Assembly: GCA_026986905.1 (NCBI GenBank)
Contig: JALSNQ010000009.1
Span: 1-41,501, forward strand
Length of the DNA stretch: 41,501 nt
Reading direction: 5' to 3'
Origin: Thermofilaceae archaeon
Lineage (GTDB): Archaea; Thermoproteota; Thermoprotei; Thermofilales; Thermofilaceae
Shown here piece after piece: positions 1-41,501 of this stretch (its first letter is position 1; each line of letters opens with the position of its first letter). The translations under genes and the position numbers were made by a program. The notes beneath the pieces are model-generated. The model was not told the DNA's origin. It saw only the letters and a program-made list of their open reading frames with translations, and ran no database searches.

Positions 1-10
1 CTAGTCGTAT

Positions 11-667
11 ATTCTTCAGGAAAGCAATCTCGCGCATGCAATAGAGGAGGCCAAGAAGAAGGCGAAAAAGAGGAGGTTCCGCCAGAGCGTGGAGATGATA
101 GTAGTCTTGAAGGACGTGGACGTGAAGCAGCCCCAGAACAGGCTTAACGTTGCCGTCCCTCTTCCGCACCCGCCGCCCGGAAAGGAGGCTAAGGTGGCGG
201 TATTCGCCACAGGGGACTTGGCTCTCAGGGCCAAGGAGGCGGGCGCTGACGCGGTTCTAGGGAGGGAGGACGTAGAGAAACTTGGTGGAGACAAAAAAGC
301 TGCAAAGAAGCTGGCGAAGGGCTATGACTTCTTCCTAGCCGGAACCGACTTGATGCCTCTGATAGGCCGTTACCTTGGAAGGTACCTTGGGCCTAGGGGT
401 AAGATGCCTCAGCCAGTGCCCCCCAACGCGCCGATCGAGGCGTTCCTGCAGAGGTTCCGCCGTTCTGTTAGGATTAGGGTGAGAAACGAGCCCCAGATAA
501 TGGTTAGGATCGGAACCGAGGATCAGCCCACCGAAGAGCTTGTTGAAAACGCTAAGGCTGTGCTGAAGGAGATCCTCAGGAAGTTTCAGCCGTCGCAGAT
601 TGCTCGGATATACTTTAAGCTTACAATGGGGCCTGCTGTACCCGTGGAGAAGAAGGGTGGTAAGTGA
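11..667 (+). CDS. rpl1: Ribosomal protein L1 (uL1), 5' end ambiguous
   Basis: Large-subunit protein L1 forms the mobile L1 stalk that guides release of E-site tRNA, and it often autoregulates its own mRNA. The ORF track begins at GTG 89, but the reading frame stays open back to position 5, and those extra codons encode the lysine-rich first helix typical of archaeal L1 (IEEAKKKAKKRRFRQS). I therefore extend the gene upstream. No ATG, GTG or TTG lies in frame between the TAG at 2-4 and GTG 89, so ATT at 11 is only a placeholder. The core motif GRYLGPRGKMPQP, a signature of L1, is present at about residue 130. The stop (TGA 665-667) overlaps the ATG of rpl10 by one base, as expected in the archaeal L11-L1-L10 operon. 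The identity is secure and the start is not. Confidence 0.93.
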   Translation: MLQESNLAHAIEEAKKKAKKRRFRQSVEMIVVLKDVDVKQPQNRLNVAVPLPHPPPGKEAKVAVFATGDLALRAKEAGADAVLGREDVEKLGGDKKAAKKLAKGYDFFLAGTDLMPLIGRYLGRYLGPRGKMPQPVPPNAPIEAFLQRFRRSVRIRVRNEPQIMVRIGTEDQPTEELVENAKAVLKEILRKFQPSQIARIYFKLTMGPAVPVEKKGGK

Positions 668-1560
668 TGCAGGTGTTCCAGAGGGAGTTTAAGAGGCACA
701 AGCCCATACCGGAGAGGAAGATCCGTGCCGTCCAGGAGCTTAAAGAGTATATCTCCTCCCACAAGTACTTCATGGTTGCGAGCATATATGGTATAACGGC
801 TCCTGTTCTCCACGAGACGCGTGCACTGCTAAGGGAACGTGGTACCCTGCTGAAGGTTGTTAAAAACAGGCTCTTCCATAGAGCTGTACAGGAGCTAGGT
901 AAAGATGTGCCTGGCTTAGAGGAGGTTCTTACAGGGCAGAACGCCGTGATATTCACCGATGAAAACCCCTTCGAAGTCGTGATATATCTAGACAAACAGA
1001 AAATCTATAGGGAGGCAAAAGCCGGCGACGTCGCTACGAGCGAGATAGTTGTTCCATCGGGGAATACCGGTATACCCCCCGGCCCCACGATCAGCCTATT
1101 CAACAAGTTGAAGATCCCCATGAGGATACAGGAGGGAAGCATATGGGTGACTAAGGACACTGTTGTCGCGAAGCCCGGCGACGTGATCTCCCAGGAACTG
1201 GCCGAGCTATTGGCTAAGCTCGGGATTAAGCCTATTGAGAGCAAACTCAGCATAAAGGCGATCTACCTCGACGGGAGGCTCGTGAAACCCGAGGAAGTAG
1301 AGTTTGGCCACGACCTGTTCAGCCAGAGGGTCGCGGAGGCGTACAGGGAGGCGTTCAACCTTGCCGTGAACGCGGCGTTGCCCATACCAGAAGCACTAGA
1401 GATGGCGGTGCGGAAGGCCCACATGGAGGCGTTGTCGCTGGCCGTAAACGCGGGCATCCTAGCTAAGGAGACTGTGGGCATGGTGCTGGCGAAGGCTGAG
1501 GCGGAGGCTCAGGCCCTCTACAGGATCCTTAAGGAGAAGGTTCCTGAACTCGGCGAGTAA
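667..1560 (+). CDS. rpl10: Ribosomal protein L10/P0 (uL10), lacking the C-terminal acidic tail
   Basis: L10 anchors L12 dimers to the ribosome and forms the base of the factor-binding stalk. The N-terminal rRNA-binding domain is followed by the archaeal insertion (about residues 105-200) and then an alanine-rich helical spine (EAFNLAVNAA, MEALSLAVNAG) that in other archaea holds the L12 dimers. The protein ends right after the spine (LKEKVPELGE). The flexible charged linker and the phenylalanine-rich terminal tail usual in archaeal P0 are absent, so it is about 297 residues instead of the more common 320-340. ATG 667 overlaps the L1 stop; GTG 664 is an alternative. A T-run follows the gene, and rpl12, which often comes next, is replaced by alaS. 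Confidence 0.95.
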   Translation: MQVFQREFKRHKPIPERKIRAVQELKEYISSHKYFMVASIYGITAPVLHETRALLRERGTLLKVVKNRLFHRAVQELGKDVPGLEEVLTGQNAVIFTDENPFEVVIYLDKQKIYREAKAGDVATSEIVVPSGNTGIPPGPTISLFNKLKIPMRIQEGSIWVTKDTVVAKPGDVISQELAELLAKLGIKPIESKLSIKAIYLDGRLVKPEEVEFGHDLFSQRVAEAYREAFNLAVNAALPIPEALEMAVRKAHMEALSLAVNAGILAKETVGMVLAKAEAEAQALYRILKEKVPELGE

Positions 1561-1569
1561 TCGTCTCTA

Positions 1570-1576
1570 TTTTTTT
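1570..1576 (+). terminator. Oligo-T terminator after rpl10
   Basis: Seven consecutive T residues lie ten bases after the rpl10 stop, the usual form of intrinsic terminator in archaea. No stable hairpin precedes them. The run separates the ribosomal operon from alaS. Confidence 0.55.
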
Positions 1577-1590
1577 GGCTCCGCTACTAG

Positions 1591-1601
1591 TAAAACATAA
1601 T
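1591..1601 (+). promoter_or_regulatory. Probable alaS promoter (TATA-like)
   Basis: The AT-rich element TAAAACATAAT lies about 33-43 bases upstream of the alaS ATG, between the T-run and the gene. The spacing would place transcription start a few bases before the start codon, giving a very short leader. It is a weak match to the archaeal TATA consensus. Confidence 0.4.
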
Positions 1602-1633
1602 TTTGTTCCCCGTGTCTACTGCAGCGAGTAGCT

Positions 1634-4363
1634 ATGCAGGAGGAATTCATTGATCTACCTTTCTTTAAGGAAGGCGGGTGGATAAAGAGGAAATGCCCCG
1701 TCTGCGGCCGGGTCTTCTGGACGCTAAACCCCGAGAGGAAGGTCTGCGGAGATCAGCCGTGCGAGGAGTATGGATTTATAGGGAAGCGGCTTGGACGCGG
1801 CGTGGAGAGCCTAGGCGAGGTCAGGAGGCGTTTTATAGAGTTTTTTGAGAAGAACGGGCATACTCCTATACGCAGGTACCCCGTCGTGGCTAGGTGGCGC
1901 GACGACGTGTACCTCGTCGGCGCGTCTATATACGATTTTCAACCCTGGGTTACCGAAGGCCTCGTCGAGCCGCCGGCTAACCCCCTCGTGATTTCTCAGC
2001 CTAGTATACGTTTAACGGATGTAGACAACGTGGGTAGGACAGGGCGCCACCTTACCGGCTTCGAGATGATGGCGCATCACGCGTTCAACGTGAGGGGTCA
2101 AAGGGTCTACTGGGCGAACGAAACAGTAGAGTATGCTTACAGGCTTTTCACAGAGGTCTACGGCATCCCGCCTGAGGAGATAACGTTCGTGTTTGACATG
2201 TGGAGCGGCGGGGGGAACGCGGGCGAAGACTATGAGGTTCTTGTGAGGGGGCTGGAGCTTGCAACGCTAGTTTTCATGCACTACAAGACTGTGGAGGGTC
2301 GCCTCGTGCCTATCGAGAACAAAATCGTTGACACGGGGTATGGGTTGGAGAGGATATACTGGTTCCTACAGGGGTCGACAAGCGTCTATGAGGCGGTTTT
2401 TCCCGGTATAATTGAGTGGCTGCGCCGCGAAGCTGGCCTGGAGCCCCTGCCCGCTGATTTAAGAGTCGCCCTGGCGAAGCGTAGCGGGAGGCTTGACTTT
2501 AAAAAGCCTCTTGAGGCGATGAAGGTATTCGAAGAGATTTCGTCTGAGGTCGGGATGGATGTGGATGAGGTTTCGAGGCTTCTAAGGCCTTTTGAGTCTA
2601 TCTATGCGCTGGCCGACCATAGCAGAACTATAATGTGGATGATAGGCGACGGCGTCGTGCCTTCAAATACCGGGTCCGGCTATCTCGCAAGGCTGCTAAT
2701 TAGGAGGAGTATGCGGCACCTGCGCCGGCTAGGCTTGGAGATAGGGCTTGTGGATGTAGTTTCTAGGCAGCTGGAAGAGTGGAGGAGTGATTTCCCGGAG
2801 TATTGGGAGATCCGCGACGAGATACTTGACATAGTCGCGTATGAGGAGGAGAAGTATAGGGAGACTCTCTCCAGGGGCTCGAAGATTGTGGACAACCTGT
2901 TATCTAGGTATAAGAGGAGGGGGGAGATACCTGGCGAGGAGCTCGTCAAGCTCTATGAGAGTCACGGTGTTCCGCCGGACCTGGTCGAGGAGAAGGCGTC
3001 TTCCCTGGGGGTACGCGTAGACACGACGGGGTTCTACTCAAAGCTGGCTGAGCTGAAAGAGAAAAGCGGTAGAGAGGCCATAAAGCCCGAGGAGTGGAAG
3101 CTACCCCCCGAGTACGCCTCCCGGTTCCCGGAGACGAGGAAGCTCTACTATGAGAACGAGAAACTTTTCAGGTTCAAGGCGCGGGTAATCGGGGTCGTAG
3201 AGGGAAAATATGTGGTCTTGGATGCTACAGCCTTCTACCCCGAGGGGGGAGGCCAGCTGTCAGACAAGGGCTTAATCAGACATGGCGGCGGCGAGTGCGA
3301 GGTTTCCTATGTGTTCAGGGTGGGGGGCGTCGTCTTCCACGAGTGTAGAGGCCCGCTCCCCAGCCAGGGAGAAGAGGTTGAGGGTCTCGTAGACTCCGAG
3401 AGAAGGCTTACTCTGATGAGGCATCATACCTCGACGCACGTAGTGCTGGGCGCTTTGCGCAGGGTTCTGGGTAGGCATGTGTGGCAGGCTGGTGCCCAGA
3501 AGACCCTTGACTACGTGAGGTTCGACTTTACGCACCACAGGCCCATCACGGAGGAGCAGGCGCGTAAGATAGAGGAGCTGGCCAACAGGGTTGTCATGGA
3601 GAATAGGCGGGTAAAAAAGGCGTTTATGAGTAGAACGGAGGCGGAGAAGCGTTACGGATTCTCCCTCTACCAGGGCGGCGTGGTTCCGGAGAAAATACTC
3701 CGTGTGGTCGAGATTGAGGGGTGGGATGCAGAGGCGTGCGGCGGTACGCACTGCGACTATACCGGGGAAATAGGCGTTATAAAGATCGTCGGCTTTGACA
3801 AGATCCAGGACGGCGTGTTTAGGGTTATCTTTAAAGCGGGGGTTCCGGCTGTCAGGTATATCCAGGAGATCGATTCTAGGCTCAAGCGCGTGGCGAGGCT
3901 TCTCGACGCCCCATTGGAGGAGGTCGACCTCCGCGTAGCCAAGGAGCTTGAGGAGAAGAAGAGGCTTCAGGACGAGCTTAAACGTCTCGAGAATATAAGG
4001 CTTTTGGGAGAGGCCGAGAGGCTTGCCGCAAAGGCTGTGGAGGTCTCAGGGGTCAAGCTCGTGGCCGGGGTAGTTGATGAAGAGAAGCTTCGCGACCTAG
4101 CCTTAGAGACAGCTAGGAGGATCGGCGACGGGGTTGTTGTGCTGGCGAACCCTAAGGGGAGAATAGTGGTGAAAGTCTCCGGCGGGGCGCTCAAGAAGAT
4201 CGACGCCAGAGAGCTGGGACGGCGTATTACCGAGAAGCTTGGAGGGAGGGGCGGAGGTGTAAGCGACCTCTTTCAGGGGAAGATAGCTAGCGTGGAGGGA
4301 GTCGCGGAAGCCGCCGGGGAGGTGCTTGGTAGGCTTGCTGAGAAGGATAAGGGTCGAGCCTAG
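1634..4363 (+). CDS. alaS: Alanyl-tRNA synthetase, archaeal type
   Basis: AlaRS charges tRNA-Ala and hydrolyses mischarged Ser- or Gly-tRNA-Ala. At 909 residues it is the usual archaeal size. An N-terminal extension carries four cysteines (C21, C24, C38, C43) that look zinc-binding. The class II aminoacylation core and tRNA-recognition domain follow. The editing domain has both zinc-binding pieces, HHTSTH near residue 597 and CGGTHC near residue 702. The C-terminal part (about 770-905) is a charged coiled coil followed by the C-Ala domain. The substrate tRNA, with its G3:U70 pair, is encoded 34 kb downstream in this window. The 3' end overlaps the next gene by 38 bases, which suggests co-transcription. 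Confidence 0.98.
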   Translation: MQEEFIDLPFFKEGGWIKRKCPVCGRVFWTLNPERKVCGDQPCEEYGFIGKRLGRGVESLGEVRRRFIEFFEKNGHTPIRRYPVVARWRDDVYLVGASIYDFQPWVTEGLVEPPANPLVISQPSIRLTDVDNVGRTGRHLTGFEMMAHHAFNVRGQRVYWANETVEYAYRLFTEVYGIPPEEITFVFDMWSGGGNAGEDYEVLVRGLELATLVFMHYKTVEGRLVPIENKIVDTGYGLERIYWFLQGSTSVYEAVFPGIIEWLRREAGLEPLPADLRVALAKRSGRLDFKKPLEAMKVFEEISSEVGMDVDEVSRLLRPFESIYALADHSRTIMWMIGDGVVPSNTGSGYLARLLIRRSMRHLRRLGLEIGLVDVVSRQLEEWRSDFPEYWEIRDEILDIVAYEEEKYRETLSRGSKIVDNLLSRYKRRGEIPGEELVKLYESHGVPPDLVEEKASSLGVRVDTTGFYSKLAELKEKSGREAIKPEEWKLPPEYASRFPETRKLYYENEKLFRFKARVIGVVEGKYVVLDATAFYPEGGGQLSDKGLIRHGGGECEVSYVFRVGGVVFHECRGPLPSQGEEVEGLVDSERRLTLMRHHTSTHVVLGALRRVLGRHVWQAGAQKTLDYVRFDFTHHRPITEEQARKIEELANRVVMENRRVKKAFMSRTEAEKRYGFSLYQGGVVPEKILRVVEIEGWDAEACGGTHCDYTGEIGVIKIVGFDKIQDGVFRVIFKAGVPAVRYIQEIDSRLKRVARLLDAPLEEVDLRVAKELEEKKRLQDELKRLENIRLLGEAERLAAKAVEVSGVKLVAGVVDEEKLRDLALETARRIGDGVVVLANPKGRIVVKVSGGALKKIDARELGRRITEKLGGRGGGVSDLFQGKIASVEGVAEAAGEVLGRLAEKDKGRA

Positions 4364-5039
4364 AAGGGAGCTCTACGAGGCTGCGCGGGATTTTTTCTAC
4401 CTCCTGGAGAGGGGGTATGGTAGGAAGACGTCGCTAGACATGGTTTCTTCCCGCTGGCTTCTCTCGAGGTATGAGCGTCTCCTTCTCTACAGGTCCCTTT
4501 ACCCTACAAGCGTCTCCGGGGCGCGGATTAGGAAGAGGCTTTCGCCGTCGGCCCTAAAGGGCAGGGTCGTTGTGGTTGACGGCTTCAACGTGGTAAGCAC
4601 CGTGGCCTCTGCGATGATAGGCGACACCCTTGTCGAGGGCAACGATGGCTTTATACGGGACCTGGCGGCTACGGTCAGAAAGGTGAAGGCGGCGCCCCCC
4701 TACTTTTCCTCTCTAGCAGTGGCTGCCTCTCTTTTATCCCGGTTGGGGCCCAGCAGGCAAATCTGGGTGTTCGACTCCCAGATAAGTAGAAGCGCGGAGT
4801 TCTTGTCCGCCGCCAGGCTGTACGGAGAGGCTATTCTTTCGAAAAACGCCGATAAGGAGGTGGCCACCCTTTCCCGCACCCTGAAGGGGGTGGCGGCGTC
4901 CAGCGACTCCGTGATAATAGACATGGTTGAAGAATGCTTTGATCTCGGCGGCGAGGCCGCCAGAGCCGTTGCGCCCGAGAACATCGTCACGCTGAGATCC
5001 GTGCTGGAGAATATTTTTGGATGCCTTTCCCGCATATAG
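4326..5039 (+). CDS. DUF434 family protein
   Basis: I recognise this as the archaeal DUF434 family, whose function is unknown to me. The N-terminal part (about 1-80) is basic and helical. A second part begins with VVVDGFNVV near residue 85, which reads like the first strand and acidic residue of a Rossmann or PIN-like nuclease fold, and WVFDSQISRS near residue 143 supplies another acidic strand end. The start is TTG 4326, inside the end of alaS. A TTG a few codons later is also possible. It lies between alaS and NAC in one transcription unit of translation and RNA genes, so a role in RNA metabolism is plausible but is an inference from context and fold impression. Confidence 0.8.
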   Translation: MVGLLRRIRVEPRRELYEAARDFFYLLERGYGRKTSLDMVSSRWLLSRYERLLLYRSLYPTSVSGARIRKRLSPSALKGRVVVVDGFNVVSTVASAMIGDTLVEGNDGFIRDLAATVRKVKAAPPYFSSLAVAASLLSRLGPSRQIWVFDSQISRSAEFLSAARLYGEAILSKNADKEVATLSRTLKGVAASSDSVIIDMVEECFDLGGEAARAVAPENIVTLRSVLENIFGCLSRI

Positions 5040-5053
5040 GCTGGTGGAGACTT

Positions 5054-5413
5054 GTGCGGAGGATGGGGAGTAGAGATCTGCGCCGTCTAACGAAGAGAAT
5101 GGGACTTAATATAAACGAGCTACAGGGAGTGGAGGAGGTGGTCATACGCTTCCCGGACAAGGAGATAGTCATTAAGAACCCCTCTGTGTCGGTCATAGAG
5201 GTGCGTGGAGGCGGGAGGATGTACAACATAGCGGGCGAGGAGGAGGAGAGGCCTCGCACGGCGGAAGAAGAGGAGACAAAGGTGGAGATAAGCGAGGAGG
5301 ACGTACAGCTGGTTGCAGCCCAGGCGGGCGTTACGCCCGAAGAGGCCCGTAGGGCACTTGAAGAAGCTGGCGGTGACCTCGCAAAGGCTATAATGCTCTT
5401 GTCGACGAGGTAA
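5054..5413 (+). CDS. nac: Nascent polypeptide-associated complex (NAC) protein
   Basis: Archaeal NAC is a homodimeric, alpha-type chaperone that binds ribosomes near the exit tunnel and shields nascent chains. The sequence shows the basic N-terminus with MGLNINEL, the NAC beta domain (EVVIRFPDKEIVIKNPSVSV), an acidic linker, and a C-terminal UBA domain (about the last 40 residues, VQLVAAQAGVTPEEARRAL). The ORF track starts at 5021, but family members begin close to the basic segment. GTG 5054 has a purine-rich GGTGGAGA just upstream, and ATG 5063 is another candidate. It follows DUF434 by 14 bases and precedes the phosphatidyltransferase by 11 bases. Confidence 0.93.
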   Translation: MRRMGSRDLRRLTKRMGLNINELQGVEEVVIRFPDKEIVIKNPSVSVIEVRGGGRMYNIAGEEEERPRTAEEEETKVEISEEDVQLVAAQAGVTPEEARRALEEAGGDLAKAIMLLSTR

Positions 5414-5424
5414 GGGGCGGGGTC

Positions 5425-6003
5425 TTGCTGGGCAAATACAAGAAGGCATTGGAGCGCCGCTTCCTAGGGGTGGCGCGGGCCGCTGCAGCCACACGGCTAA
5501 GCCCCAACGTGATAACGTTTTCCGGCCTGGTTTTCGGCGTGGCCGGGCTCTACATGCTAGCCGCATACTCCTCGCTGACTCTTTTTCTGCTAGGGTGCGC
5601 TGCTATGGGGTTGATGGACATGCTGGACGGCCTCGTGGCCCGCTATACGGGTAGTGCGTCGAGGTTTGGGGCGTTCCTGGACTCGACCGTTGATAGGGCC
5701 GAGGACGCTCTGATATCGGCGGGCTTCATGTACGCTGGGCTACTTTCTCCCGGAGAAGTGCTCCTCCTACTCACCGGGATGTTCCTTATAAGCTACACAA
5801 GGGCTAGGGCGGAGTCCCTCGGCGTGTCCATGTCGGGAGTCGGGTTTGCAGAGCGGCCGGAGCGTATACTTCTGGCCCTGCTTTCACTTATACTCGCCTT
5901 CGTGAGTTTAGGGGCGGCGAGAGCCGTGGCGTGGCTCCTCATCGTGGTAGTGTATCTCACGGTTGCCCAGCGTATACACTATGCCGCTAAGATGCTGAGG
6001 TGA
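5425..6003 (+). CDS. CDP-alcohol phosphatidyltransferase (archaetidyl-type)
   Basis: This membrane enzyme transfers a polar alcohol phosphate to a CDP-activated archaeol lipid. The complete family motif D-x2-DG-x2-AR-x8-G-x3-D-x3-D is present: D65, D68, G69, A72, R73, G82, D86 and D90. These aspartates bind two divalent metals and the CDP group. About six hydrophobic segments follow or flank the motif, and 192 residues is a normal length. Archaetidylinositol phosphate synthase is the most likely archaeal role, but the alcohol substrate cannot be decided from sequence alone. The start is TTG 5425. Its stop overlaps the rtcA start by four bases. Confidence 0.93.
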   Translation: MLGKYKKALERRFLGVARAAAATRLSPNVITFSGLVFGVAGLYMLAAYSSLTLFLLGCAAMGLMDMLDGLVARYTGSASRFGAFLDSTVDRAEDALISAGFMYAGLLSPGEVLLLLTGMFLISYTRARAESLGVSMSGVGFAERPERILLALLSLILAFVSLGAARAVAWLLIVVVYLTVAQRIHYAAKMLR

Positions 6004-7067
6004 AGTGCATGGTAGTCGAGATAGATGGCTCGATGGGTGAGGGGGGAGGCCAGCTGCTCAGGTACAGCGCAGCCATTTCCGCCATAACCGGCGTCCCAGT
6101 GAGGATCTACAATATAAGGGCTAAGAGAGCAAACCCCGGGCTCAGGCCCCAGCACTACGCGGCGTTGAGTTTCCTGGCACGCCTAGTCGACGCCGAGACT
6201 AGGGGGCTTAGGGTCGGCTCCACGGAGGTCTACTTTAGGCCGAGAAGAAGACCCCAAAGTGGGGTTTTTACCGTCGATATAGGTACGGCTGGCAGCGTCA
6301 CGCTCTTCCTGCAAGCGGTGACGCCTGTTCTGCTCGCCGCGTCCGGCCCCGTCACTCTAAGGGTGAGCGGTGGGACAAGCGTTAAGTGGAGCCCGCCCTT
6401 CCCCTACTTCGAGGAGGTGCTGGTTCCCCTCTTCAGGCTGTGGGGAGCTAGGGTGAAGGCTAGACTCGTAAGGAGGGGTTTCTACCCCGTGGGAGGAGGG
6501 CTTGTGGAGGTGTCTGCAGAGCCTTCTTTTCCACTTTCCCCGTTTAGGCTGGAGACGAGGGTTGTTTACCAGGCGGTCGGCGGCGTCAGCTACGTAGGTA
6601 ACCTGCCGTGCAGCATAGCTGAGAGGCAGAAGAGGGCTGCCGAGGGCTTCCTGAGGGAAAAGGGGCTGAGAAATATAGATATCCGAGTTGACTGCCGCAC
6701 GCCGGCCCGTGGGAGGGGAACGGGCATAGTGCTCTGGGCTAGGAAGGGCGAAGCCGTGATAGGCGGTGACTCCCTCGGTGAGCGGGGAAAGCCTGCCGAA
6801 AAGGTCGGCGGGGAAGCTGCCGTAAAGCTGTACGGGCCTCTCAGACGCGGCGTGCCGGTCGACCCCCACGCGTCCGATAACCTTGTAATATACATGGCGC
6901 TGGCGGGAGGTGTGTCTAGAATACTTACTTCCGAGCTCACTTCCCACGCTGAGACCGCGTTAAGGCTTTGCTCGATGATCGCCGGCGCCAAGTATAGGGT
7001 GGACAGGAGCGAGAAGGGCGATGCCGTGCTGATAGAGGTTGAGGGCGCCGGTCTACGGCCTAGATAA
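6000..7067 (+). CDS. rtcA: RNA 3'-terminal phosphate cyclase
   Basis: RtcA converts an RNA 3'-phosphate to a 2',3'-cyclic phosphate using ATP through a covalent histidine-AMP intermediate. The N-terminal signature EIDGSMGEGGGQLLR and the KRANPGLRPQH segment are intact. The likely catalytic histidine is H316 in TSHAETALRL near the C-terminus. At 355 residues it is the usual archaeal length. GTG 6000 or ATG 6009 could be the start. It is the last gene of the alaS transcription unit, and its 3' end overlaps a convergent gene by 15 bases. A second RNA-end enzyme, KptA, occurs later in the window. Confidence 0.96.
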   Translation: MKCMVVEIDGSMGEGGGQLLRYSAAISAITGVPVRIYNIRAKRANPGLRPQHYAALSFLARLVDAETRGLRVGSTEVYFRPRRRPQSGVFTVDIGTAGSVTLFLQAVTPVLLAASGPVTLRVSGGTSVKWSPPFPYFEEVLVPLFRLWGARVKARLVRRGFYPVGGGLVEVSAEPSFPLSPFRLETRVVYQAVGGVSYVGNLPCSIAERQKRAAEGFLREKGLRNIDIRVDCRTPARGRGTGIVLWARKGEAVIGGDSLGERGKPAEKVGGEAAVKLYGPLRRGVPVDPHASDNLVIYMALAGGVSRILTSELTSHAETALRLCSMIAGAKYRVDRSEKGDAVLIEVEGAGLRPR

Positions 7068-7874
7068 TCTTAGCTTCACGCCGGGGCGTAGACCGTAACG
7101 TTTAGCCGCGCTGCCCCTATTCACGGCTATCTCTAGTTTGCGGCAGCTATTGAATAAAAGCAGTGTATCTCCTGCCTCTATGTATGCGAAGCTTTGCCTA
7201 ACAGGCGCGGTGAAGGTGGTTCCGCGGCCCGTAGCGGGGTCGCTTATTTCGATCCTCAGCTCGCCGTAGTCCTCTAGGCCTGCCTCGGCTAAATGACGCC
7301 TCTCGATACTGGTGGCAGCGTTCCCGAAGCGGTCCACGTGTACTATAGAACCGTATACGTAGCCGTCGCCTGTGCTCGGCGGTTCCACGCCGGTCTCTAC
7401 GAGCCTCTCCACGGGGGGCCCGGAAGCGGCCGGAGAAGCGCCGCAGGCTATGCGTGCAGCAGCCGGTGCGAACACGTCGCGTCCATGGAATGTGCCGCTA
7501 CTCTTCCACCATTTAAACTCCTCCCTCTCTATGCTCCATGCGTGGAAGGGGGCGTCACGGCGAAGAGCGGGTACAAGTACCCCGTTGTCTGGCCCCACGA
7601 AGAGATACCTCTTGCCTCTGGCGACTACAGCTTTTCTCTCAGTGCCGACACCGGGATCCACGACAACCAGGAAGACTGTTCCTCTGGGGAACTCCTCGAG
7701 GCAGCATTCGAGGATATATGAGGCTTCGAGTATAGACCACGGCGGAACGTCGTGCGTGATGTCTATAATCTCAGCGCTGGGACAAAGAGTCTTGATGACC
7801 CCCTTCATGGCTCCAACATAGTAGTCGCTGTATCCGAAATCTGTTATAACGGCTATCAGCGGGCGACTATACAT
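7053..7874 (-). CDS. SAM hydroxide adenosyltransferase (DUF62 family)
   Basis: Members of this family, related to bacterial fluorinase, cleave S-adenosylmethionine with water to adenosine and methionine. The conserved N-terminal ITDFGYSDYYVGAMKG, the VVVDPGVGTER segment carrying the family Asp and Arg, and FHGRDVFAPAAA carrying the family His are present. A C-terminal beta-barrel domain ends the protein. I start at ATG 7874, which leaves the family-typical short N-terminus MYSRPLIAVITDFG; the longer ORF-track start would overlap the divergent gene. The biological purpose of SAM hydrolysis in archaea is unsettled. Confidence 0.92.
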   Translation of the reverse strand: MYSRPLIAVITDFGYSDYYVGAMKGVIKTLCPSAEIIDITHDVPPWSILEASYILECCLEEFPRGTVFLVVVDPGVGTERKAVVARGKRYLFVGPDNGVLVPALRRDAPFHAWSIEREEFKWWKSSGTFHGRDVFAPAAARIACGASPAASGPPVERLVETGVEPPSTGDGYVYGSIVHVDRFGNAATSIERRHLAEAGLEDYGELRIEISDPATGRGTTFTAPVRQSFAYIEAGDTLLLFNSCRKLEIAVNRGSAAKRYGLRPGVKLRLSRP

Positions 7875-7917
7875 CACCAGGCTTATGAGCGGGGAGATAT
7901 TTTTCATCACCGGAGCC

Positions 7918-8463
7918 ATGCCGCCCATAAGGTTCACGCTGATGCTCTACAGTAGAACGGTGAGTGTAGCGGCTGCCGGGCTAGAGGGCGCCAGCTATGA
8001 GGAGGCAGTGGAGGCGGCCAAAAATTTTAGGGATAGTGATTCGTGGATGACGATAACTGGATCCAGCGAGTTAGTTTCGGATCAAAGGCATCTCGCCACC
8101 GCGGTTCTCTACGCCGCGTCTGCGGCTATAACCGGCAAAATGGTTTCACGCTACCCGGAAATAGAGCTACTGCTCTACCTGTTTGGGACGAGAAATATCG
8201 GAGAGGCGCTCGACGAGGCGAGGAGGAGGGGCGAAAAGGTGGGGGCAGTCGCGGTGTCTATAGGGGGAGACGCCGAGGCCGTTCTTAGGCGCGTCGCGGG
8301 GCGCCTAGGCGCTAGGCTTACCGCCCCGGAAATAGGTGGCTGGATGGAAGCCTATAGGAGGTATCTGGCCGCCTTGTACCCGGATTTTCCCGGCCAGCTA
8401 TCCGCTGAGACTATTCTCAAGCTGCTTAGAGCCCGCGCCGCTCTTGTGAGGCTCTCCGTCTAG
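7918..8463 (+). CDS. cgi121: KEOPS complex subunit Cgi121-like
   Basis: Cgi121 binds the tRNA CCA tail in the KEOPS complex, which makes the universal t6A modification. The match rests on the segment QRHLATAVLYAASAA followed by EIELLLYLFGTRNIGEAL, which aligns by eye with archaeal Cgi121, and on the C-terminal valine and glycine-rich strand. Similarity is weak across the family, so this is a moderate call. ATG 7918 is chosen because it follows a GGAG and clears the divergent neighbour; ATG 7942 would also fit. Other KEOPS genes are not in the window. The 3' end overlaps the convergent THUMP gene by 38 bases. Confidence 0.75.
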   Translation: MPPIRFTLMLYSRTVSVAAAGLEGASYEEAVEAAKNFRDSDSWMTITGSSELVSDQRHLATAVLYAASAAITGKMVSRYPEIELLLYLFGTRNIGEALDEARRRGEKVGAVAVSIGGDAEAVLRRVAGRLGARLTAPEIGGWMEAYRRYLAALYPDFPGQLSAETILKLLRARAALVRLSV

Positions 8464-9004
8464 CTATGCGTCTCAGTTTCTCGACAGATACTATGAGGCT
8501 TGGAGGTATAACTGAGAGCCCGGCCCTTTCTCCAATTATCTCCACAACTATCACTTTATCAGGCTCACCCAGGTTTACCTTGTTGCTAAGCCTGGAGGCT
8601 ATCGCATCTATCACCTCGTCGCGCTGCAGCGTGCTAAGCCGTATCCTGGCTTCAACCTTGTAGGTGTCCTCGGGCCTCATTTTTTCGCCTGCCAGTCTTA
8701 CAGCTGCTTCCGCTATTTCCCCGAGCTCGGCGTTAACTACCGTGTGGATCGGCACTAGTTTCAGCAGGTAGCGGAACGTCCACGGGTTCTTGAGTATGGC
8801 TTCACGCGCATTCGCCGCGAATTCTTCAGGGTCTATGCTTGTCCTAGCGACTATTAGGGATGGAAGACCTGTCTTGCTTGCCTCGAGCCTGCGGTCACCT
8901 ATTTCCTTCGCGAAGAACCAGAGTTCCGATATGCAGTCGTTTTCTCTTTTCCGGTAAGTCGCTGCTACGAGGTTGAACTCCTTTAACAAGCATAACCCCC
9001 GCAA
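8426..9004 (-). CDS. THUMP-domain tRNA-modification protein, Tan1-like
   Basis: THUMP domains bind the tRNA acceptor end. Yeast Tan1 and its archaeal relatives assist cytidine N4-acetylation. The protein has the order seen in Tan1: an N-terminal strand (FNLVAATYRKRENDCISEL), then the THUMP core with ILKNPWTFRYLLKLVPI near residues 70-90, and the IIGERAGLSVIPP ending around residue 170. No catalytic domain is fused. The start may be TTG 9004 or TTG 8989, as no ATG is in frame. It is convergent with cgi121, so two tRNA-modification genes are paired. Confidence 0.85.
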   Translation of the reverse strand: MRGLCLLKEFNLVAATYRKRENDCISELWFFAKEIGDRRLEASKTGLPSLIVARTSIDPEEFAANAREAILKNPWTFRYLLKLVPIHTVVNAELGEIAEAAVRLAGEKMRPEDTYKVEARIRLSTLQRDEVIDAIASRLSNKVNLGEPDKVIVVEIIGERAGLSVIPPSLIVSVEKLRRIARRRASQERRGL

Positions 9005-9064
9005 TAGGTGCTCTACGGGGTTTTAGGTGTTTCTCAACAGGCGGTTTTTCTAGGCCTATTCGGG

Positions 9065-9076
9065 GAAAATTATATA
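9065..9076 (+). promoter_or_regulatory. Archaeal promoter (BRE/TATA) of the RpoM-like gene
   Basis: A purine-rich GGGGAAAA element runs into TTATATAT, a strong archaeal BRE-TATA pair, about 45 bases upstream of ATG 9121. A GGGTGA Shine-Dalgarno-like sequence lies about seven bases before that ATG. The same AT-rich core could also serve the divergent THUMP gene. Confidence 0.75.
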
Positions 9077-9120
9077 TGCTGGTTTCTCTCACAAAAAGAG
9101 ACCCTTGAAGGGTGAACAAC

Positions 9121-9402
9121 ATGAAGTTTTGTCCTAAATGCGGGGGCGTTATGATTCCTAAACGCGAAAAGAACGGCCTATATCTTGTATGCACAAATTG
9201 TGGGTACAAGGTCAAGGTGAAGAAGGAGGAGGGGTATAAGGAGAAGGAGCACATATCGGAGGACGTTAGAAGCAGGGTGGCCGTGGTGGATCTCGGTGGA
9301 CGCAGAGGGCTCACCGAGGAGGAGAGAGCTCAGCTAAAAGAAGAGTTCTACGAGGTTTTTCTCGAGACGATGGCTGGAGAAGAGGAGTCCGGGGAAGAGT
9401 AG
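9121..9402 (+). CDS. RpoM/TFS-like protein with only the N-terminal zinc ribbon
   Basis: The first 30 residues form a four-cysteine zinc ribbon (CPKCGG and CTNCGY) like the N-terminal domain of RNA polymerase subunit M or transcript-cleavage factor TFS. The rest is a charged linker with SEDVRSRVAVVDLG and a helical acidic tail. The C-terminal TFIIS ribbon that inserts into the polymerase funnel and carries the catalytic acidic pair is absent. It therefore should not stimulate RNA cleavage by the known TFS mechanism, and its actual role is unknown. ATG 9121 is preferred over the track's GTG 9112 because the latter lies inside the ribosome-binding sequence. Confidence 0.82.
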   Translation: MKFCPKCGGVMIPKREKNGLYLVCTNCGYKVKVKKEEGYKEKEHISEDVRSRVAVVDLGGRRGLTEEERAQLKEEFYEVFLETMAGEEESGEE

Positions 9403-9424
9403 CCCGGGTAACCTCTATATTTCT

Positions 9425-9445
9425 CCCCCTCCCCTCCAGAGGGGG
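9425..9445 (+). other. Hairpin covering the ribosome-binding region of abce1
   Basis: A perfect seven-base stem (CCCCCTC pairing with GAGGGGG) with a seven-base loop ends six bases before the abce1 ATG. The 3' arm is the G-rich Shine-Dalgarno-like sequence itself. A TATA-like CTATATTT lies at 9414-9421. Initiation from it would start inside or after the hairpin, so the structure would form only on transcripts reading through from the upstream gene. Confidence 0.5.
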
Positions 9446-9450
9446 ATTTA

Positions 9451-11262
9451 ATGCGAGTAGCGGTAGTCGACCAGTCCCTGTGTAGGCCCTCTAAATGCGG
9501 GCACGAGTGTATACGCTTCTGCCCTATAAACAGGGGTGGGGCTAAATGCGTATGGCTCGACGAGGAGACAGGCAAGGCGAGGATCTCCGAGCAGCTATGC
9601 GTGGGGTGCGGCATATGCGTGAAGAAGTGCCCCTTCCACGCGATAAGCATAGTAAATCTCCCAGAGAAGCTTAAGAAGGATCTCGTACACAGGTACGGGC
9701 CAAACGCCTTTGAACTCTTTAAGCTACCCATCCCCAAGGAGGGTAAAGTCCTCGGCATAATAGGGGGCAACGGTATTGGAAAATCGACCTCGCTCAGGAT
9801 ACTTTCGGGGAAGCTTAAACCAAATCTTGGACGCTACGACAACCCCCCGGACTGGGATGAGATAATAAGGTTCTTCAGGGGGTCGGAGCTCCAACCCTAT
9901 TTCGAGAAAATAAGCAGGGGGGAGATGAGGGCTTTTCTCAAGCCGCAGGCCGTAGACAAGCTGCCCCGGGTCCTCAAAGGAGAAGTGGGCGCCCTGTTAT
10001 CGCGTATCGACGAGCGCGGAGTGCTCGACGAGGTGAGAGAGAAGCTGGCGCTGGGTAATATCTGGGGCCGCGATGTAAGGAAGCTTAGTGGAGGCGAGCT
10101 TCAGAAGGTTGCAATAGCGGCCGTGATGCTGCGTGACGCTGATGTCTACCTTTTCGACGAGCCGGCAAGCTACCTCGACATACGTGAAAGGCTTAGGGCC
10201 GCAAAGGCTATAAGAAGCCTGGCGGGGCCCGGGCGATACGTGGTAGTTGTTGAGCACGACTTGGCTGTGCTGGATTACGTCTCGGATCTGGTCTCTATAC
10301 TCTACGGAGAGCCGGGGGTATACGGTATTTCCAGCCTTCCACGGGGCGTCAGGGCTGGAATAAACGCGTACATCGAGGGCTATCTTAGGGAGGAGAACGT
10401 CAGGATCAGGGATTACAGGATAGAGTTCTATGCGAGGCCGCCCCCGCACGAGTGGAGGCCGGAGAGCGTGATGTTTAGATGGAGTGACCTGAGGAAAAGG
10501 CTTGGCTCCTTTTCGCTTACCGTTGAGGGGGGCGAGATACATAGGGGCGAGGTAATAGGCATACTTGGGCCTAACGGCATAGGAAAGACGACCTTTGTCA
10601 AAATGCTTGCGGGGGTGCTTGAACCCGATGAGGGCTGGGTTGAAGGGCTTGGAGAGGTGGAGCTGAGCTATAAGCCGCAGTTCCTCGGAGACATAGACTT
10701 CCAGGGCACGGTTGCAGACCTCTTTGATACCCTCCAGGTAGACACGTCGTCAAGCTTCGTCCAAGCCGAGCTCTTCAGGCCTCTCAGGATAGAGCCCCTC
10801 ATGAACCGTTATGTCTCCGAGCTCAGCGGCGGCGAGATGCAGCGGGTAGTGGTGGCTGCTGCGCTGGGTAGGGATGCTGACCTCTACCTTCTCGACGAGC
10901 CCATGGCGTACCTCGACGTTGAGCAGCGCTATGCTGTTGCACGTGTAATTAAGAGGCTTACCTCTGAGAGAAACGTGGCGACGTTTGTCGTCGAGCACGA
11001 CATAGTGGCCATGGATTTCCTGGCGACCACGTTAATGGTCTTCAGGGGGGAGCCCGGCGTTAGGGGTGAGGGAAGCAGCCCGGTCGACATGAGGAGCGGG
11101 ATGAACGAGTTTCTACGCGAGCTCGGTGTCACGTTCAGGCGCGACCCACATACCAAGAGGCCGCGTATAAACAAGGAGGGCAGCTGGCTCGACAGGTATC
11201 AGAAGGAGGTTTTAAAGGAGTACTACTACGTCGTGGAGGAGAAGGGCGAAGAGGAGGAGTAA
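9451..11262 (+). CDS. abce1: Ribosome recycling factor ABCE1 (Rli1)
   Basis: ABCE1 is a soluble twin-ATPase that splits terminated ribosomes into subunits. The N-terminus holds two [4Fe-4S] clusters with eight cysteines (CRPSKCGHECIRFCP and CVGCGICVKKCP). The first nucleotide-binding domain has Walker A GGNGIGKST near residue 105, signature LSGGELQ and an H-loop VEHD. The second has GPNGIGKTT near residue 373, LSGGEMQ and VEHD. Both Walker B motifs are intact (DEPASYLD and DEPMAYLD). At 603 residues it is full length. In other archaea the L12 stalk tail recruits this protein, which is of interest given the short L10 here. Confidence 0.98.
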   Translation: MRVAVVDQSLCRPSKCGHECIRFCPINRGGAKCVWLDEETGKARISEQLCVGCGICVKKCPFHAISIVNLPEKLKKDLVHRYGPNAFELFKLPIPKEGKVLGIIGGNGIGKSTSLRILSGKLKPNLGRYDNPPDWDEIIRFFRGSELQPYFEKISRGEMRAFLKPQAVDKLPRVLKGEVGALLSRIDERGVLDEVREKLALGNIWGRDVRKLSGGELQKVAIAAVMLRDADVYLFDEPASYLDIRERLRAAKAIRSLAGPGRYVVVVEHDLAVLDYVSDLVSILYGEPGVYGISSLPRGVRAGINAYIEGYLREENVRIRDYRIEFYARPPPHEWRPESVMFRWSDLRKRLGSFSLTVEGGEIHRGEVIGILGPNGIGKTTFVKMLAGVLEPDEGWVEGLGEVELSYKPQFLGDIDFQGTVADLFDTLQVDTSSSFVQAELFRPLRIEPLMNRYVSELSGGEMQRVVVAAALGRDADLYLLDEPMAYLDVEQRYAVARVIKRLTSERNVATFVVEHDIVAMDFLATTLMVFRGEPGVRGEGSSPVDMRSGMNEFLRELGVTFRRDPHTKRPRINKEGSWLDRYQKEVLKEYYYVVEEKGEEEE

Positions 11263-11285
11263 GGCGCCCCTTCTACGCGTAAAAC

Positions 11286-11291
11286 TTTTTT
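11286..11291 (+). terminator. Oligo-T terminator after abce1
   Basis: Six T residues occur 23 bases after the abce1 stop, before the independent ribosome-binding site of alba. Confidence 0.5.
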
Positions 11292-11345
11292 GTATCCGAT
11301 ATTCTTCAATAGTGCACCCCCAGAGCTACATGGAGGTGTGCTGAA

Positions 11346-11624
11346 ATGTCAGAGGAGGTAGGTGTCATCTACGTTGGGAACAAGCCAGTGAGCAGCTACG
11401 TGCTAGCGGCAGTGACCCAGTTCACCGCTGGCGCCAAGAAGGTGGTACTCAAGGCGAGGGGAAGGGCTATTTCCCGCGCCGTCGACGCGGCTGAGCTTGT
11501 AAGGCGCTTCCTAGGCGACAAGGTCAAGTATGAGAAAATAGAGATCGGCAGCGAGAAGGTCGGAGAACCCGGCAAGGAGAGGACGGTCTCTACAATAGAG
11601 ATAGTGCTCGCTAAGGCGGAATAA
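11346..11624 (+). CDS. alba: Chromatin protein Alba
   Basis: Alba is a small dimeric DNA- and RNA-binding protein that coats archaeal chromatin. The family core is clear: GVIYVGNKPVSSYVLAAV with the DNA-contact lysine (K13, deacetylation site in Sulfolobus Alba), AKKVVLKARGRAISRAVDAAE, and a C-terminal strand VSTIEIVL after a flexible hairpin. At 92 residues it has the normal size. A strong GGAGGTG lies seven bases before ATG 11346, and T-runs on both sides suggest a monocistronic, highly expressed gene. Confidence 0.97.
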   Translation: MSEEVGVIYVGNKPVSSYVLAAVTQFTAGAKKVVLKARGRAISRAVDAAELVRRFLGDKVKYEKIEIGSEKVGEPGKERTVSTIEIVLAKAE

Positions 11625-11641
11625 GCGCTATAGGTGCAGGG

Positions 11642-11664
11642 TTTTTTATACGTCCAAGGTTTTT
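11642..11664 (+). terminator. T-run terminators after alba
   Basis: Two T-runs (six T at 11642-11647 and five T at 11660-11664) follow the alba stop. The first continues into TTTTATA, which could also act as a TATA box for the glycosidase gene about 75 bases downstream. Confidence 0.5.
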
Positions 11665-11722
11665 CTAGCCGTCACCGATATCAGGGGGGCAGCCCCCACA
11701 CATTTCTTAGCAGTGGTTTAAC

Positions 11723-13546
11723 ATGAGGATCGAGCCTAGAGTTGACGACGTTATATTACTGGAGGGGCGGAAGTATACCTTCTCGTTCAAGCTAGTAAAT
11801 GATTCAAGGGAGACACTGCGCGGTGTGCCCTCCCTAAGCGTCATAGTCGAGGAGAAGCCGAGGGTTTACGTGGTGTTCGAGGAAGTTGAACTGGGGCCTG
11901 GTGCCGAAAAACTGCTTTCAGCCACCACTAGAATACCGCCCGGCACGGGGGAGGGGGTCATTGAGATAATCTTCGAGGAGGAAGGCAAAGTTTTGGCAAA
12001 GGAACAGTTGCCGATACTTGTCGTGAGTGACGGCGAAGAGATATACGTCTCCTTTGTATGGCACCACCACCAGGCGCCGCAGTACTATCCTAGCGGCGAA
12101 TACAAGGATCCCTGGCCGTTTCTCCACGTGTACAGGGGAAGCTTCTACGCGTTCGAAGGGGGCCCCTACAGGGTACACCTAGCCATACATGATAAGCACC
12201 CTGCCTTCCGGGATACAGACCACCTTTCACCGTCTCTCTTGGAGCAGTGGGAGAAGGCGGTTGCAGAGGGCTACACCTACAACGGCGAGAGGGTCGAGCC
12301 GAGCGACCAGCGCGTAAAGTCTGTCGCCGAGACCCTCGAGGGATACAGGAGGCTTGTCTCGGAGGGTAGGATAGAGCCCCTAGGCAGCTTGTATGCGCAC
12401 ACCATCCAGGGCTTTCTACTGAGAAGATCCAGGGAACTCGGCATGGAGCGCCTTGTGAAGAGCCTCCTATTATGGGAGCTCAAGCTGGGTCTCAGAACCG
12501 TGGAGCGCGTGCTGGGTAGGAGGCCATGGGGGGTGTGGACGCCCGAGATGTTCTGGGACATGGATCTCGTAAACCTCTACGCCGAGGCGGGTGCGAGGTA
12601 CACTGTTCTGTGCCAGCAACACTTCGAAAGGGCTGGCGGGGAAAAGGGGACCATTTATGAGCCCTACTACGTTGAGGACGTCTTTACGGGGAACAAGGTG
12701 GTGGTGTTTTTCAGGGATATACGGCTTAGCGACTGGCTGAGTTTTGAGGTGAATTTTCCCGACGAGAAGGAAGCCGACCTCGCGGCGCGTCGATTTGTAA
12801 TAGAGCTTGCTAAGCGGAGGCATGTAAGGCCGGGGGGAATAGTCGTCGTAGCGTTGGACGGGGAGAACTGGATGATAATCCCCCAGTATAAGAGGTATGC
12901 TCCCTACTTTCTCTACCGGATTATAACCTTTATTGAAAGAAGCAGTATAATAAAATCGACAACCCTTGGAAGCTACCTCTCTTCTAGGAAGCCGCAGGCT
13001 ACACTATACTTTGTCCCCTATGGATCCTGGATAGGGTTGTCGGATAAGCAGTGGACCGGCGGGGTGAAAGACGAGACCTGGAATTACGTGTTGGAGAAGT
13101 TAAAGTGGGTTGAAGGGCTCTACGACGCGCTAGAAGAGGTTGTAGACGAGCTACTGGAAAAAGAGGAAAGCCCACTCTACATGGCTTTTAAAGCTGCAGC
13201 GATATCGCTTGACAGCGACTTCTACTGGTATGGGGAGGATGAACGGGAGCGCGACTTCGTGAAGAAGTGGGCCGATGAGGCCGAGAGAATAGCTCGCCGC
13301 ATACTAGAGATGATCTCTATAGAGCCCGTCGGCGAGAGCGACGACCACGTGCTGCTGCGGATAAAAAACGGCACAGAATACCGTATAAAGCTCCGGTTGG
13401 AGGTTAGGGACAAGGACTATTCTAGCAGGCACATCGTCAGAATCGACCCAGGCGCGGTGAGGGAGATAAGCGTCTATGCCCCGGAGAAGGGTTCCTCGAT
13501 CGTCGTCGGCGCCGGCAAGATAGTCCTGTTTTCAAAGGAGAGGTGA
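11723..13546 (+). CDS. Glycoside hydrolase family 57 enzyme
   Basis: GH57 contains retaining alpha-glucan enzymes such as alpha-amylases, amylopullulanases, 4-alpha-glucanotransferases and branching enzymes. The first 105 residues are a beta-rich accessory domain. The catalytic barrel then shows motif 1 as HHHQAP (114-119), the nucleophile region GVWTPEMFWD with E275, and the acid/base region ALDGENW with D379. A further beta-strand region forms the C-terminus. No signal peptide is visible, so it probably acts inside the cell on stored glucan or maltodextrin. The subfamily specificity cannot be fixed by eye. It stands alone between Alba and glycerate kinase. Confidence 0.92.
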   Translation: MRIEPRVDDVILLEGRKYTFSFKLVNDSRETLRGVPSLSVIVEEKPRVYVVFEEVELGPGAEKLLSATTRIPPGTGEGVIEIIFEEEGKVLAKEQLPILVVSDGEEIYVSFVWHHHQAPQYYPSGEYKDPWPFLHVYRGSFYAFEGGPYRVHLAIHDKHPAFRDTDHLSPSLLEQWEKAVAEGYTYNGERVEPSDQRVKSVAETLEGYRRLVSEGRIEPLGSLYAHTIQGFLLRRSRELGMERLVKSLLLWELKLGLRTVERVLGRRPWGVWTPEMFWDMDLVNLYAEAGARYTVLCQQHFERAGGEKGTIYEPYYVEDVFTGNKVVVFFRDIRLSDWLSFEVNFPDEKEADLAARRFVIELAKRRHVRPGGIVVVALDGENWMIIPQYKRYAPYFLYRIITFIERSSIIKSTTLGSYLSSRKPQATLYFVPYGSWIGLSDKQWTGGVKDETWNYVLEKLKWVEGLYDALEEVVDELLEKEESPLYMAFKAAAISLDSDFYWYGEDERERDFVKKWADEAERIARRILEMISIEPVGESDDHVLLRIKNGTEYRIKLRLEVRDKDYSSRHIVRIDPGAVREISVYAPEKGSSIVVGAGKIVLFSKER

Positions 13547-13558
13547 GGCCTAGTCGCC

Positions 13559-13564
13559 TTTTTT
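13559..13564 (+). terminator. Oligo-T terminator after the GH57 gene
   Basis: Six T residues begin 13 bases after the GH57 stop, shortly before the glycerate kinase start at 13584. Confidence 0.45.
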
Positions 13565-13583
13565 AGAGATCCCCGTTTCTAAT

Positions 13584-14960
13584 ATGGTGATGGACGAGCT
13601 AACCGAGAATGCACGGATGACCGCGCTGACGCTGGTGCTCGAAGGTATACGTGCCGCCGACCCCTACAAGGCGGTTCTCAGCTCCCTTAAGGGGGGTAAC
13701 GGCGTAATCGTGGTGGGGAACCACAGGATAGAGTATAAGGGCTCAGTGTACGTTGTGGGCGCAGGCAAGGCTACGGGGGGAATGGCGAAGGCCGCCGAGG
13801 AGGTTCTTGGAGACGCTATTGCGGGCGGCGTTATCTCCGTTCCCGAGGAGCTCGCCGGATCAGTGTCCCATGAACTTAAAAAGATAGAGGTTGTGGGCGC
13901 CACTCACCCCAGGGCTTCCGAAAAAAGCGTGGAAGCCGGTAAAAGGATAGTGGAGGTGGCTAGGAGAGCCAGCGAAGGGGACGTGGTATTGGCGTTGATT
14001 TCCGGGGGAGGAAGCGCTTTAATGGAGTACCCCGCCGAGGGGGTCGGTATCGACGATATAGGAAGCATAAGCATAGAGCTCATGAAAGCCGGGGCCGATA
14101 TATTCGAGCTGAACACCGTTAGAAAACACCTTTCCAAGATAAAGGGAGGCTGGCTTGCAAAACACGCCTATCCGGCGCATGTAGTCGCCCTCATGATCTC
14201 CGACGTTGTGGGGGACCGTATGGATACGATAGCCTCCGGCCCCACAGTGCCCGACCCCACGACATTTGCCGATGCAAAAAAGATTTTAGAGAAGAGAGGG
14301 CTGTGGGCCTCTTCCCCCGAGGCAGTGAGGAGTTACATTGAGAGGGGGGTGAGGGGGGAAGCACCTGAAACCCCAAAGCCGGGCGACCCGGTCTTCGAAA
14401 GGGTCTTCAACAAAATAGTTGCAAGCAACATTATCTCGCTGAGATCCATGGCGGAGAAGGCTGCCGGGCTCGGGTATAGGACAATAATATTGACCTCCAT
14501 GCTGGAGGGCGAGGCAAGAGAGGTGGGTAAGGTAGCGGCATCTATAGCACGCGAAGCCATAAGAAGCGGCTTGCCCGCGCAGCCGCCCCTCGTGGTCCTA
14601 GCCGGCGGAGAGACCACGGTGACTGTAAGGGGCAACGGTGTAGGGGGCAGGAACCAGGAGTTAGCTCTCTCCGCGGCCATCAAGATAAAGGGGCTAAAAG
14701 GGGTCGCTATAGCCTCCGTTGGAAGCGACGGCCGGGACGGCCCCACCGACGCAGCTGGGGCCGTCGTCGATGGCTACACTTGCGCTAAGGCTGAGGAAAA
14801 AGGCCTCGACCCCCTCTCGTTCCTCGAAAACAATGATAGCTACACGTTCTTCTCCAAGGTGGGCGGGCACGTGAAGACGGGGTACACGGGCACCAACGTG
14901 AACGATTTCCTGATTATAGTTGTCGAGGGAGAAGCGGGGAACAAAAATAGGGAAAAATAA
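13584..14960 (+). CDS. Glycerate 2-kinase (MOFRL family)
   Basis: This kinase phosphorylates D-glycerate to 2-phosphoglycerate, the step that returns glyceraldehyde from non-phosphorylating sugar breakdown to lower glycolysis. The GckA N-terminal domain shows VYVVGAGKATGGMAKAAEE near residue 52, LISGGGSALME near residue 140 and SDVVGDRMDTIASGPT near residue 207. The C-terminal MOFRL domain has GGRNQELALSAA and GSDGRDGPTDAAGA around residues 355-390. At 458 residues it is standard. It may work with the neighbouring glucan hydrolase in sugar catabolism, but that is an inference from adjacency. Confidence 0.95.
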   Translation: MVMDELTENARMTALTLVLEGIRAADPYKAVLSSLKGGNGVIVVGNHRIEYKGSVYVVGAGKATGGMAKAAEEVLGDAIAGGVISVPEELAGSVSHELKKIEVVGATHPRASEKSVEAGKRIVEVARRASEGDVVLALISGGGSALMEYPAEGVGIDDIGSISIELMKAGADIFELNTVRKHLSKIKGGWLAKHAYPAHVVALMISDVVGDRMDTIASGPTVPDPTTFADAKKILEKRGLWASSPEAVRSYIERGVRGEAPETPKPGDPVFERVFNKIVASNIISLRSMAEKAAGLGYRTIILTSMLEGEAREVGKVAASIAREAIRSGLPAQPPLVVLAGGETTVTVRGNGVGGRNQELALSAAIKIKGLKGVAIASVGSDGRDGPTDAAGAVVDGYTCAKAEEKGLDPLSFLENNDSYTFFSKVGGHVKTGYTGTNVNDFLIIVVEGEAGNKNREK

Positions 14961-14981
14961 ATACCTGTTTTTCTGCTAAGC

Positions 14982-14996
14982 GGGGCACGTTGCCCC
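14982..14996. terminator. Hairpin between convergent glycerate kinase and SSB genes
   Basis: A perfect inverted repeat GGGGCA-CGT-TGCCCC sits in the 41-base gap between convergent stops. T-runs flank it on the plus strand (five T before, four T after). It probably separates the two transcription units. Confidence 0.55.
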
Positions 14997-15001
14997 CGGT
15001 T

Positions 15002-15412
15002 TTAATAGAATCTTCTCCTGCGGGGACGCCAGGAGGATTCGACCTGCTTCTCCGAGATGTTGTTTTCCGTGTTTACATCCTGTATTTCCTCGTTAGCGGG
15101 CTCTATGGAGCCGTAGCGGCCCGTGCTCAGCCTCATACTGCCTCTGTAGACGCTTACGTAGCCGTTTTTGAGGGTAACTGTCTCACCTTCGTGCTCCTTC
15201 ATTTTCTCGATATTGTCGTCCCATGCCGAGAATATCATGGTCCCAGTCTCGTCTCCAACTAGTACGTCGGCTACGCGGTGCTCTGAGCTGTCTTTCCTAG
15301 AGATCACGCTCCTCTCCTCACCAACGTTGAGAACCTTAAACGTGACTTCGAAGCGCCTTGTAGAAGGCGTTATATCTGCTATCTTAACCTTTTTTAGTTC
15401 TCTCTCACTCAT
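15002..15412 (-). CDS. ssb: Single-stranded DNA-binding protein, crenarchaeal OB-fold type
   Basis: The crenarchaeal SSB protects single-stranded DNA during replication and repair with one OB fold. Residues 1-110 match that fold: KKVKIADITPSTRRFEVTFKVLN, then VADVLVGDETGTMIFSAWDD, and GETVTLKNGYVSVYRGSMRLS. ATG 15412 is chosen since the family starts at the basic MSERELKKVKI, and a GGTGTG lies upstream. The last residues are basic and aromatic (WRPRRRRFY), unlike the acidic or glycine-rich tails of most SSBs. The gene diverges from the Lhr helicase. Confidence 0.88.
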   Translation of the reverse strand: MSERELKKVKIADITPSTRRFEVTFKVLNVGEERSVISRKDSSEHRVADVLVGDETGTMIFSAWDDNIEKMKEHEGETVTLKNGYVSVYRGSMRLSTGRYGSIEPANEEIQDVNTENNISEKQVESSWRPRRRRFY

Positions 15413-15464
15413 CCAGTTCGCTTCACACCATCTACTAGGTGCTTGTGATAGACCAAGTTCACCG

Positions 15465-15472
15465 TTTAAATA
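15465..15472 (-). promoter_or_regulatory. TATA box of the ssb gene
   Basis: The minus strand reads TATTTAAA about 55 bases upstream of ATG 15412, a close match to the archaeal TATA consensus, leaving a leader of roughly 25-30 bases that includes GGTGTG. Confidence 0.65.
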
Positions 15473-15527
15473 CTTAGCGCTCGCCGGCATAACGCTCTAA
15501 TACTCCCCGCGGTAGGATAGCCGGGTT

Positions 15528-18209
15528 ATGCGTGGAGGCCCTATACGTTTCGCTGAGAAGGAGTATACCAAGGAGGACGTGCTACGCGTACTGGACCCCC
15601 TGGTAGCCGAGTGGTTCTCCTCAAAGTTTAGGGATCTTACGCCTCCTCAGAGGCTCGCGCTGATACCTATACATGAGGGGCGCAATGTACTCGTGTCAAG
15701 CCCAACTGGGACCGGTAAGACTCTCACAGCCTTCCTCATAATCCTAAGCGAGCTCTTCGCCATGGCCAGGAGGGGGGAGCTGGAAGACACCGTATACGCG
15801 GTTTACGTGTCGCCCCTCAGGGCCCTCAACAACGACATATACAGGAACCTCGAGGAGCCCCTAAGGGAAATCTACGAGCTGGCCGAGAAGAAGGGTGTCG
15901 AGGCTCCAAGGATAAGGCACGCCGTGCGTACCGGCGATACGCCTCAGAGCGCTAGGCAGAGGATGCTGCGTAAACCGCCTCACATCCTTATTACGACTCC
16001 GGAGACGTTGGCCATAATCCTGGTTGCCCCGAAGTTTAGGGAGAAGCTGAGGAGTGTGCGATGGGTGATAGTAGATGAGATACACAGCCTGGCCGAGAAT
16101 AAACGTGGAGTCCACCTAACCCTCTCACTTGAACGACTGAGGGAACTCGTTGGGAGAGACTTCGTCAGGATAGGCCTATCCGCGACCATTAACCCGCTGG
16201 AGGAGGTCGCCAAGTTTCTCGTAGGCTTCGACGATGAGGGGAAGCCTAGGGAGTGCGCCGTGGTCGATGCAAGGTACGCTAAAAAGAAGAGGCTACGGGT
16301 GGTCTCACCGGTAGAAGATTTGATACATACACCTGCGCAGGAGGTCACGAGAAGGATGTACGAGCTGATCTACGATATAGTCGTCAAGAACAGGACTACG
16401 TTGATCTTCACGAATACTAGGAGCGGTACAGAGAGGGTCGTGTTCCACCTTAAGACGCTGGCCAGGGAGCGGGGAGACCTGAGGGAAGACCAGATAGCAG
16501 CCCACCACAGCAGCCTTTCGAGGGGGGTTAGGCTTGACGTTGAAGAGAAGTTGAAGAGGGGCGAGCTCCGGGCTATCGTGAGCAGCACAAGCTTGGAGCT
16601 GGGCATAGACATAGGCTACATCGACGTAGTGGTTCAGCTCGGGTCGCCCAAGTCCGTTACACGCTGCCTTCAGAGGGTGGGGAGGAGCGGACACAGGCTT
16701 CACGAGGTAAGCAAGGGGATCATGGTGTGCGCCGACAGGGACGACCTAGTGGAGGTAGCGGTGATGATAAGGGAAGCCTACAGGCACCACCTAGACAGGG
16801 TGCATATACCCCGCAACGCCCTGGACGTGTTGGCCCAGCACATAGTCGGCATGAGCATAGAGAGCAAGTGGAAGGCGAGGGACGCCTATAGGGTTGTCAG
16901 AAGGAGCTACTGTTACCGCGAGCTCCCGTGGGAGGACTTCCACAATCTCCTCGTGTACCTCAGCGGGGGCTATAAGGAGCTTGAAGGCCACAAGGTTTAC
17001 GGTAAAATATGGTACGACCCCGAGGAGGGTGTATTCGGGAGAAGAGGGAAGTACGCCAGGGTTATCTACTCGCTTAACATAGGCACTATTCCCGACGAGG
17101 TTAGCGTGAAGGTGTTCACGGTAGAGGGAAAATACGTGGGAAACATCGAGGAGGAGTTCTTGGAGCGTCTAGCTCCGGGCGACCGCTTCGTACTTGGGGG
17201 GAAGGTGTACGAGTTTGTAAAATCCAAGGGCATGAAGGCGTATGTGAAGCCAGCCTTTGAGCAGCGCCCCACTATCCCCAGCTGGTTCAGTGAGATGCTC
17301 CCGCTGAGCTACGACCTAGCGGTAAAGATAGGAGGTTTCAGGCGAATGGCGGCTGAGTGGATAGCCAGGGGGGAGTCCGAGAGGCTTGAACGCTATATCT
17401 CGAGGGAGTGTAGGGCTGACGAGCGCTCCTCAAAGGCTATAAGAGGCTACCTAGAGGAAGAGTACTATTTCCTTAAGAGCCTGGGCGTCGACGAGTATCC
17501 GAGCGACCGTGTTATACTAGTCGAATACTACGTCGACGAGGCCGGGCGTACACACCAAGTTTTCCACACCCTGTTTGGTAGGAGGACGAATGACGCCCTC
17601 TCGAGGGCTCTCGGCTACCTAGCCTCGAAGGCCTCTATGAGCAACATAGGAGTAGCTGTCCACGACAACGGCTTCGCTCTCATATATCCACCCGGGGTTA
17701 AGCCGTCGGTGAAACTGGAGGATCTCAGGTCTGGAGAGCTGAGGGACGTGCTGAAGAGGGCTATCATAAACACGGAGCTCATGAAGAGGAGGTTCAGGCA
17801 TGTAGCGGTTAGGAGCCTCATGATCCTGCGGAACTATAAGGGGCACGAGATAAGCGTTGGCAGACAGCAGACAAGCGCGGCTACCCTGCTAAGGGTCGTT
17901 AAGAGGTGGGAGGACTTCCCGGTTTTAAAGGAAACATTCAGGGAGATACTTGAAGACTACATGGACGTGGAGCACGCAGAGGAGGTTCTAAGGAGGATCG
18001 AGGAAGGCAGGATAAGGGTTGTTGAACTGGAGCCTCAGCGTGTACCGAGCCCGTTTGCCTACAACATCGTACTGGAGGGACTAAGCGACATAGTACTCAT
18101 GGAGGACAGGCGGGCTTTGATACAGAGATTCCACGACATGGTTATGGCCAGGATAAAGAAGATGGGGATTAGCGGTCTCCCCGAAGCCTCTCCAGGAAGA
18201 GCTGCTTAA
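15528..18209 (+). CDS. lhr: Lhr-type superfamily 2 DNA/RNA helicase
   Basis: Lhr helicases are 3'-5' translocases linked to genome repair and recombination in archaea. The ATPase core shows Walker A SPTGTGKT at residues 58-65, the DEIH box near residue 183, motif III SATIN near residue 217, and motif VI QRVGRSGHR near residue 384. The winged-helix and Lhr-specific domain 4 fill residues 430-880. The length of 893 is typical of archaeal Lhr core proteins. The start is ATG 15528. Its last 41 bases overlap the convergent nucleoside hydrolase gene. Sharing a divergent promoter region with ssb fits a DNA-repair role. Confidence 0.95.
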   Translation: MRGGPIRFAEKEYTKEDVLRVLDPLVAEWFSSKFRDLTPPQRLALIPIHEGRNVLVSSPTGTGKTLTAFLIILSELFAMARRGELEDTVYAVYVSPLRALNNDIYRNLEEPLREIYELAEKKGVEAPRIRHAVRTGDTPQSARQRMLRKPPHILITTPETLAIILVAPKFREKLRSVRWVIVDEIHSLAENKRGVHLTLSLERLRELVGRDFVRIGLSATINPLEEVAKFLVGFDDEGKPRECAVVDARYAKKKRLRVVSPVEDLIHTPAQEVTRRMYELIYDIVVKNRTTLIFTNTRSGTERVVFHLKTLARERGDLREDQIAAHHSSLSRGVRLDVEEKLKRGELRAIVSSTSLELGIDIGYIDVVVQLGSPKSVTRCLQRVGRSGHRLHEVSKGIMVCADRDDLVEVAVMIREAYRHHLDRVHIPRNALDVLAQHIVGMSIESKWKARDAYRVVRRSYCYRELPWEDFHNLLVYLSGGYKELEGHKVYGKIWYDPEEGVFGRRGKYARVIYSLNIGTIPDEVSVKVFTVEGKYVGNIEEEFLERLAPGDRFVLGGKVYEFVKSKGMKAYVKPAFEQRPTIPSWFSEMLPLSYDLAVKIGGFRRMAAEWIARGESERLERYISRECRADERSSKAIRGYLEEEYYFLKSLGVDEYPSDRVILVEYYVDEAGRTHQVFHTLFGRRTNDALSRALGYLASKASMSNIGVAVHDNGFALIYPPGVKPSVKLEDLRSGELRDVLKRAIINTELMKRRFRHVAVRSLMILRNYKGHEISVGRQQTSAATLLRVVKRWEDFPVLKETFREILEDYMDVEHAEEVLRRIEEGRIRVVELEPQRVPSPFAYNIVLEGLSDIVLMEDRRALIQRFHDMVMARIKKMGISGLPEASPGRAA

Positions 18210-19095
18210 ACTCCTCCCCTCTCACGCCCGACGCCACTTTTATCCCCCTCTTTTTTATCCATGGCCGCCTCTCGACCAGCGTCGTCCCGCGAGCCTTACC
18301 GCACAGCGCCACTTCGACGCCGTGTTCTTCGAACCCGAAGAGCTCCTCGGAGACGGCGGCCGCTACCGCCAGAGGGTCGTGGAGCCTCATGAGGGGGTCG
18401 CCGACTCTCTCCACGTAGAACTTGGAAACATGGTATGCGAGCGTGCAGGCTGGGCTCCCGCAGGATTTAAGGGCCTCAATGTCCTCAAGGCTGAGCCCCG
18501 TGGAGGGATCCATCGTCACGTCAAGGCCTATAGCGTAGGTGTTGAGGCCGCTTTCAAACACTATCTCAGCCGCCTCTGGGTCTTGCCACACGTTAAACTC
18601 CGCGGTGGGCGAAGCGTTCCCAAAGCCGTACCTCGTCAGTCCGTACGCGCCGCCCATCATGTAGTGCTTCTCGACGTAGTCTACAAGGTCCGGGTACGTG
18701 CTTACCGCTAACGCGAGGTTCGTCAGGGGGCCTGTAGTGACGACCACGATGCTCCCATGCTCTTTAGCCAACCTATACATCATGTGGGCGGCGGATTCGC
18801 GCTCAACCCTGCCGCCCGAGAGGCCGAGGCCGGCAAGCCCGTCTTCACCGTGGACCCACTCGGCTGTTCTAAGCTTTCCAATGAGGGGCTTCCGGGCACC
18901 CGGATATACGGGTACGTCGTCTCTACCCGCTATGTGCAGCACTGCTGCGCTGTTCCTAGCTGTTTTCTCCAGGTGCACGTTTCCCGCTACAGCCGTGACC
19001 GCTAGAAGCTCCAATTCTGGCGAATAGGCGGCTAGGAGTATTGCAAGCGCGTCGTCGATGCCCGTGTCCACGTCGAGTATCGTGGGCTTACCCAT
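18169..19095 (-). CDS. Inosine/uridine-preferring nucleoside hydrolase
   Basis: This family splits ribonucleosides to base and ribose. The calcium-binding signature DVDTGIDDA lies at residues 8-16, NVHLEKTARN near residue 39, the central EFNVWQDPEAA near residue 165, and HDPLAVAAA near residue 242, completing the metal site. At 308 residues it is normal. The start overlaps the ribokinase end by eight bases, so the two are translated together. Cleaved ribose would be phosphorylated by that neighbour. Whether it prefers purine or pyrimidine nucleosides is not visible. Confidence 0.95.
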   Translation of the reverse strand: MGKPTILDVDTGIDDALAILLAAYSPELELLAVTAVAGNVHLEKTARNSAAVLHIAGRDDVPVYPGARKPLIGKLRTAEWVHGEDGLAGLGLSGGRVERESAAHMMYRLAKEHGSIVVVTTGPLTNLALAVSTYPDLVDYVEKHYMMGGAYGLTRYGFGNASPTAEFNVWQDPEAAEIVFESGLNTYAIGLDVTMDPSTGLSLEDIEALKSCGSPACTLAYHVSKFYVERVGDPLMRLHDPLAVAAAVSEELFGFEEHGVEVALCGKARGTTLVERRPWIKKRGIKVASGVRGEEFKQLFLERLRGDR

Positions 19096-20011
19096 GGGCT
19101 CTCACCAGGCTCTCCACCTCACTCCTATACGGGAGGCCGCTTATAGCCCCCTTCCTGGTAACCTTCACGGCAGCCGCGGCGGCCGCAAAGACGAGCCGTT
19201 CCTCCAACCCCATGCCCTCAACTAGGCCTACCGTGTAAGCCGCAGAAAAGGCGTCGCCAGCAGCCACGGCGTCGACTGCCTCCACGTGAAACGCCTCTAC
19301 CCACACAGGCCCCTCGCCGCTACTGCAAGCGGCCGCCCCCATGTCGCCCATAGTTACAACGGCCTCTCCAAACCTGCGGGCCGCGGCGCACGCCGCCTCC
19401 TCCGCGCTACGCCTATCCTCAACTACGAGCCCGAGAAGGCTGGACGCCTCTACCCTATTCATTATGGCGACGTCTACAAGGGAGTCGAACTTCCCGGGAA
19501 GAGGCCTGTACGGCGCAGTGTTGAGAATCCTCTTTAACCCCCTTCTCCCAGCCAGCTCGAAGGCGTAGGCAACAGTCTCTACCGGTATTTCAAGCTGCGA
19601 TAGCACCGCGCCGTAGTCCTCAAGTCTCCCTGCAGCCCTAGAGAAGTCCTCCTTGGATACACGCGCGTCAGTACCCGGATACACAGCTATAACGTTTTCA
19701 CCCTCCCCAGCCACCATGATGAGCGCGATACCCGTAGACTCCTCCTCGTCCACCACGACACCGCTCACGTCTACACCATTGCCCCTAAGGGTCTCCAATA
19801 AGCGGCGACCGTTGTCGTCGGCGCCAACCCTAGATATGAAGAGCGTAGGCGCCCCGAGCCTAGCCGCAGCGACGGCCTGGTTGGCGCCCTTCCCCCCGGG
19901 GCTTATCTTCAGGCCCTTTCCCATCAACGTTTCTCCGGGGCTAGGGAGCCTGTCCAGGTAGATAGTGTAGTCCACGTGTGCGCTCCCCAAGACAACTACT
20001 CCGGCGCCCAT
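19088..20011 (-). CDS. rbsK: PfkB-family ribokinase
   Basis: The protein is a PfkB-family sugar kinase most like ribokinase. SPGGKGANQAVAAARLG near residue 36 is the ribose-binding signature. The C-terminal anion-hole motif is DAVAAGDAFSAAYTVG near residue 250, where GAGD of most members reads AAGD, with the catalytic aspartate kept. At 307 residues it is typical. Coupling to a nucleoside hydrolase makes ribose the likely substrate; adenosine or another nucleoside is possible, as the PfkB family also includes nucleoside kinases. ATG 20011 lies directly after a repeated sequence that may be an operator. Confidence 0.92.
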   Translation of the reverse strand: MGAGVVVLGSAHVDYTIYLDRLPSPGETLMGKGLKISPGGKGANQAVAAARLGAPTLFISRVGADDNGRRLLETLRGNGVDVSGVVVDEEESTGIALIMVAGEGENVIAVYPGTDARVSKEDFSRAAGRLEDYGAVLSQLEIPVETVAYAFELAGRRGLKRILNTAPYRPLPGKFDSLVDVAIMNRVEASSLLGLVVEDRRSAEEAACAAARRFGEAVVTMGDMGAAACSSGEGPVWVEAFHVEAVDAVAAGDAFSAAYTVGLVEGMGLEERLVFAAAAAAVKVTRKGAISGLPYRSEVESLVRAHG

Positions 20012-20012
20012 A

Positions 20013-20037
20013 GTGTTTACAGAAACACCCTGTTTAC
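20013..20037 (-). promoter_or_regulatory. Inverted and direct repeats before the ribokinase gene
   Basis: GTGTTT-ACAG-AAACAC is a perfect six-base inverted repeat ending next to the start codon. In addition, TGTTTAC occurs twice (20014-20020 and 20031-20037). The repeats fill the gap between the S-component gene and the ribokinase start, so they could bind a regulator of the salvage genes. Confidence 0.4.
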
Positions 20038-20051
20038 GCTAGGCCATGAAT

Positions 20052-20597
20052 TTAACTCAGCCTCCCCAGACGGTTTTCAACCTCCACGGCTATCCACCTT
20101 GCCACGCTTATCGTCAGCACGGCGTGTACGATGTTGAACACCGCCGTGAGGATGAAGAGGGCCGCCACGCCGCCCATCCACGACACCATGCGCGCAGCGT
20201 ATGAGAGGAATTGTGGAAACAGCACGTAGAGGTAAACATAGTTGGCCACGGTCATGGCCGCAGCTCTAGCCAGAGAGCCCCAGGCCACCTGCCCGGCAAG
20301 GCTTTTAGCGAGCAACATGCCGGCAAACATTGACAACACCGCCGCTAGCTTCATAGACGCGGAGAAGGGGTCGCTGCCCCTTATCACTAGGCCGGCGAAA
20401 TGTATAAGAGCGGCCCATGCGCCGTAGCGCGGCCCACAGAGGTAAAACGCCACGGTGTCGGTGACCTCCGCGGCGTCAAACTTCAGGTACGGTAGAGGAG
20501 GAAAGGGGGCCTCGGCGTGCACCACGCTCAACACGATGGAAGCGCCTCCTAGGAGAGATGCCAGTATACCCCTCCAATACTCCCGTTTCACGTACAC
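20052..20597 (-). CDS. ECF transporter S-component-like membrane protein
   Basis: S-components are small membrane proteins that capture a vitamin or nucleobase-type substrate for a shared ECF ATPase module. This 181-residue protein has five or six hydrophobic segments. Its second region, PPLPYLKFDAAEVTDTVAFYL followed by GPRYGAWAALIHF, resembles the RibU-type loop in which a P-x-L-P-x-LK-x-D motif precedes a glycine-proline turn. No EcfA or EcfT gene is in the window. Position ahead of ribokinase and nucleoside hydrolase suggests a nucleoside as ligand. Riboflavin is the main alternative from motif similarity alone. Confidence 0.72.
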   Translation of the reverse strand: MYVKREYWRGILASLLGGASIVLSVVHAEAPFPPLPYLKFDAAEVTDTVAFYLCGPRYGAWAALIHFAGLVIRGSDPFSASMKLAAVLSMFAGMLLAKSLAGQVAWGSLARAAAMTVANYVYLYVLFPQFLSYAARMVSWMGGVAALFILTAVFNIVHAVLTISVARWIAVEVENRLGRLS

Positions 20598-20628
20598 AGG
20601 GAAATCAAGCCTGGGACGAACTTAACCG

Positions 20629-21906
20629 TTACCGCTTCTCCATAACTGCCGTGAAGAAGCCTATCGTCCCGTGAAGGTGGGGATACAGCCTCTGCCCCTC
20701 CACGCCTATAGCCGGAACCCCTATAAACGGCTCGGGCGTAATCGCTGAGAGGCCGAGCTCCTCCACGGCTCTTCTCACGTTTTCCTCATTTTCTTCAACG
20801 GTCAGCGTACACGTAGAGTATATAACCCTACCTCCTCGACGGAGTATCCTGTAAGCAGACGCGAGCAGCTCCCATTGGAGCCTACTATACTTTTCCACAT
20901 AGCCTGGCGTAACCCAAAGCCTCATTTCCGGGCTAACGCCCAGCCTGCCGAGACTGCTGCAATCAGGGTCCAATATCACCCCATCGACCTCCCTTAGAGG
21001 CGGAAGCCTCGAATCCGAAGAGACGAAGTCCACGGCAACCCGGATCCTTTTAGCCAGGTTGCGCGCCGCCAGCAGCCTCCTATACTTTATGTCTACGCCG
21101 ACTCCGTACCCGCTACGGGAAGCTACATGGGAAATCTTTACGCCCGGCGCAGCCGTCAAGTCGATGTATACGCCCTTGAACCCTGTTAGATGGGGAACGA
21201 GACTGCTTGCCTTCTCCTGGATTACGAACAACCCCCTCCTGTACTCTGGGGTCCTTGCAAGCCCCCTTCCAGCGTCGACCCTTACAACGTCGTCCAAGTC
21301 TCTGTCCGGCGACGCCGAGAATCCCCTCTTCCTAAGGGCGCTCACCACCTCCTCTCTAAGGGAGGCGTCGACCACCCTTATCCACGAGGGTTGACGCCTA
21401 TTAAATGCCTTAAAAAGCCTATACGCCTCCCTGCCGAGGAGTTTTAGGAGGTACCCAGCAACCCATGTAGGCAAGCTGTACTCGACAGCCACCCTTTCGA
21501 CGCCGCTATATTGTCTGAGTATACTCTTTACAGGCACCGCCTTTACGGAGACGATGTCACTCCACTCTATCCTTACACCGAGCCTCTTAGCCGCCTTGAT
21601 AACGGCCAGGAGCCTGTCCTTACCCACGTCTCTGAACTTCGCCTCGTATATTATGCTCCTCAATAGGGCCCTCCTCCAATAGCTCATAGTGGTTACGTCT
21701 ACGTCGAATACATGGAGCGCGTACGAGTCGATTATACGGTACCTTCTAAGTAGACCGAGAAGGTATGCTCTCACAAGCCCCCTTATCGGTTCAAGCTCGG
21801 GGTGGGAGGAAAAATACTCTTCCATGACGTGCCTCAACGATAGACGCGACTCTTCGACCCTTGAAAGCACCTCGGCCGCCACTATCTCTACGAGTTTCCC
21901 GTTCAT
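20629..21906 (-). CDS. RNA m5C methyltransferase, RsmB/NSUN family
   Basis: The enzyme methylates cytosine C5 in rRNA or tRNA. The first 140 residues form a NusB-like helical domain as in bacterial RsmB. The Rossmann domain shows YIDLTAAPGVKISHVAS near residue 245, the acidic VGVDIKYRR, DPDCSSLG with C316, and STCTLTVEENE with C366. The two-cysteine arrangement is that of the family: C366 as nucleophile and C316 for product release. The usual DxPCSG is changed to DPDCSS. The stop of the CPBP gene overlaps this start by four bases. Confidence 0.92.
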   Translation of the reverse strand: MNGKLVEIVAAEVLSRVEESRLSLRHVMEEYFSSHPELEPIRGLVRAYLLGLLRRYRIIDSYALHVFDVDVTTMSYWRRALLRSIIYEAKFRDVGKDRLLAVIKAAKRLGVRIEWSDIVSVKAVPVKSILRQYSGVERVAVEYSLPTWVAGYLLKLLGREAYRLFKAFNRRQPSWIRVVDASLREEVVSALRKRGFSASPDRDLDDVVRVDAGRGLARTPEYRRGLFVIQEKASSLVPHLTGFKGVYIDLTAAPGVKISHVASRSGYGVGVDIKYRRLLAARNLAKRIRVAVDFVSSDSRLPPLREVDGVILDPDCSSLGRLGVSPEMRLWVTPGYVEKYSRLQWELLASAYRILRRGGRVIYSTCTLTVEENEENVRRAVEELGLSAITPEPFIGVPAIGVEGQRLYPHLHGTIGFFTAVMEKR

Positions 21907-22550
21907 CTACCACTACACCCACACTTATAGAGCAGGTAGGCGAGGCTTGCAGCGGAGGCGAATATAAACGCCTGGACGGAGGAAAAATCCGCCACGTAGA
22001 GCAGCGCGACTACGTTAAACACTGAGTGCACGATATAGGCTTGGAGAAGCCCCCGCCTCTTATAGACTTCGTAGAAGAAACACCCGAGCATGAAGTAGGC
22101 CGGCACGAAGAGCATCGAAGACACGAGATAGACAGGGCTTCTAAAAGATATGTGGAAGAGCGAGAAGAGCAGCGCTGTTACCGGCTCCCCGTATTCGTCC
22201 ATAACGAACCTGAAGAACGACTCCTCCACCAGCGCGGCGGCTATAGCGGCTATGTAGGGCACGGGCTGGGGCGCCGGGGCTAGGGTGGCCGTGAAGGCAA
22301 GGAAAGCGTGAGGGATGAGCGCGAACATAGCGTCACCGACTACTTCTCGCAGGCTTGCAGCGGGCCACTTGTAGGCGGCGAGCTTCGGCGTCGAAGACAC
22401 CGCGAGAAGCGCGTAAGCCGCCGGGGGGTTACCTGAGCCCGCTAGGATGAAGGCGGCCACATACGAGGCCAAGACGTAGTAGTTTTTCCCGGTTCTCCCA
22501 GCCTCTAACAGGTTTACAGTCCCGTCGAAAAGGCTGCTATTTTTCTTCAT
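21903..22550 (-). CDS. CPBP (CAAX/Abi) family intramembrane protease
   Basis: CPBP family proteins are membrane glutamyl proteases or related proteins. The three catalytic motifs are intact: EESFFRF (EExxxR), FSLFH (FxxxH) and HSVFN (HxxxN). About six to eight hydrophobic segments surround them. ATG 22550 is preferred to GTG 22568. Upstream, the minus strand has an ACACA-ATTAA-TGTGT palindrome at TATA position. It is the first gene of the unit that continues to the nucleoside hydrolase, but a functional tie to those genes is not evident. Prenylated CAAX proteins are not known in archaea, so the substrate is unknown. Confidence 0.88.
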   Translation of the reverse strand: MKKNSSLFDGTVNLLEAGRTGKNYYVLASYVAAFILAGSGNPPAAYALLAVSSTPKLAAYKWPAASLREVVGDAMFALIPHAFLAFTATLAPAPQPVPYIAAIAAALVEESFFRFVMDEYGEPVTALLFSLFHISFRSPVYLVSSMLFVPAYFMLGCFFYEVYKRRGLLQAYIVHSVFNVVALLYVADFSSVQAFIFASAASLAYLLYKCGCSGR

Positions 22551-22579
22551 CAATGTTCCTAGATACACTCGACTTTTCT

Positions 22580-22594
22580 ACACAATTAATGTGT
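22580..22594 (-). promoter_or_regulatory. Palindromic TATA region before the CPBP gene
   Basis: ACACA-ATTAA-TGTGT has perfect five-base arms around an AT core, lying about 30-44 bases upstream of ATG 22550. The spacing suits a TATA box, so the arms could be an operator overlapping the promoter. Confidence 0.4.
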
Positions 22595-22688
22595 CGGGCC
22601 ATGTTGTATTTTTAGCGCCTAGGCAGCTCTACATGGATATCTTTATGCGCAAGGTATTTGTAGGGTTATAAAGGCTGCAATCCTGCAG

Positions 22689-23489
22689 ATGATGAGTCCC
22701 ATAGAGCCCCCACCCTATGTCCCCTTCAAAGTGGTTGCCCATAGGGGGAGGGGCGGAAGGTATCCGGGCAACACGCTGAAAGCCATAGAGGAGGCTATAG
22801 GGCTGGGCGTCGACTTCGTCGAGGTCGACGTACGGCGGTCGCGGGACGGGAAACTCGTTCTATGGCACGACGACACGCTAGAGAAGCTCATCCGCAAGCC
22901 GCTAGACGTGAGCCAGGAGGAGTACTCTGTGCTCAAGAGGTACGATGTAGGCATGGGGGAGCATATACCTCTCTTCGAGGAAGCGTTGGACCTTATGAAG
23001 GGCAAGGTGGGCGTGCTCGTCGACGTCAAAAAGCCCGGCTACGAGGAGGAGATCTACGACGTTATGAGGAAGAAGGGCATGGCCGAGGACGCGATCTTCT
23101 CGGGAGACAACAGGGCGCTTGTTAAGCTAAAGGAGATAGACCCCAAGTTGGCGATAGCTTATACCCTCTACGCAGCGGATCCGCGCAGCCTCTTCGAAGC
23201 GAAAAAGCTTGGCGCCATGTTCGTCAACTTTAAGTTCCCTACAGTGACCCTCGACATAGTCGCCAAAGCCCACGAGATGGGGCTCGGCGTAATAGTATGG
23301 GTGGTGAATTCCCCCGGAGACTTGGTTAAATACGCCAGGTACCAGGTGGACGTCATAACCACAGATACCCCTAGGGAGGCATTGGAGCTGCGGAAGAAGC
23401 TCACGGAGCAGCCGCTGTCCCCCGGCACAACTACAAGTTTCCCCTCACGGGCCTTTAGGCCTATGAGGAGGAGAAGGCTTGCCTCATAA
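22689..23489 (+). CDS. Glycerophosphodiester phosphodiesterase
   Basis: GDPD enzymes split glycerophosphodiesters to an alcohol and glycerol phosphate in lipid turnover. The N-terminus has the full metal-binding signature: AHRGRGGRYPGNTLKAIEEA, then DFVEVDVRRSRDGKLVLWHDD with both acidic residues and the catalytic histidine. The TIM-barrel end is visible as VIVWVVNSPGDLVKYARYQVD and ITTDTP. No signal peptide is seen, so it is cytosolic. The basic C-terminus (RPMRRRRLAS) could touch membranes or nucleic acid. A TTATAAA lies about 20 bases before ATG 22689, so the message may be leaderless. ATG 22692 is an alternative. Confidence 0.94.
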   Translation: MMSPIEPPPYVPFKVVAHRGRGGRYPGNTLKAIEEAIGLGVDFVEVDVRRSRDGKLVLWHDDTLEKLIRKPLDVSQEEYSVLKRYDVGMGEHIPLFEEALDLMKGKVGVLVDVKKPGYEEEIYDVMRKKGMAEDAIFSGDNRALVKLKEIDPKLAIAYTLYAADPRSLFEAKKLGAMFVNFKFPTVTLDIVAKAHEMGLGVIVWVVNSPGDLVKYARYQVDVITTDTPREALELRKKLTEQPLSPGTTTSFPSRAFRPMRRRRLAS

Positions 23490-23516
23490 AAATATCCCTT
23501 AGATTAGCGGTTTTTT
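23488..23516. terminator. Interlocked bidirectional terminator
   Basis: On the plus strand six T residues (23511-23516) follow the GDPD stop. On the minus strand five T residues (23488-23492) follow the HMG-CoA reductase stop. Each run overlaps the stop codon of the opposite gene. Confidence 0.5.
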
Positions 23517-24807
23517 ACGCTGATTTGTCGGCTTCCCCCTCACGGGAAAGCTTCTCGACGAGCTCCTTAGCGTAGTTGAACTTTATTTTCCCCTCCCTAA
23601 TCATTATCTCCGCGACCTTATCCACAAGCTCACCCGTGGCTCCAGCCATCACAGCTATGTTCCTCGCGTGGAGCTTCATGTGCCCCTTCTGGATGCCCTC
23701 AGTCGCCAACGCCCGTAGAGCCGCAAAGTTCTGGGCCAGGCCTACAGCCCCCATAACTTCGGCTAGCTCCTGCGCGGTCTTCACGCCGAGGATCTTCAAC
23801 GCTATCTTAGCTATCGGGTGAACCTTTGTTGCCCCGCCGATTATACCCACGGCCATAGGCATCTCGAGGCTGCCCACCAAGTTTCCATCCTCGTCTTTCT
23901 CCCACGTCGAGAGTGGCAGGTAACGCCCGGTTCTAGCCGCGTACGCGTGTGCGCCGGCTTCGATGGCTCTATGATCCTGTGCGGTGGCTAGGGCCACCGC
24001 TATGACGCCGTTCATAATGCCCTTGTTGTGCGTGGCGGCCCTGTATGGATCCGCGGCCGCAAACGCCCACGCGTTAACTATGCCGTCGACAACCTCTTCG
24101 CCGCCTATGTCCTCCTTGTAGACTTTGACCCAGGATCTCACCAGCCGCTTATCGGCTAGGTTCGATATTATTCTGAGGAGGGTCTTGCCGCCAGTGATCT
24201 TCTCTATTAGTGGGGAGACGGCTTCAGCCATGGTGTTTACCGCGTTAGCGCCCATGGCGTCCTTCACGTCGACTATGAGGTGGACTATTATCATGGGCCC
24301 CTTCGGGCTTTCCACGACCCTCGCCTCCACATCCTTGGCGCCGCCGCCCAGCTTCACGAGTACGGGATCCTGCTCGTTTGCCTGCGCGAGTATTTCGTCC
24401 TTCGCGTCCAGTATGAGCATCCTCTTGTACCAGGGGTCTTTGACGCCGAGAACCTGTATCTGGCCTATCATGTACGGCCCAGTCGTCTTAGACTTTATCC
24501 CGCCGTCTCTCCTCATAACCTTGGCCGCGTTGCTGGCGGCCGCGACGACGCTAGACTCCTCTATAACCATGGGGACGAGGTAGTCTTTGCCGTTTATCAG
24601 GAAGTTAGCCGCTACCGCGAAGGGGTAGGCCATTGTCCCGATAACGTTCTCTATCATTATGTCGGCCGTCTTGAGGTCGAGGTTCCCCTCCTTGAGTAGA
24701 AGGCTCTTCTCCTCCTCGGTTAAACCGGCGAACTCCGCGACCTTCTCCAGCCGCGTCTTTATGTCTAGCTTGTAGAAGCCTGGTATCCTACTTGTCTTCT
24801 CCGACAT
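23515..24807 (-). CDS. HMG-CoA reductase, class II (bacterial type)
   Basis: HMG-CoA reductase makes mevalonate, the precursor of archaeal isoprenoid lipids. This protein is the class II form best known from Pseudomonas mevalonii: ENVIGTMAYPFAVAANF carries the catalytic glutamate (E53 from ATG 24807), VDVKDAMGANAVN carries the aspartate, and GHMKLHARNIAVMAGA carries the histidine. About 430 residues is right for class II. Most crenarchaea use class I, so transfer from a bacterium or Archaeoglobus-like lineage is likely. It may act in biosynthesis despite the family being named degradative. ATG 24807 is chosen over the track start because GAGGTGTG precedes it. Confidence 0.93.
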   Translation of the reverse strand: MSEKTSRIPGFYKLDIKTRLEKVAEFAGLTEEEKSLLLKEGNLDLKTADIMIENVIGTMAYPFAVAANFLINGKDYLVPMVIEESSVVAAASNAAKVMRRDGGIKSKTTGPYMIGQIQVLGVKDPWYKRMLILDAKDEILAQANEQDPVLVKLGGGAKDVEARVVESPKGPMIIVHLIVDVKDAMGANAVNTMAEAVSPLIEKITGGKTLLRIISNLADKRLVRSWVKVYKEDIGGEEVVDGIVNAWAFAAADPYRAATHNKGIMNGVIAVALATAQDHRAIEAGAHAYAARTGRYLPLSTWEKDEDGNLVGSLEMPMAVGIIGGATKVHPIAKIALKILGVKTAQELAEVMGAVGLAQNFAALRALATEGIQKGHMKLHARNIAVMAGATGELVDKVAEIMIREGKIKFNYAKELVEKLSREGEADKSA

Positions 24808-24937
24808 CACACCTCTAATCCTGCAACTGGTTAATAACATTGCCTCGAGGCACAGCAGAATTAGCCTGGCGTCGAAACACTCTGGACTCCGCGGCCCCCA
24901 TAGATATAGATAAAATCACAGCCGACGATTAGACACT

Positions 24938-25477
24938 GTGGGTAGTCATAAAAGAATAGGCCGTTTCGAGACAATGGCCCTTCTCCAGGCCGCGAGATAT
25001 TATGTATTAACCGGTGACCTAGAGAAAGCCCTGTCCTTCGGCCTCAACAGGGCAATATTCTATGCGTGGGCGAAAAAGTACGGCCACGCAGTAGCGGCCT
25101 CCAGGGGCAGGCGCGGCGGCGTAGAGAAGGTGGAGGAAGAGGGGAGGCCCGTCGTGTACGTGGGGGACGAGAAGGCTTTCCTGGGCCCCTCCGGCTACTT
25201 CCTCATCGGCGGCAAGGAGCAGACGCCCCGGGACTTTGAACGAACCGTGGCGTCCAAGATAAACGCCGTCGTCCCCTTCGAGAAGGCGTGGAGGGCTGCT
25301 GTAGAGTACGTAAAGAGGTTTAGCCGGGAAAAACTGCTCAGCCAGCAGGCCTTCTACGAGGAGGTCTACAAGCCTGTGAGAGATAGCTTTATCGAAGCAG
25401 TAGTCGAGGGTAAGAGGGGAACCTTGGAGCGCTTCCTCAACATGCAGGAAAAGGAGAGGTCGAACGATGCAGGCTGA
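24938..25477 (+). CDS. Unrecognised protein, coupled to the antiporter gene
   Basis: I do not recognise a family. The 179 residues are soluble and mixed helical and beta. The first third is helical (ALLQAARYYVLTGDLEKALSFG) and could be a TPR-like pair of helices. The middle is basic then beta-rich (GRPVVYVGDEKAFLG). The last third is an amphipathic helical run. There is no signal peptide or metal motif. The start is GTG 24938, or ATG 24974, which would remove 12 residues. The 3' end overlaps the antiporter start by 11 bases, so the two are probably translated together and this may be a cytosolic partner or regulator. That is inferred from position only. Confidence 0.75.
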   Translation: MGSHKRIGRFETMALLQAARYYVLTGDLEKALSFGLNRAIFYAWAKKYGHAVAASRGRRGGVEKVEEEGRPVVYVGDEKAFLGPSGYFLIGGKEQTPRDFERTVASKINAVVPFEKAWRAAVEYVKRFSREKLLSQQAFYEEVYKPVRDSFIEAVVEGKRGTLERFLNMQEKERSNDAG

Positions 25478-27197
25478 GGGCGTTGCTCTTATACACGGCT
25501 TAGGGCCCCTAATACACCTCGCATTAGCCACCATACTCGCCCTAGTCTACATCAGGTACAAGGCGGTAGCGATCCTGCCGGCGATAATGATAAGTTCCCT
25601 CATAGGCGTGTTCCTCGGCTTAGAGATACACCCATTTATAGCCGGCATATCGGGCTTCGCCGCCGCCCTCATAGTCTTCATCGCCGGGCTCGAACTGAAG
25701 CCCGAGTTTATAAGGAGAAACAAGGAGCGCGTGCTCATAATGTTCTTCTTCGAGGCCACAATGTTCCTTACAACGTTCTACCTGCTCACATTCTTTCTGC
25801 CCTTCCAGCTGGCCGTGACGATAGCCGCTATAATGGTTGCTTCAAACGAGGCCTTCGTCATAGACATTGGGCGCTACGGCGACCGGGAACTCGCGCAGTA
25901 CGGCATAACAATCTCCGTGCTGGAGGACGCGATGGCGGTGTTTCTACTCTCAATAGGCTTCTTCGCGTCGCCCGGCGTGGGGGTTAAGGAGACCGACATC
26001 GCGTTGATATTCTCCGTCATAGTGTTGCTGATTCCCCTGCTCTACCTGCTCAGCGGCCCCTTCGACCGCTTCATAGACAGGATCGAGAGGCTCGACGCGA
26101 AGGTTCTGCTATCCATACTCTACCTCTCGATACTTATAGCGATAGCCGAGATACTGAAGATACCGGAGGCAATTACGGTGTTTATCGGGGCGGTGAGCCT
26201 CTCTCTCAGGGAGTACGATCCAGACGCGTTTAAGGCGATGGAGAGCTACTTCGTCCTAGCGCTCGTGGGCTTCGTCGCCTCCCTCCCCTATACTCTTAAG
26301 GGCTCCGTTGCGGAGCTCGCAGAGCCCTTCACGCTCCTCGTCATAGTCTTAACGGGGGTCGCCTTAGCCGTCATAGCCTTCATCCTCCGCTTCGTGATGC
26401 TGCTCTTCTCCTCCACCCTAGCCGGGCTGAGAATAGGTAGAGCGGCGGAGCTCGCGGTGAGTCTGGCCAACACCGGGGAGTTCGGCCTAATAGTCCTTGC
26501 CGCCCTAATAGGTGGGAGGGGCGTGATACCGCCCTGGCTGGCGCTGGCGGCGATGGTCGCGTACAGCGTAAACTTGACAATGGTAAGCTACCTGGTAAAG
26601 AACATCGAGAGGGCCACGGGCTTCCTGCTTTCACGGTGGAGGTTTTTCTGGAACTTCATGGCTAGGATAAGTGAAGGCGCGGACGAGTTCGTCCACTACG
26701 CTTCACGCGACGTGACGCTTAAGAGGGATATCCTCGGCCTCAGTGCGATGCTGGTGGTCGACTATATCTCGCTTTTCATCCAGAGGGTTCTCACGAACGA
26801 GTTTGTAACATACATTATGAGCATAGTAGTTGTATCCTCGTTTGTCGTTGCAATACAGAAGTTCTACCACGGCTTCAGCCACGGCTTAGAGAGCTACCAG
26901 AAGCACAGCAAGAGATACATTTCAGCCTTCATGATGCTGATACGCTTCCTGATACTCTACGTAATAGTAGCCCCCATGATAAGCTTCCTCTCCGTAGAGC
27001 TTCAGGCCTATAAGCTAGCGTTAAAGCTGGATCACCCGTTGAGCATCTACCTAATCCTATTATCCATCTACGGCCTCTCCTACCTAACCGACAAGATCGG
27101 CGAACTCTTCATCAAGGAGCCGGGGCGGAGGCTTCGCGTAGAAGAAGCCGGGGAGGGCAAAAAAGCGGAGATATCCCTGCCCGCACAGGAGCCCTAG
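25467..27197 (+). CDS. CPA2-type cation/proton antiporter
   Basis: The protein is a cation:proton antiporter of the CPA2 (Kef/Nha-like) group. It has about 12 hydrophobic segments in residues 10-385. The transport-site motifs are seen as VASNEAFV (N127, E128) in TM4 and SVLEDAMAVFLLS (E153, D154) in TM5, where other members have ND or DD pairs. After residue 430 come roughly three more hydrophobic helices and a short charged tail. No TrkA-N (KTN) regulatory domain is fused. Sodium or potassium as the ion is undecided. The gene ends on a CTAG shared with the convergent sufS stop. Confidence 0.9.
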   Translation: MQAEGVALIHGLGPLIHLALATILALVYIRYKAVAILPAIMISSLIGVFLGLEIHPFIAGISGFAAALIVFIAGLELKPEFIRRNKERVLIMFFFEATMFLTTFYLLTFFLPFQLAVTIAAIMVASNEAFVIDIGRYGDRELAQYGITISVLEDAMAVFLLSIGFFASPGVGVKETDIALIFSVIVLLIPLLYLLSGPFDRFIDRIERLDAKVLLSILYLSILIAIAEILKIPEAITVFIGAVSLSLREYDPDAFKAMESYFVLALVGFVASLPYTLKGSVAELAEPFTLLVIVLTGVALAVIAFILRFVMLLFSSTLAGLRIGRAAELAVSLANTGEFGLIVLAALIGGRGVIPPWLALAAMVAYSVNLTMVSYLVKNIERATGFLLSRWRFFWNFMARISEGADEFVHYASRDVTLKRDILGLSAMLVVDYISLFIQRVLTNEFVTYIMSIVVVSSFVVAIQKFYHGFSHGLESYQKHSKRYISAFMMLIRFLILYVIVAPMISFLSVELQAYKLALKLDHPLSIYLILLSIYGLSYLTDKIGELFIKEPGRRLRVEEAGEGKKAEISLPAQEP

Positions 27198-28429
27198 AAG
27201 TTCATCATCCCCTCCACTTTCCCGAGCACCTCAAGCAGCCTCTCAACCTCCTCCACGGTGTTATAGAGGTAAAAGCTGGCCCGGACAGCCCCGCTCTCAC
27301 CGCCAAGTTTCTTCATGAGCGGCGCCGCACAGAAGAGGCCGCTACGCACCGCTATGGCCTCATCGCTGAGAAGAGCCGCGAGGTCGTGAGGGGCCATGCC
27401 CCTCAGGTTGAACGTCACGATGCCGCTCCGTTCATCGGGGTCTTCCGGGCCATAGATAACCGCGTTCAGATCCCTCAAGCCCTCCAGGAGCGCCTCAACG
27501 AGCTTCTTCTCGTGGGCCTCCACGTTCCCGGGACCCACCCTGGAGAGATAGCGCACCGCCTCTGCTAGCCCCACGGCGCCGGCCACGTTGGGCGTGCCGG
27601 CCTCGAACCTGTGGGGAGGCTTAGTCCACAGCGGCTCTACGTCTCCGTTGATCTCCACGTCCCTGACAGTGCCTCCGCCGACGAAGGGTGGGGCAAGCTT
27701 CTCTAGCACATCGCTCCTGACGTAGAGCCCCCCTATACCCATGGGCCCCATCATCTTGTGGCCCGAGAAGGCTAGGAAGTCCGCGCCTATTTCGCCGACT
27801 CTTACAGGGAGGTGCGGGACAGACTGCGCCCCGTCTACGAGGCAGAGCGCTCCCTTCTCGTGGGCCACCCTGCATATCTCGGCTACCGGGTTCACCACGC
27901 CGGTAACGTTAGACACGTGGGATACAGCTACTACCGCGGTGTTCTCGTCAACCATTTTTTCTAGCTCGTCCATAAGCAGTCTCCCTTTGCCGTCTACGCC
28001 CGCGAGCCTCAGCTCCGCCCCCGAGGCGGCCGCTACCCGGTACCAGGGCAGTAGGTTGCTGTGGTGCTCCATGAGGCTTGTAACTATGTTCTTGCCTCTA
28101 TCGAGGAGGCCTGAGGCCAGCAGCGAGTAGGCCGCGAGGTTTATCGAGTTTGTAGTGTTTGAGGTGAAAATGAGCTCCTCGGGGCGTGCTCCTATGAAGC
28201 CGGCTACTACGCGCCGCGCCTCCTCGTAGGCGTTCGTTGCAGCCAGGGCTAGATCGTATATGCCGCGTCCCACGTTTGCGTATTTTTTCTCGTAGAACTC
28301 TTTGACTGCCCGTATCACGGGGTAGGGCTTCTGGGTTGTAGCCGCGTTGTCAAGGTATACGAGGCTCTTGCCGTGGAAGGTGAGCGATAAGGCTGGAAAA
28401 TCCCCTCTAAGCTTGCCTGGATCCAGCAT
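27194..28429 (-). CDS. sufS: Cysteine desulfurase, SufS-like
   Basis: SufS removes sulfur from cysteine for iron-sulfur cluster assembly using PLP. The fold-type I aminotransferase core is complete: YLDNAATTQKP near residue 25, SLMEHHSNLLPW near 118, LVDGAQSVPH near 197, and the PLP lysine K225 in FSGHKMMGP. The persulfide cysteine is C367 in AVRSGLFCAAPLM, which in most SufS proteins reads AVRxGHHCAQP, so the loop before the cysteine is altered. No SufBCD genes are adjacent. It may supply sulfur to the clusters of ABCE1 and other proteins. Confidence 0.94.
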   Translation of the reverse strand: MLDPGKLRGDFPALSLTFHGKSLVYLDNAATTQKPYPVIRAVKEFYEKKYANVGRGIYDLALAATNAYEEARRVVAGFIGARPEELIFTSNTTNSINLAAYSLLASGLLDRGKNIVTSLMEHHSNLLPWYRVAAASGAELRLAGVDGKGRLLMDELEKMVDENTAVVAVSHVSNVTGVVNPVAEICRVAHEKGALCLVDGAQSVPHLPVRVGEIGADFLAFSGHKMMGPMGIGGLYVRSDVLEKLAPPFVGGGTVRDVEINGDVEPLWTKPPHRFEAGTPNVAGAVGLAEAVRYLSRVGPGNVEAHEKKLVEALLEGLRDLNAVIYGPEDPDERSGIVTFNLRGMAPHDLAALLSDEAIAVRSGLFCAAPLMKKLGGESGAVRASFYLYNTVEEVERLLEVLGKVEGMMNF

Positions 28430-28540
28430 TTTCTATCAGCATATAGGCTGGGCGCGTGGCTTAACCATTTATCGCCTATGGATAGCCTTTATTTTCATCG
28501 CCGGCGTGGTGAATCGATATTAAGGCGTGGTGTCATGGGT

Positions 28541-30097
28541 ATGGATGGTGGAGGGGGAAATGGAGCGCCAATTTTAGAAACCGTGTATCTCCCGCCGCGG
28601 CAGAAGCGTATAGTGGACCTTGTACTGGGCGGCGTACACGATGTCGACGCTATCGCCGACTCCTTGGGTGTTAAGCGCGAAGACCTCATGAGGGATATCG
28701 AGGAGCTCAGGGCTAGGGGGCTTCTAGTAGTTGAGAGGAGGAAGCACGCGGTGCTCTCCCCCACAGAGGAGGGTAGACGTTACCTGGAGGAGGGGCTGCC
28801 GGAGGAACGCGTGTTAAAGGTGCTCTCGGAGAAGAATAGCGTTGAGAGGAGCCGCCTGCCCGAAGAGGCGGCGAGGATAGGCGTGAAGATTTCTCCCCGG
28901 GAGGCGGGTATAGGTCTTGCCCAGCTGGCTAGGGCTGGGGCCGTCAGGTTTGAGGGGGACAAGGCCGTACTCGTGGATAGTAGCGCTGGAGAGGAGGCGG
29001 TGGGGAAGGTGCGTGAGGCACTCTCCAGGATAGCCGCGGGTGAGACTATAGGAGAAGACGAGGCGCGCGTACTCAGGCGTAGAAAACTAGCCGCGAAGCG
29101 CGAGTATACCAGGATAGAGGTGAGGCCCACCGAGCTGCTCGGCTTCCTGCAGGAACGCGGCTTGCTGCGCGAGGGGAAGGTCATAACGATTCTGACTCCC
29201 GAGGACATTGAGAGCGGCGCTTGGAGGGAGGCATATTTTAAGCCCTTCGACCTCTCAGTGGAGCCCCCCAGGGCTGGATACGGGAGAAAGCACCCCTACC
29301 TCGAGTTTCTAGACTGGATTAGGGAGATCCTCGTAGCTATGGGGTTTGAGGAGATGAAAGGCCCCCACGTGGAACTCGAGCTCTGGAACTTCGACGCACT
29401 CTTCCAGGCCCAGGATCATCCTGCCCGCGAGATACACGACACTTATTTCGTCAAGGGGAGGCCTAAGGGCCGCTTCGACGACCACGAGTACATGGAGAGG
29501 GTGTCTAGGACTCACATGGACGGGTGGGAGACGGGGTCTAGGGGCTGGGGCTACCGCTGGGACCCTGAGAGGGCCCTGCGCCTCGTCCTAAGGACGCAGA
29601 CCACGGCAGTGTCCATGCGTACGATATACGAGAGGGGGCCAGGCGAGTACATGTGCTTCTCCCTCGATAGGGTTTTCCGGCCGGAAAACCTTGACGCTAA
29701 GCACAGCATGGAGTTCTACCAGCTCGAAGGCATAATTGTAGGCAGGAGAGTCACGTTTAGGCACCTACTAGGCTTCTTCGAAGAGATGGCGAGGAGGCTT
29801 GGGCTAGGGGAAGTCAAGGTTAAGCCGGCCTACTTCCCCTTCACAGAGCCCAGCGTGGAGGGCTTCATAAGGCACCCCCACCTGGGCTGGATAGAGGTTT
29901 TCCCCGGGGGCATGTTCAGGCCGGAGGTGATCGAGCCCCTAGGCCTGAAGGGCTACAACGTCGCAGCCTGGGGTATAGGGGTGGATAGGATCGCGATGAC
30001 GGTCTTGGGGATAGACGATATCAGGCTGCTCTTCACCCAGGACGTGGAGTGGATAAGGAGGCAGCCGCGCCCCCTCATCAAGGAGATGCTGAGGTGA
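28541..30097 (+). CDS. pheS: Phenylalanyl-tRNA synthetase alpha subunit
   Basis: PheS is the catalytic subunit of the heterotetrameric PheRS. About the first 180 residues are winged-helix modules (ADSLGVKREDLMRDIEELRARG) that contact tRNA. The class II catalytic domain follows, with motif 2 around FRPENLDAKHSMEFYQLEG and motif 3 GWGIGVDRIAM at the end. The start is set at ATG 28541, which has GGTG eight bases upstream. ATG 28535 and the track start at 28478 would add 2 or 21 residues with no family support. pheT begins six bases later. Confidence 0.96.
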   Translation: MDGGGGNGAPILETVYLPPRQKRIVDLVLGGVHDVDAIADSLGVKREDLMRDIEELRARGLLVVERRKHAVLSPTEEGRRYLEEGLPEERVLKVLSEKNSVERSRLPEEAARIGVKISPREAGIGLAQLARAGAVRFEGDKAVLVDSSAGEEAVGKVREALSRIAAGETIGEDEARVLRRRKLAAKREYTRIEVRPTELLGFLQERGLLREGKVITILTPEDIESGAWREAYFKPFDLSVEPPRAGYGRKHPYLEFLDWIREILVAMGFEEMKGPHVELELWNFDALFQAQDHPAREIHDTYFVKGRPKGRFDDHEYMERVSRTHMDGWETGSRGWGYRWDPERALRLVLRTQTTAVSMRTIYERGPGEYMCFSLDRVFRPENLDAKHSMEFYQLEGIIVGRRVTFRHLLGFFEEMARRLGLGEVKVKPAYFPFTEPSVEGFIRHPHLGWIEVFPGGMFRPEVIEPLGLKGYNVAAWGIGVDRIAMTVLGIDDIRLLFTQDVEWIRRQPRPLIKEMLR

Positions 30098-30103
30098 TGG
30101 GAG

Positions 30104-31771
30104 ATGCCGGTTATAAGCGTGAAGTGGTGGGATCTAGAGAGGCTCATGGGACGCGAGCTGACGAGGGGGGAGATAGAGGACTCCCTCCCCCGCGTTAAGT
30201 GTGAACTAGAGGAGATAGAGGGGGACGAGATATGGTACGAGGCGACGCACGACAGGCCTGACCTATACTCCGCCGAGGGCCTCTCGATAGCGTTAAAGGG
30301 CCTCCTGGGGGTGGAGGAGGGCCTCCCCACATATAGGGTCTCCGGCCGCGTCGTGGAGGCGTTCGCCGAGGGGCCGGCTTACAGGCCCTACGCCTTATTC
30401 GCGGTAGTCCGGGGGGTAGACCTGGACGACGAGGCGATAAGGCAGCTCATGCAGCTCCAGGAGAAGATCCACGTCACCTATGGTAGGGATAGGCGGAAGG
30501 TGTCTATAGGCCTCTACGACATGAGGGGGATAAAGTTCCCAGTGAGGTATACGCGCGTCTCCCCCGACTCTGTCCGCTTCAAGCCCCTGGACATGGACGA
30601 GGAGATGACGCCCAGCGAGGTCTTGGAGAGGCACCCCACGGGCGTGAAGTACAGGCACCTCGTGGAGGGGAGAGCCGAGGTGCCCCTGATCGTCGACGCC
30701 GAGGGCAAAGTGGTAAGTTTCCCACCTATAATAAACAGCGAGGAGTTCCGCGTAACAGAGTCCACCACTGATATCTTGATAGACGTGACCTCAACGGATC
30801 TGGAGGCGGCGCGCCGCGTACTCGCGATCGTTGCGACGGCGACGTACGTTAGGGGAAAGGAGATAGGAAGGGTTCTCGTGCATGGGCCGTGGGGGGAGGA
30901 GGAGAGCCCCCGCCTAGAGCCGGACGCTATACTCTACGACCCCTCTCTCTCCAGCAGGATCCTGGGCGTAGACCTCGGGCTAGAGGAGACTGCGAGGCTC
31001 CTATCCAGGATGAGGATGGAGGCCGTCCCCCGCGGATCCCTACTGGAGGTGCGTTTCCCCTACTATAGGACGGACATACTCCACCCCGTCGATATCGTGG
31101 AGGAGGTTGCCATGGCCTACGGCTATGACCGGCTTTCCCCACTCATCATGAGGCCGCTGCATCCGGGCAGGGAGGCGGGCATAGAGGTCTTCACCAGGAG
31201 TCTAAGGGAGACCCTCGTGGGGATGGGCTTCATAGAGGTCAACAACTACATGTTCACAAACACTAACACGCTCTTTACGAAGATGGGCCTACACGGTAAG
31301 GCTATAGAGGTGGAAAACCCCAAGCACGAGGCGTACCACGCGCTGAGAACATGGATAACACCACAGCTCCTAGAAACCCTGGCCAGGAGCAAGCACGCCG
31401 GCTATCCCTTGAAAATATTCGAGGCCGGGGACGTCGTACTACCGGACGACCGCGAGGCCAACCTCGCGAGGGAGGAGCGCCACCTAGCCTACGCGGTAGC
31501 CGGCAGGGGGGTTACGCTGACAGACGCGCTGGCGCACCTGAGATCCCTCGTGGAGCTCTACGGTCTAAAAATGAGCCTTGAACCGCTAGAGCATCCAAGC
31601 CTTATACCCGGCAGGGCGGCCAGGATAATCATCGCCGGCGAGGAGGCAGGCTTCGTGGGGGAGATCCACCCGAGGGTTCTGACGGAGTTCAGCCTCACGA
31701 TCCCCGTCGTGGTGGCGGAGATAAACGTTGATGTACTCAGGAGAGCCTTCCTATCCCGGGGTTCGAGGTGA
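30104..31771 (+). CDS. pheT: Phenylalanyl-tRNA synthetase beta subunit
   Basis: The beta subunit recognises tRNA-Phe and edits tyrosine mischarges. The archaeal-type protein has 555 residues. It opens with MPVISVKWWDLERLMGRELTR, the family N-terminus. The B3/B4 editing domain is seen through VRGVDLDDEAIRQLMQLQEKIH. The B5 domain begins near residue 285, and the degenerate synthetase core HPVDIVEEVAMAYGYDRL lies near residue 327. Its last four bases overlap the start of the HAD gene, forming one operon with pheS, HAD and the methyltransferase. Confidence 0.96.
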   Translation: MPVISVKWWDLERLMGRELTRGEIEDSLPRVKCELEEIEGDEIWYEATHDRPDLYSAEGLSIALKGLLGVEEGLPTYRVSGRVVEAFAEGPAYRPYALFAVVRGVDLDDEAIRQLMQLQEKIHVTYGRDRRKVSIGLYDMRGIKFPVRYTRVSPDSVRFKPLDMDEEMTPSEVLERHPTGVKYRHLVEGRAEVPLIVDAEGKVVSFPPIINSEEFRVTESTTDILIDVTSTDLEAARRVLAIVATATYVRGKEIGRVLVHGPWGEEESPRLEPDAILYDPSLSSRILGVDLGLEETARLLSRMRMEAVPRGSLLEVRFPYYRTDILHPVDIVEEVAMAYGYDRLSPLIMRPLHPGREAGIEVFTRSLRETLVGMGFIEVNNYMFTNTNTLFTKMGLHGKAIEVENPKHEAYHALRTWITPQLLETLARSKHAGYPLKIFEAGDVVLPDDREANLAREERHLAYAVAGRGVTLTDALAHLRSLVELYGLKMSLEPLEHPSLIPGRAARIIIAGEEAGFVGEIHPRVLTEFSLTIPVVVAEINVDVLRRAFLSRGSR

Positions 31772-32472
31772 AGCTACTACTAGTCGACCTCTGGGGGACG
31801 GTTTTTTACCCAAACATCTCCATGGAGGAATTCTGGAGGCAGAGGGCGGGCGTGCTTCAACGGGAACTATCCCGGCTAGGCTACGCGTACAGTCTAGGCG
31901 ACGTCTACTCTGCCTGCAAACGCGGCAGGAGCCTTGTCGACAGGATACGGCGGGCCACGCTGCGCGAGGTGACTGTGGAGGGGGAGGTGGCCGCTATACT
32001 CCACCTGCTGGGCGTGGAGGAGGGGCCTACGAGAACGATGGTTGAGGGCTACCTCGCGCCATACGTTGACTACGCGGTAAAGGCTCCGCACGTGGAGCAG
32101 CTCTTGCAGGGCGCGAGAGATAACGGTTACACTGTCTCGGTGGCGAGCAACACTATGAGCTGGAGGCACGCCGTTAGAGTGTTAAAGCGGCTAGGCCTGC
32201 TGGGCCTCTTCGACGCGCATTTCTACTCAGACGTGGTGGGGTGGAGGAAGCCCAGCACCTCCTTCTACAGGCACGTGCTCGCTACGCTCCGGGCGGAGCC
32301 CGAGGAGACTGTTATCATAGGCGATGAGGAAGCCGACATAGCTGCCGGAAAGCTCGGCGTAAAGACTATACTCTACGAGGGGTTCCACAGCTACGAGGGG
32401 TCGCTGAAGCCCTCTGCCAGGGTGAAGGACCACCTAGAGGCACTCCGCTTCCTCGAGGGGCTGCGCCTATGA
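31768..32472 (+). CDS. HAD-superfamily hydrolase
   Basis: A soluble HAD enzyme of 234 residues. Motif I is VDLWGT (D7), where the second aspartate of DxDxT is replaced by tryptophan. Motif II is VASNTM, motif III lysine lies in WRKPST, and motif IV is IIGDEEADIAAG. A helical cap fills residues 15-90. The nucleophile, lysine and metal residues are present, but lack of the general-acid aspartate suggests a poor phosphatase or a different hydrolytic reaction, as in haloacid dehalogenase relatives. The substrate is unknown. GTG 31768 overlaps pheT by four bases and the next gene also by four. Confidence 0.88.
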   Translation: MKLLLVDLWGTVFYPNISMEEFWRQRAGVLQRELSRLGYAYSLGDVYSACKRGRSLVDRIRRATLREVTVEGEVAAILHLLGVEEGPTRTMVEGYLAPYVDYAVKAPHVEQLLQGARDNGYTVSVASNTMSWRHAVRVLKRLGLLGLFDAHFYSDVVGWRKPSTSFYRHVLATLRAEPEETVIIGDEEADIAAGKLGVKTILYEGFHSYEGSLKPSARVKDHLEALRFLEGLRL

Positions 32473-33011
32473 GCGTCCTCCTGAGAGCCTTCTACTCACT
32501 TATACCCCACAGCTACTACGACTGGCCGCTCTCCCACCTTCCAGGGGGAGAGGTCGTCGTCGACATGGGGGCAGGGCCCGGCATACTTGCCTCGCGGCTC
32601 CAGGCTCTCTACAGCTACGTGGTCGCAGTGGATATCGACGAGGGGCTCATAAGGATGCATAGTATCCCTGGGGGAGACAGGGTTATAGGCTCGGCGTGCA
32701 TGCCGCCGCTACGCGGGAGCTCTGCGGACGCGGTGGTGTTCCACGACGCGCTCCACCACCTAGAGGAGCCGGAAAGAGGAATAGAGGAGGCCTGCTCCCT
32801 ATTGAAGCCAGGAGGCCTGCTAGCCGTGTTCGACTTCGACCTCTCCAAGCTGTCGGTAAAAGCGCTTAGACTGATGGAAAGGCTCCTAGGGTTTCCAGCA
32901 AACTTTCTCGACCGCCACACGCTTGTGAGGCTTGTAGAAAGGTGCGGTAGACGGGTGGATGTCCGCGAGGGGCCTTTCGGCTCCCTGGCAGTTCTCGCCG
33001 CTAAGGATTAG
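32469..33011 (+). CDS. Class I SAM-dependent methyltransferase
   Basis: A small (180 residues) Rossmann methyltransferase. Motif I is VVDMGAGPGILASRL near residue 31, the acidic end of strand 2 is AVDIDEGLIRMH, and motif IV is VVFHDALHHLEEP, typical of the UbiE/type-11 group acting on small molecules. Substrate residues give no clue. It ends the pheST operon. A T-run (33048-33058) follows the stop. Confidence 0.88.
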   Translation: MSVLLRAFYSLIPHSYYDWPLSHLPGGEVVVDMGAGPGILASRLQALYSYVVAVDIDEGLIRMHSIPGGDRVIGSACMPPLRGSSADAVVFHDALHHLEEPERGIEEACSLLKPGGLLAVFDFDLSKLSVKALRLMERLLGFPANFLDRHTLVRLVERCGRRVDVREGPFGSLAVLAAKD

Positions 33012-33325
33012 CGTGTGGTATTGCAATAATTACGTGGTGAGGCTCTATTTTTGGTTTTCATCATGGTGTGGGCGGGGCTCATGTAAAACCGGAAGTATCG
33101 TATAAGATATCTATGTTTGAAAGAGCATTGAATTTTTATACAGAACATTGTTAAAATACCATTATATATATTAATTTAATGTGAAGTATTCCTAAATGAA
33201 ATGTGCCTAATAATTGTTAATTCGGGAAAGACGATAGTCAATATTACAAAATTTCGTGGATATGCCCCTCATAGCATACGTCACGGCCCCACCGGCCAAG
33301 ATAATGCAGGTGCAGGAGGGTCAAC
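33012..33325. other. AT-rich 314-base gap without a gene
   Basis: A T-run at 33048-33058 probably ends the pheST operon. From about 33100 to 33260 the sequence is much more AT-rich than its surroundings, with TTATATATATTAATTTAAT near 33162-33180 as the strongest TATA-like stretch. A CATTA/TAATG inverted repeat spans it. No ORF over 20 codons with a start site, tRNA, or C/D box pair was found. The last 20 bases hold GGAGGG before the next gene. Confidence 0.6.
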
Positions 33326-34351
33326 ATGAGGGCGAACATTATTAGGTACCCTATAATCGCCTCGGCCGTCCTCATAGCGGTACTGGCGATACTCTCCCTG
33401 GTTACGAGAACAAACACGGGCAGTGCCCCTCCAGGAAACCTGCCAAGCACGGCGAGCGCCCCCATGGGGCAAACGGTCAAGGGGGGCTCGATGTACCTAG
33501 AGTTCCTAGAGAAGTGCAACAGGCACGGCGCTATACGCGTTAAGACGCTTACGCTCAAGTACAGATTCGGGCCGGCGCACAGTCCGCTCATCTTCGAGTA
33601 TAATGGCCGCGACTACGTGGGCGACACCGACAAAGCCTCACTGCTGGTCAAGGTGCAGAAGCGTGGCGGCGAGTACCTGGTAGACTTCGAATACGTGTAC
33701 GAGGGGGAGGCCCAGCAGCCCACGGGCAACGCCACAAACAAGTGGGTAAGCGTAAAACTAAGCGTCCACAGGATGCTCCACACAGTTTACAGGCCTGGCG
33801 AAGGATTCTTCCTGCCGAACGGCACCAGGCTGGGCGCCCTCTTCCCCCTATTCGTTGCCGGTGACCGCGTACCTCTAAGCGTGGTCTGGGCTAAGCCGGG
33901 AGGAGACTATAAGCTGTCTAACGTGAAGGAAGCCGCGGCGAGGAGGATCTCGGTGACGGTCTTCGACTTGGACAGGAAGCTCGCCGTAGAGATCAACGGG
34001 AGCAGGGTCGCAAGGATGGCGTCACTGGAGACGCTCCGCAACACGAGCGCGGTCTACGAGTACGCGAGGCTAACTAGGAGGCTGAGGGAGCTGAGTGGCT
34101 GCAGGATAGCGGCTATAGCCCACTACGACGCGGAGGGGCCGGAGAGGCTGTACGTGGACGTTGACTACCCGACGGGGCTGCCGGTCTTCTTGATAATGGA
34201 TGGCGCGGCCAGGTATAGGCCTGGCGGAGAATACTATCGGAACGGGGTAAAAATGAGCAGCATGCCCGCTTCTGAGCTGGCCGTCCTATTTAAGCTACGC
34301 TCCGTAGAGATAGCGCTTCAGCTAGAGGAAGTGGCTTATACGAGGGGTTAA
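33326..34351 (+). CDS. Membrane-anchored exported protein of unknown function
   Basis: I do not recognise a family. Residues 8-27 are one hydrophobic helix after a short basic start (MRANIIRYP), so this is a signal anchor or uncleaved signal peptide placing the rest outside. A low-complexity Gly/Pro/Ser/Thr linker follows (residues 30-55). The remaining 285 residues are beta-rich and hydrophilic, with several NxS/T sites (for example NATN, NGTR, NTSA) open to N-glycosylation. Two widely spaced cysteines, one near residue 63 and one in the LSGCRIAAI segment, could form a disulfide. GGAGGG lies before ATG 33326. An S-layer-associated or cell-envelope role is possible but only inferred from topology. 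Confidence 0.8.
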   Translation: MRANIIRYPIIASAVLIAVLAILSLVTRTNTGSAPPGNLPSTASAPMGQTVKGGSMYLEFLEKCNRHGAIRVKTLTLKYRFGPAHSPLIFEYNGRDYVGDTDKASLLVKVQKRGGEYLVDFEYVYEGEAQQPTGNATNKWVSVKLSVHRMLHTVYRPGEGFFLPNGTRLGALFPLFVAGDRVPLSVVWAKPGGDYKLSNVKEAAARRISVTVFDLDRKLAVEINGSRVARMASLETLRNTSAVYEYARLTRRLRELSGCRIAAIAHYDAEGPERLYVDVDYPTGLPVFLIMDGAARYRPGGEYYRNGVKMSSMPASELAVLFKLRSVEIALQLEEVAYTRG

Positions 34352-34357
34352 CCGTTT

Positions 34358-35638
34358 CTAATATTTTTCATCATCAATTTTTCTTTTCGATTCCCGCTGC
34401 ATAGCGAGGTAGTCGGTTATACGTTTCTGCCCCCTGAGCAGGGCGTAGACGCGGCTCCCCCTCAGCAGCTCCTCGGCGGGTAGAATCGTGAGCTCATCCA
34501 GTATTTTGACGGCCTCCTCGATGCTCCGCGGCTTCAAGGGTTTCCGCCGCAGCGCGTTGCGTATACTCTCCCTTATCTGCCAGGAGCCGACGGGGGCATA
34601 GTAGCTGGGGGTAACCTCCCTTACAACTATCGCGGCCGCCTGTCTGCGCCGCTCCTCTAAAGCTTCGAGGAGTGGTAGCCTTATGGCGTAGTAGCCCCCG
34701 TCCATGTCGTTAGCCTTCCCGTCCCAGTACTCGTAGACCCTGTATATGTAGGGCTTCTCGCCCCTCATCCATACGCTGTGGGGGAGCCACACCTCTACCA
34801 TCTCGAGGCTCCACTGGGCGGGGGCTAGGAGTATAGTATACCTGTTCCCCAGGTATTCCACGTGGTACACCTCGTATCCCGGGATCTCGGGGTAGCCCCT
34901 AACCCTCCGCAAGAGCGTGTCCGAGACCGTCTTGTCCACAGCCGTTATCGCCCACCTGGTAGGCACTAGACGGGGGCTTCGGCCCAGAAGCGCCGCTGAG
35001 AGAACCCTCTGGAGATAGTAGACGTCGTAGCCGTGGAGATAGAGCTCCACGACGGCGGCCCTAGCCGGCACCTTCTCCTCGATAACCGCGTCCACCCTAC
35101 GCGGTATAGCGGGGTTCTCGGAGATCCTTATCTCCTCCACCTCCCCCCTCAGGCCTATAGGCTTCAGCATGGGGTCGAGCAGGGGGCTAGGACGGGGAGG
35201 CTTCCTAAACCTAACCTCACTGTAGACAGGCTTCGAGGACAGGGCGGCTTCACGTATCGCCTCGGCGATCCTGCCAGAGGGCCTCCTCGCGTCCATGCGG
35301 GCCGCTGAGTGTACAAGCGAGGTGCGCAGGCGTATAATATCCTCCAGCGTTAGCCTCCCCCACCACTCACGGGGGTTTTCGTAGCGTTCAGGGGCCTCTG
35401 CGCCCGGGGCTATATTCGGCCCGGCGCTAACACTAGGATACCCGCGTTCCCCTACCAGTATGGAGGGCGGCGTCGGCGAGTAGATCTCCCTTCTACCGGC
35501 GATCTCGGCAGAGACCCTCAACTGCTGCGCTGCCCTTAGGAGCAGCGGGCACCGGGGGAGGCCGCATAGCCTCCTTACCCCCTTGCACCGGGCGCAGAGG
35601 CTGGGAGTGATGCGTGTAAGGGGCGTGGCCTGCACCAA
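34358..35638 (-). CDS. nreA: Nre-family archaeal DNA repair protein
   Basis: Nre proteins (DUF650/DUF651) are archaeal repair factors. In Haloferax NreA acts with UvrABC and binds PCNA. The N-terminus has a four-cysteine zinc site (C15, C18, C25, C30). The Nre N-domain includes SVSAGPNIAPGAEAPERYENP near residue 70, and the C-domain contains NRYTILLAPAQWSLEMVEVW. Near the C-terminus QKRITDYL (404-411) fits the PIP-box Qxx(I/L)xx(aromatic)(aromatic/L). The start is TTG 35638 or GTG 35635, as no ATG is available. It diverges from kptA, and its end is six bases from the convergent exported protein. Confidence 0.92.
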   Translation of the reverse strand: MVQATPLTRITPSLCARCKGVRRLCGLPRCPLLLRAAQQLRVSAEIAGRREIYSPTPPSILVGERGYPSVSAGPNIAPGAEAPERYENPREWWGRLTLEDIIRLRTSLVHSAARMDARRPSGRIAEAIREAALSSKPVYSEVRFRKPPRPSPLLDPMLKPIGLRGEVEEIRISENPAIPRRVDAVIEEKVPARAAVVELYLHGYDVYYLQRVLSAALLGRSPRLVPTRWAITAVDKTVSDTLLRRVRGYPEIPGYEVYHVEYLGNRYTILLAPAQWSLEMVEVWLPHSVWMRGEKPYIYRVYEYWDGKANDMDGGYYAIRLPLLEALEERRRQAAAIVVREVTPSYYAPVGSWQIRESIRNALRRKPLKPRSIEEAVKILDELTILPAEELLRGSRVYALLRGQKRITDYLAMQRESKRKIDDEKY

Positions 35639-35670
35639 TATTTAACGCCGGCGGCTGCGCTTATATAGGC

Positions 35671-36342
35671 GTGGCTCCCCCCGCCGCGAAGCCGATATAT
35701 AGGTGCAGGGTGTGCGGCCGCTACATCGAGGAGCCAGTGCACTGCGGTAAGCCGGCAGAGCTCATCCTGGATCCGGCCAGGAGGGTCAGGCTGAGCAGGC
35801 TCATGAGCGGCCTGCTGCGCCACTTTCCCTGGGAGGCCGGCCTAAGCCTCGACGAGGAGGGCTTCGTAGAGGTTGGAGAACTATACAGGGCTATCAGGTA
35901 CAGGTGGCCCCGGGGAGGATACGGGTGGCTTAGGCCCGAACACGTGCTCGCGGTAGCACTGCTGGACCCAAAGGGGCGCTTCGAGCTGAAAGGAGACCTT
36001 ATCAGGGCCAGGTATGGCCACAGCGTCGAAGTAAGACCACAGTACCAGCGCGTAGTAGTCGACGGCACGCTCTACCATGGGACATGGGAGGGCGCCGTGC
36101 CGGCCATACTCAGGGAGGGGCTTAAACCAATGAAGAGGCTATACGTGCACCTCACCTCCTCTCTACGAGACGCCTGGCGGAGAGGGGCCTCCAGGGGCCG
36201 CCCGGTAGTACTCGTAGTGGACGCGGCGGCGCTATCAAGGGAAAAAGAGGTCTACAGGGCCGGGCCCACCGTATACCTCGTGGACGAGGTTCCGCCACGC
36301 TTCATACTAAAGGTGCTGCGGAGACGCGGCCGTGAAGGCTAG
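35671..36342 (+). CDS. kptA: RNA 2'-phosphotransferase (KptA/Tpt1)
   Basis: KptA removes an internal 2'-phosphate from RNA using NAD+. An N-terminal zinc ribbon (YRCRVCGR and HCGKP), common in archaeal forms, precedes the catalytic domain. Conserved pieces are RLMSGLLRHFPWEAGLSLD, LIRARYGHSVEV, LYHGTWEGAVPAI and VHLTSS, which supply the Arg-His-Arg-Arg active site. GTG 35671 is the track start. A TTATATA lies only four bases upstream of it, so the true start might be slightly further in, although the cysteines leave little room. It shares a palindromic CTAG stop with the convergent reductase. Confidence 0.94.
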   Translation: MAPPAAKPIYRCRVCGRYIEEPVHCGKPAELILDPARRVRLSRLMSGLLRHFPWEAGLSLDEEGFVEVGELYRAIRYRWPRGGYGWLRPEHVLAVALLDPKGRFELKGDLIRARYGHSVEVRPQYQRVVVDGTLYHGTWEGAVPAILREGLKPMKRLYVHLTSSLRDAWRRGASRGRPVVLVVDAAALSREKEVYRAGPTVYLVDEVPPRFILKVLRRRGREG

Positions 36343-37172
36343 AGGTATGCGGAGTAGTGCTTGGATATAAGCTCCCAGTCCTCCCTAGAGAGGCGCCACC
36401 CCATAGCGCCCACGTTCTCCTCCACGTGCTCTATCCTCGAGGCCTTGGGTATAGTGACCACGGGGTCGATGCATATCTGCCAGTTCAACGCCACCTGGGC
36501 AGCGGTCTTGCCGTATTTCTCCCCCACCTCCGCCAGGAAGGGCTCCCTCGCCAGCCTGCCCTTCTCCAGCGGCGTGTACGCCATGTACATCATGCCGTTA
36601 CGCGCGGCATAGGGTATCACGGTGCGCTCGTCGCGCCTATACATCAGGCTGTGCCTGTTCTGTATGGCCGCTATGTCCGTCTTGCTGAGGCACGAGCGCG
36701 CCTCCTCTATAGCCTCGACCCCGAAGTTGCTCAGGCCTATAAAGCGGACAATACCCATGTCTATTAGCTTCTCCATGGCCCTCATGGTCTCGCATATAGG
36801 CACGTCGGCGGGCGCGTGGAGAAGGTAGAGGTCTATGTAAGTCCCCAGCCTGTTGGCGCTCGCCCTAGCAGCCTTCTCGACCTCGTCGGCCGCCGCATGT
36901 GTAGGCCACAGCTTCGTCACTATGAATAGCTCGTCCCTCGGAAACCCCTCTATGGCCCTGGCTACAAGCTCCTCCGCGTGCCCGGCACCGTACATCTCGG
37001 CGGTATCTATCAGCGTCGCGCCAAGCTCTATCCCCCTACGCAGGGCGGCGACCGCCTCTTCGTCACGGCTAGTGTCACGCGTCCAGAAGCCTCCGCCCAT
37101 ACCCCACGTGCCGAGGCCCAGTGAAGACACTTTTTCTCCCATAACCGGGAAATACTTCTTGTCCTCCGGCAT
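36339..37172 (-). CDS. Aldo/keto reductase
   Basis: An NAD(P)H-dependent aldo/keto reductase with the full catalytic tetrad: D56 and Y61 in LIDTAEMYG, K87 in VTKLWP, and H119 in YLLHAP. The phosphate-binding end of the barrel reads VVTIPKASRIEHVEENVGA. At 277 residues it matches the archaeal and bacterial short forms. The substrate is not predictable. The start is ATG 37172, with a TATA-like TTAGTATAATAA (minus strand) about 30 bases upstream. Confidence 0.94.
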   Translation of the reverse strand: MPEDKKYFPVMGEKVSSLGLGTWGMGGGFWTRDTSRDEEAVAALRRGIELGATLIDTAEMYGAGHAEELVARAIEGFPRDELFIVTKLWPTHAAADEVEKAARASANRLGTYIDLYLLHAPADVPICETMRAMEKLIDMGIVRFIGLSNFGVEAIEEARSCLSKTDIAAIQNRHSLMYRRDERTVIPYAARNGMMYMAYTPLEKGRLAREPFLAEVGEKYGKTAAQVALNWQICIDPVVTIPKASRIEHVEENVGAMGWRLSREDWELISKHYSAYL

Positions 37173-37275
37173 TCCAGGTATTTTACCCGTAGGGGGGTTA
37201 TTATACTAAGAGTGTACGGGCTCGGGGTCAGCATTTCTCCAATACTTTTCCGAGACACTAGGCTATACGGGTCTC

Positions 37276-38679
37276 ATGCCTCTAAAAAAGGACATAGCGA
37301 CGCTCAACCCCCACAGCAACATCGCAGTAGCCACGCTGTGGACGATGAAAGACGTGGTGGTCAAGCGTCTAGGCGGCGCCGCCGGCAAGGTGAACACTGT
37401 AGGCACGCTCTACACTAGGCGCGGCATAAACTACCTCCTACAGACACTGGGAGAGCACACAGAGATAGACACACTCATAGTCTTCGGCTCAGACCTCTCC
37501 GGCAGCGGGGAGGCACTGGTAAGGCTCTTCACCAGGGGCGAGGCCGACGGGTTCAGGCTCGCATGGCCCATCGAGACTATAAGGCCTATACTGGAGAGGG
37601 TCAGGCTCATAGACCTCAGGGACGCGTTCAAGGCAGGCGACTGGGACGCCCTGCGCAGGGCCGTGGAGGAGAACTACCGCCCAGCCGGCCCCCGGGACGC
37701 CCCACTCCACCTGGAGATCGTGGAGCCCGAGGGCGTCGAGAGCTGGCCCATACAGCTCTCTGGCCACCTGGTCTTCGAGTACAGCCTCTTCAGGGCGTGG
37801 GTCAAGGTCGTGGACGCGGCGATGCGGCTCGGGTACGTGAAGGAGACAGAGTACGGCGAGCGGCAGAAACAGCTCCTCAACGTAGTCGTGACCCTCAAGA
37901 CGCCCCGGGAGCCCTCGCTGGAGAGGAGGTTTACCCGCTACATCCCAGCCGACGAGTTCAAGAGACACGTGGACAGCCTCCTCACCCCCGAGAGGCCCCG
38001 GGGGACGTCCTACACCTACGGTGAGAGGCTCAGGGCGCACCCAGCCGCCGGCGACCAGCTACAACTCCTCATAGACAAGCTGGCCTCCTCCCCCTCCACC
38101 AGGAGGGCCGTGGCCGTGACCTGGCTCCACGGCGTAGACGGCAGCTCGGAGAACCCGCCCTGCCTCCTGCTCATACAAGGGGACGTCACAGGGGGCCGCT
38201 ACAACCACACAGCCTACTTCAGGAGCCACGACCTCTACAGGGGGTGGCCCCTAAACGCCTACGGCCAGCTAGTCCTAGCCCACCGCATAGCCGCCGCGCT
38301 CAGGGACAAGGGCCTAGACGTGGAGCCGGGCTTCATAACGATAATAAGCGGGGCCGCCCACGTCTACGAGCACGACTGGGGGGATGCGGCCCGCCTCCTG
38401 GAAGAAGAGGCCCGCGCGGCGCACGCAGCCTTCGTGCCAGACCCCCGCGGCAACTTCCACGTATACGTCGAGGGAGGCGGAGTAGTGGTGGAGCACAGAG
38501 ACCCGCTCGACAGGCTCGCGGCGAGATACGTGGTGAGGGATCCGAGGAGGCTCGCGGAGAGGCTGGGGCTCGACAGCCTCCTCTCTATGCCGAGCCACGC
38601 GGCCTATCTCGCTAGAGAGGTGACAAGGGCCTGGATGAGCCTCCGCATCGGGAAGGAATATGTACAGGACAAGGTATAA
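37276..38679 (+). CDS. thyA: Thymidylate synthase ThyA-like with N-terminal DUF4346 domain
   Basis: The C-terminal half is a ThyA-fold enzyme that would methylate dUMP. It has the nucleophile C296 in NPPCLLLIQGDV, RSHD (316-319) for the RSxD phosphate/folate motif, N327 in GWPLNAYGQ, and the HVYEHDW dUMP-ribose motif. The N-terminal half (about 25-135) resembles DUF4346, which is related to MtrA of methyl-tetrahydromethanopterin metabolism: GTLYTRRGINYLLQTL and LIVFGSDLSGSG. The domain order suggests use of a modified-folate cofactor. At 467 residues it is about 200 longer than bacterial ThyA. Many crenarchaea use ThyX instead. Confidence 0.88.
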   Translation: MPLKKDIATLNPHSNIAVATLWTMKDVVVKRLGGAAGKVNTVGTLYTRRGINYLLQTLGEHTEIDTLIVFGSDLSGSGEALVRLFTRGEADGFRLAWPIETIRPILERVRLIDLRDAFKAGDWDALRRAVEENYRPAGPRDAPLHLEIVEPEGVESWPIQLSGHLVFEYSLFRAWVKVVDAAMRLGYVKETEYGERQKQLLNVVVTLKTPREPSLERRFTRYIPADEFKRHVDSLLTPERPRGTSYTYGERLRAHPAAGDQLQLLIDKLASSPSTRRAVAVTWLHGVDGSSENPPCLLLIQGDVTGGRYNHTAYFRSHDLYRGWPLNAYGQLVLAHRIAAALRDKGLDVEPGFITIISGAAHVYEHDWGDAARLLEEEARAAHAAFVPDPRGNFHVYVEGGGVVVEHRDPLDRLAARYVVRDPRRLAERLGLDSLLSMPSHAAYLAREVTRAWMSLRIGKEYVQDKV

Positions 38680-38984
38680 TGTTCCGCTTCATCTAAAAGG
38701 CGGCCTATGCTGCACCCAGTTTTTACACTACTTTTTTGAATGAATATAGGGAGTTTTGCTGTGTATGGGGCTTTATGTCCACGCAGTCCCTACTCTATAA
38801 GTAATTTTTCATTACATCTGTTTTATTAATGATATCAATAGAATAGTATTGAATAATTACTAAATAAAAGTATAGTTTTTAGTAAAAGAAAGAAATAAAA
38901 AGCACTAAACAGGTTATCTACCTGGACTCGAACGTAGTAGTCAAAAACGCGAATCTAGAAAAACCACGTAAAAAATAAAACGAA
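38680..38984. other. AT-rich gap of 305 bases before the tRNA gene
   Basis: No gene is seen. The sequence is strongly AT-rich from about 38795 to 38905 and contains short inverted repeats: GTAAT-TTTTC-ATTAC near 38802, ACTAAA/TTTAGT near 38858-38883, and CAGGT-TATCT-ACCTG at 38910-38924. A TAAAAAATAAAA stretch at about 38969 may belong to the tRNA promoter. The composition differs sharply from the GC-rich gene upstream. Confidence 0.55.
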
Positions 38985-39061
38985 GGGCCGGTAGCTCAGG
39001 CTGGGAGAGCGTCCGGTTGGCATCCGGGAGGTCGGGGGTTCAAGTCCCCCCCGGTCCACCA
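38985..39061 (+). tRNA. tRNA-Ala (anticodon GGC), CCA encoded
   Basis: The cloverleaf folds by hand with all stems closed. The acceptor GGGCCGG pairs with CCGGTCC and includes the G3:U70 wobble that is the identity element for AlaRS. The D stem GCTC pairs with GAGC. The anticodon stem TCCGG pairs with CCGGG (one GU) around loop TTGGCAT, giving anticodon GGC at 39019-39021. The five-pair T stem (GGGGG/CCCCC) closes TTCAAGT. A discriminator follows and CCA is encoded at 39059-39061. There is no intron. The cognate synthetase gene alaS lies at the other end of the window. Confidence 0.97.
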
Positions 39062-39182
39062 TTTTGTGGTTTTGGGCGAAGTTTGCGGATGCTTCAACAA
39101 ATGCGTTTTTGTAACTAAGGTCTGTGGAATGTCCCGCTGAGGCGAGTTAATGTTGCCGGCGCCCGGTGTATCGTTTGTCTTG

Positions 39183-39854
39183 TTATTTTGGCGTGTGGAG
39201 GTTTTTGAGGCTGTTTCTAGATGGCTCGTGTGATGCGAATTTTAGGGCTTTTTTCCTCAGTTTATCGGCGATGGCTAGGTATTCTTTTTCAGTAATTTCA
39301 CGATATATAGGTTTGTTTTCTCTCTTTAGGCCGATTTTTACGTATATTTTTCCCTTCTTTTCGGCGAACATTGTACAATAATGGAGCATGCAGTTGACGG
39401 GTTTCATGTACCCTTTTTCCTGTAGGGCGCATTTGGCCGTCTCTGTATCTAGGAAGACGCATCTCCCAGCTGTGTCTGTGTCGAGGAGCAGGATCTCCAA
39501 TTCGCCGTAGCGTTTTGTGGGTATACTCTTTCGGGGTAGCTTGTCCCTGTAATAGGGTGGCAGTTCGTGGGGGAAGGCGAATGCGGCGCTGTTCCTGGCG
39601 CAGCAGAGTCCGCAGGCGGGGCATAGCATGCGGAAGCTTTCTTCTAGTACCGCTCCCTGTATCTCTTGGAAGGCCCAGGAGTGGCGGGGGCTCGGCGCTG
39701 GCATATTGAATACTGGGAGTAGCCTGCCGGTTCCCGGGTGGTAGTATACGCCTATAAAGTTTTTCTTGTAGTGGCTTGCGGCGTATAGTGCCGCGTAGGC
39801 TTGGGAGGCCTTTTTGGCGTTTTTTAGTGCGTATAGGTGAGGCATTTTTATCAT
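39183..39854 (-). CDS. YkgJ-like cysteine cluster protein
   Basis: The protein fits the YkgJ/UPF0153 family of putative zinc- or iron-binding proteins. CPACGLCC (C78, C81, C84, C85) gives the CxxCxxCC hallmark. The following C132-VFLD-x-C142 and C155-x4-C160 complete eight conserved-looking cysteines. The first 60 residues are lysine- and tyrosine-rich, and the last 60 are basic. Function in the family is not established. Its codons are more T-rich than those of upstream genes, in line with the AT-rich tRNA region. ATG 39845 is an alternative start. Confidence 0.82.
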   Translation of the reverse strand: MIKMPHLYALKNAKKASQAYAALYAASHYKKNFIGVYYHPGTGRLLPVFNMPAPSPRHSWAFQEIQGAVLEESFRMLCPACGLCCARNSAAFAFPHELPPYYRDKLPRKSIPTKRYGELEILLLDTDTAGRCVFLDTETAKCALQEKGYMKPVNCMLHYCTMFAEKKGKIYVKIGLKRENKPIYREITEKEYLAIADKLRKKALKFASHEPSRNSLKNLHTPK

Positions 39855-39956
39855 CGGCGGCTATTTTCTGTCCGTCAAAGATTCTGTTTTATGTTACTGG
39901 GGGTTGGGGCGGGGAATGTTAATATCGGTTTTCCCTAGACTCTATATGAGTCTTAC

Positions 39957-40217
39957 ATGCGTGTGGACCTTATTGTGGTCGCGCGTATACTTGACGCTCT
40001 CCACGAGGAGGGGCGGATGAAGAAAACTAGGCTGCAGCTATATAGTAGGCTAAATTATCCTGCTTTTAAGAGGTATCTTGAATGGCTTGTTGAAAGAGGC
40101 CTTGTGAGGGTTGCTAGGGAGAAGGACGGCGAGTACGTGGAGCTTACGGAGAGGGGTAGGAGTAGCTATGAGACGCTAGTCGTGTGGGTCAAGCGTTACG
40201 TTGGAGAAAAGCTCTAG
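39957..40217 (+). CDS. Winged-helix DNA-binding protein
   Basis: An 86-residue one-domain winged helix of the archaeal type: VARILDALHEEGRMKKTRLQLYSRLNYPAFKRYLEWLVERGLVRVAREKDGEYVELTERG, with the recognition helix at YPAFKRYLEWLVERG and the wing at REKDGEYVELT. No effector domain or cysteines are present. It diverges from the YkgJ-like gene over about 100 bases, so it may regulate that gene or itself. TTAATAT lies 30-40 bases before ATG 39957. Confidence 0.85.
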   Translation: MRVDLIVVARILDALHEEGRMKKTRLQLYSRLNYPAFKRYLEWLVERGLVRVAREKDGEYVELTERGRSSYETLVVWVKRYVGEKL

Positions 40218-40252
40218 GCCTTTTCCTACTCCGGGGACGCTGTTTCGTGCTT

Positions 40253-40295
40253 CCCGGTGTAGCGTTTCTGGTGGTTCGCCTAGTGCCCGGTGTAG
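40253..40295. repeat. Short repeats CCCGGTGTA
   Basis: CCCGGTGTAG occurs at 40253-40262 and 40286-40295. A third copy, CCCGGTGTA followed by TCGTTT, lies at 39162-39170 after the tRNA; the copy at 40253 continues GCGTTT, so these two share 14 of 15 positions. All three lie in intergenic sequence. Confidence 0.4.
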
Positions 40296-40332
40296 TTGAT
40301 AGGTTCCCCGTGTCTAATATATGTAAGATATA

Positions 40333-40360
40333 ATTTATATATGGGTTGTGTGATTATCAC
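40333..40360 (+). promoter_or_regulatory. TATA box and palindromic operator of the ArsR-led operon
   Basis: ATTTATATAT is a strong TATA box about 30 bases before ATG 40372. Just downstream, GTGAT-T-ATCAC (40350-40360) is a perfect palindrome between the TATA box and the expected transcription start. That position suits a repressor that blocks polymerase loading, most simply the ArsR-like protein encoded next. Confidence 0.6.
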
Positions 40361-40371
40361 TTGATGGCTGA

Positions 40372-40677
40372 ATGGGAGCTAGAGATGAGCTCAAAAAGCT
40401 TGCAGAGGTGTTGCAGGTGCTCGCGAACCCCGTGAGGCTTGAGATATTGGCGCTGCTCTCCGTAAGGCCCCGCTACGCCTACGAGCTTTCAAAGAAGCTT
40501 AAACTCTCGTATCCCCTGGTACATCTCCACCTGAGGGTTCTAGAGAAGGCGGGGCTCGTGGAGAGTACCTACGTTCCAGGGCCCAGGACTAAGAGGGTGT
40601 ATAGGGTGAAGAACTTTGTAGTCGAGATATCGCCTGAGAGGATGCGTGAGCTGGGTGAAGGCCTTGAAGGCGAGTAG
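40372..40677 (+). CDS. ArsR-like winged-helix transcriptional regulator
   Basis: This 101-residue protein is an ArsR-type winged helix: LAEVLQVLANPVRLEILALLSVRPRYAYELSKKLKLSYPLVHLHLRVLEKAGLVE, then a wing (TYVPGPRTKRVYRVKNF). No cysteine or metal-site motif is present, so metal sensing is unlikely. The short C-terminal part may dimerise. It is the first gene of an operon with three small downstream genes, and a palindrome lies in its promoter, so autoregulation is probable. ATG 40364 just upstream is out of frame. Confidence 0.88.
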   Translation: MGARDELKKLAEVLQVLANPVRLEILALLSVRPRYAYELSKKLKLSYPLVHLHLRVLEKAGLVESTYVPGPRTKRVYRVKNFVVEISPERMRELGEGLEGE

Positions 40678-41014
40678 CGTTGTGATTGGGATCATAGGGA
40701 TCGCCGCAGGCCTCGCATTGATGGTGTATCTCCCATACCAGGTTATCGAGAAGGTCTCGGCGAAGCAGCTGGATCCCGTCTTTGGCGCAGTGGTCATTCT
40801 CTTGCTGCTATTAGCTGGCGGTGTTTTGAGCTTCTTCACGCTTGTCCTTCCTATACTGGAGTTTATGGGTGAGGAGGAGGGAGGCGAGGAGGAGGTGGAG
40901 GAGAAGCTTACAATGTACCGGGCGAGGCAGAGGGCTATGCTGGAGGAGCTTGATGAGATAGAGAGGACGCTGGAGGAGATACGGGACATATTGAAGAAGG
41001 GGATGGGGGAATGA
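40646..41014 (+). CDS. Two-TM membrane protein with acidic coiled-coil tail
   Basis: There are two hydrophobic helices (about residues 10-34 and 42-75) joined by a short loop, which puts both ends on one side, probably the cytoplasm. A very acidic stretch (EEEGGEEEVEEK) is followed by a heptad-patterned coiled coil (residues 88-120), ending EEIRDILKKGMGE. I know no family for it. The start GTG 40646 overlaps the regulator gene by 32 bases; GTG 40655 is an alternative. It overlaps the next gene by ATGA. It may be the membrane anchor of the downstream repeat protein. Confidence 0.78.
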   Translation: MSWVKALKASSVVIGIIGIAAGLALMVYLPYQVIEKVSAKQLDPVFGAVVILLLLLAGGVLSFFTLVLPILEFMGEEEGGEEEVEEKLTMYRARQRAMLEELDEIERTLEEIRDILKKGMGE

Positions 41015-41139
41015 GCGGGGAACTCAAGTACGCGGACTTGTCTGATGAAGAGGTTGAAGAGCTTATACTCAAGAGGCTCCGGGAAATAAAGGAGCTTCTC
41101 AGGGAGATAAGGGACATCTTCAAGGAGGTGGAGTCTTGA
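41011..41139 (+). CDS. 42-residue coiled-coil protein (missed by the ORF track)
   Basis: ATG 41011 overlaps the previous stop as ATGA, and the TGA 41137-41139 overlaps the next ATG. The product, beginning MSGELKYADLSDEEVEEL, is nearly all helix with a heptad pattern. Its end REIKELLREIRDIFK matches the tail of the two-TM protein at 10 of 17 positions, including EIRDI. Translation coupling on both sides and that similarity support a real gene. It may form a mixed coiled coil with the membrane protein. Confidence 0.75.
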   Translation: MSGELKYADLSDEEVEELILKRLREIKELLREIRDIFKEVES

Positions 41140-41501
41140 TGGCCGACAAGTTCGACAAGTACATGAAGGCTTTGAAGGGCGGGGCCTCCCCGGTAGAGGG
41201 GGATGAGGTCTCTATTGCCGGGGCCGGCGTAATCCAGGGAGGCACGTACAAGGTCGTGAAGGCCAGTGGCAGCCTGAAGGTGCAGGGGCCTATGAGGGCC
41301 CGGGAGTTTAGGGTGGCAGGCAGTGCAAGGGTTGAGGGAGACCTTACGGCCGACCTAGTCAAGGTGAGCGGGGCCATAAGGGTTGAGGGGTCGCTTAGGG
41401 GGGACACGGTGAAGATTTCTGGCTCCGCTAAGGTTTCCGGCGTGGTGGCCGGCGGCCTTGTCTCCGTGGCGGGTGGTTTGAAATCGGGCGGCGTTGAGGC
41501 C
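41139..41501 (+). CDS. Bactofilin-like repeat protein, 3' end outside the window
   Basis: The frame from ATG 41139 is open for all 121 codons to the window edge. After a short start (MADKFDKYMKALKGG) it consists of 17-residue repeats aligned in register: VKASGSLKVQGPMRARE, FRVAGSARVEGDLTADL, VKVSGAIRVEGSLRGDT, VKISGSAKVSGVVAGGL. The VxVSGSxxVEG pattern is that of the right-handed beta-helix of bactofilins, which polymerise into nucleotide-free filaments. No signal peptide or TM is visible, so membrane contact would need a partner. Its ATG overlaps the preceding stop as TGATG. Confidence 0.75.
   Translation, partial: MADKFDKYMKALKGGASPVEGDEVSIAGAGVIQGGTYKVVKASGSLKVQGPMRAREFRVAGSARVEGDLTADLVKVSGAIRVEGSLRGDTVKISGSAKVSGVVAGGLVSVAGGLKSGGVEA

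Follow-up and report, generated by a model that had tools for sequence, protein, structure and literature searches.

The right end of the DNA analysed here (the window: 41,501 nucleotides, one whole contig, C9, of an archaeal metagenome-assembled genome of 690 kb and 57% completeness) carries four forward-strand genes in the order ArsR-type winged-helix regulator, two-transmembrane (2-TM) protein, 42-aa microprotein and bactofilin (Table 1). Our data indicate that this operon is a conserved, uncharacterised archaeal membrane-cytoskeleton unit, in which the microprotein and the 2-TM protein share a C-terminal tail and probably assemble together, holding or regulating a filament beneath the cell membrane. 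The original prediction had singled out the shared tail of two adjacent genes, which we could uphold, but it understated the locus, since the pair is half of a conserved four-gene operon that also includes the ArsR-type regulator and the bactofilin. Within our partial coverage of the literature, we found no published description of the operon or of the microprotein.

Table 1. Features of the operon at the right end of the window, and transporter loci of relatives in which the cognate bactofilin is missing.
Feature	Position	Strand	Basis or remark
TATA-box-like sequence TTTATATAT	40334..40342	+	~30 nt before regulator ATG; read in the sequence
ArsR-type winged-helix regulator, 101 aa, operon gene 1	40372..40677	+	Pfam HTH_5, E=5.8e-13
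2-TM protein with C-terminal coiled-coil tail, 122 aa	40646..41014	+	start GTG 40646
Conserved 2-TM tail AMLEELDEIERTLEEIRDILK, region common to microprotein	40934..40996	+	residue conservation in family
Microprotein MSGELKYADLSDEEVEELILKRLREIKELLREIRDIFKEVES, 42 aa	41011..41139	+	49 homologous operons
Microprotein N-terminal motif LKYADLSDEEV	41023..41055	+	candidate docking motif; absent from 2-TM protein
Microprotein shared tail LILKRLREIKELLREIRDIFK	41062..41124	+	hhalign to 2-TM tail; EIRDLLK clasp like 4lku
GGAGGTG, Shine-Dalgarno-like, within microprotein gene	41124..41130	+	8 nt before bactofilin ATG 41139
Bactofilin (polymer-forming cytoskeletal protein), incomplete, contig ends	41139..41501	+	Pfam PF04519, solved-structure profile matches
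Bactofilin short N-terminal helix MADKFDKYMKAL	41139..41174	+	AF2 model of L010; Y9, L13 conserved at least 90%
MFS-transporter loci in f64	L120 1634-2917; L121 135-1439 (-); L122 1635-2921; L141 5195-6493 (reverse-complement orientation)		MFS transporter follows the triad

The four genes are closely packed. The regulator and 2-TM genes overlap by 32 nt, the 2-TM and microprotein genes overlap as ATGA, and the stop codon TGA of the microprotein shares one base with the ATG of the bactofilin. Together with the GGAGGTG site inside the microprotein gene, these overlaps point to a tightly coupled operon. The 2-TM gene has an alternative in-frame start, GTG 40655, that agrees with the start in relatives. 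The TATA-box-like sequence is a possible promoter of the operon, from which a near-leaderless transcript would arise. The gene order of the window is the usual one among homologous operons, the regulator is kept at the same place in 48 of 49, and the microprotein and 2-TM genes are adjacent with a spacing of about -20 to +18 nt where measured. Comparison of these neighbourhoods shows that a fixed operon surrounds the microprotein.

We examined whether the small ORF is conserved in relatives, on which the original prediction had hinged, and found it in 49 homologous operons from two classes of Thermoproteota, in each case beside a 2-TM gene; the operon thus extends beyond the class of the window. 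A profile of the microprotein detected the gene in 33 of 398 genomes, and the four named records recovered by a profile scan of contigs belong to Thermofilaceae and other Thermoprotei. Co-occurrence is nearly strict: among 101 relatives, 29 contain both the microprotein and the 2-TM gene, 70 contain neither, and each gene is found alone once (the 2-TM gene in G067; the microprotein in G080, where the 2-TM frame is broken). The microprotein is under purifying selection, with dN/dS values of 0.025-0.23 among nine pairs of relatives with finite dS; three further pairs are saturated at synonymous sites. Conservation, purifying selection and coupled starts led us to reject a spurious ORF, and comparative sequence analysis shows the 42-residue ORF to be a real conserved gene. 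The tree of the regulator tracks host families, requiring 14 label changes against a minimum possible 13, which indicates that the operon is old and mostly vertically inherited.

In G067 (L108 2408-3100 (-)), the regulator and the 2-TM protein form one ORF, the microprotein and the bactofilin are deleted, and EIRD of the tail has become DVGD. From these sequences, the locus seems to be decaying in the genus of G067 and its genus-mate G080. This apparently decayed locus holds the sole true one-ORF fusion of regulator and 2-TM protein that we observed. Open frames of 218 aa in f13 were considered as further fusions and rejected, since there, just as in the window, the regulator ORF occupies a different frame and overlaps that of the 2-TM protein.

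The tail of the window's 2-TM protein reads ...AMLEELDEIERTLEEIRDILKKGMGE. A gapless alignment of LDEIERTLEEIRDILKK with LREIKELLREIRDIFKE has 10 of 17 positions identical and hydrophobic positions in one 3-4 register; the identity and the matching heptad in the original prediction were exact upon realignment. Generic coiled coils can match by chance, and the window pair taken alone leaves room for this: shuffles that keep the hydrophobic/polar pattern reach 10 matches at p=0.0097, and the window's own 2-TM tail matches the microprotein profile weakly (E=0.49). The same register, however, recurs across the 49 operons, where the mean is 9.0 of 21 tail identities compared to 4.7 +/- 0.24 in pattern-keeping shuffles (maximum of 5.4 in 500). 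In the 35 operons that were aligned first, identity is 43% and drops to 25% once the alignment is shifted by one heptad, and hhalign of the 2-TM family against the microprotein family gives a probability of 96.3% and E=2e-9 over 27 columns. Furthermore, the microprotein profile also matches the neighbouring 2-TM tail in 15 of the 33 genomes that hold the gene (E<=0.01, genome-wide). On the partner-tail matches, the 49-operon shuffles and the hhalign result, we rejected a chance likeness, which is hardly credible; these comparisons show that the likeness of the tails goes beyond chance. Tails within an operon are slightly more alike than swapped tails (permutation p=4e-4, phylogeny not controlled), which we did not count.

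The tail is the best-conserved region of the 2-TM protein, while the TM segments drift. Residues L99, E100, E101, L102, D103, L109, I112, R113, D114, L116 and K117 are invariant or nearly so, and the tail terminates in LEEIRDILK. The AlphaFold2 (AF2) model of the 2-TM protein (mean pLDDT of 90.8) has helices at 2-38, 44-75 and 80-119, that is, two of TM length followed by a 40-residue helix, so that the tail is predicted to be helical. The consensus of the shared tail is LLxEIRDLLK, with core Leu at a and Ile/Met at d. We found that the microprotein profile aligns to the C-terminal bundle peptide of MscL (4lku, LLTEIRDLLKEQ; E=0.015), and other solved-structure profile matches were designed LaId multi-helix barrels and the COMP pentamer. 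Prior work has shown that the C-terminal helix of MscL forms a parallel five-helix bundle in which E124, R126 and D127 encircle the coiled coil with a belt of salt bridges (PMC5722894). These three residues correspond to E, R and D of the EIRD common to the 2-TM protein and the microprotein. Like MscL, the 2-TM protein ends a cytoplasmic helix in a LLxEIRDLLK clasp, a resemblance confined to this short motif. Unlike MscL, it is unmatched by the MscL families of Pfam (PF01741) and NCBIfam; 0 of 81 relatives exceeded the cut-off in a PF01741 search, and the operon was not listed. A search of the window's 2-TM protein matched no Pfam or NCBIfam family, and Foldseek of its model against the PDB returned nothing significant, with MscL absent from the matches. 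We therefore rejected the 2-TM protein as an MscL homologue. MscL is not known to have a separate soluble partner that bears the same clasp.

The residues that precede the clasp are acidic in the 2-TM tail (LEELDE) and basic in the microprotein (KRLREMK), with mean net charges over columns 3-10 of -3.6 and +2.0, respectively. Under the parallel, in-register assumption of our model calculation, the g-e' charge product is +1.71, a repulsion, for microprotein with microprotein, -0.53 for 2-TM with 2-TM, and, at its most attractive, -0.76 for 2-TM with microprotein. Together with the strict co-occurrence of the genes, these products favour a mixed bundle; against it, the pairing of 2-TM with 2-TM is also mildly favourable, which permits a 2-TM homo-bundle. 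Covariation between 2-TM column 4 and microprotein column 9 (mostly E-K, with Q/T-N in three) ranked 2nd or 7th of 441 pairs and reflects a single tree event, and we do not treat it as evidence.

The microprotein has two parts, with the shared tail in the C-terminal half and a conserved LKYxxxSDEEV motif of its own in the N-terminal half, where L5, Y7, D12 and E13 are invariant or nearly so. Cognate bactofilins start with a short FDxYExxL-type helix. This helix is absent from the non-cognate bactofilins compared, those of G455 (463 aa), G426 and G471 (441 aa each), G443 (462 aa), G081 (406 aa), G014 (224 aa) and G003 (383 aa). Operons with the cognate bactofilin retain L[K/R]Y in the microprotein (PKY in G008, LPY in G379), and the motif is altered in the four operons that lack it (ADY in G426, ADY in G471, PRY in G443, QRKY in G481). 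All four belong to one family (f64) and therefore amount to one or two events, and the change of LKY together with loss of the cognate bactofilin is at most suggestive of a link between motif and bactofilin. In f64, the triad of regulator, 2-TM protein and microprotein is followed by an MFS transporter, with another ORF between in G443; in G426, G471 and G443, the triad is closely preceded by a longer bactofilin (441-462 aa). Since the triad persists, tethering of the cognate bactofilin is not its sole function, and a regulatory reading stays viable.

The window's copy of the fourth gene is cut by the contig end and scores 24.7 bits against PF04519, below the cut-off of 27.9. Its intact orthologues L010, L021, L104 and L004 score 35.8-49.9 bits, above this cut-off, and the short form of f13 (L023) had no Pfam match. 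By sequence, the bactofilin profile matches the solved bactofilins BacA (2n3d) and that of Thermus (6ria). The AF2 model of L010 (pLDDT of 91.2) consists of an N-terminal helix (3-15) and a beta-solenoid; Foldseek of this model against the PDB had no hit with E<=0.001, and bactofilins were absent from its list. At the sequence level, the family and profile matches show that gene 4 of the operon encodes a bactofilin.

The best family match of the regulator is HTH_5 (48.9 bits; cut-off of 22). It falls below the cut-offs for the ArsR/SmtB metalloregulator subfamily NF033788 of NCBIfam (45.7 bits; cut-off of 55) and for PadR (21.5 bits; cut-off of 27), and on these matches it is ArsR-type in fold only. 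The nearest published idea is that of bacterial HAAS-PadR and Toastrack modules, whose winged-helix, helical membrane and beta-helix proteins are proposed to form a sub-membrane signalling complex (PMC11237479). The operon likewise combines, in one neighbourhood, a winged-helix regulator with a helical membrane protein and a predicted beta-helix protein. Unlike those modules, its regulator matches ArsR-type rather than PadR-type families best, it has no HAAS domain (DUF1700/DUF1048/DUF1129 without match in the 2-TM protein or microprotein), a bactofilin replaces Toastrack, and a conserved 40-residue microprotein is added. Toastrack DUF4097 scored 18.6 bits in L010, below 22.9, and the bactofilin match was better by more than 25 bits.

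We hypothesize that the microprotein serves the neighbouring 2-TM protein as a dedicated partner. The LLxEIRDLLK clasps and oppositely charged flanks would most likely join in a single parallel coiled-coil bundle on the cytoplasmic side of the membrane; we infer the hetero-bundle, its order and its orientation. The LKYxxxSDEEV motif of the microprotein would most likely dock the N-terminal helix of the bactofilin encoded by the next gene, and docking would tether bactofilin filaments to the membrane. The ArsR-type regulator probably controls the operon. Taken as a whole, a mixed bundle of microprotein and 2-TM tail with the microprotein N-terminus docked on bactofilin is a tentative reading, to which we give slightly less than an even chance. 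The original prediction had suggested that one protein may be a soluble copy of the other's tail, acting as competitor, adaptor or filament cross-linker. The shared tail bears out part of this suggestion, but as a description of the microprotein it is incomplete: the upstream half of the tail is oppositely charged and the N-terminal motif is its own. The opposite charge makes the microprotein resemble a complementary partner and not a decoy. Among the proposed roles, adaptor fits best, given co-encoding with a membrane protein, a position nearly always directly before the bactofilin, and the separate N-terminal motif. A competitor, in the manner of a dominant-negative microprotein that caps or breaks up the homo-bundle of 2-TM tails, would draw on the same clasp in a soluble, membrane-free form, and complementary charges would favour hetero over homo pairing. 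It is nevertheless improbable, since genes so tightly coupled in translation within one operon suggest matched amounts, and the conserved motif at the N-terminus points to more than a cap.

Two other readings compete with the mixed, bactofilin-docked bundle. Both tails might rely, like MscL, on one kind of bundle clasp and yet form two separate homo-oligomers that never mix; the clasp also occurs in MscL, unrelated by family search, so that sharing it needs no contact. Against this reading stand the strict co-occurrence of the two genes, their adjacency, and the conserved repulsive R4-K/R9 arrangement that a parallel microprotein homo-oligomer would contain; we regard it as unlikely. Somewhat better placed, though still doubtful, is a sensor-regulator module for membrane stress, similar to HAAS-PadR-Toastrack, in which the 2-TM protein would sense the membrane, its bundle with the microprotein would sequester or release the ArsR-type regulator, and the bactofilin would be a target gene or a platform. 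The f64 triads without cognate bactofilin, with an MFS transporter instead, are consistent with such a module, as are the single ORF of regulator and 2-TM protein in G067 and the analogue published for bacteria (PMC11237479), with its winged helix, membrane protein of helical structure and beta-helix. Yet the shared tail can be explained without such a module, the locus in G067 looks decayed, and three of the f64 genomes retain another bactofilin just upstream.

The widest reading, which we consider quite unlikely in its full form, is of an undescribed archaeal envelope module: a 40-residue microprotein and the 2-TM protein with which it shares an MscL-type clasp would build a mixed membrane-anchored bundle that tethers bactofilin filaments and passes the state of the membrane to the ArsR-type regulator. 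The membrane targeting and regulation of archaeal bactofilins are poorly known. The operon provides a defined unit of four genes, present in two classes of Thermoproteota, and its microprotein is short enough for synthesis and testing. It would be a clear example of a microprotein with its operon partner's own assembly motif, and it shows the clasp of the MscL bundle in use outside MscL. The Helicobacter pylori bactofilin CcmA has the membrane partners Csd5 and Csd7 (PMC9448923), and archaeal halofilins represent the bactofilin family in cell shape (PMC12186497). The operon resembles the former in that a bactofilin-family protein, here modelled as a beta-solenoid, adjoins or contacts a membrane protein, and the latter in that the protein is an archaeal member of the family. 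Unlike Csd5 (SH3) and Csd7, which are described as connecting the complex with peptidoglycan enzymes (PMC9448923), the membrane protein of the operon is a small 2-TM protein. In the CcmA and halofilin literature (PMC9448923, PMC12186497), we found no description of a microprotein partner that shares the tail of the membrane protein.

Several features were observed around the operon. A second small winged-helix gene lies just upstream (39957-40217 (+); Pfam HTH_45, E=9.5e-11), and similar-looking small winged-helix ORFs adjoin non-cognate bactofilins in G014 (L144) and G003 (L145); archaeal bactofilins may often be neighbours of small winged-helix genes. Also upstream, on the opposite strand, is a CxxCxxCC putative metal-chelating protein (39183-39854 (-); PF03692, just above the cut-off), and in L031 (222-743) the region upstream of the operon encodes a protein whose cysteine motif is similar. 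Thermofilum-like relatives carry a gene for a band-7/SPFH-like protein near the operon (L013 20-793, L015 34-804, L021 226-786, coordinates in the stored orientation). Elsewhere in the genome of the window, in L002, an ORF for an 89-aa single-TM coiled-coil protein overlaps the gene of another ArsR-type regulator (1348-1617, 1614-1910), a pair that resembles the operon's own combination of a membrane coiled coil with a regulator.
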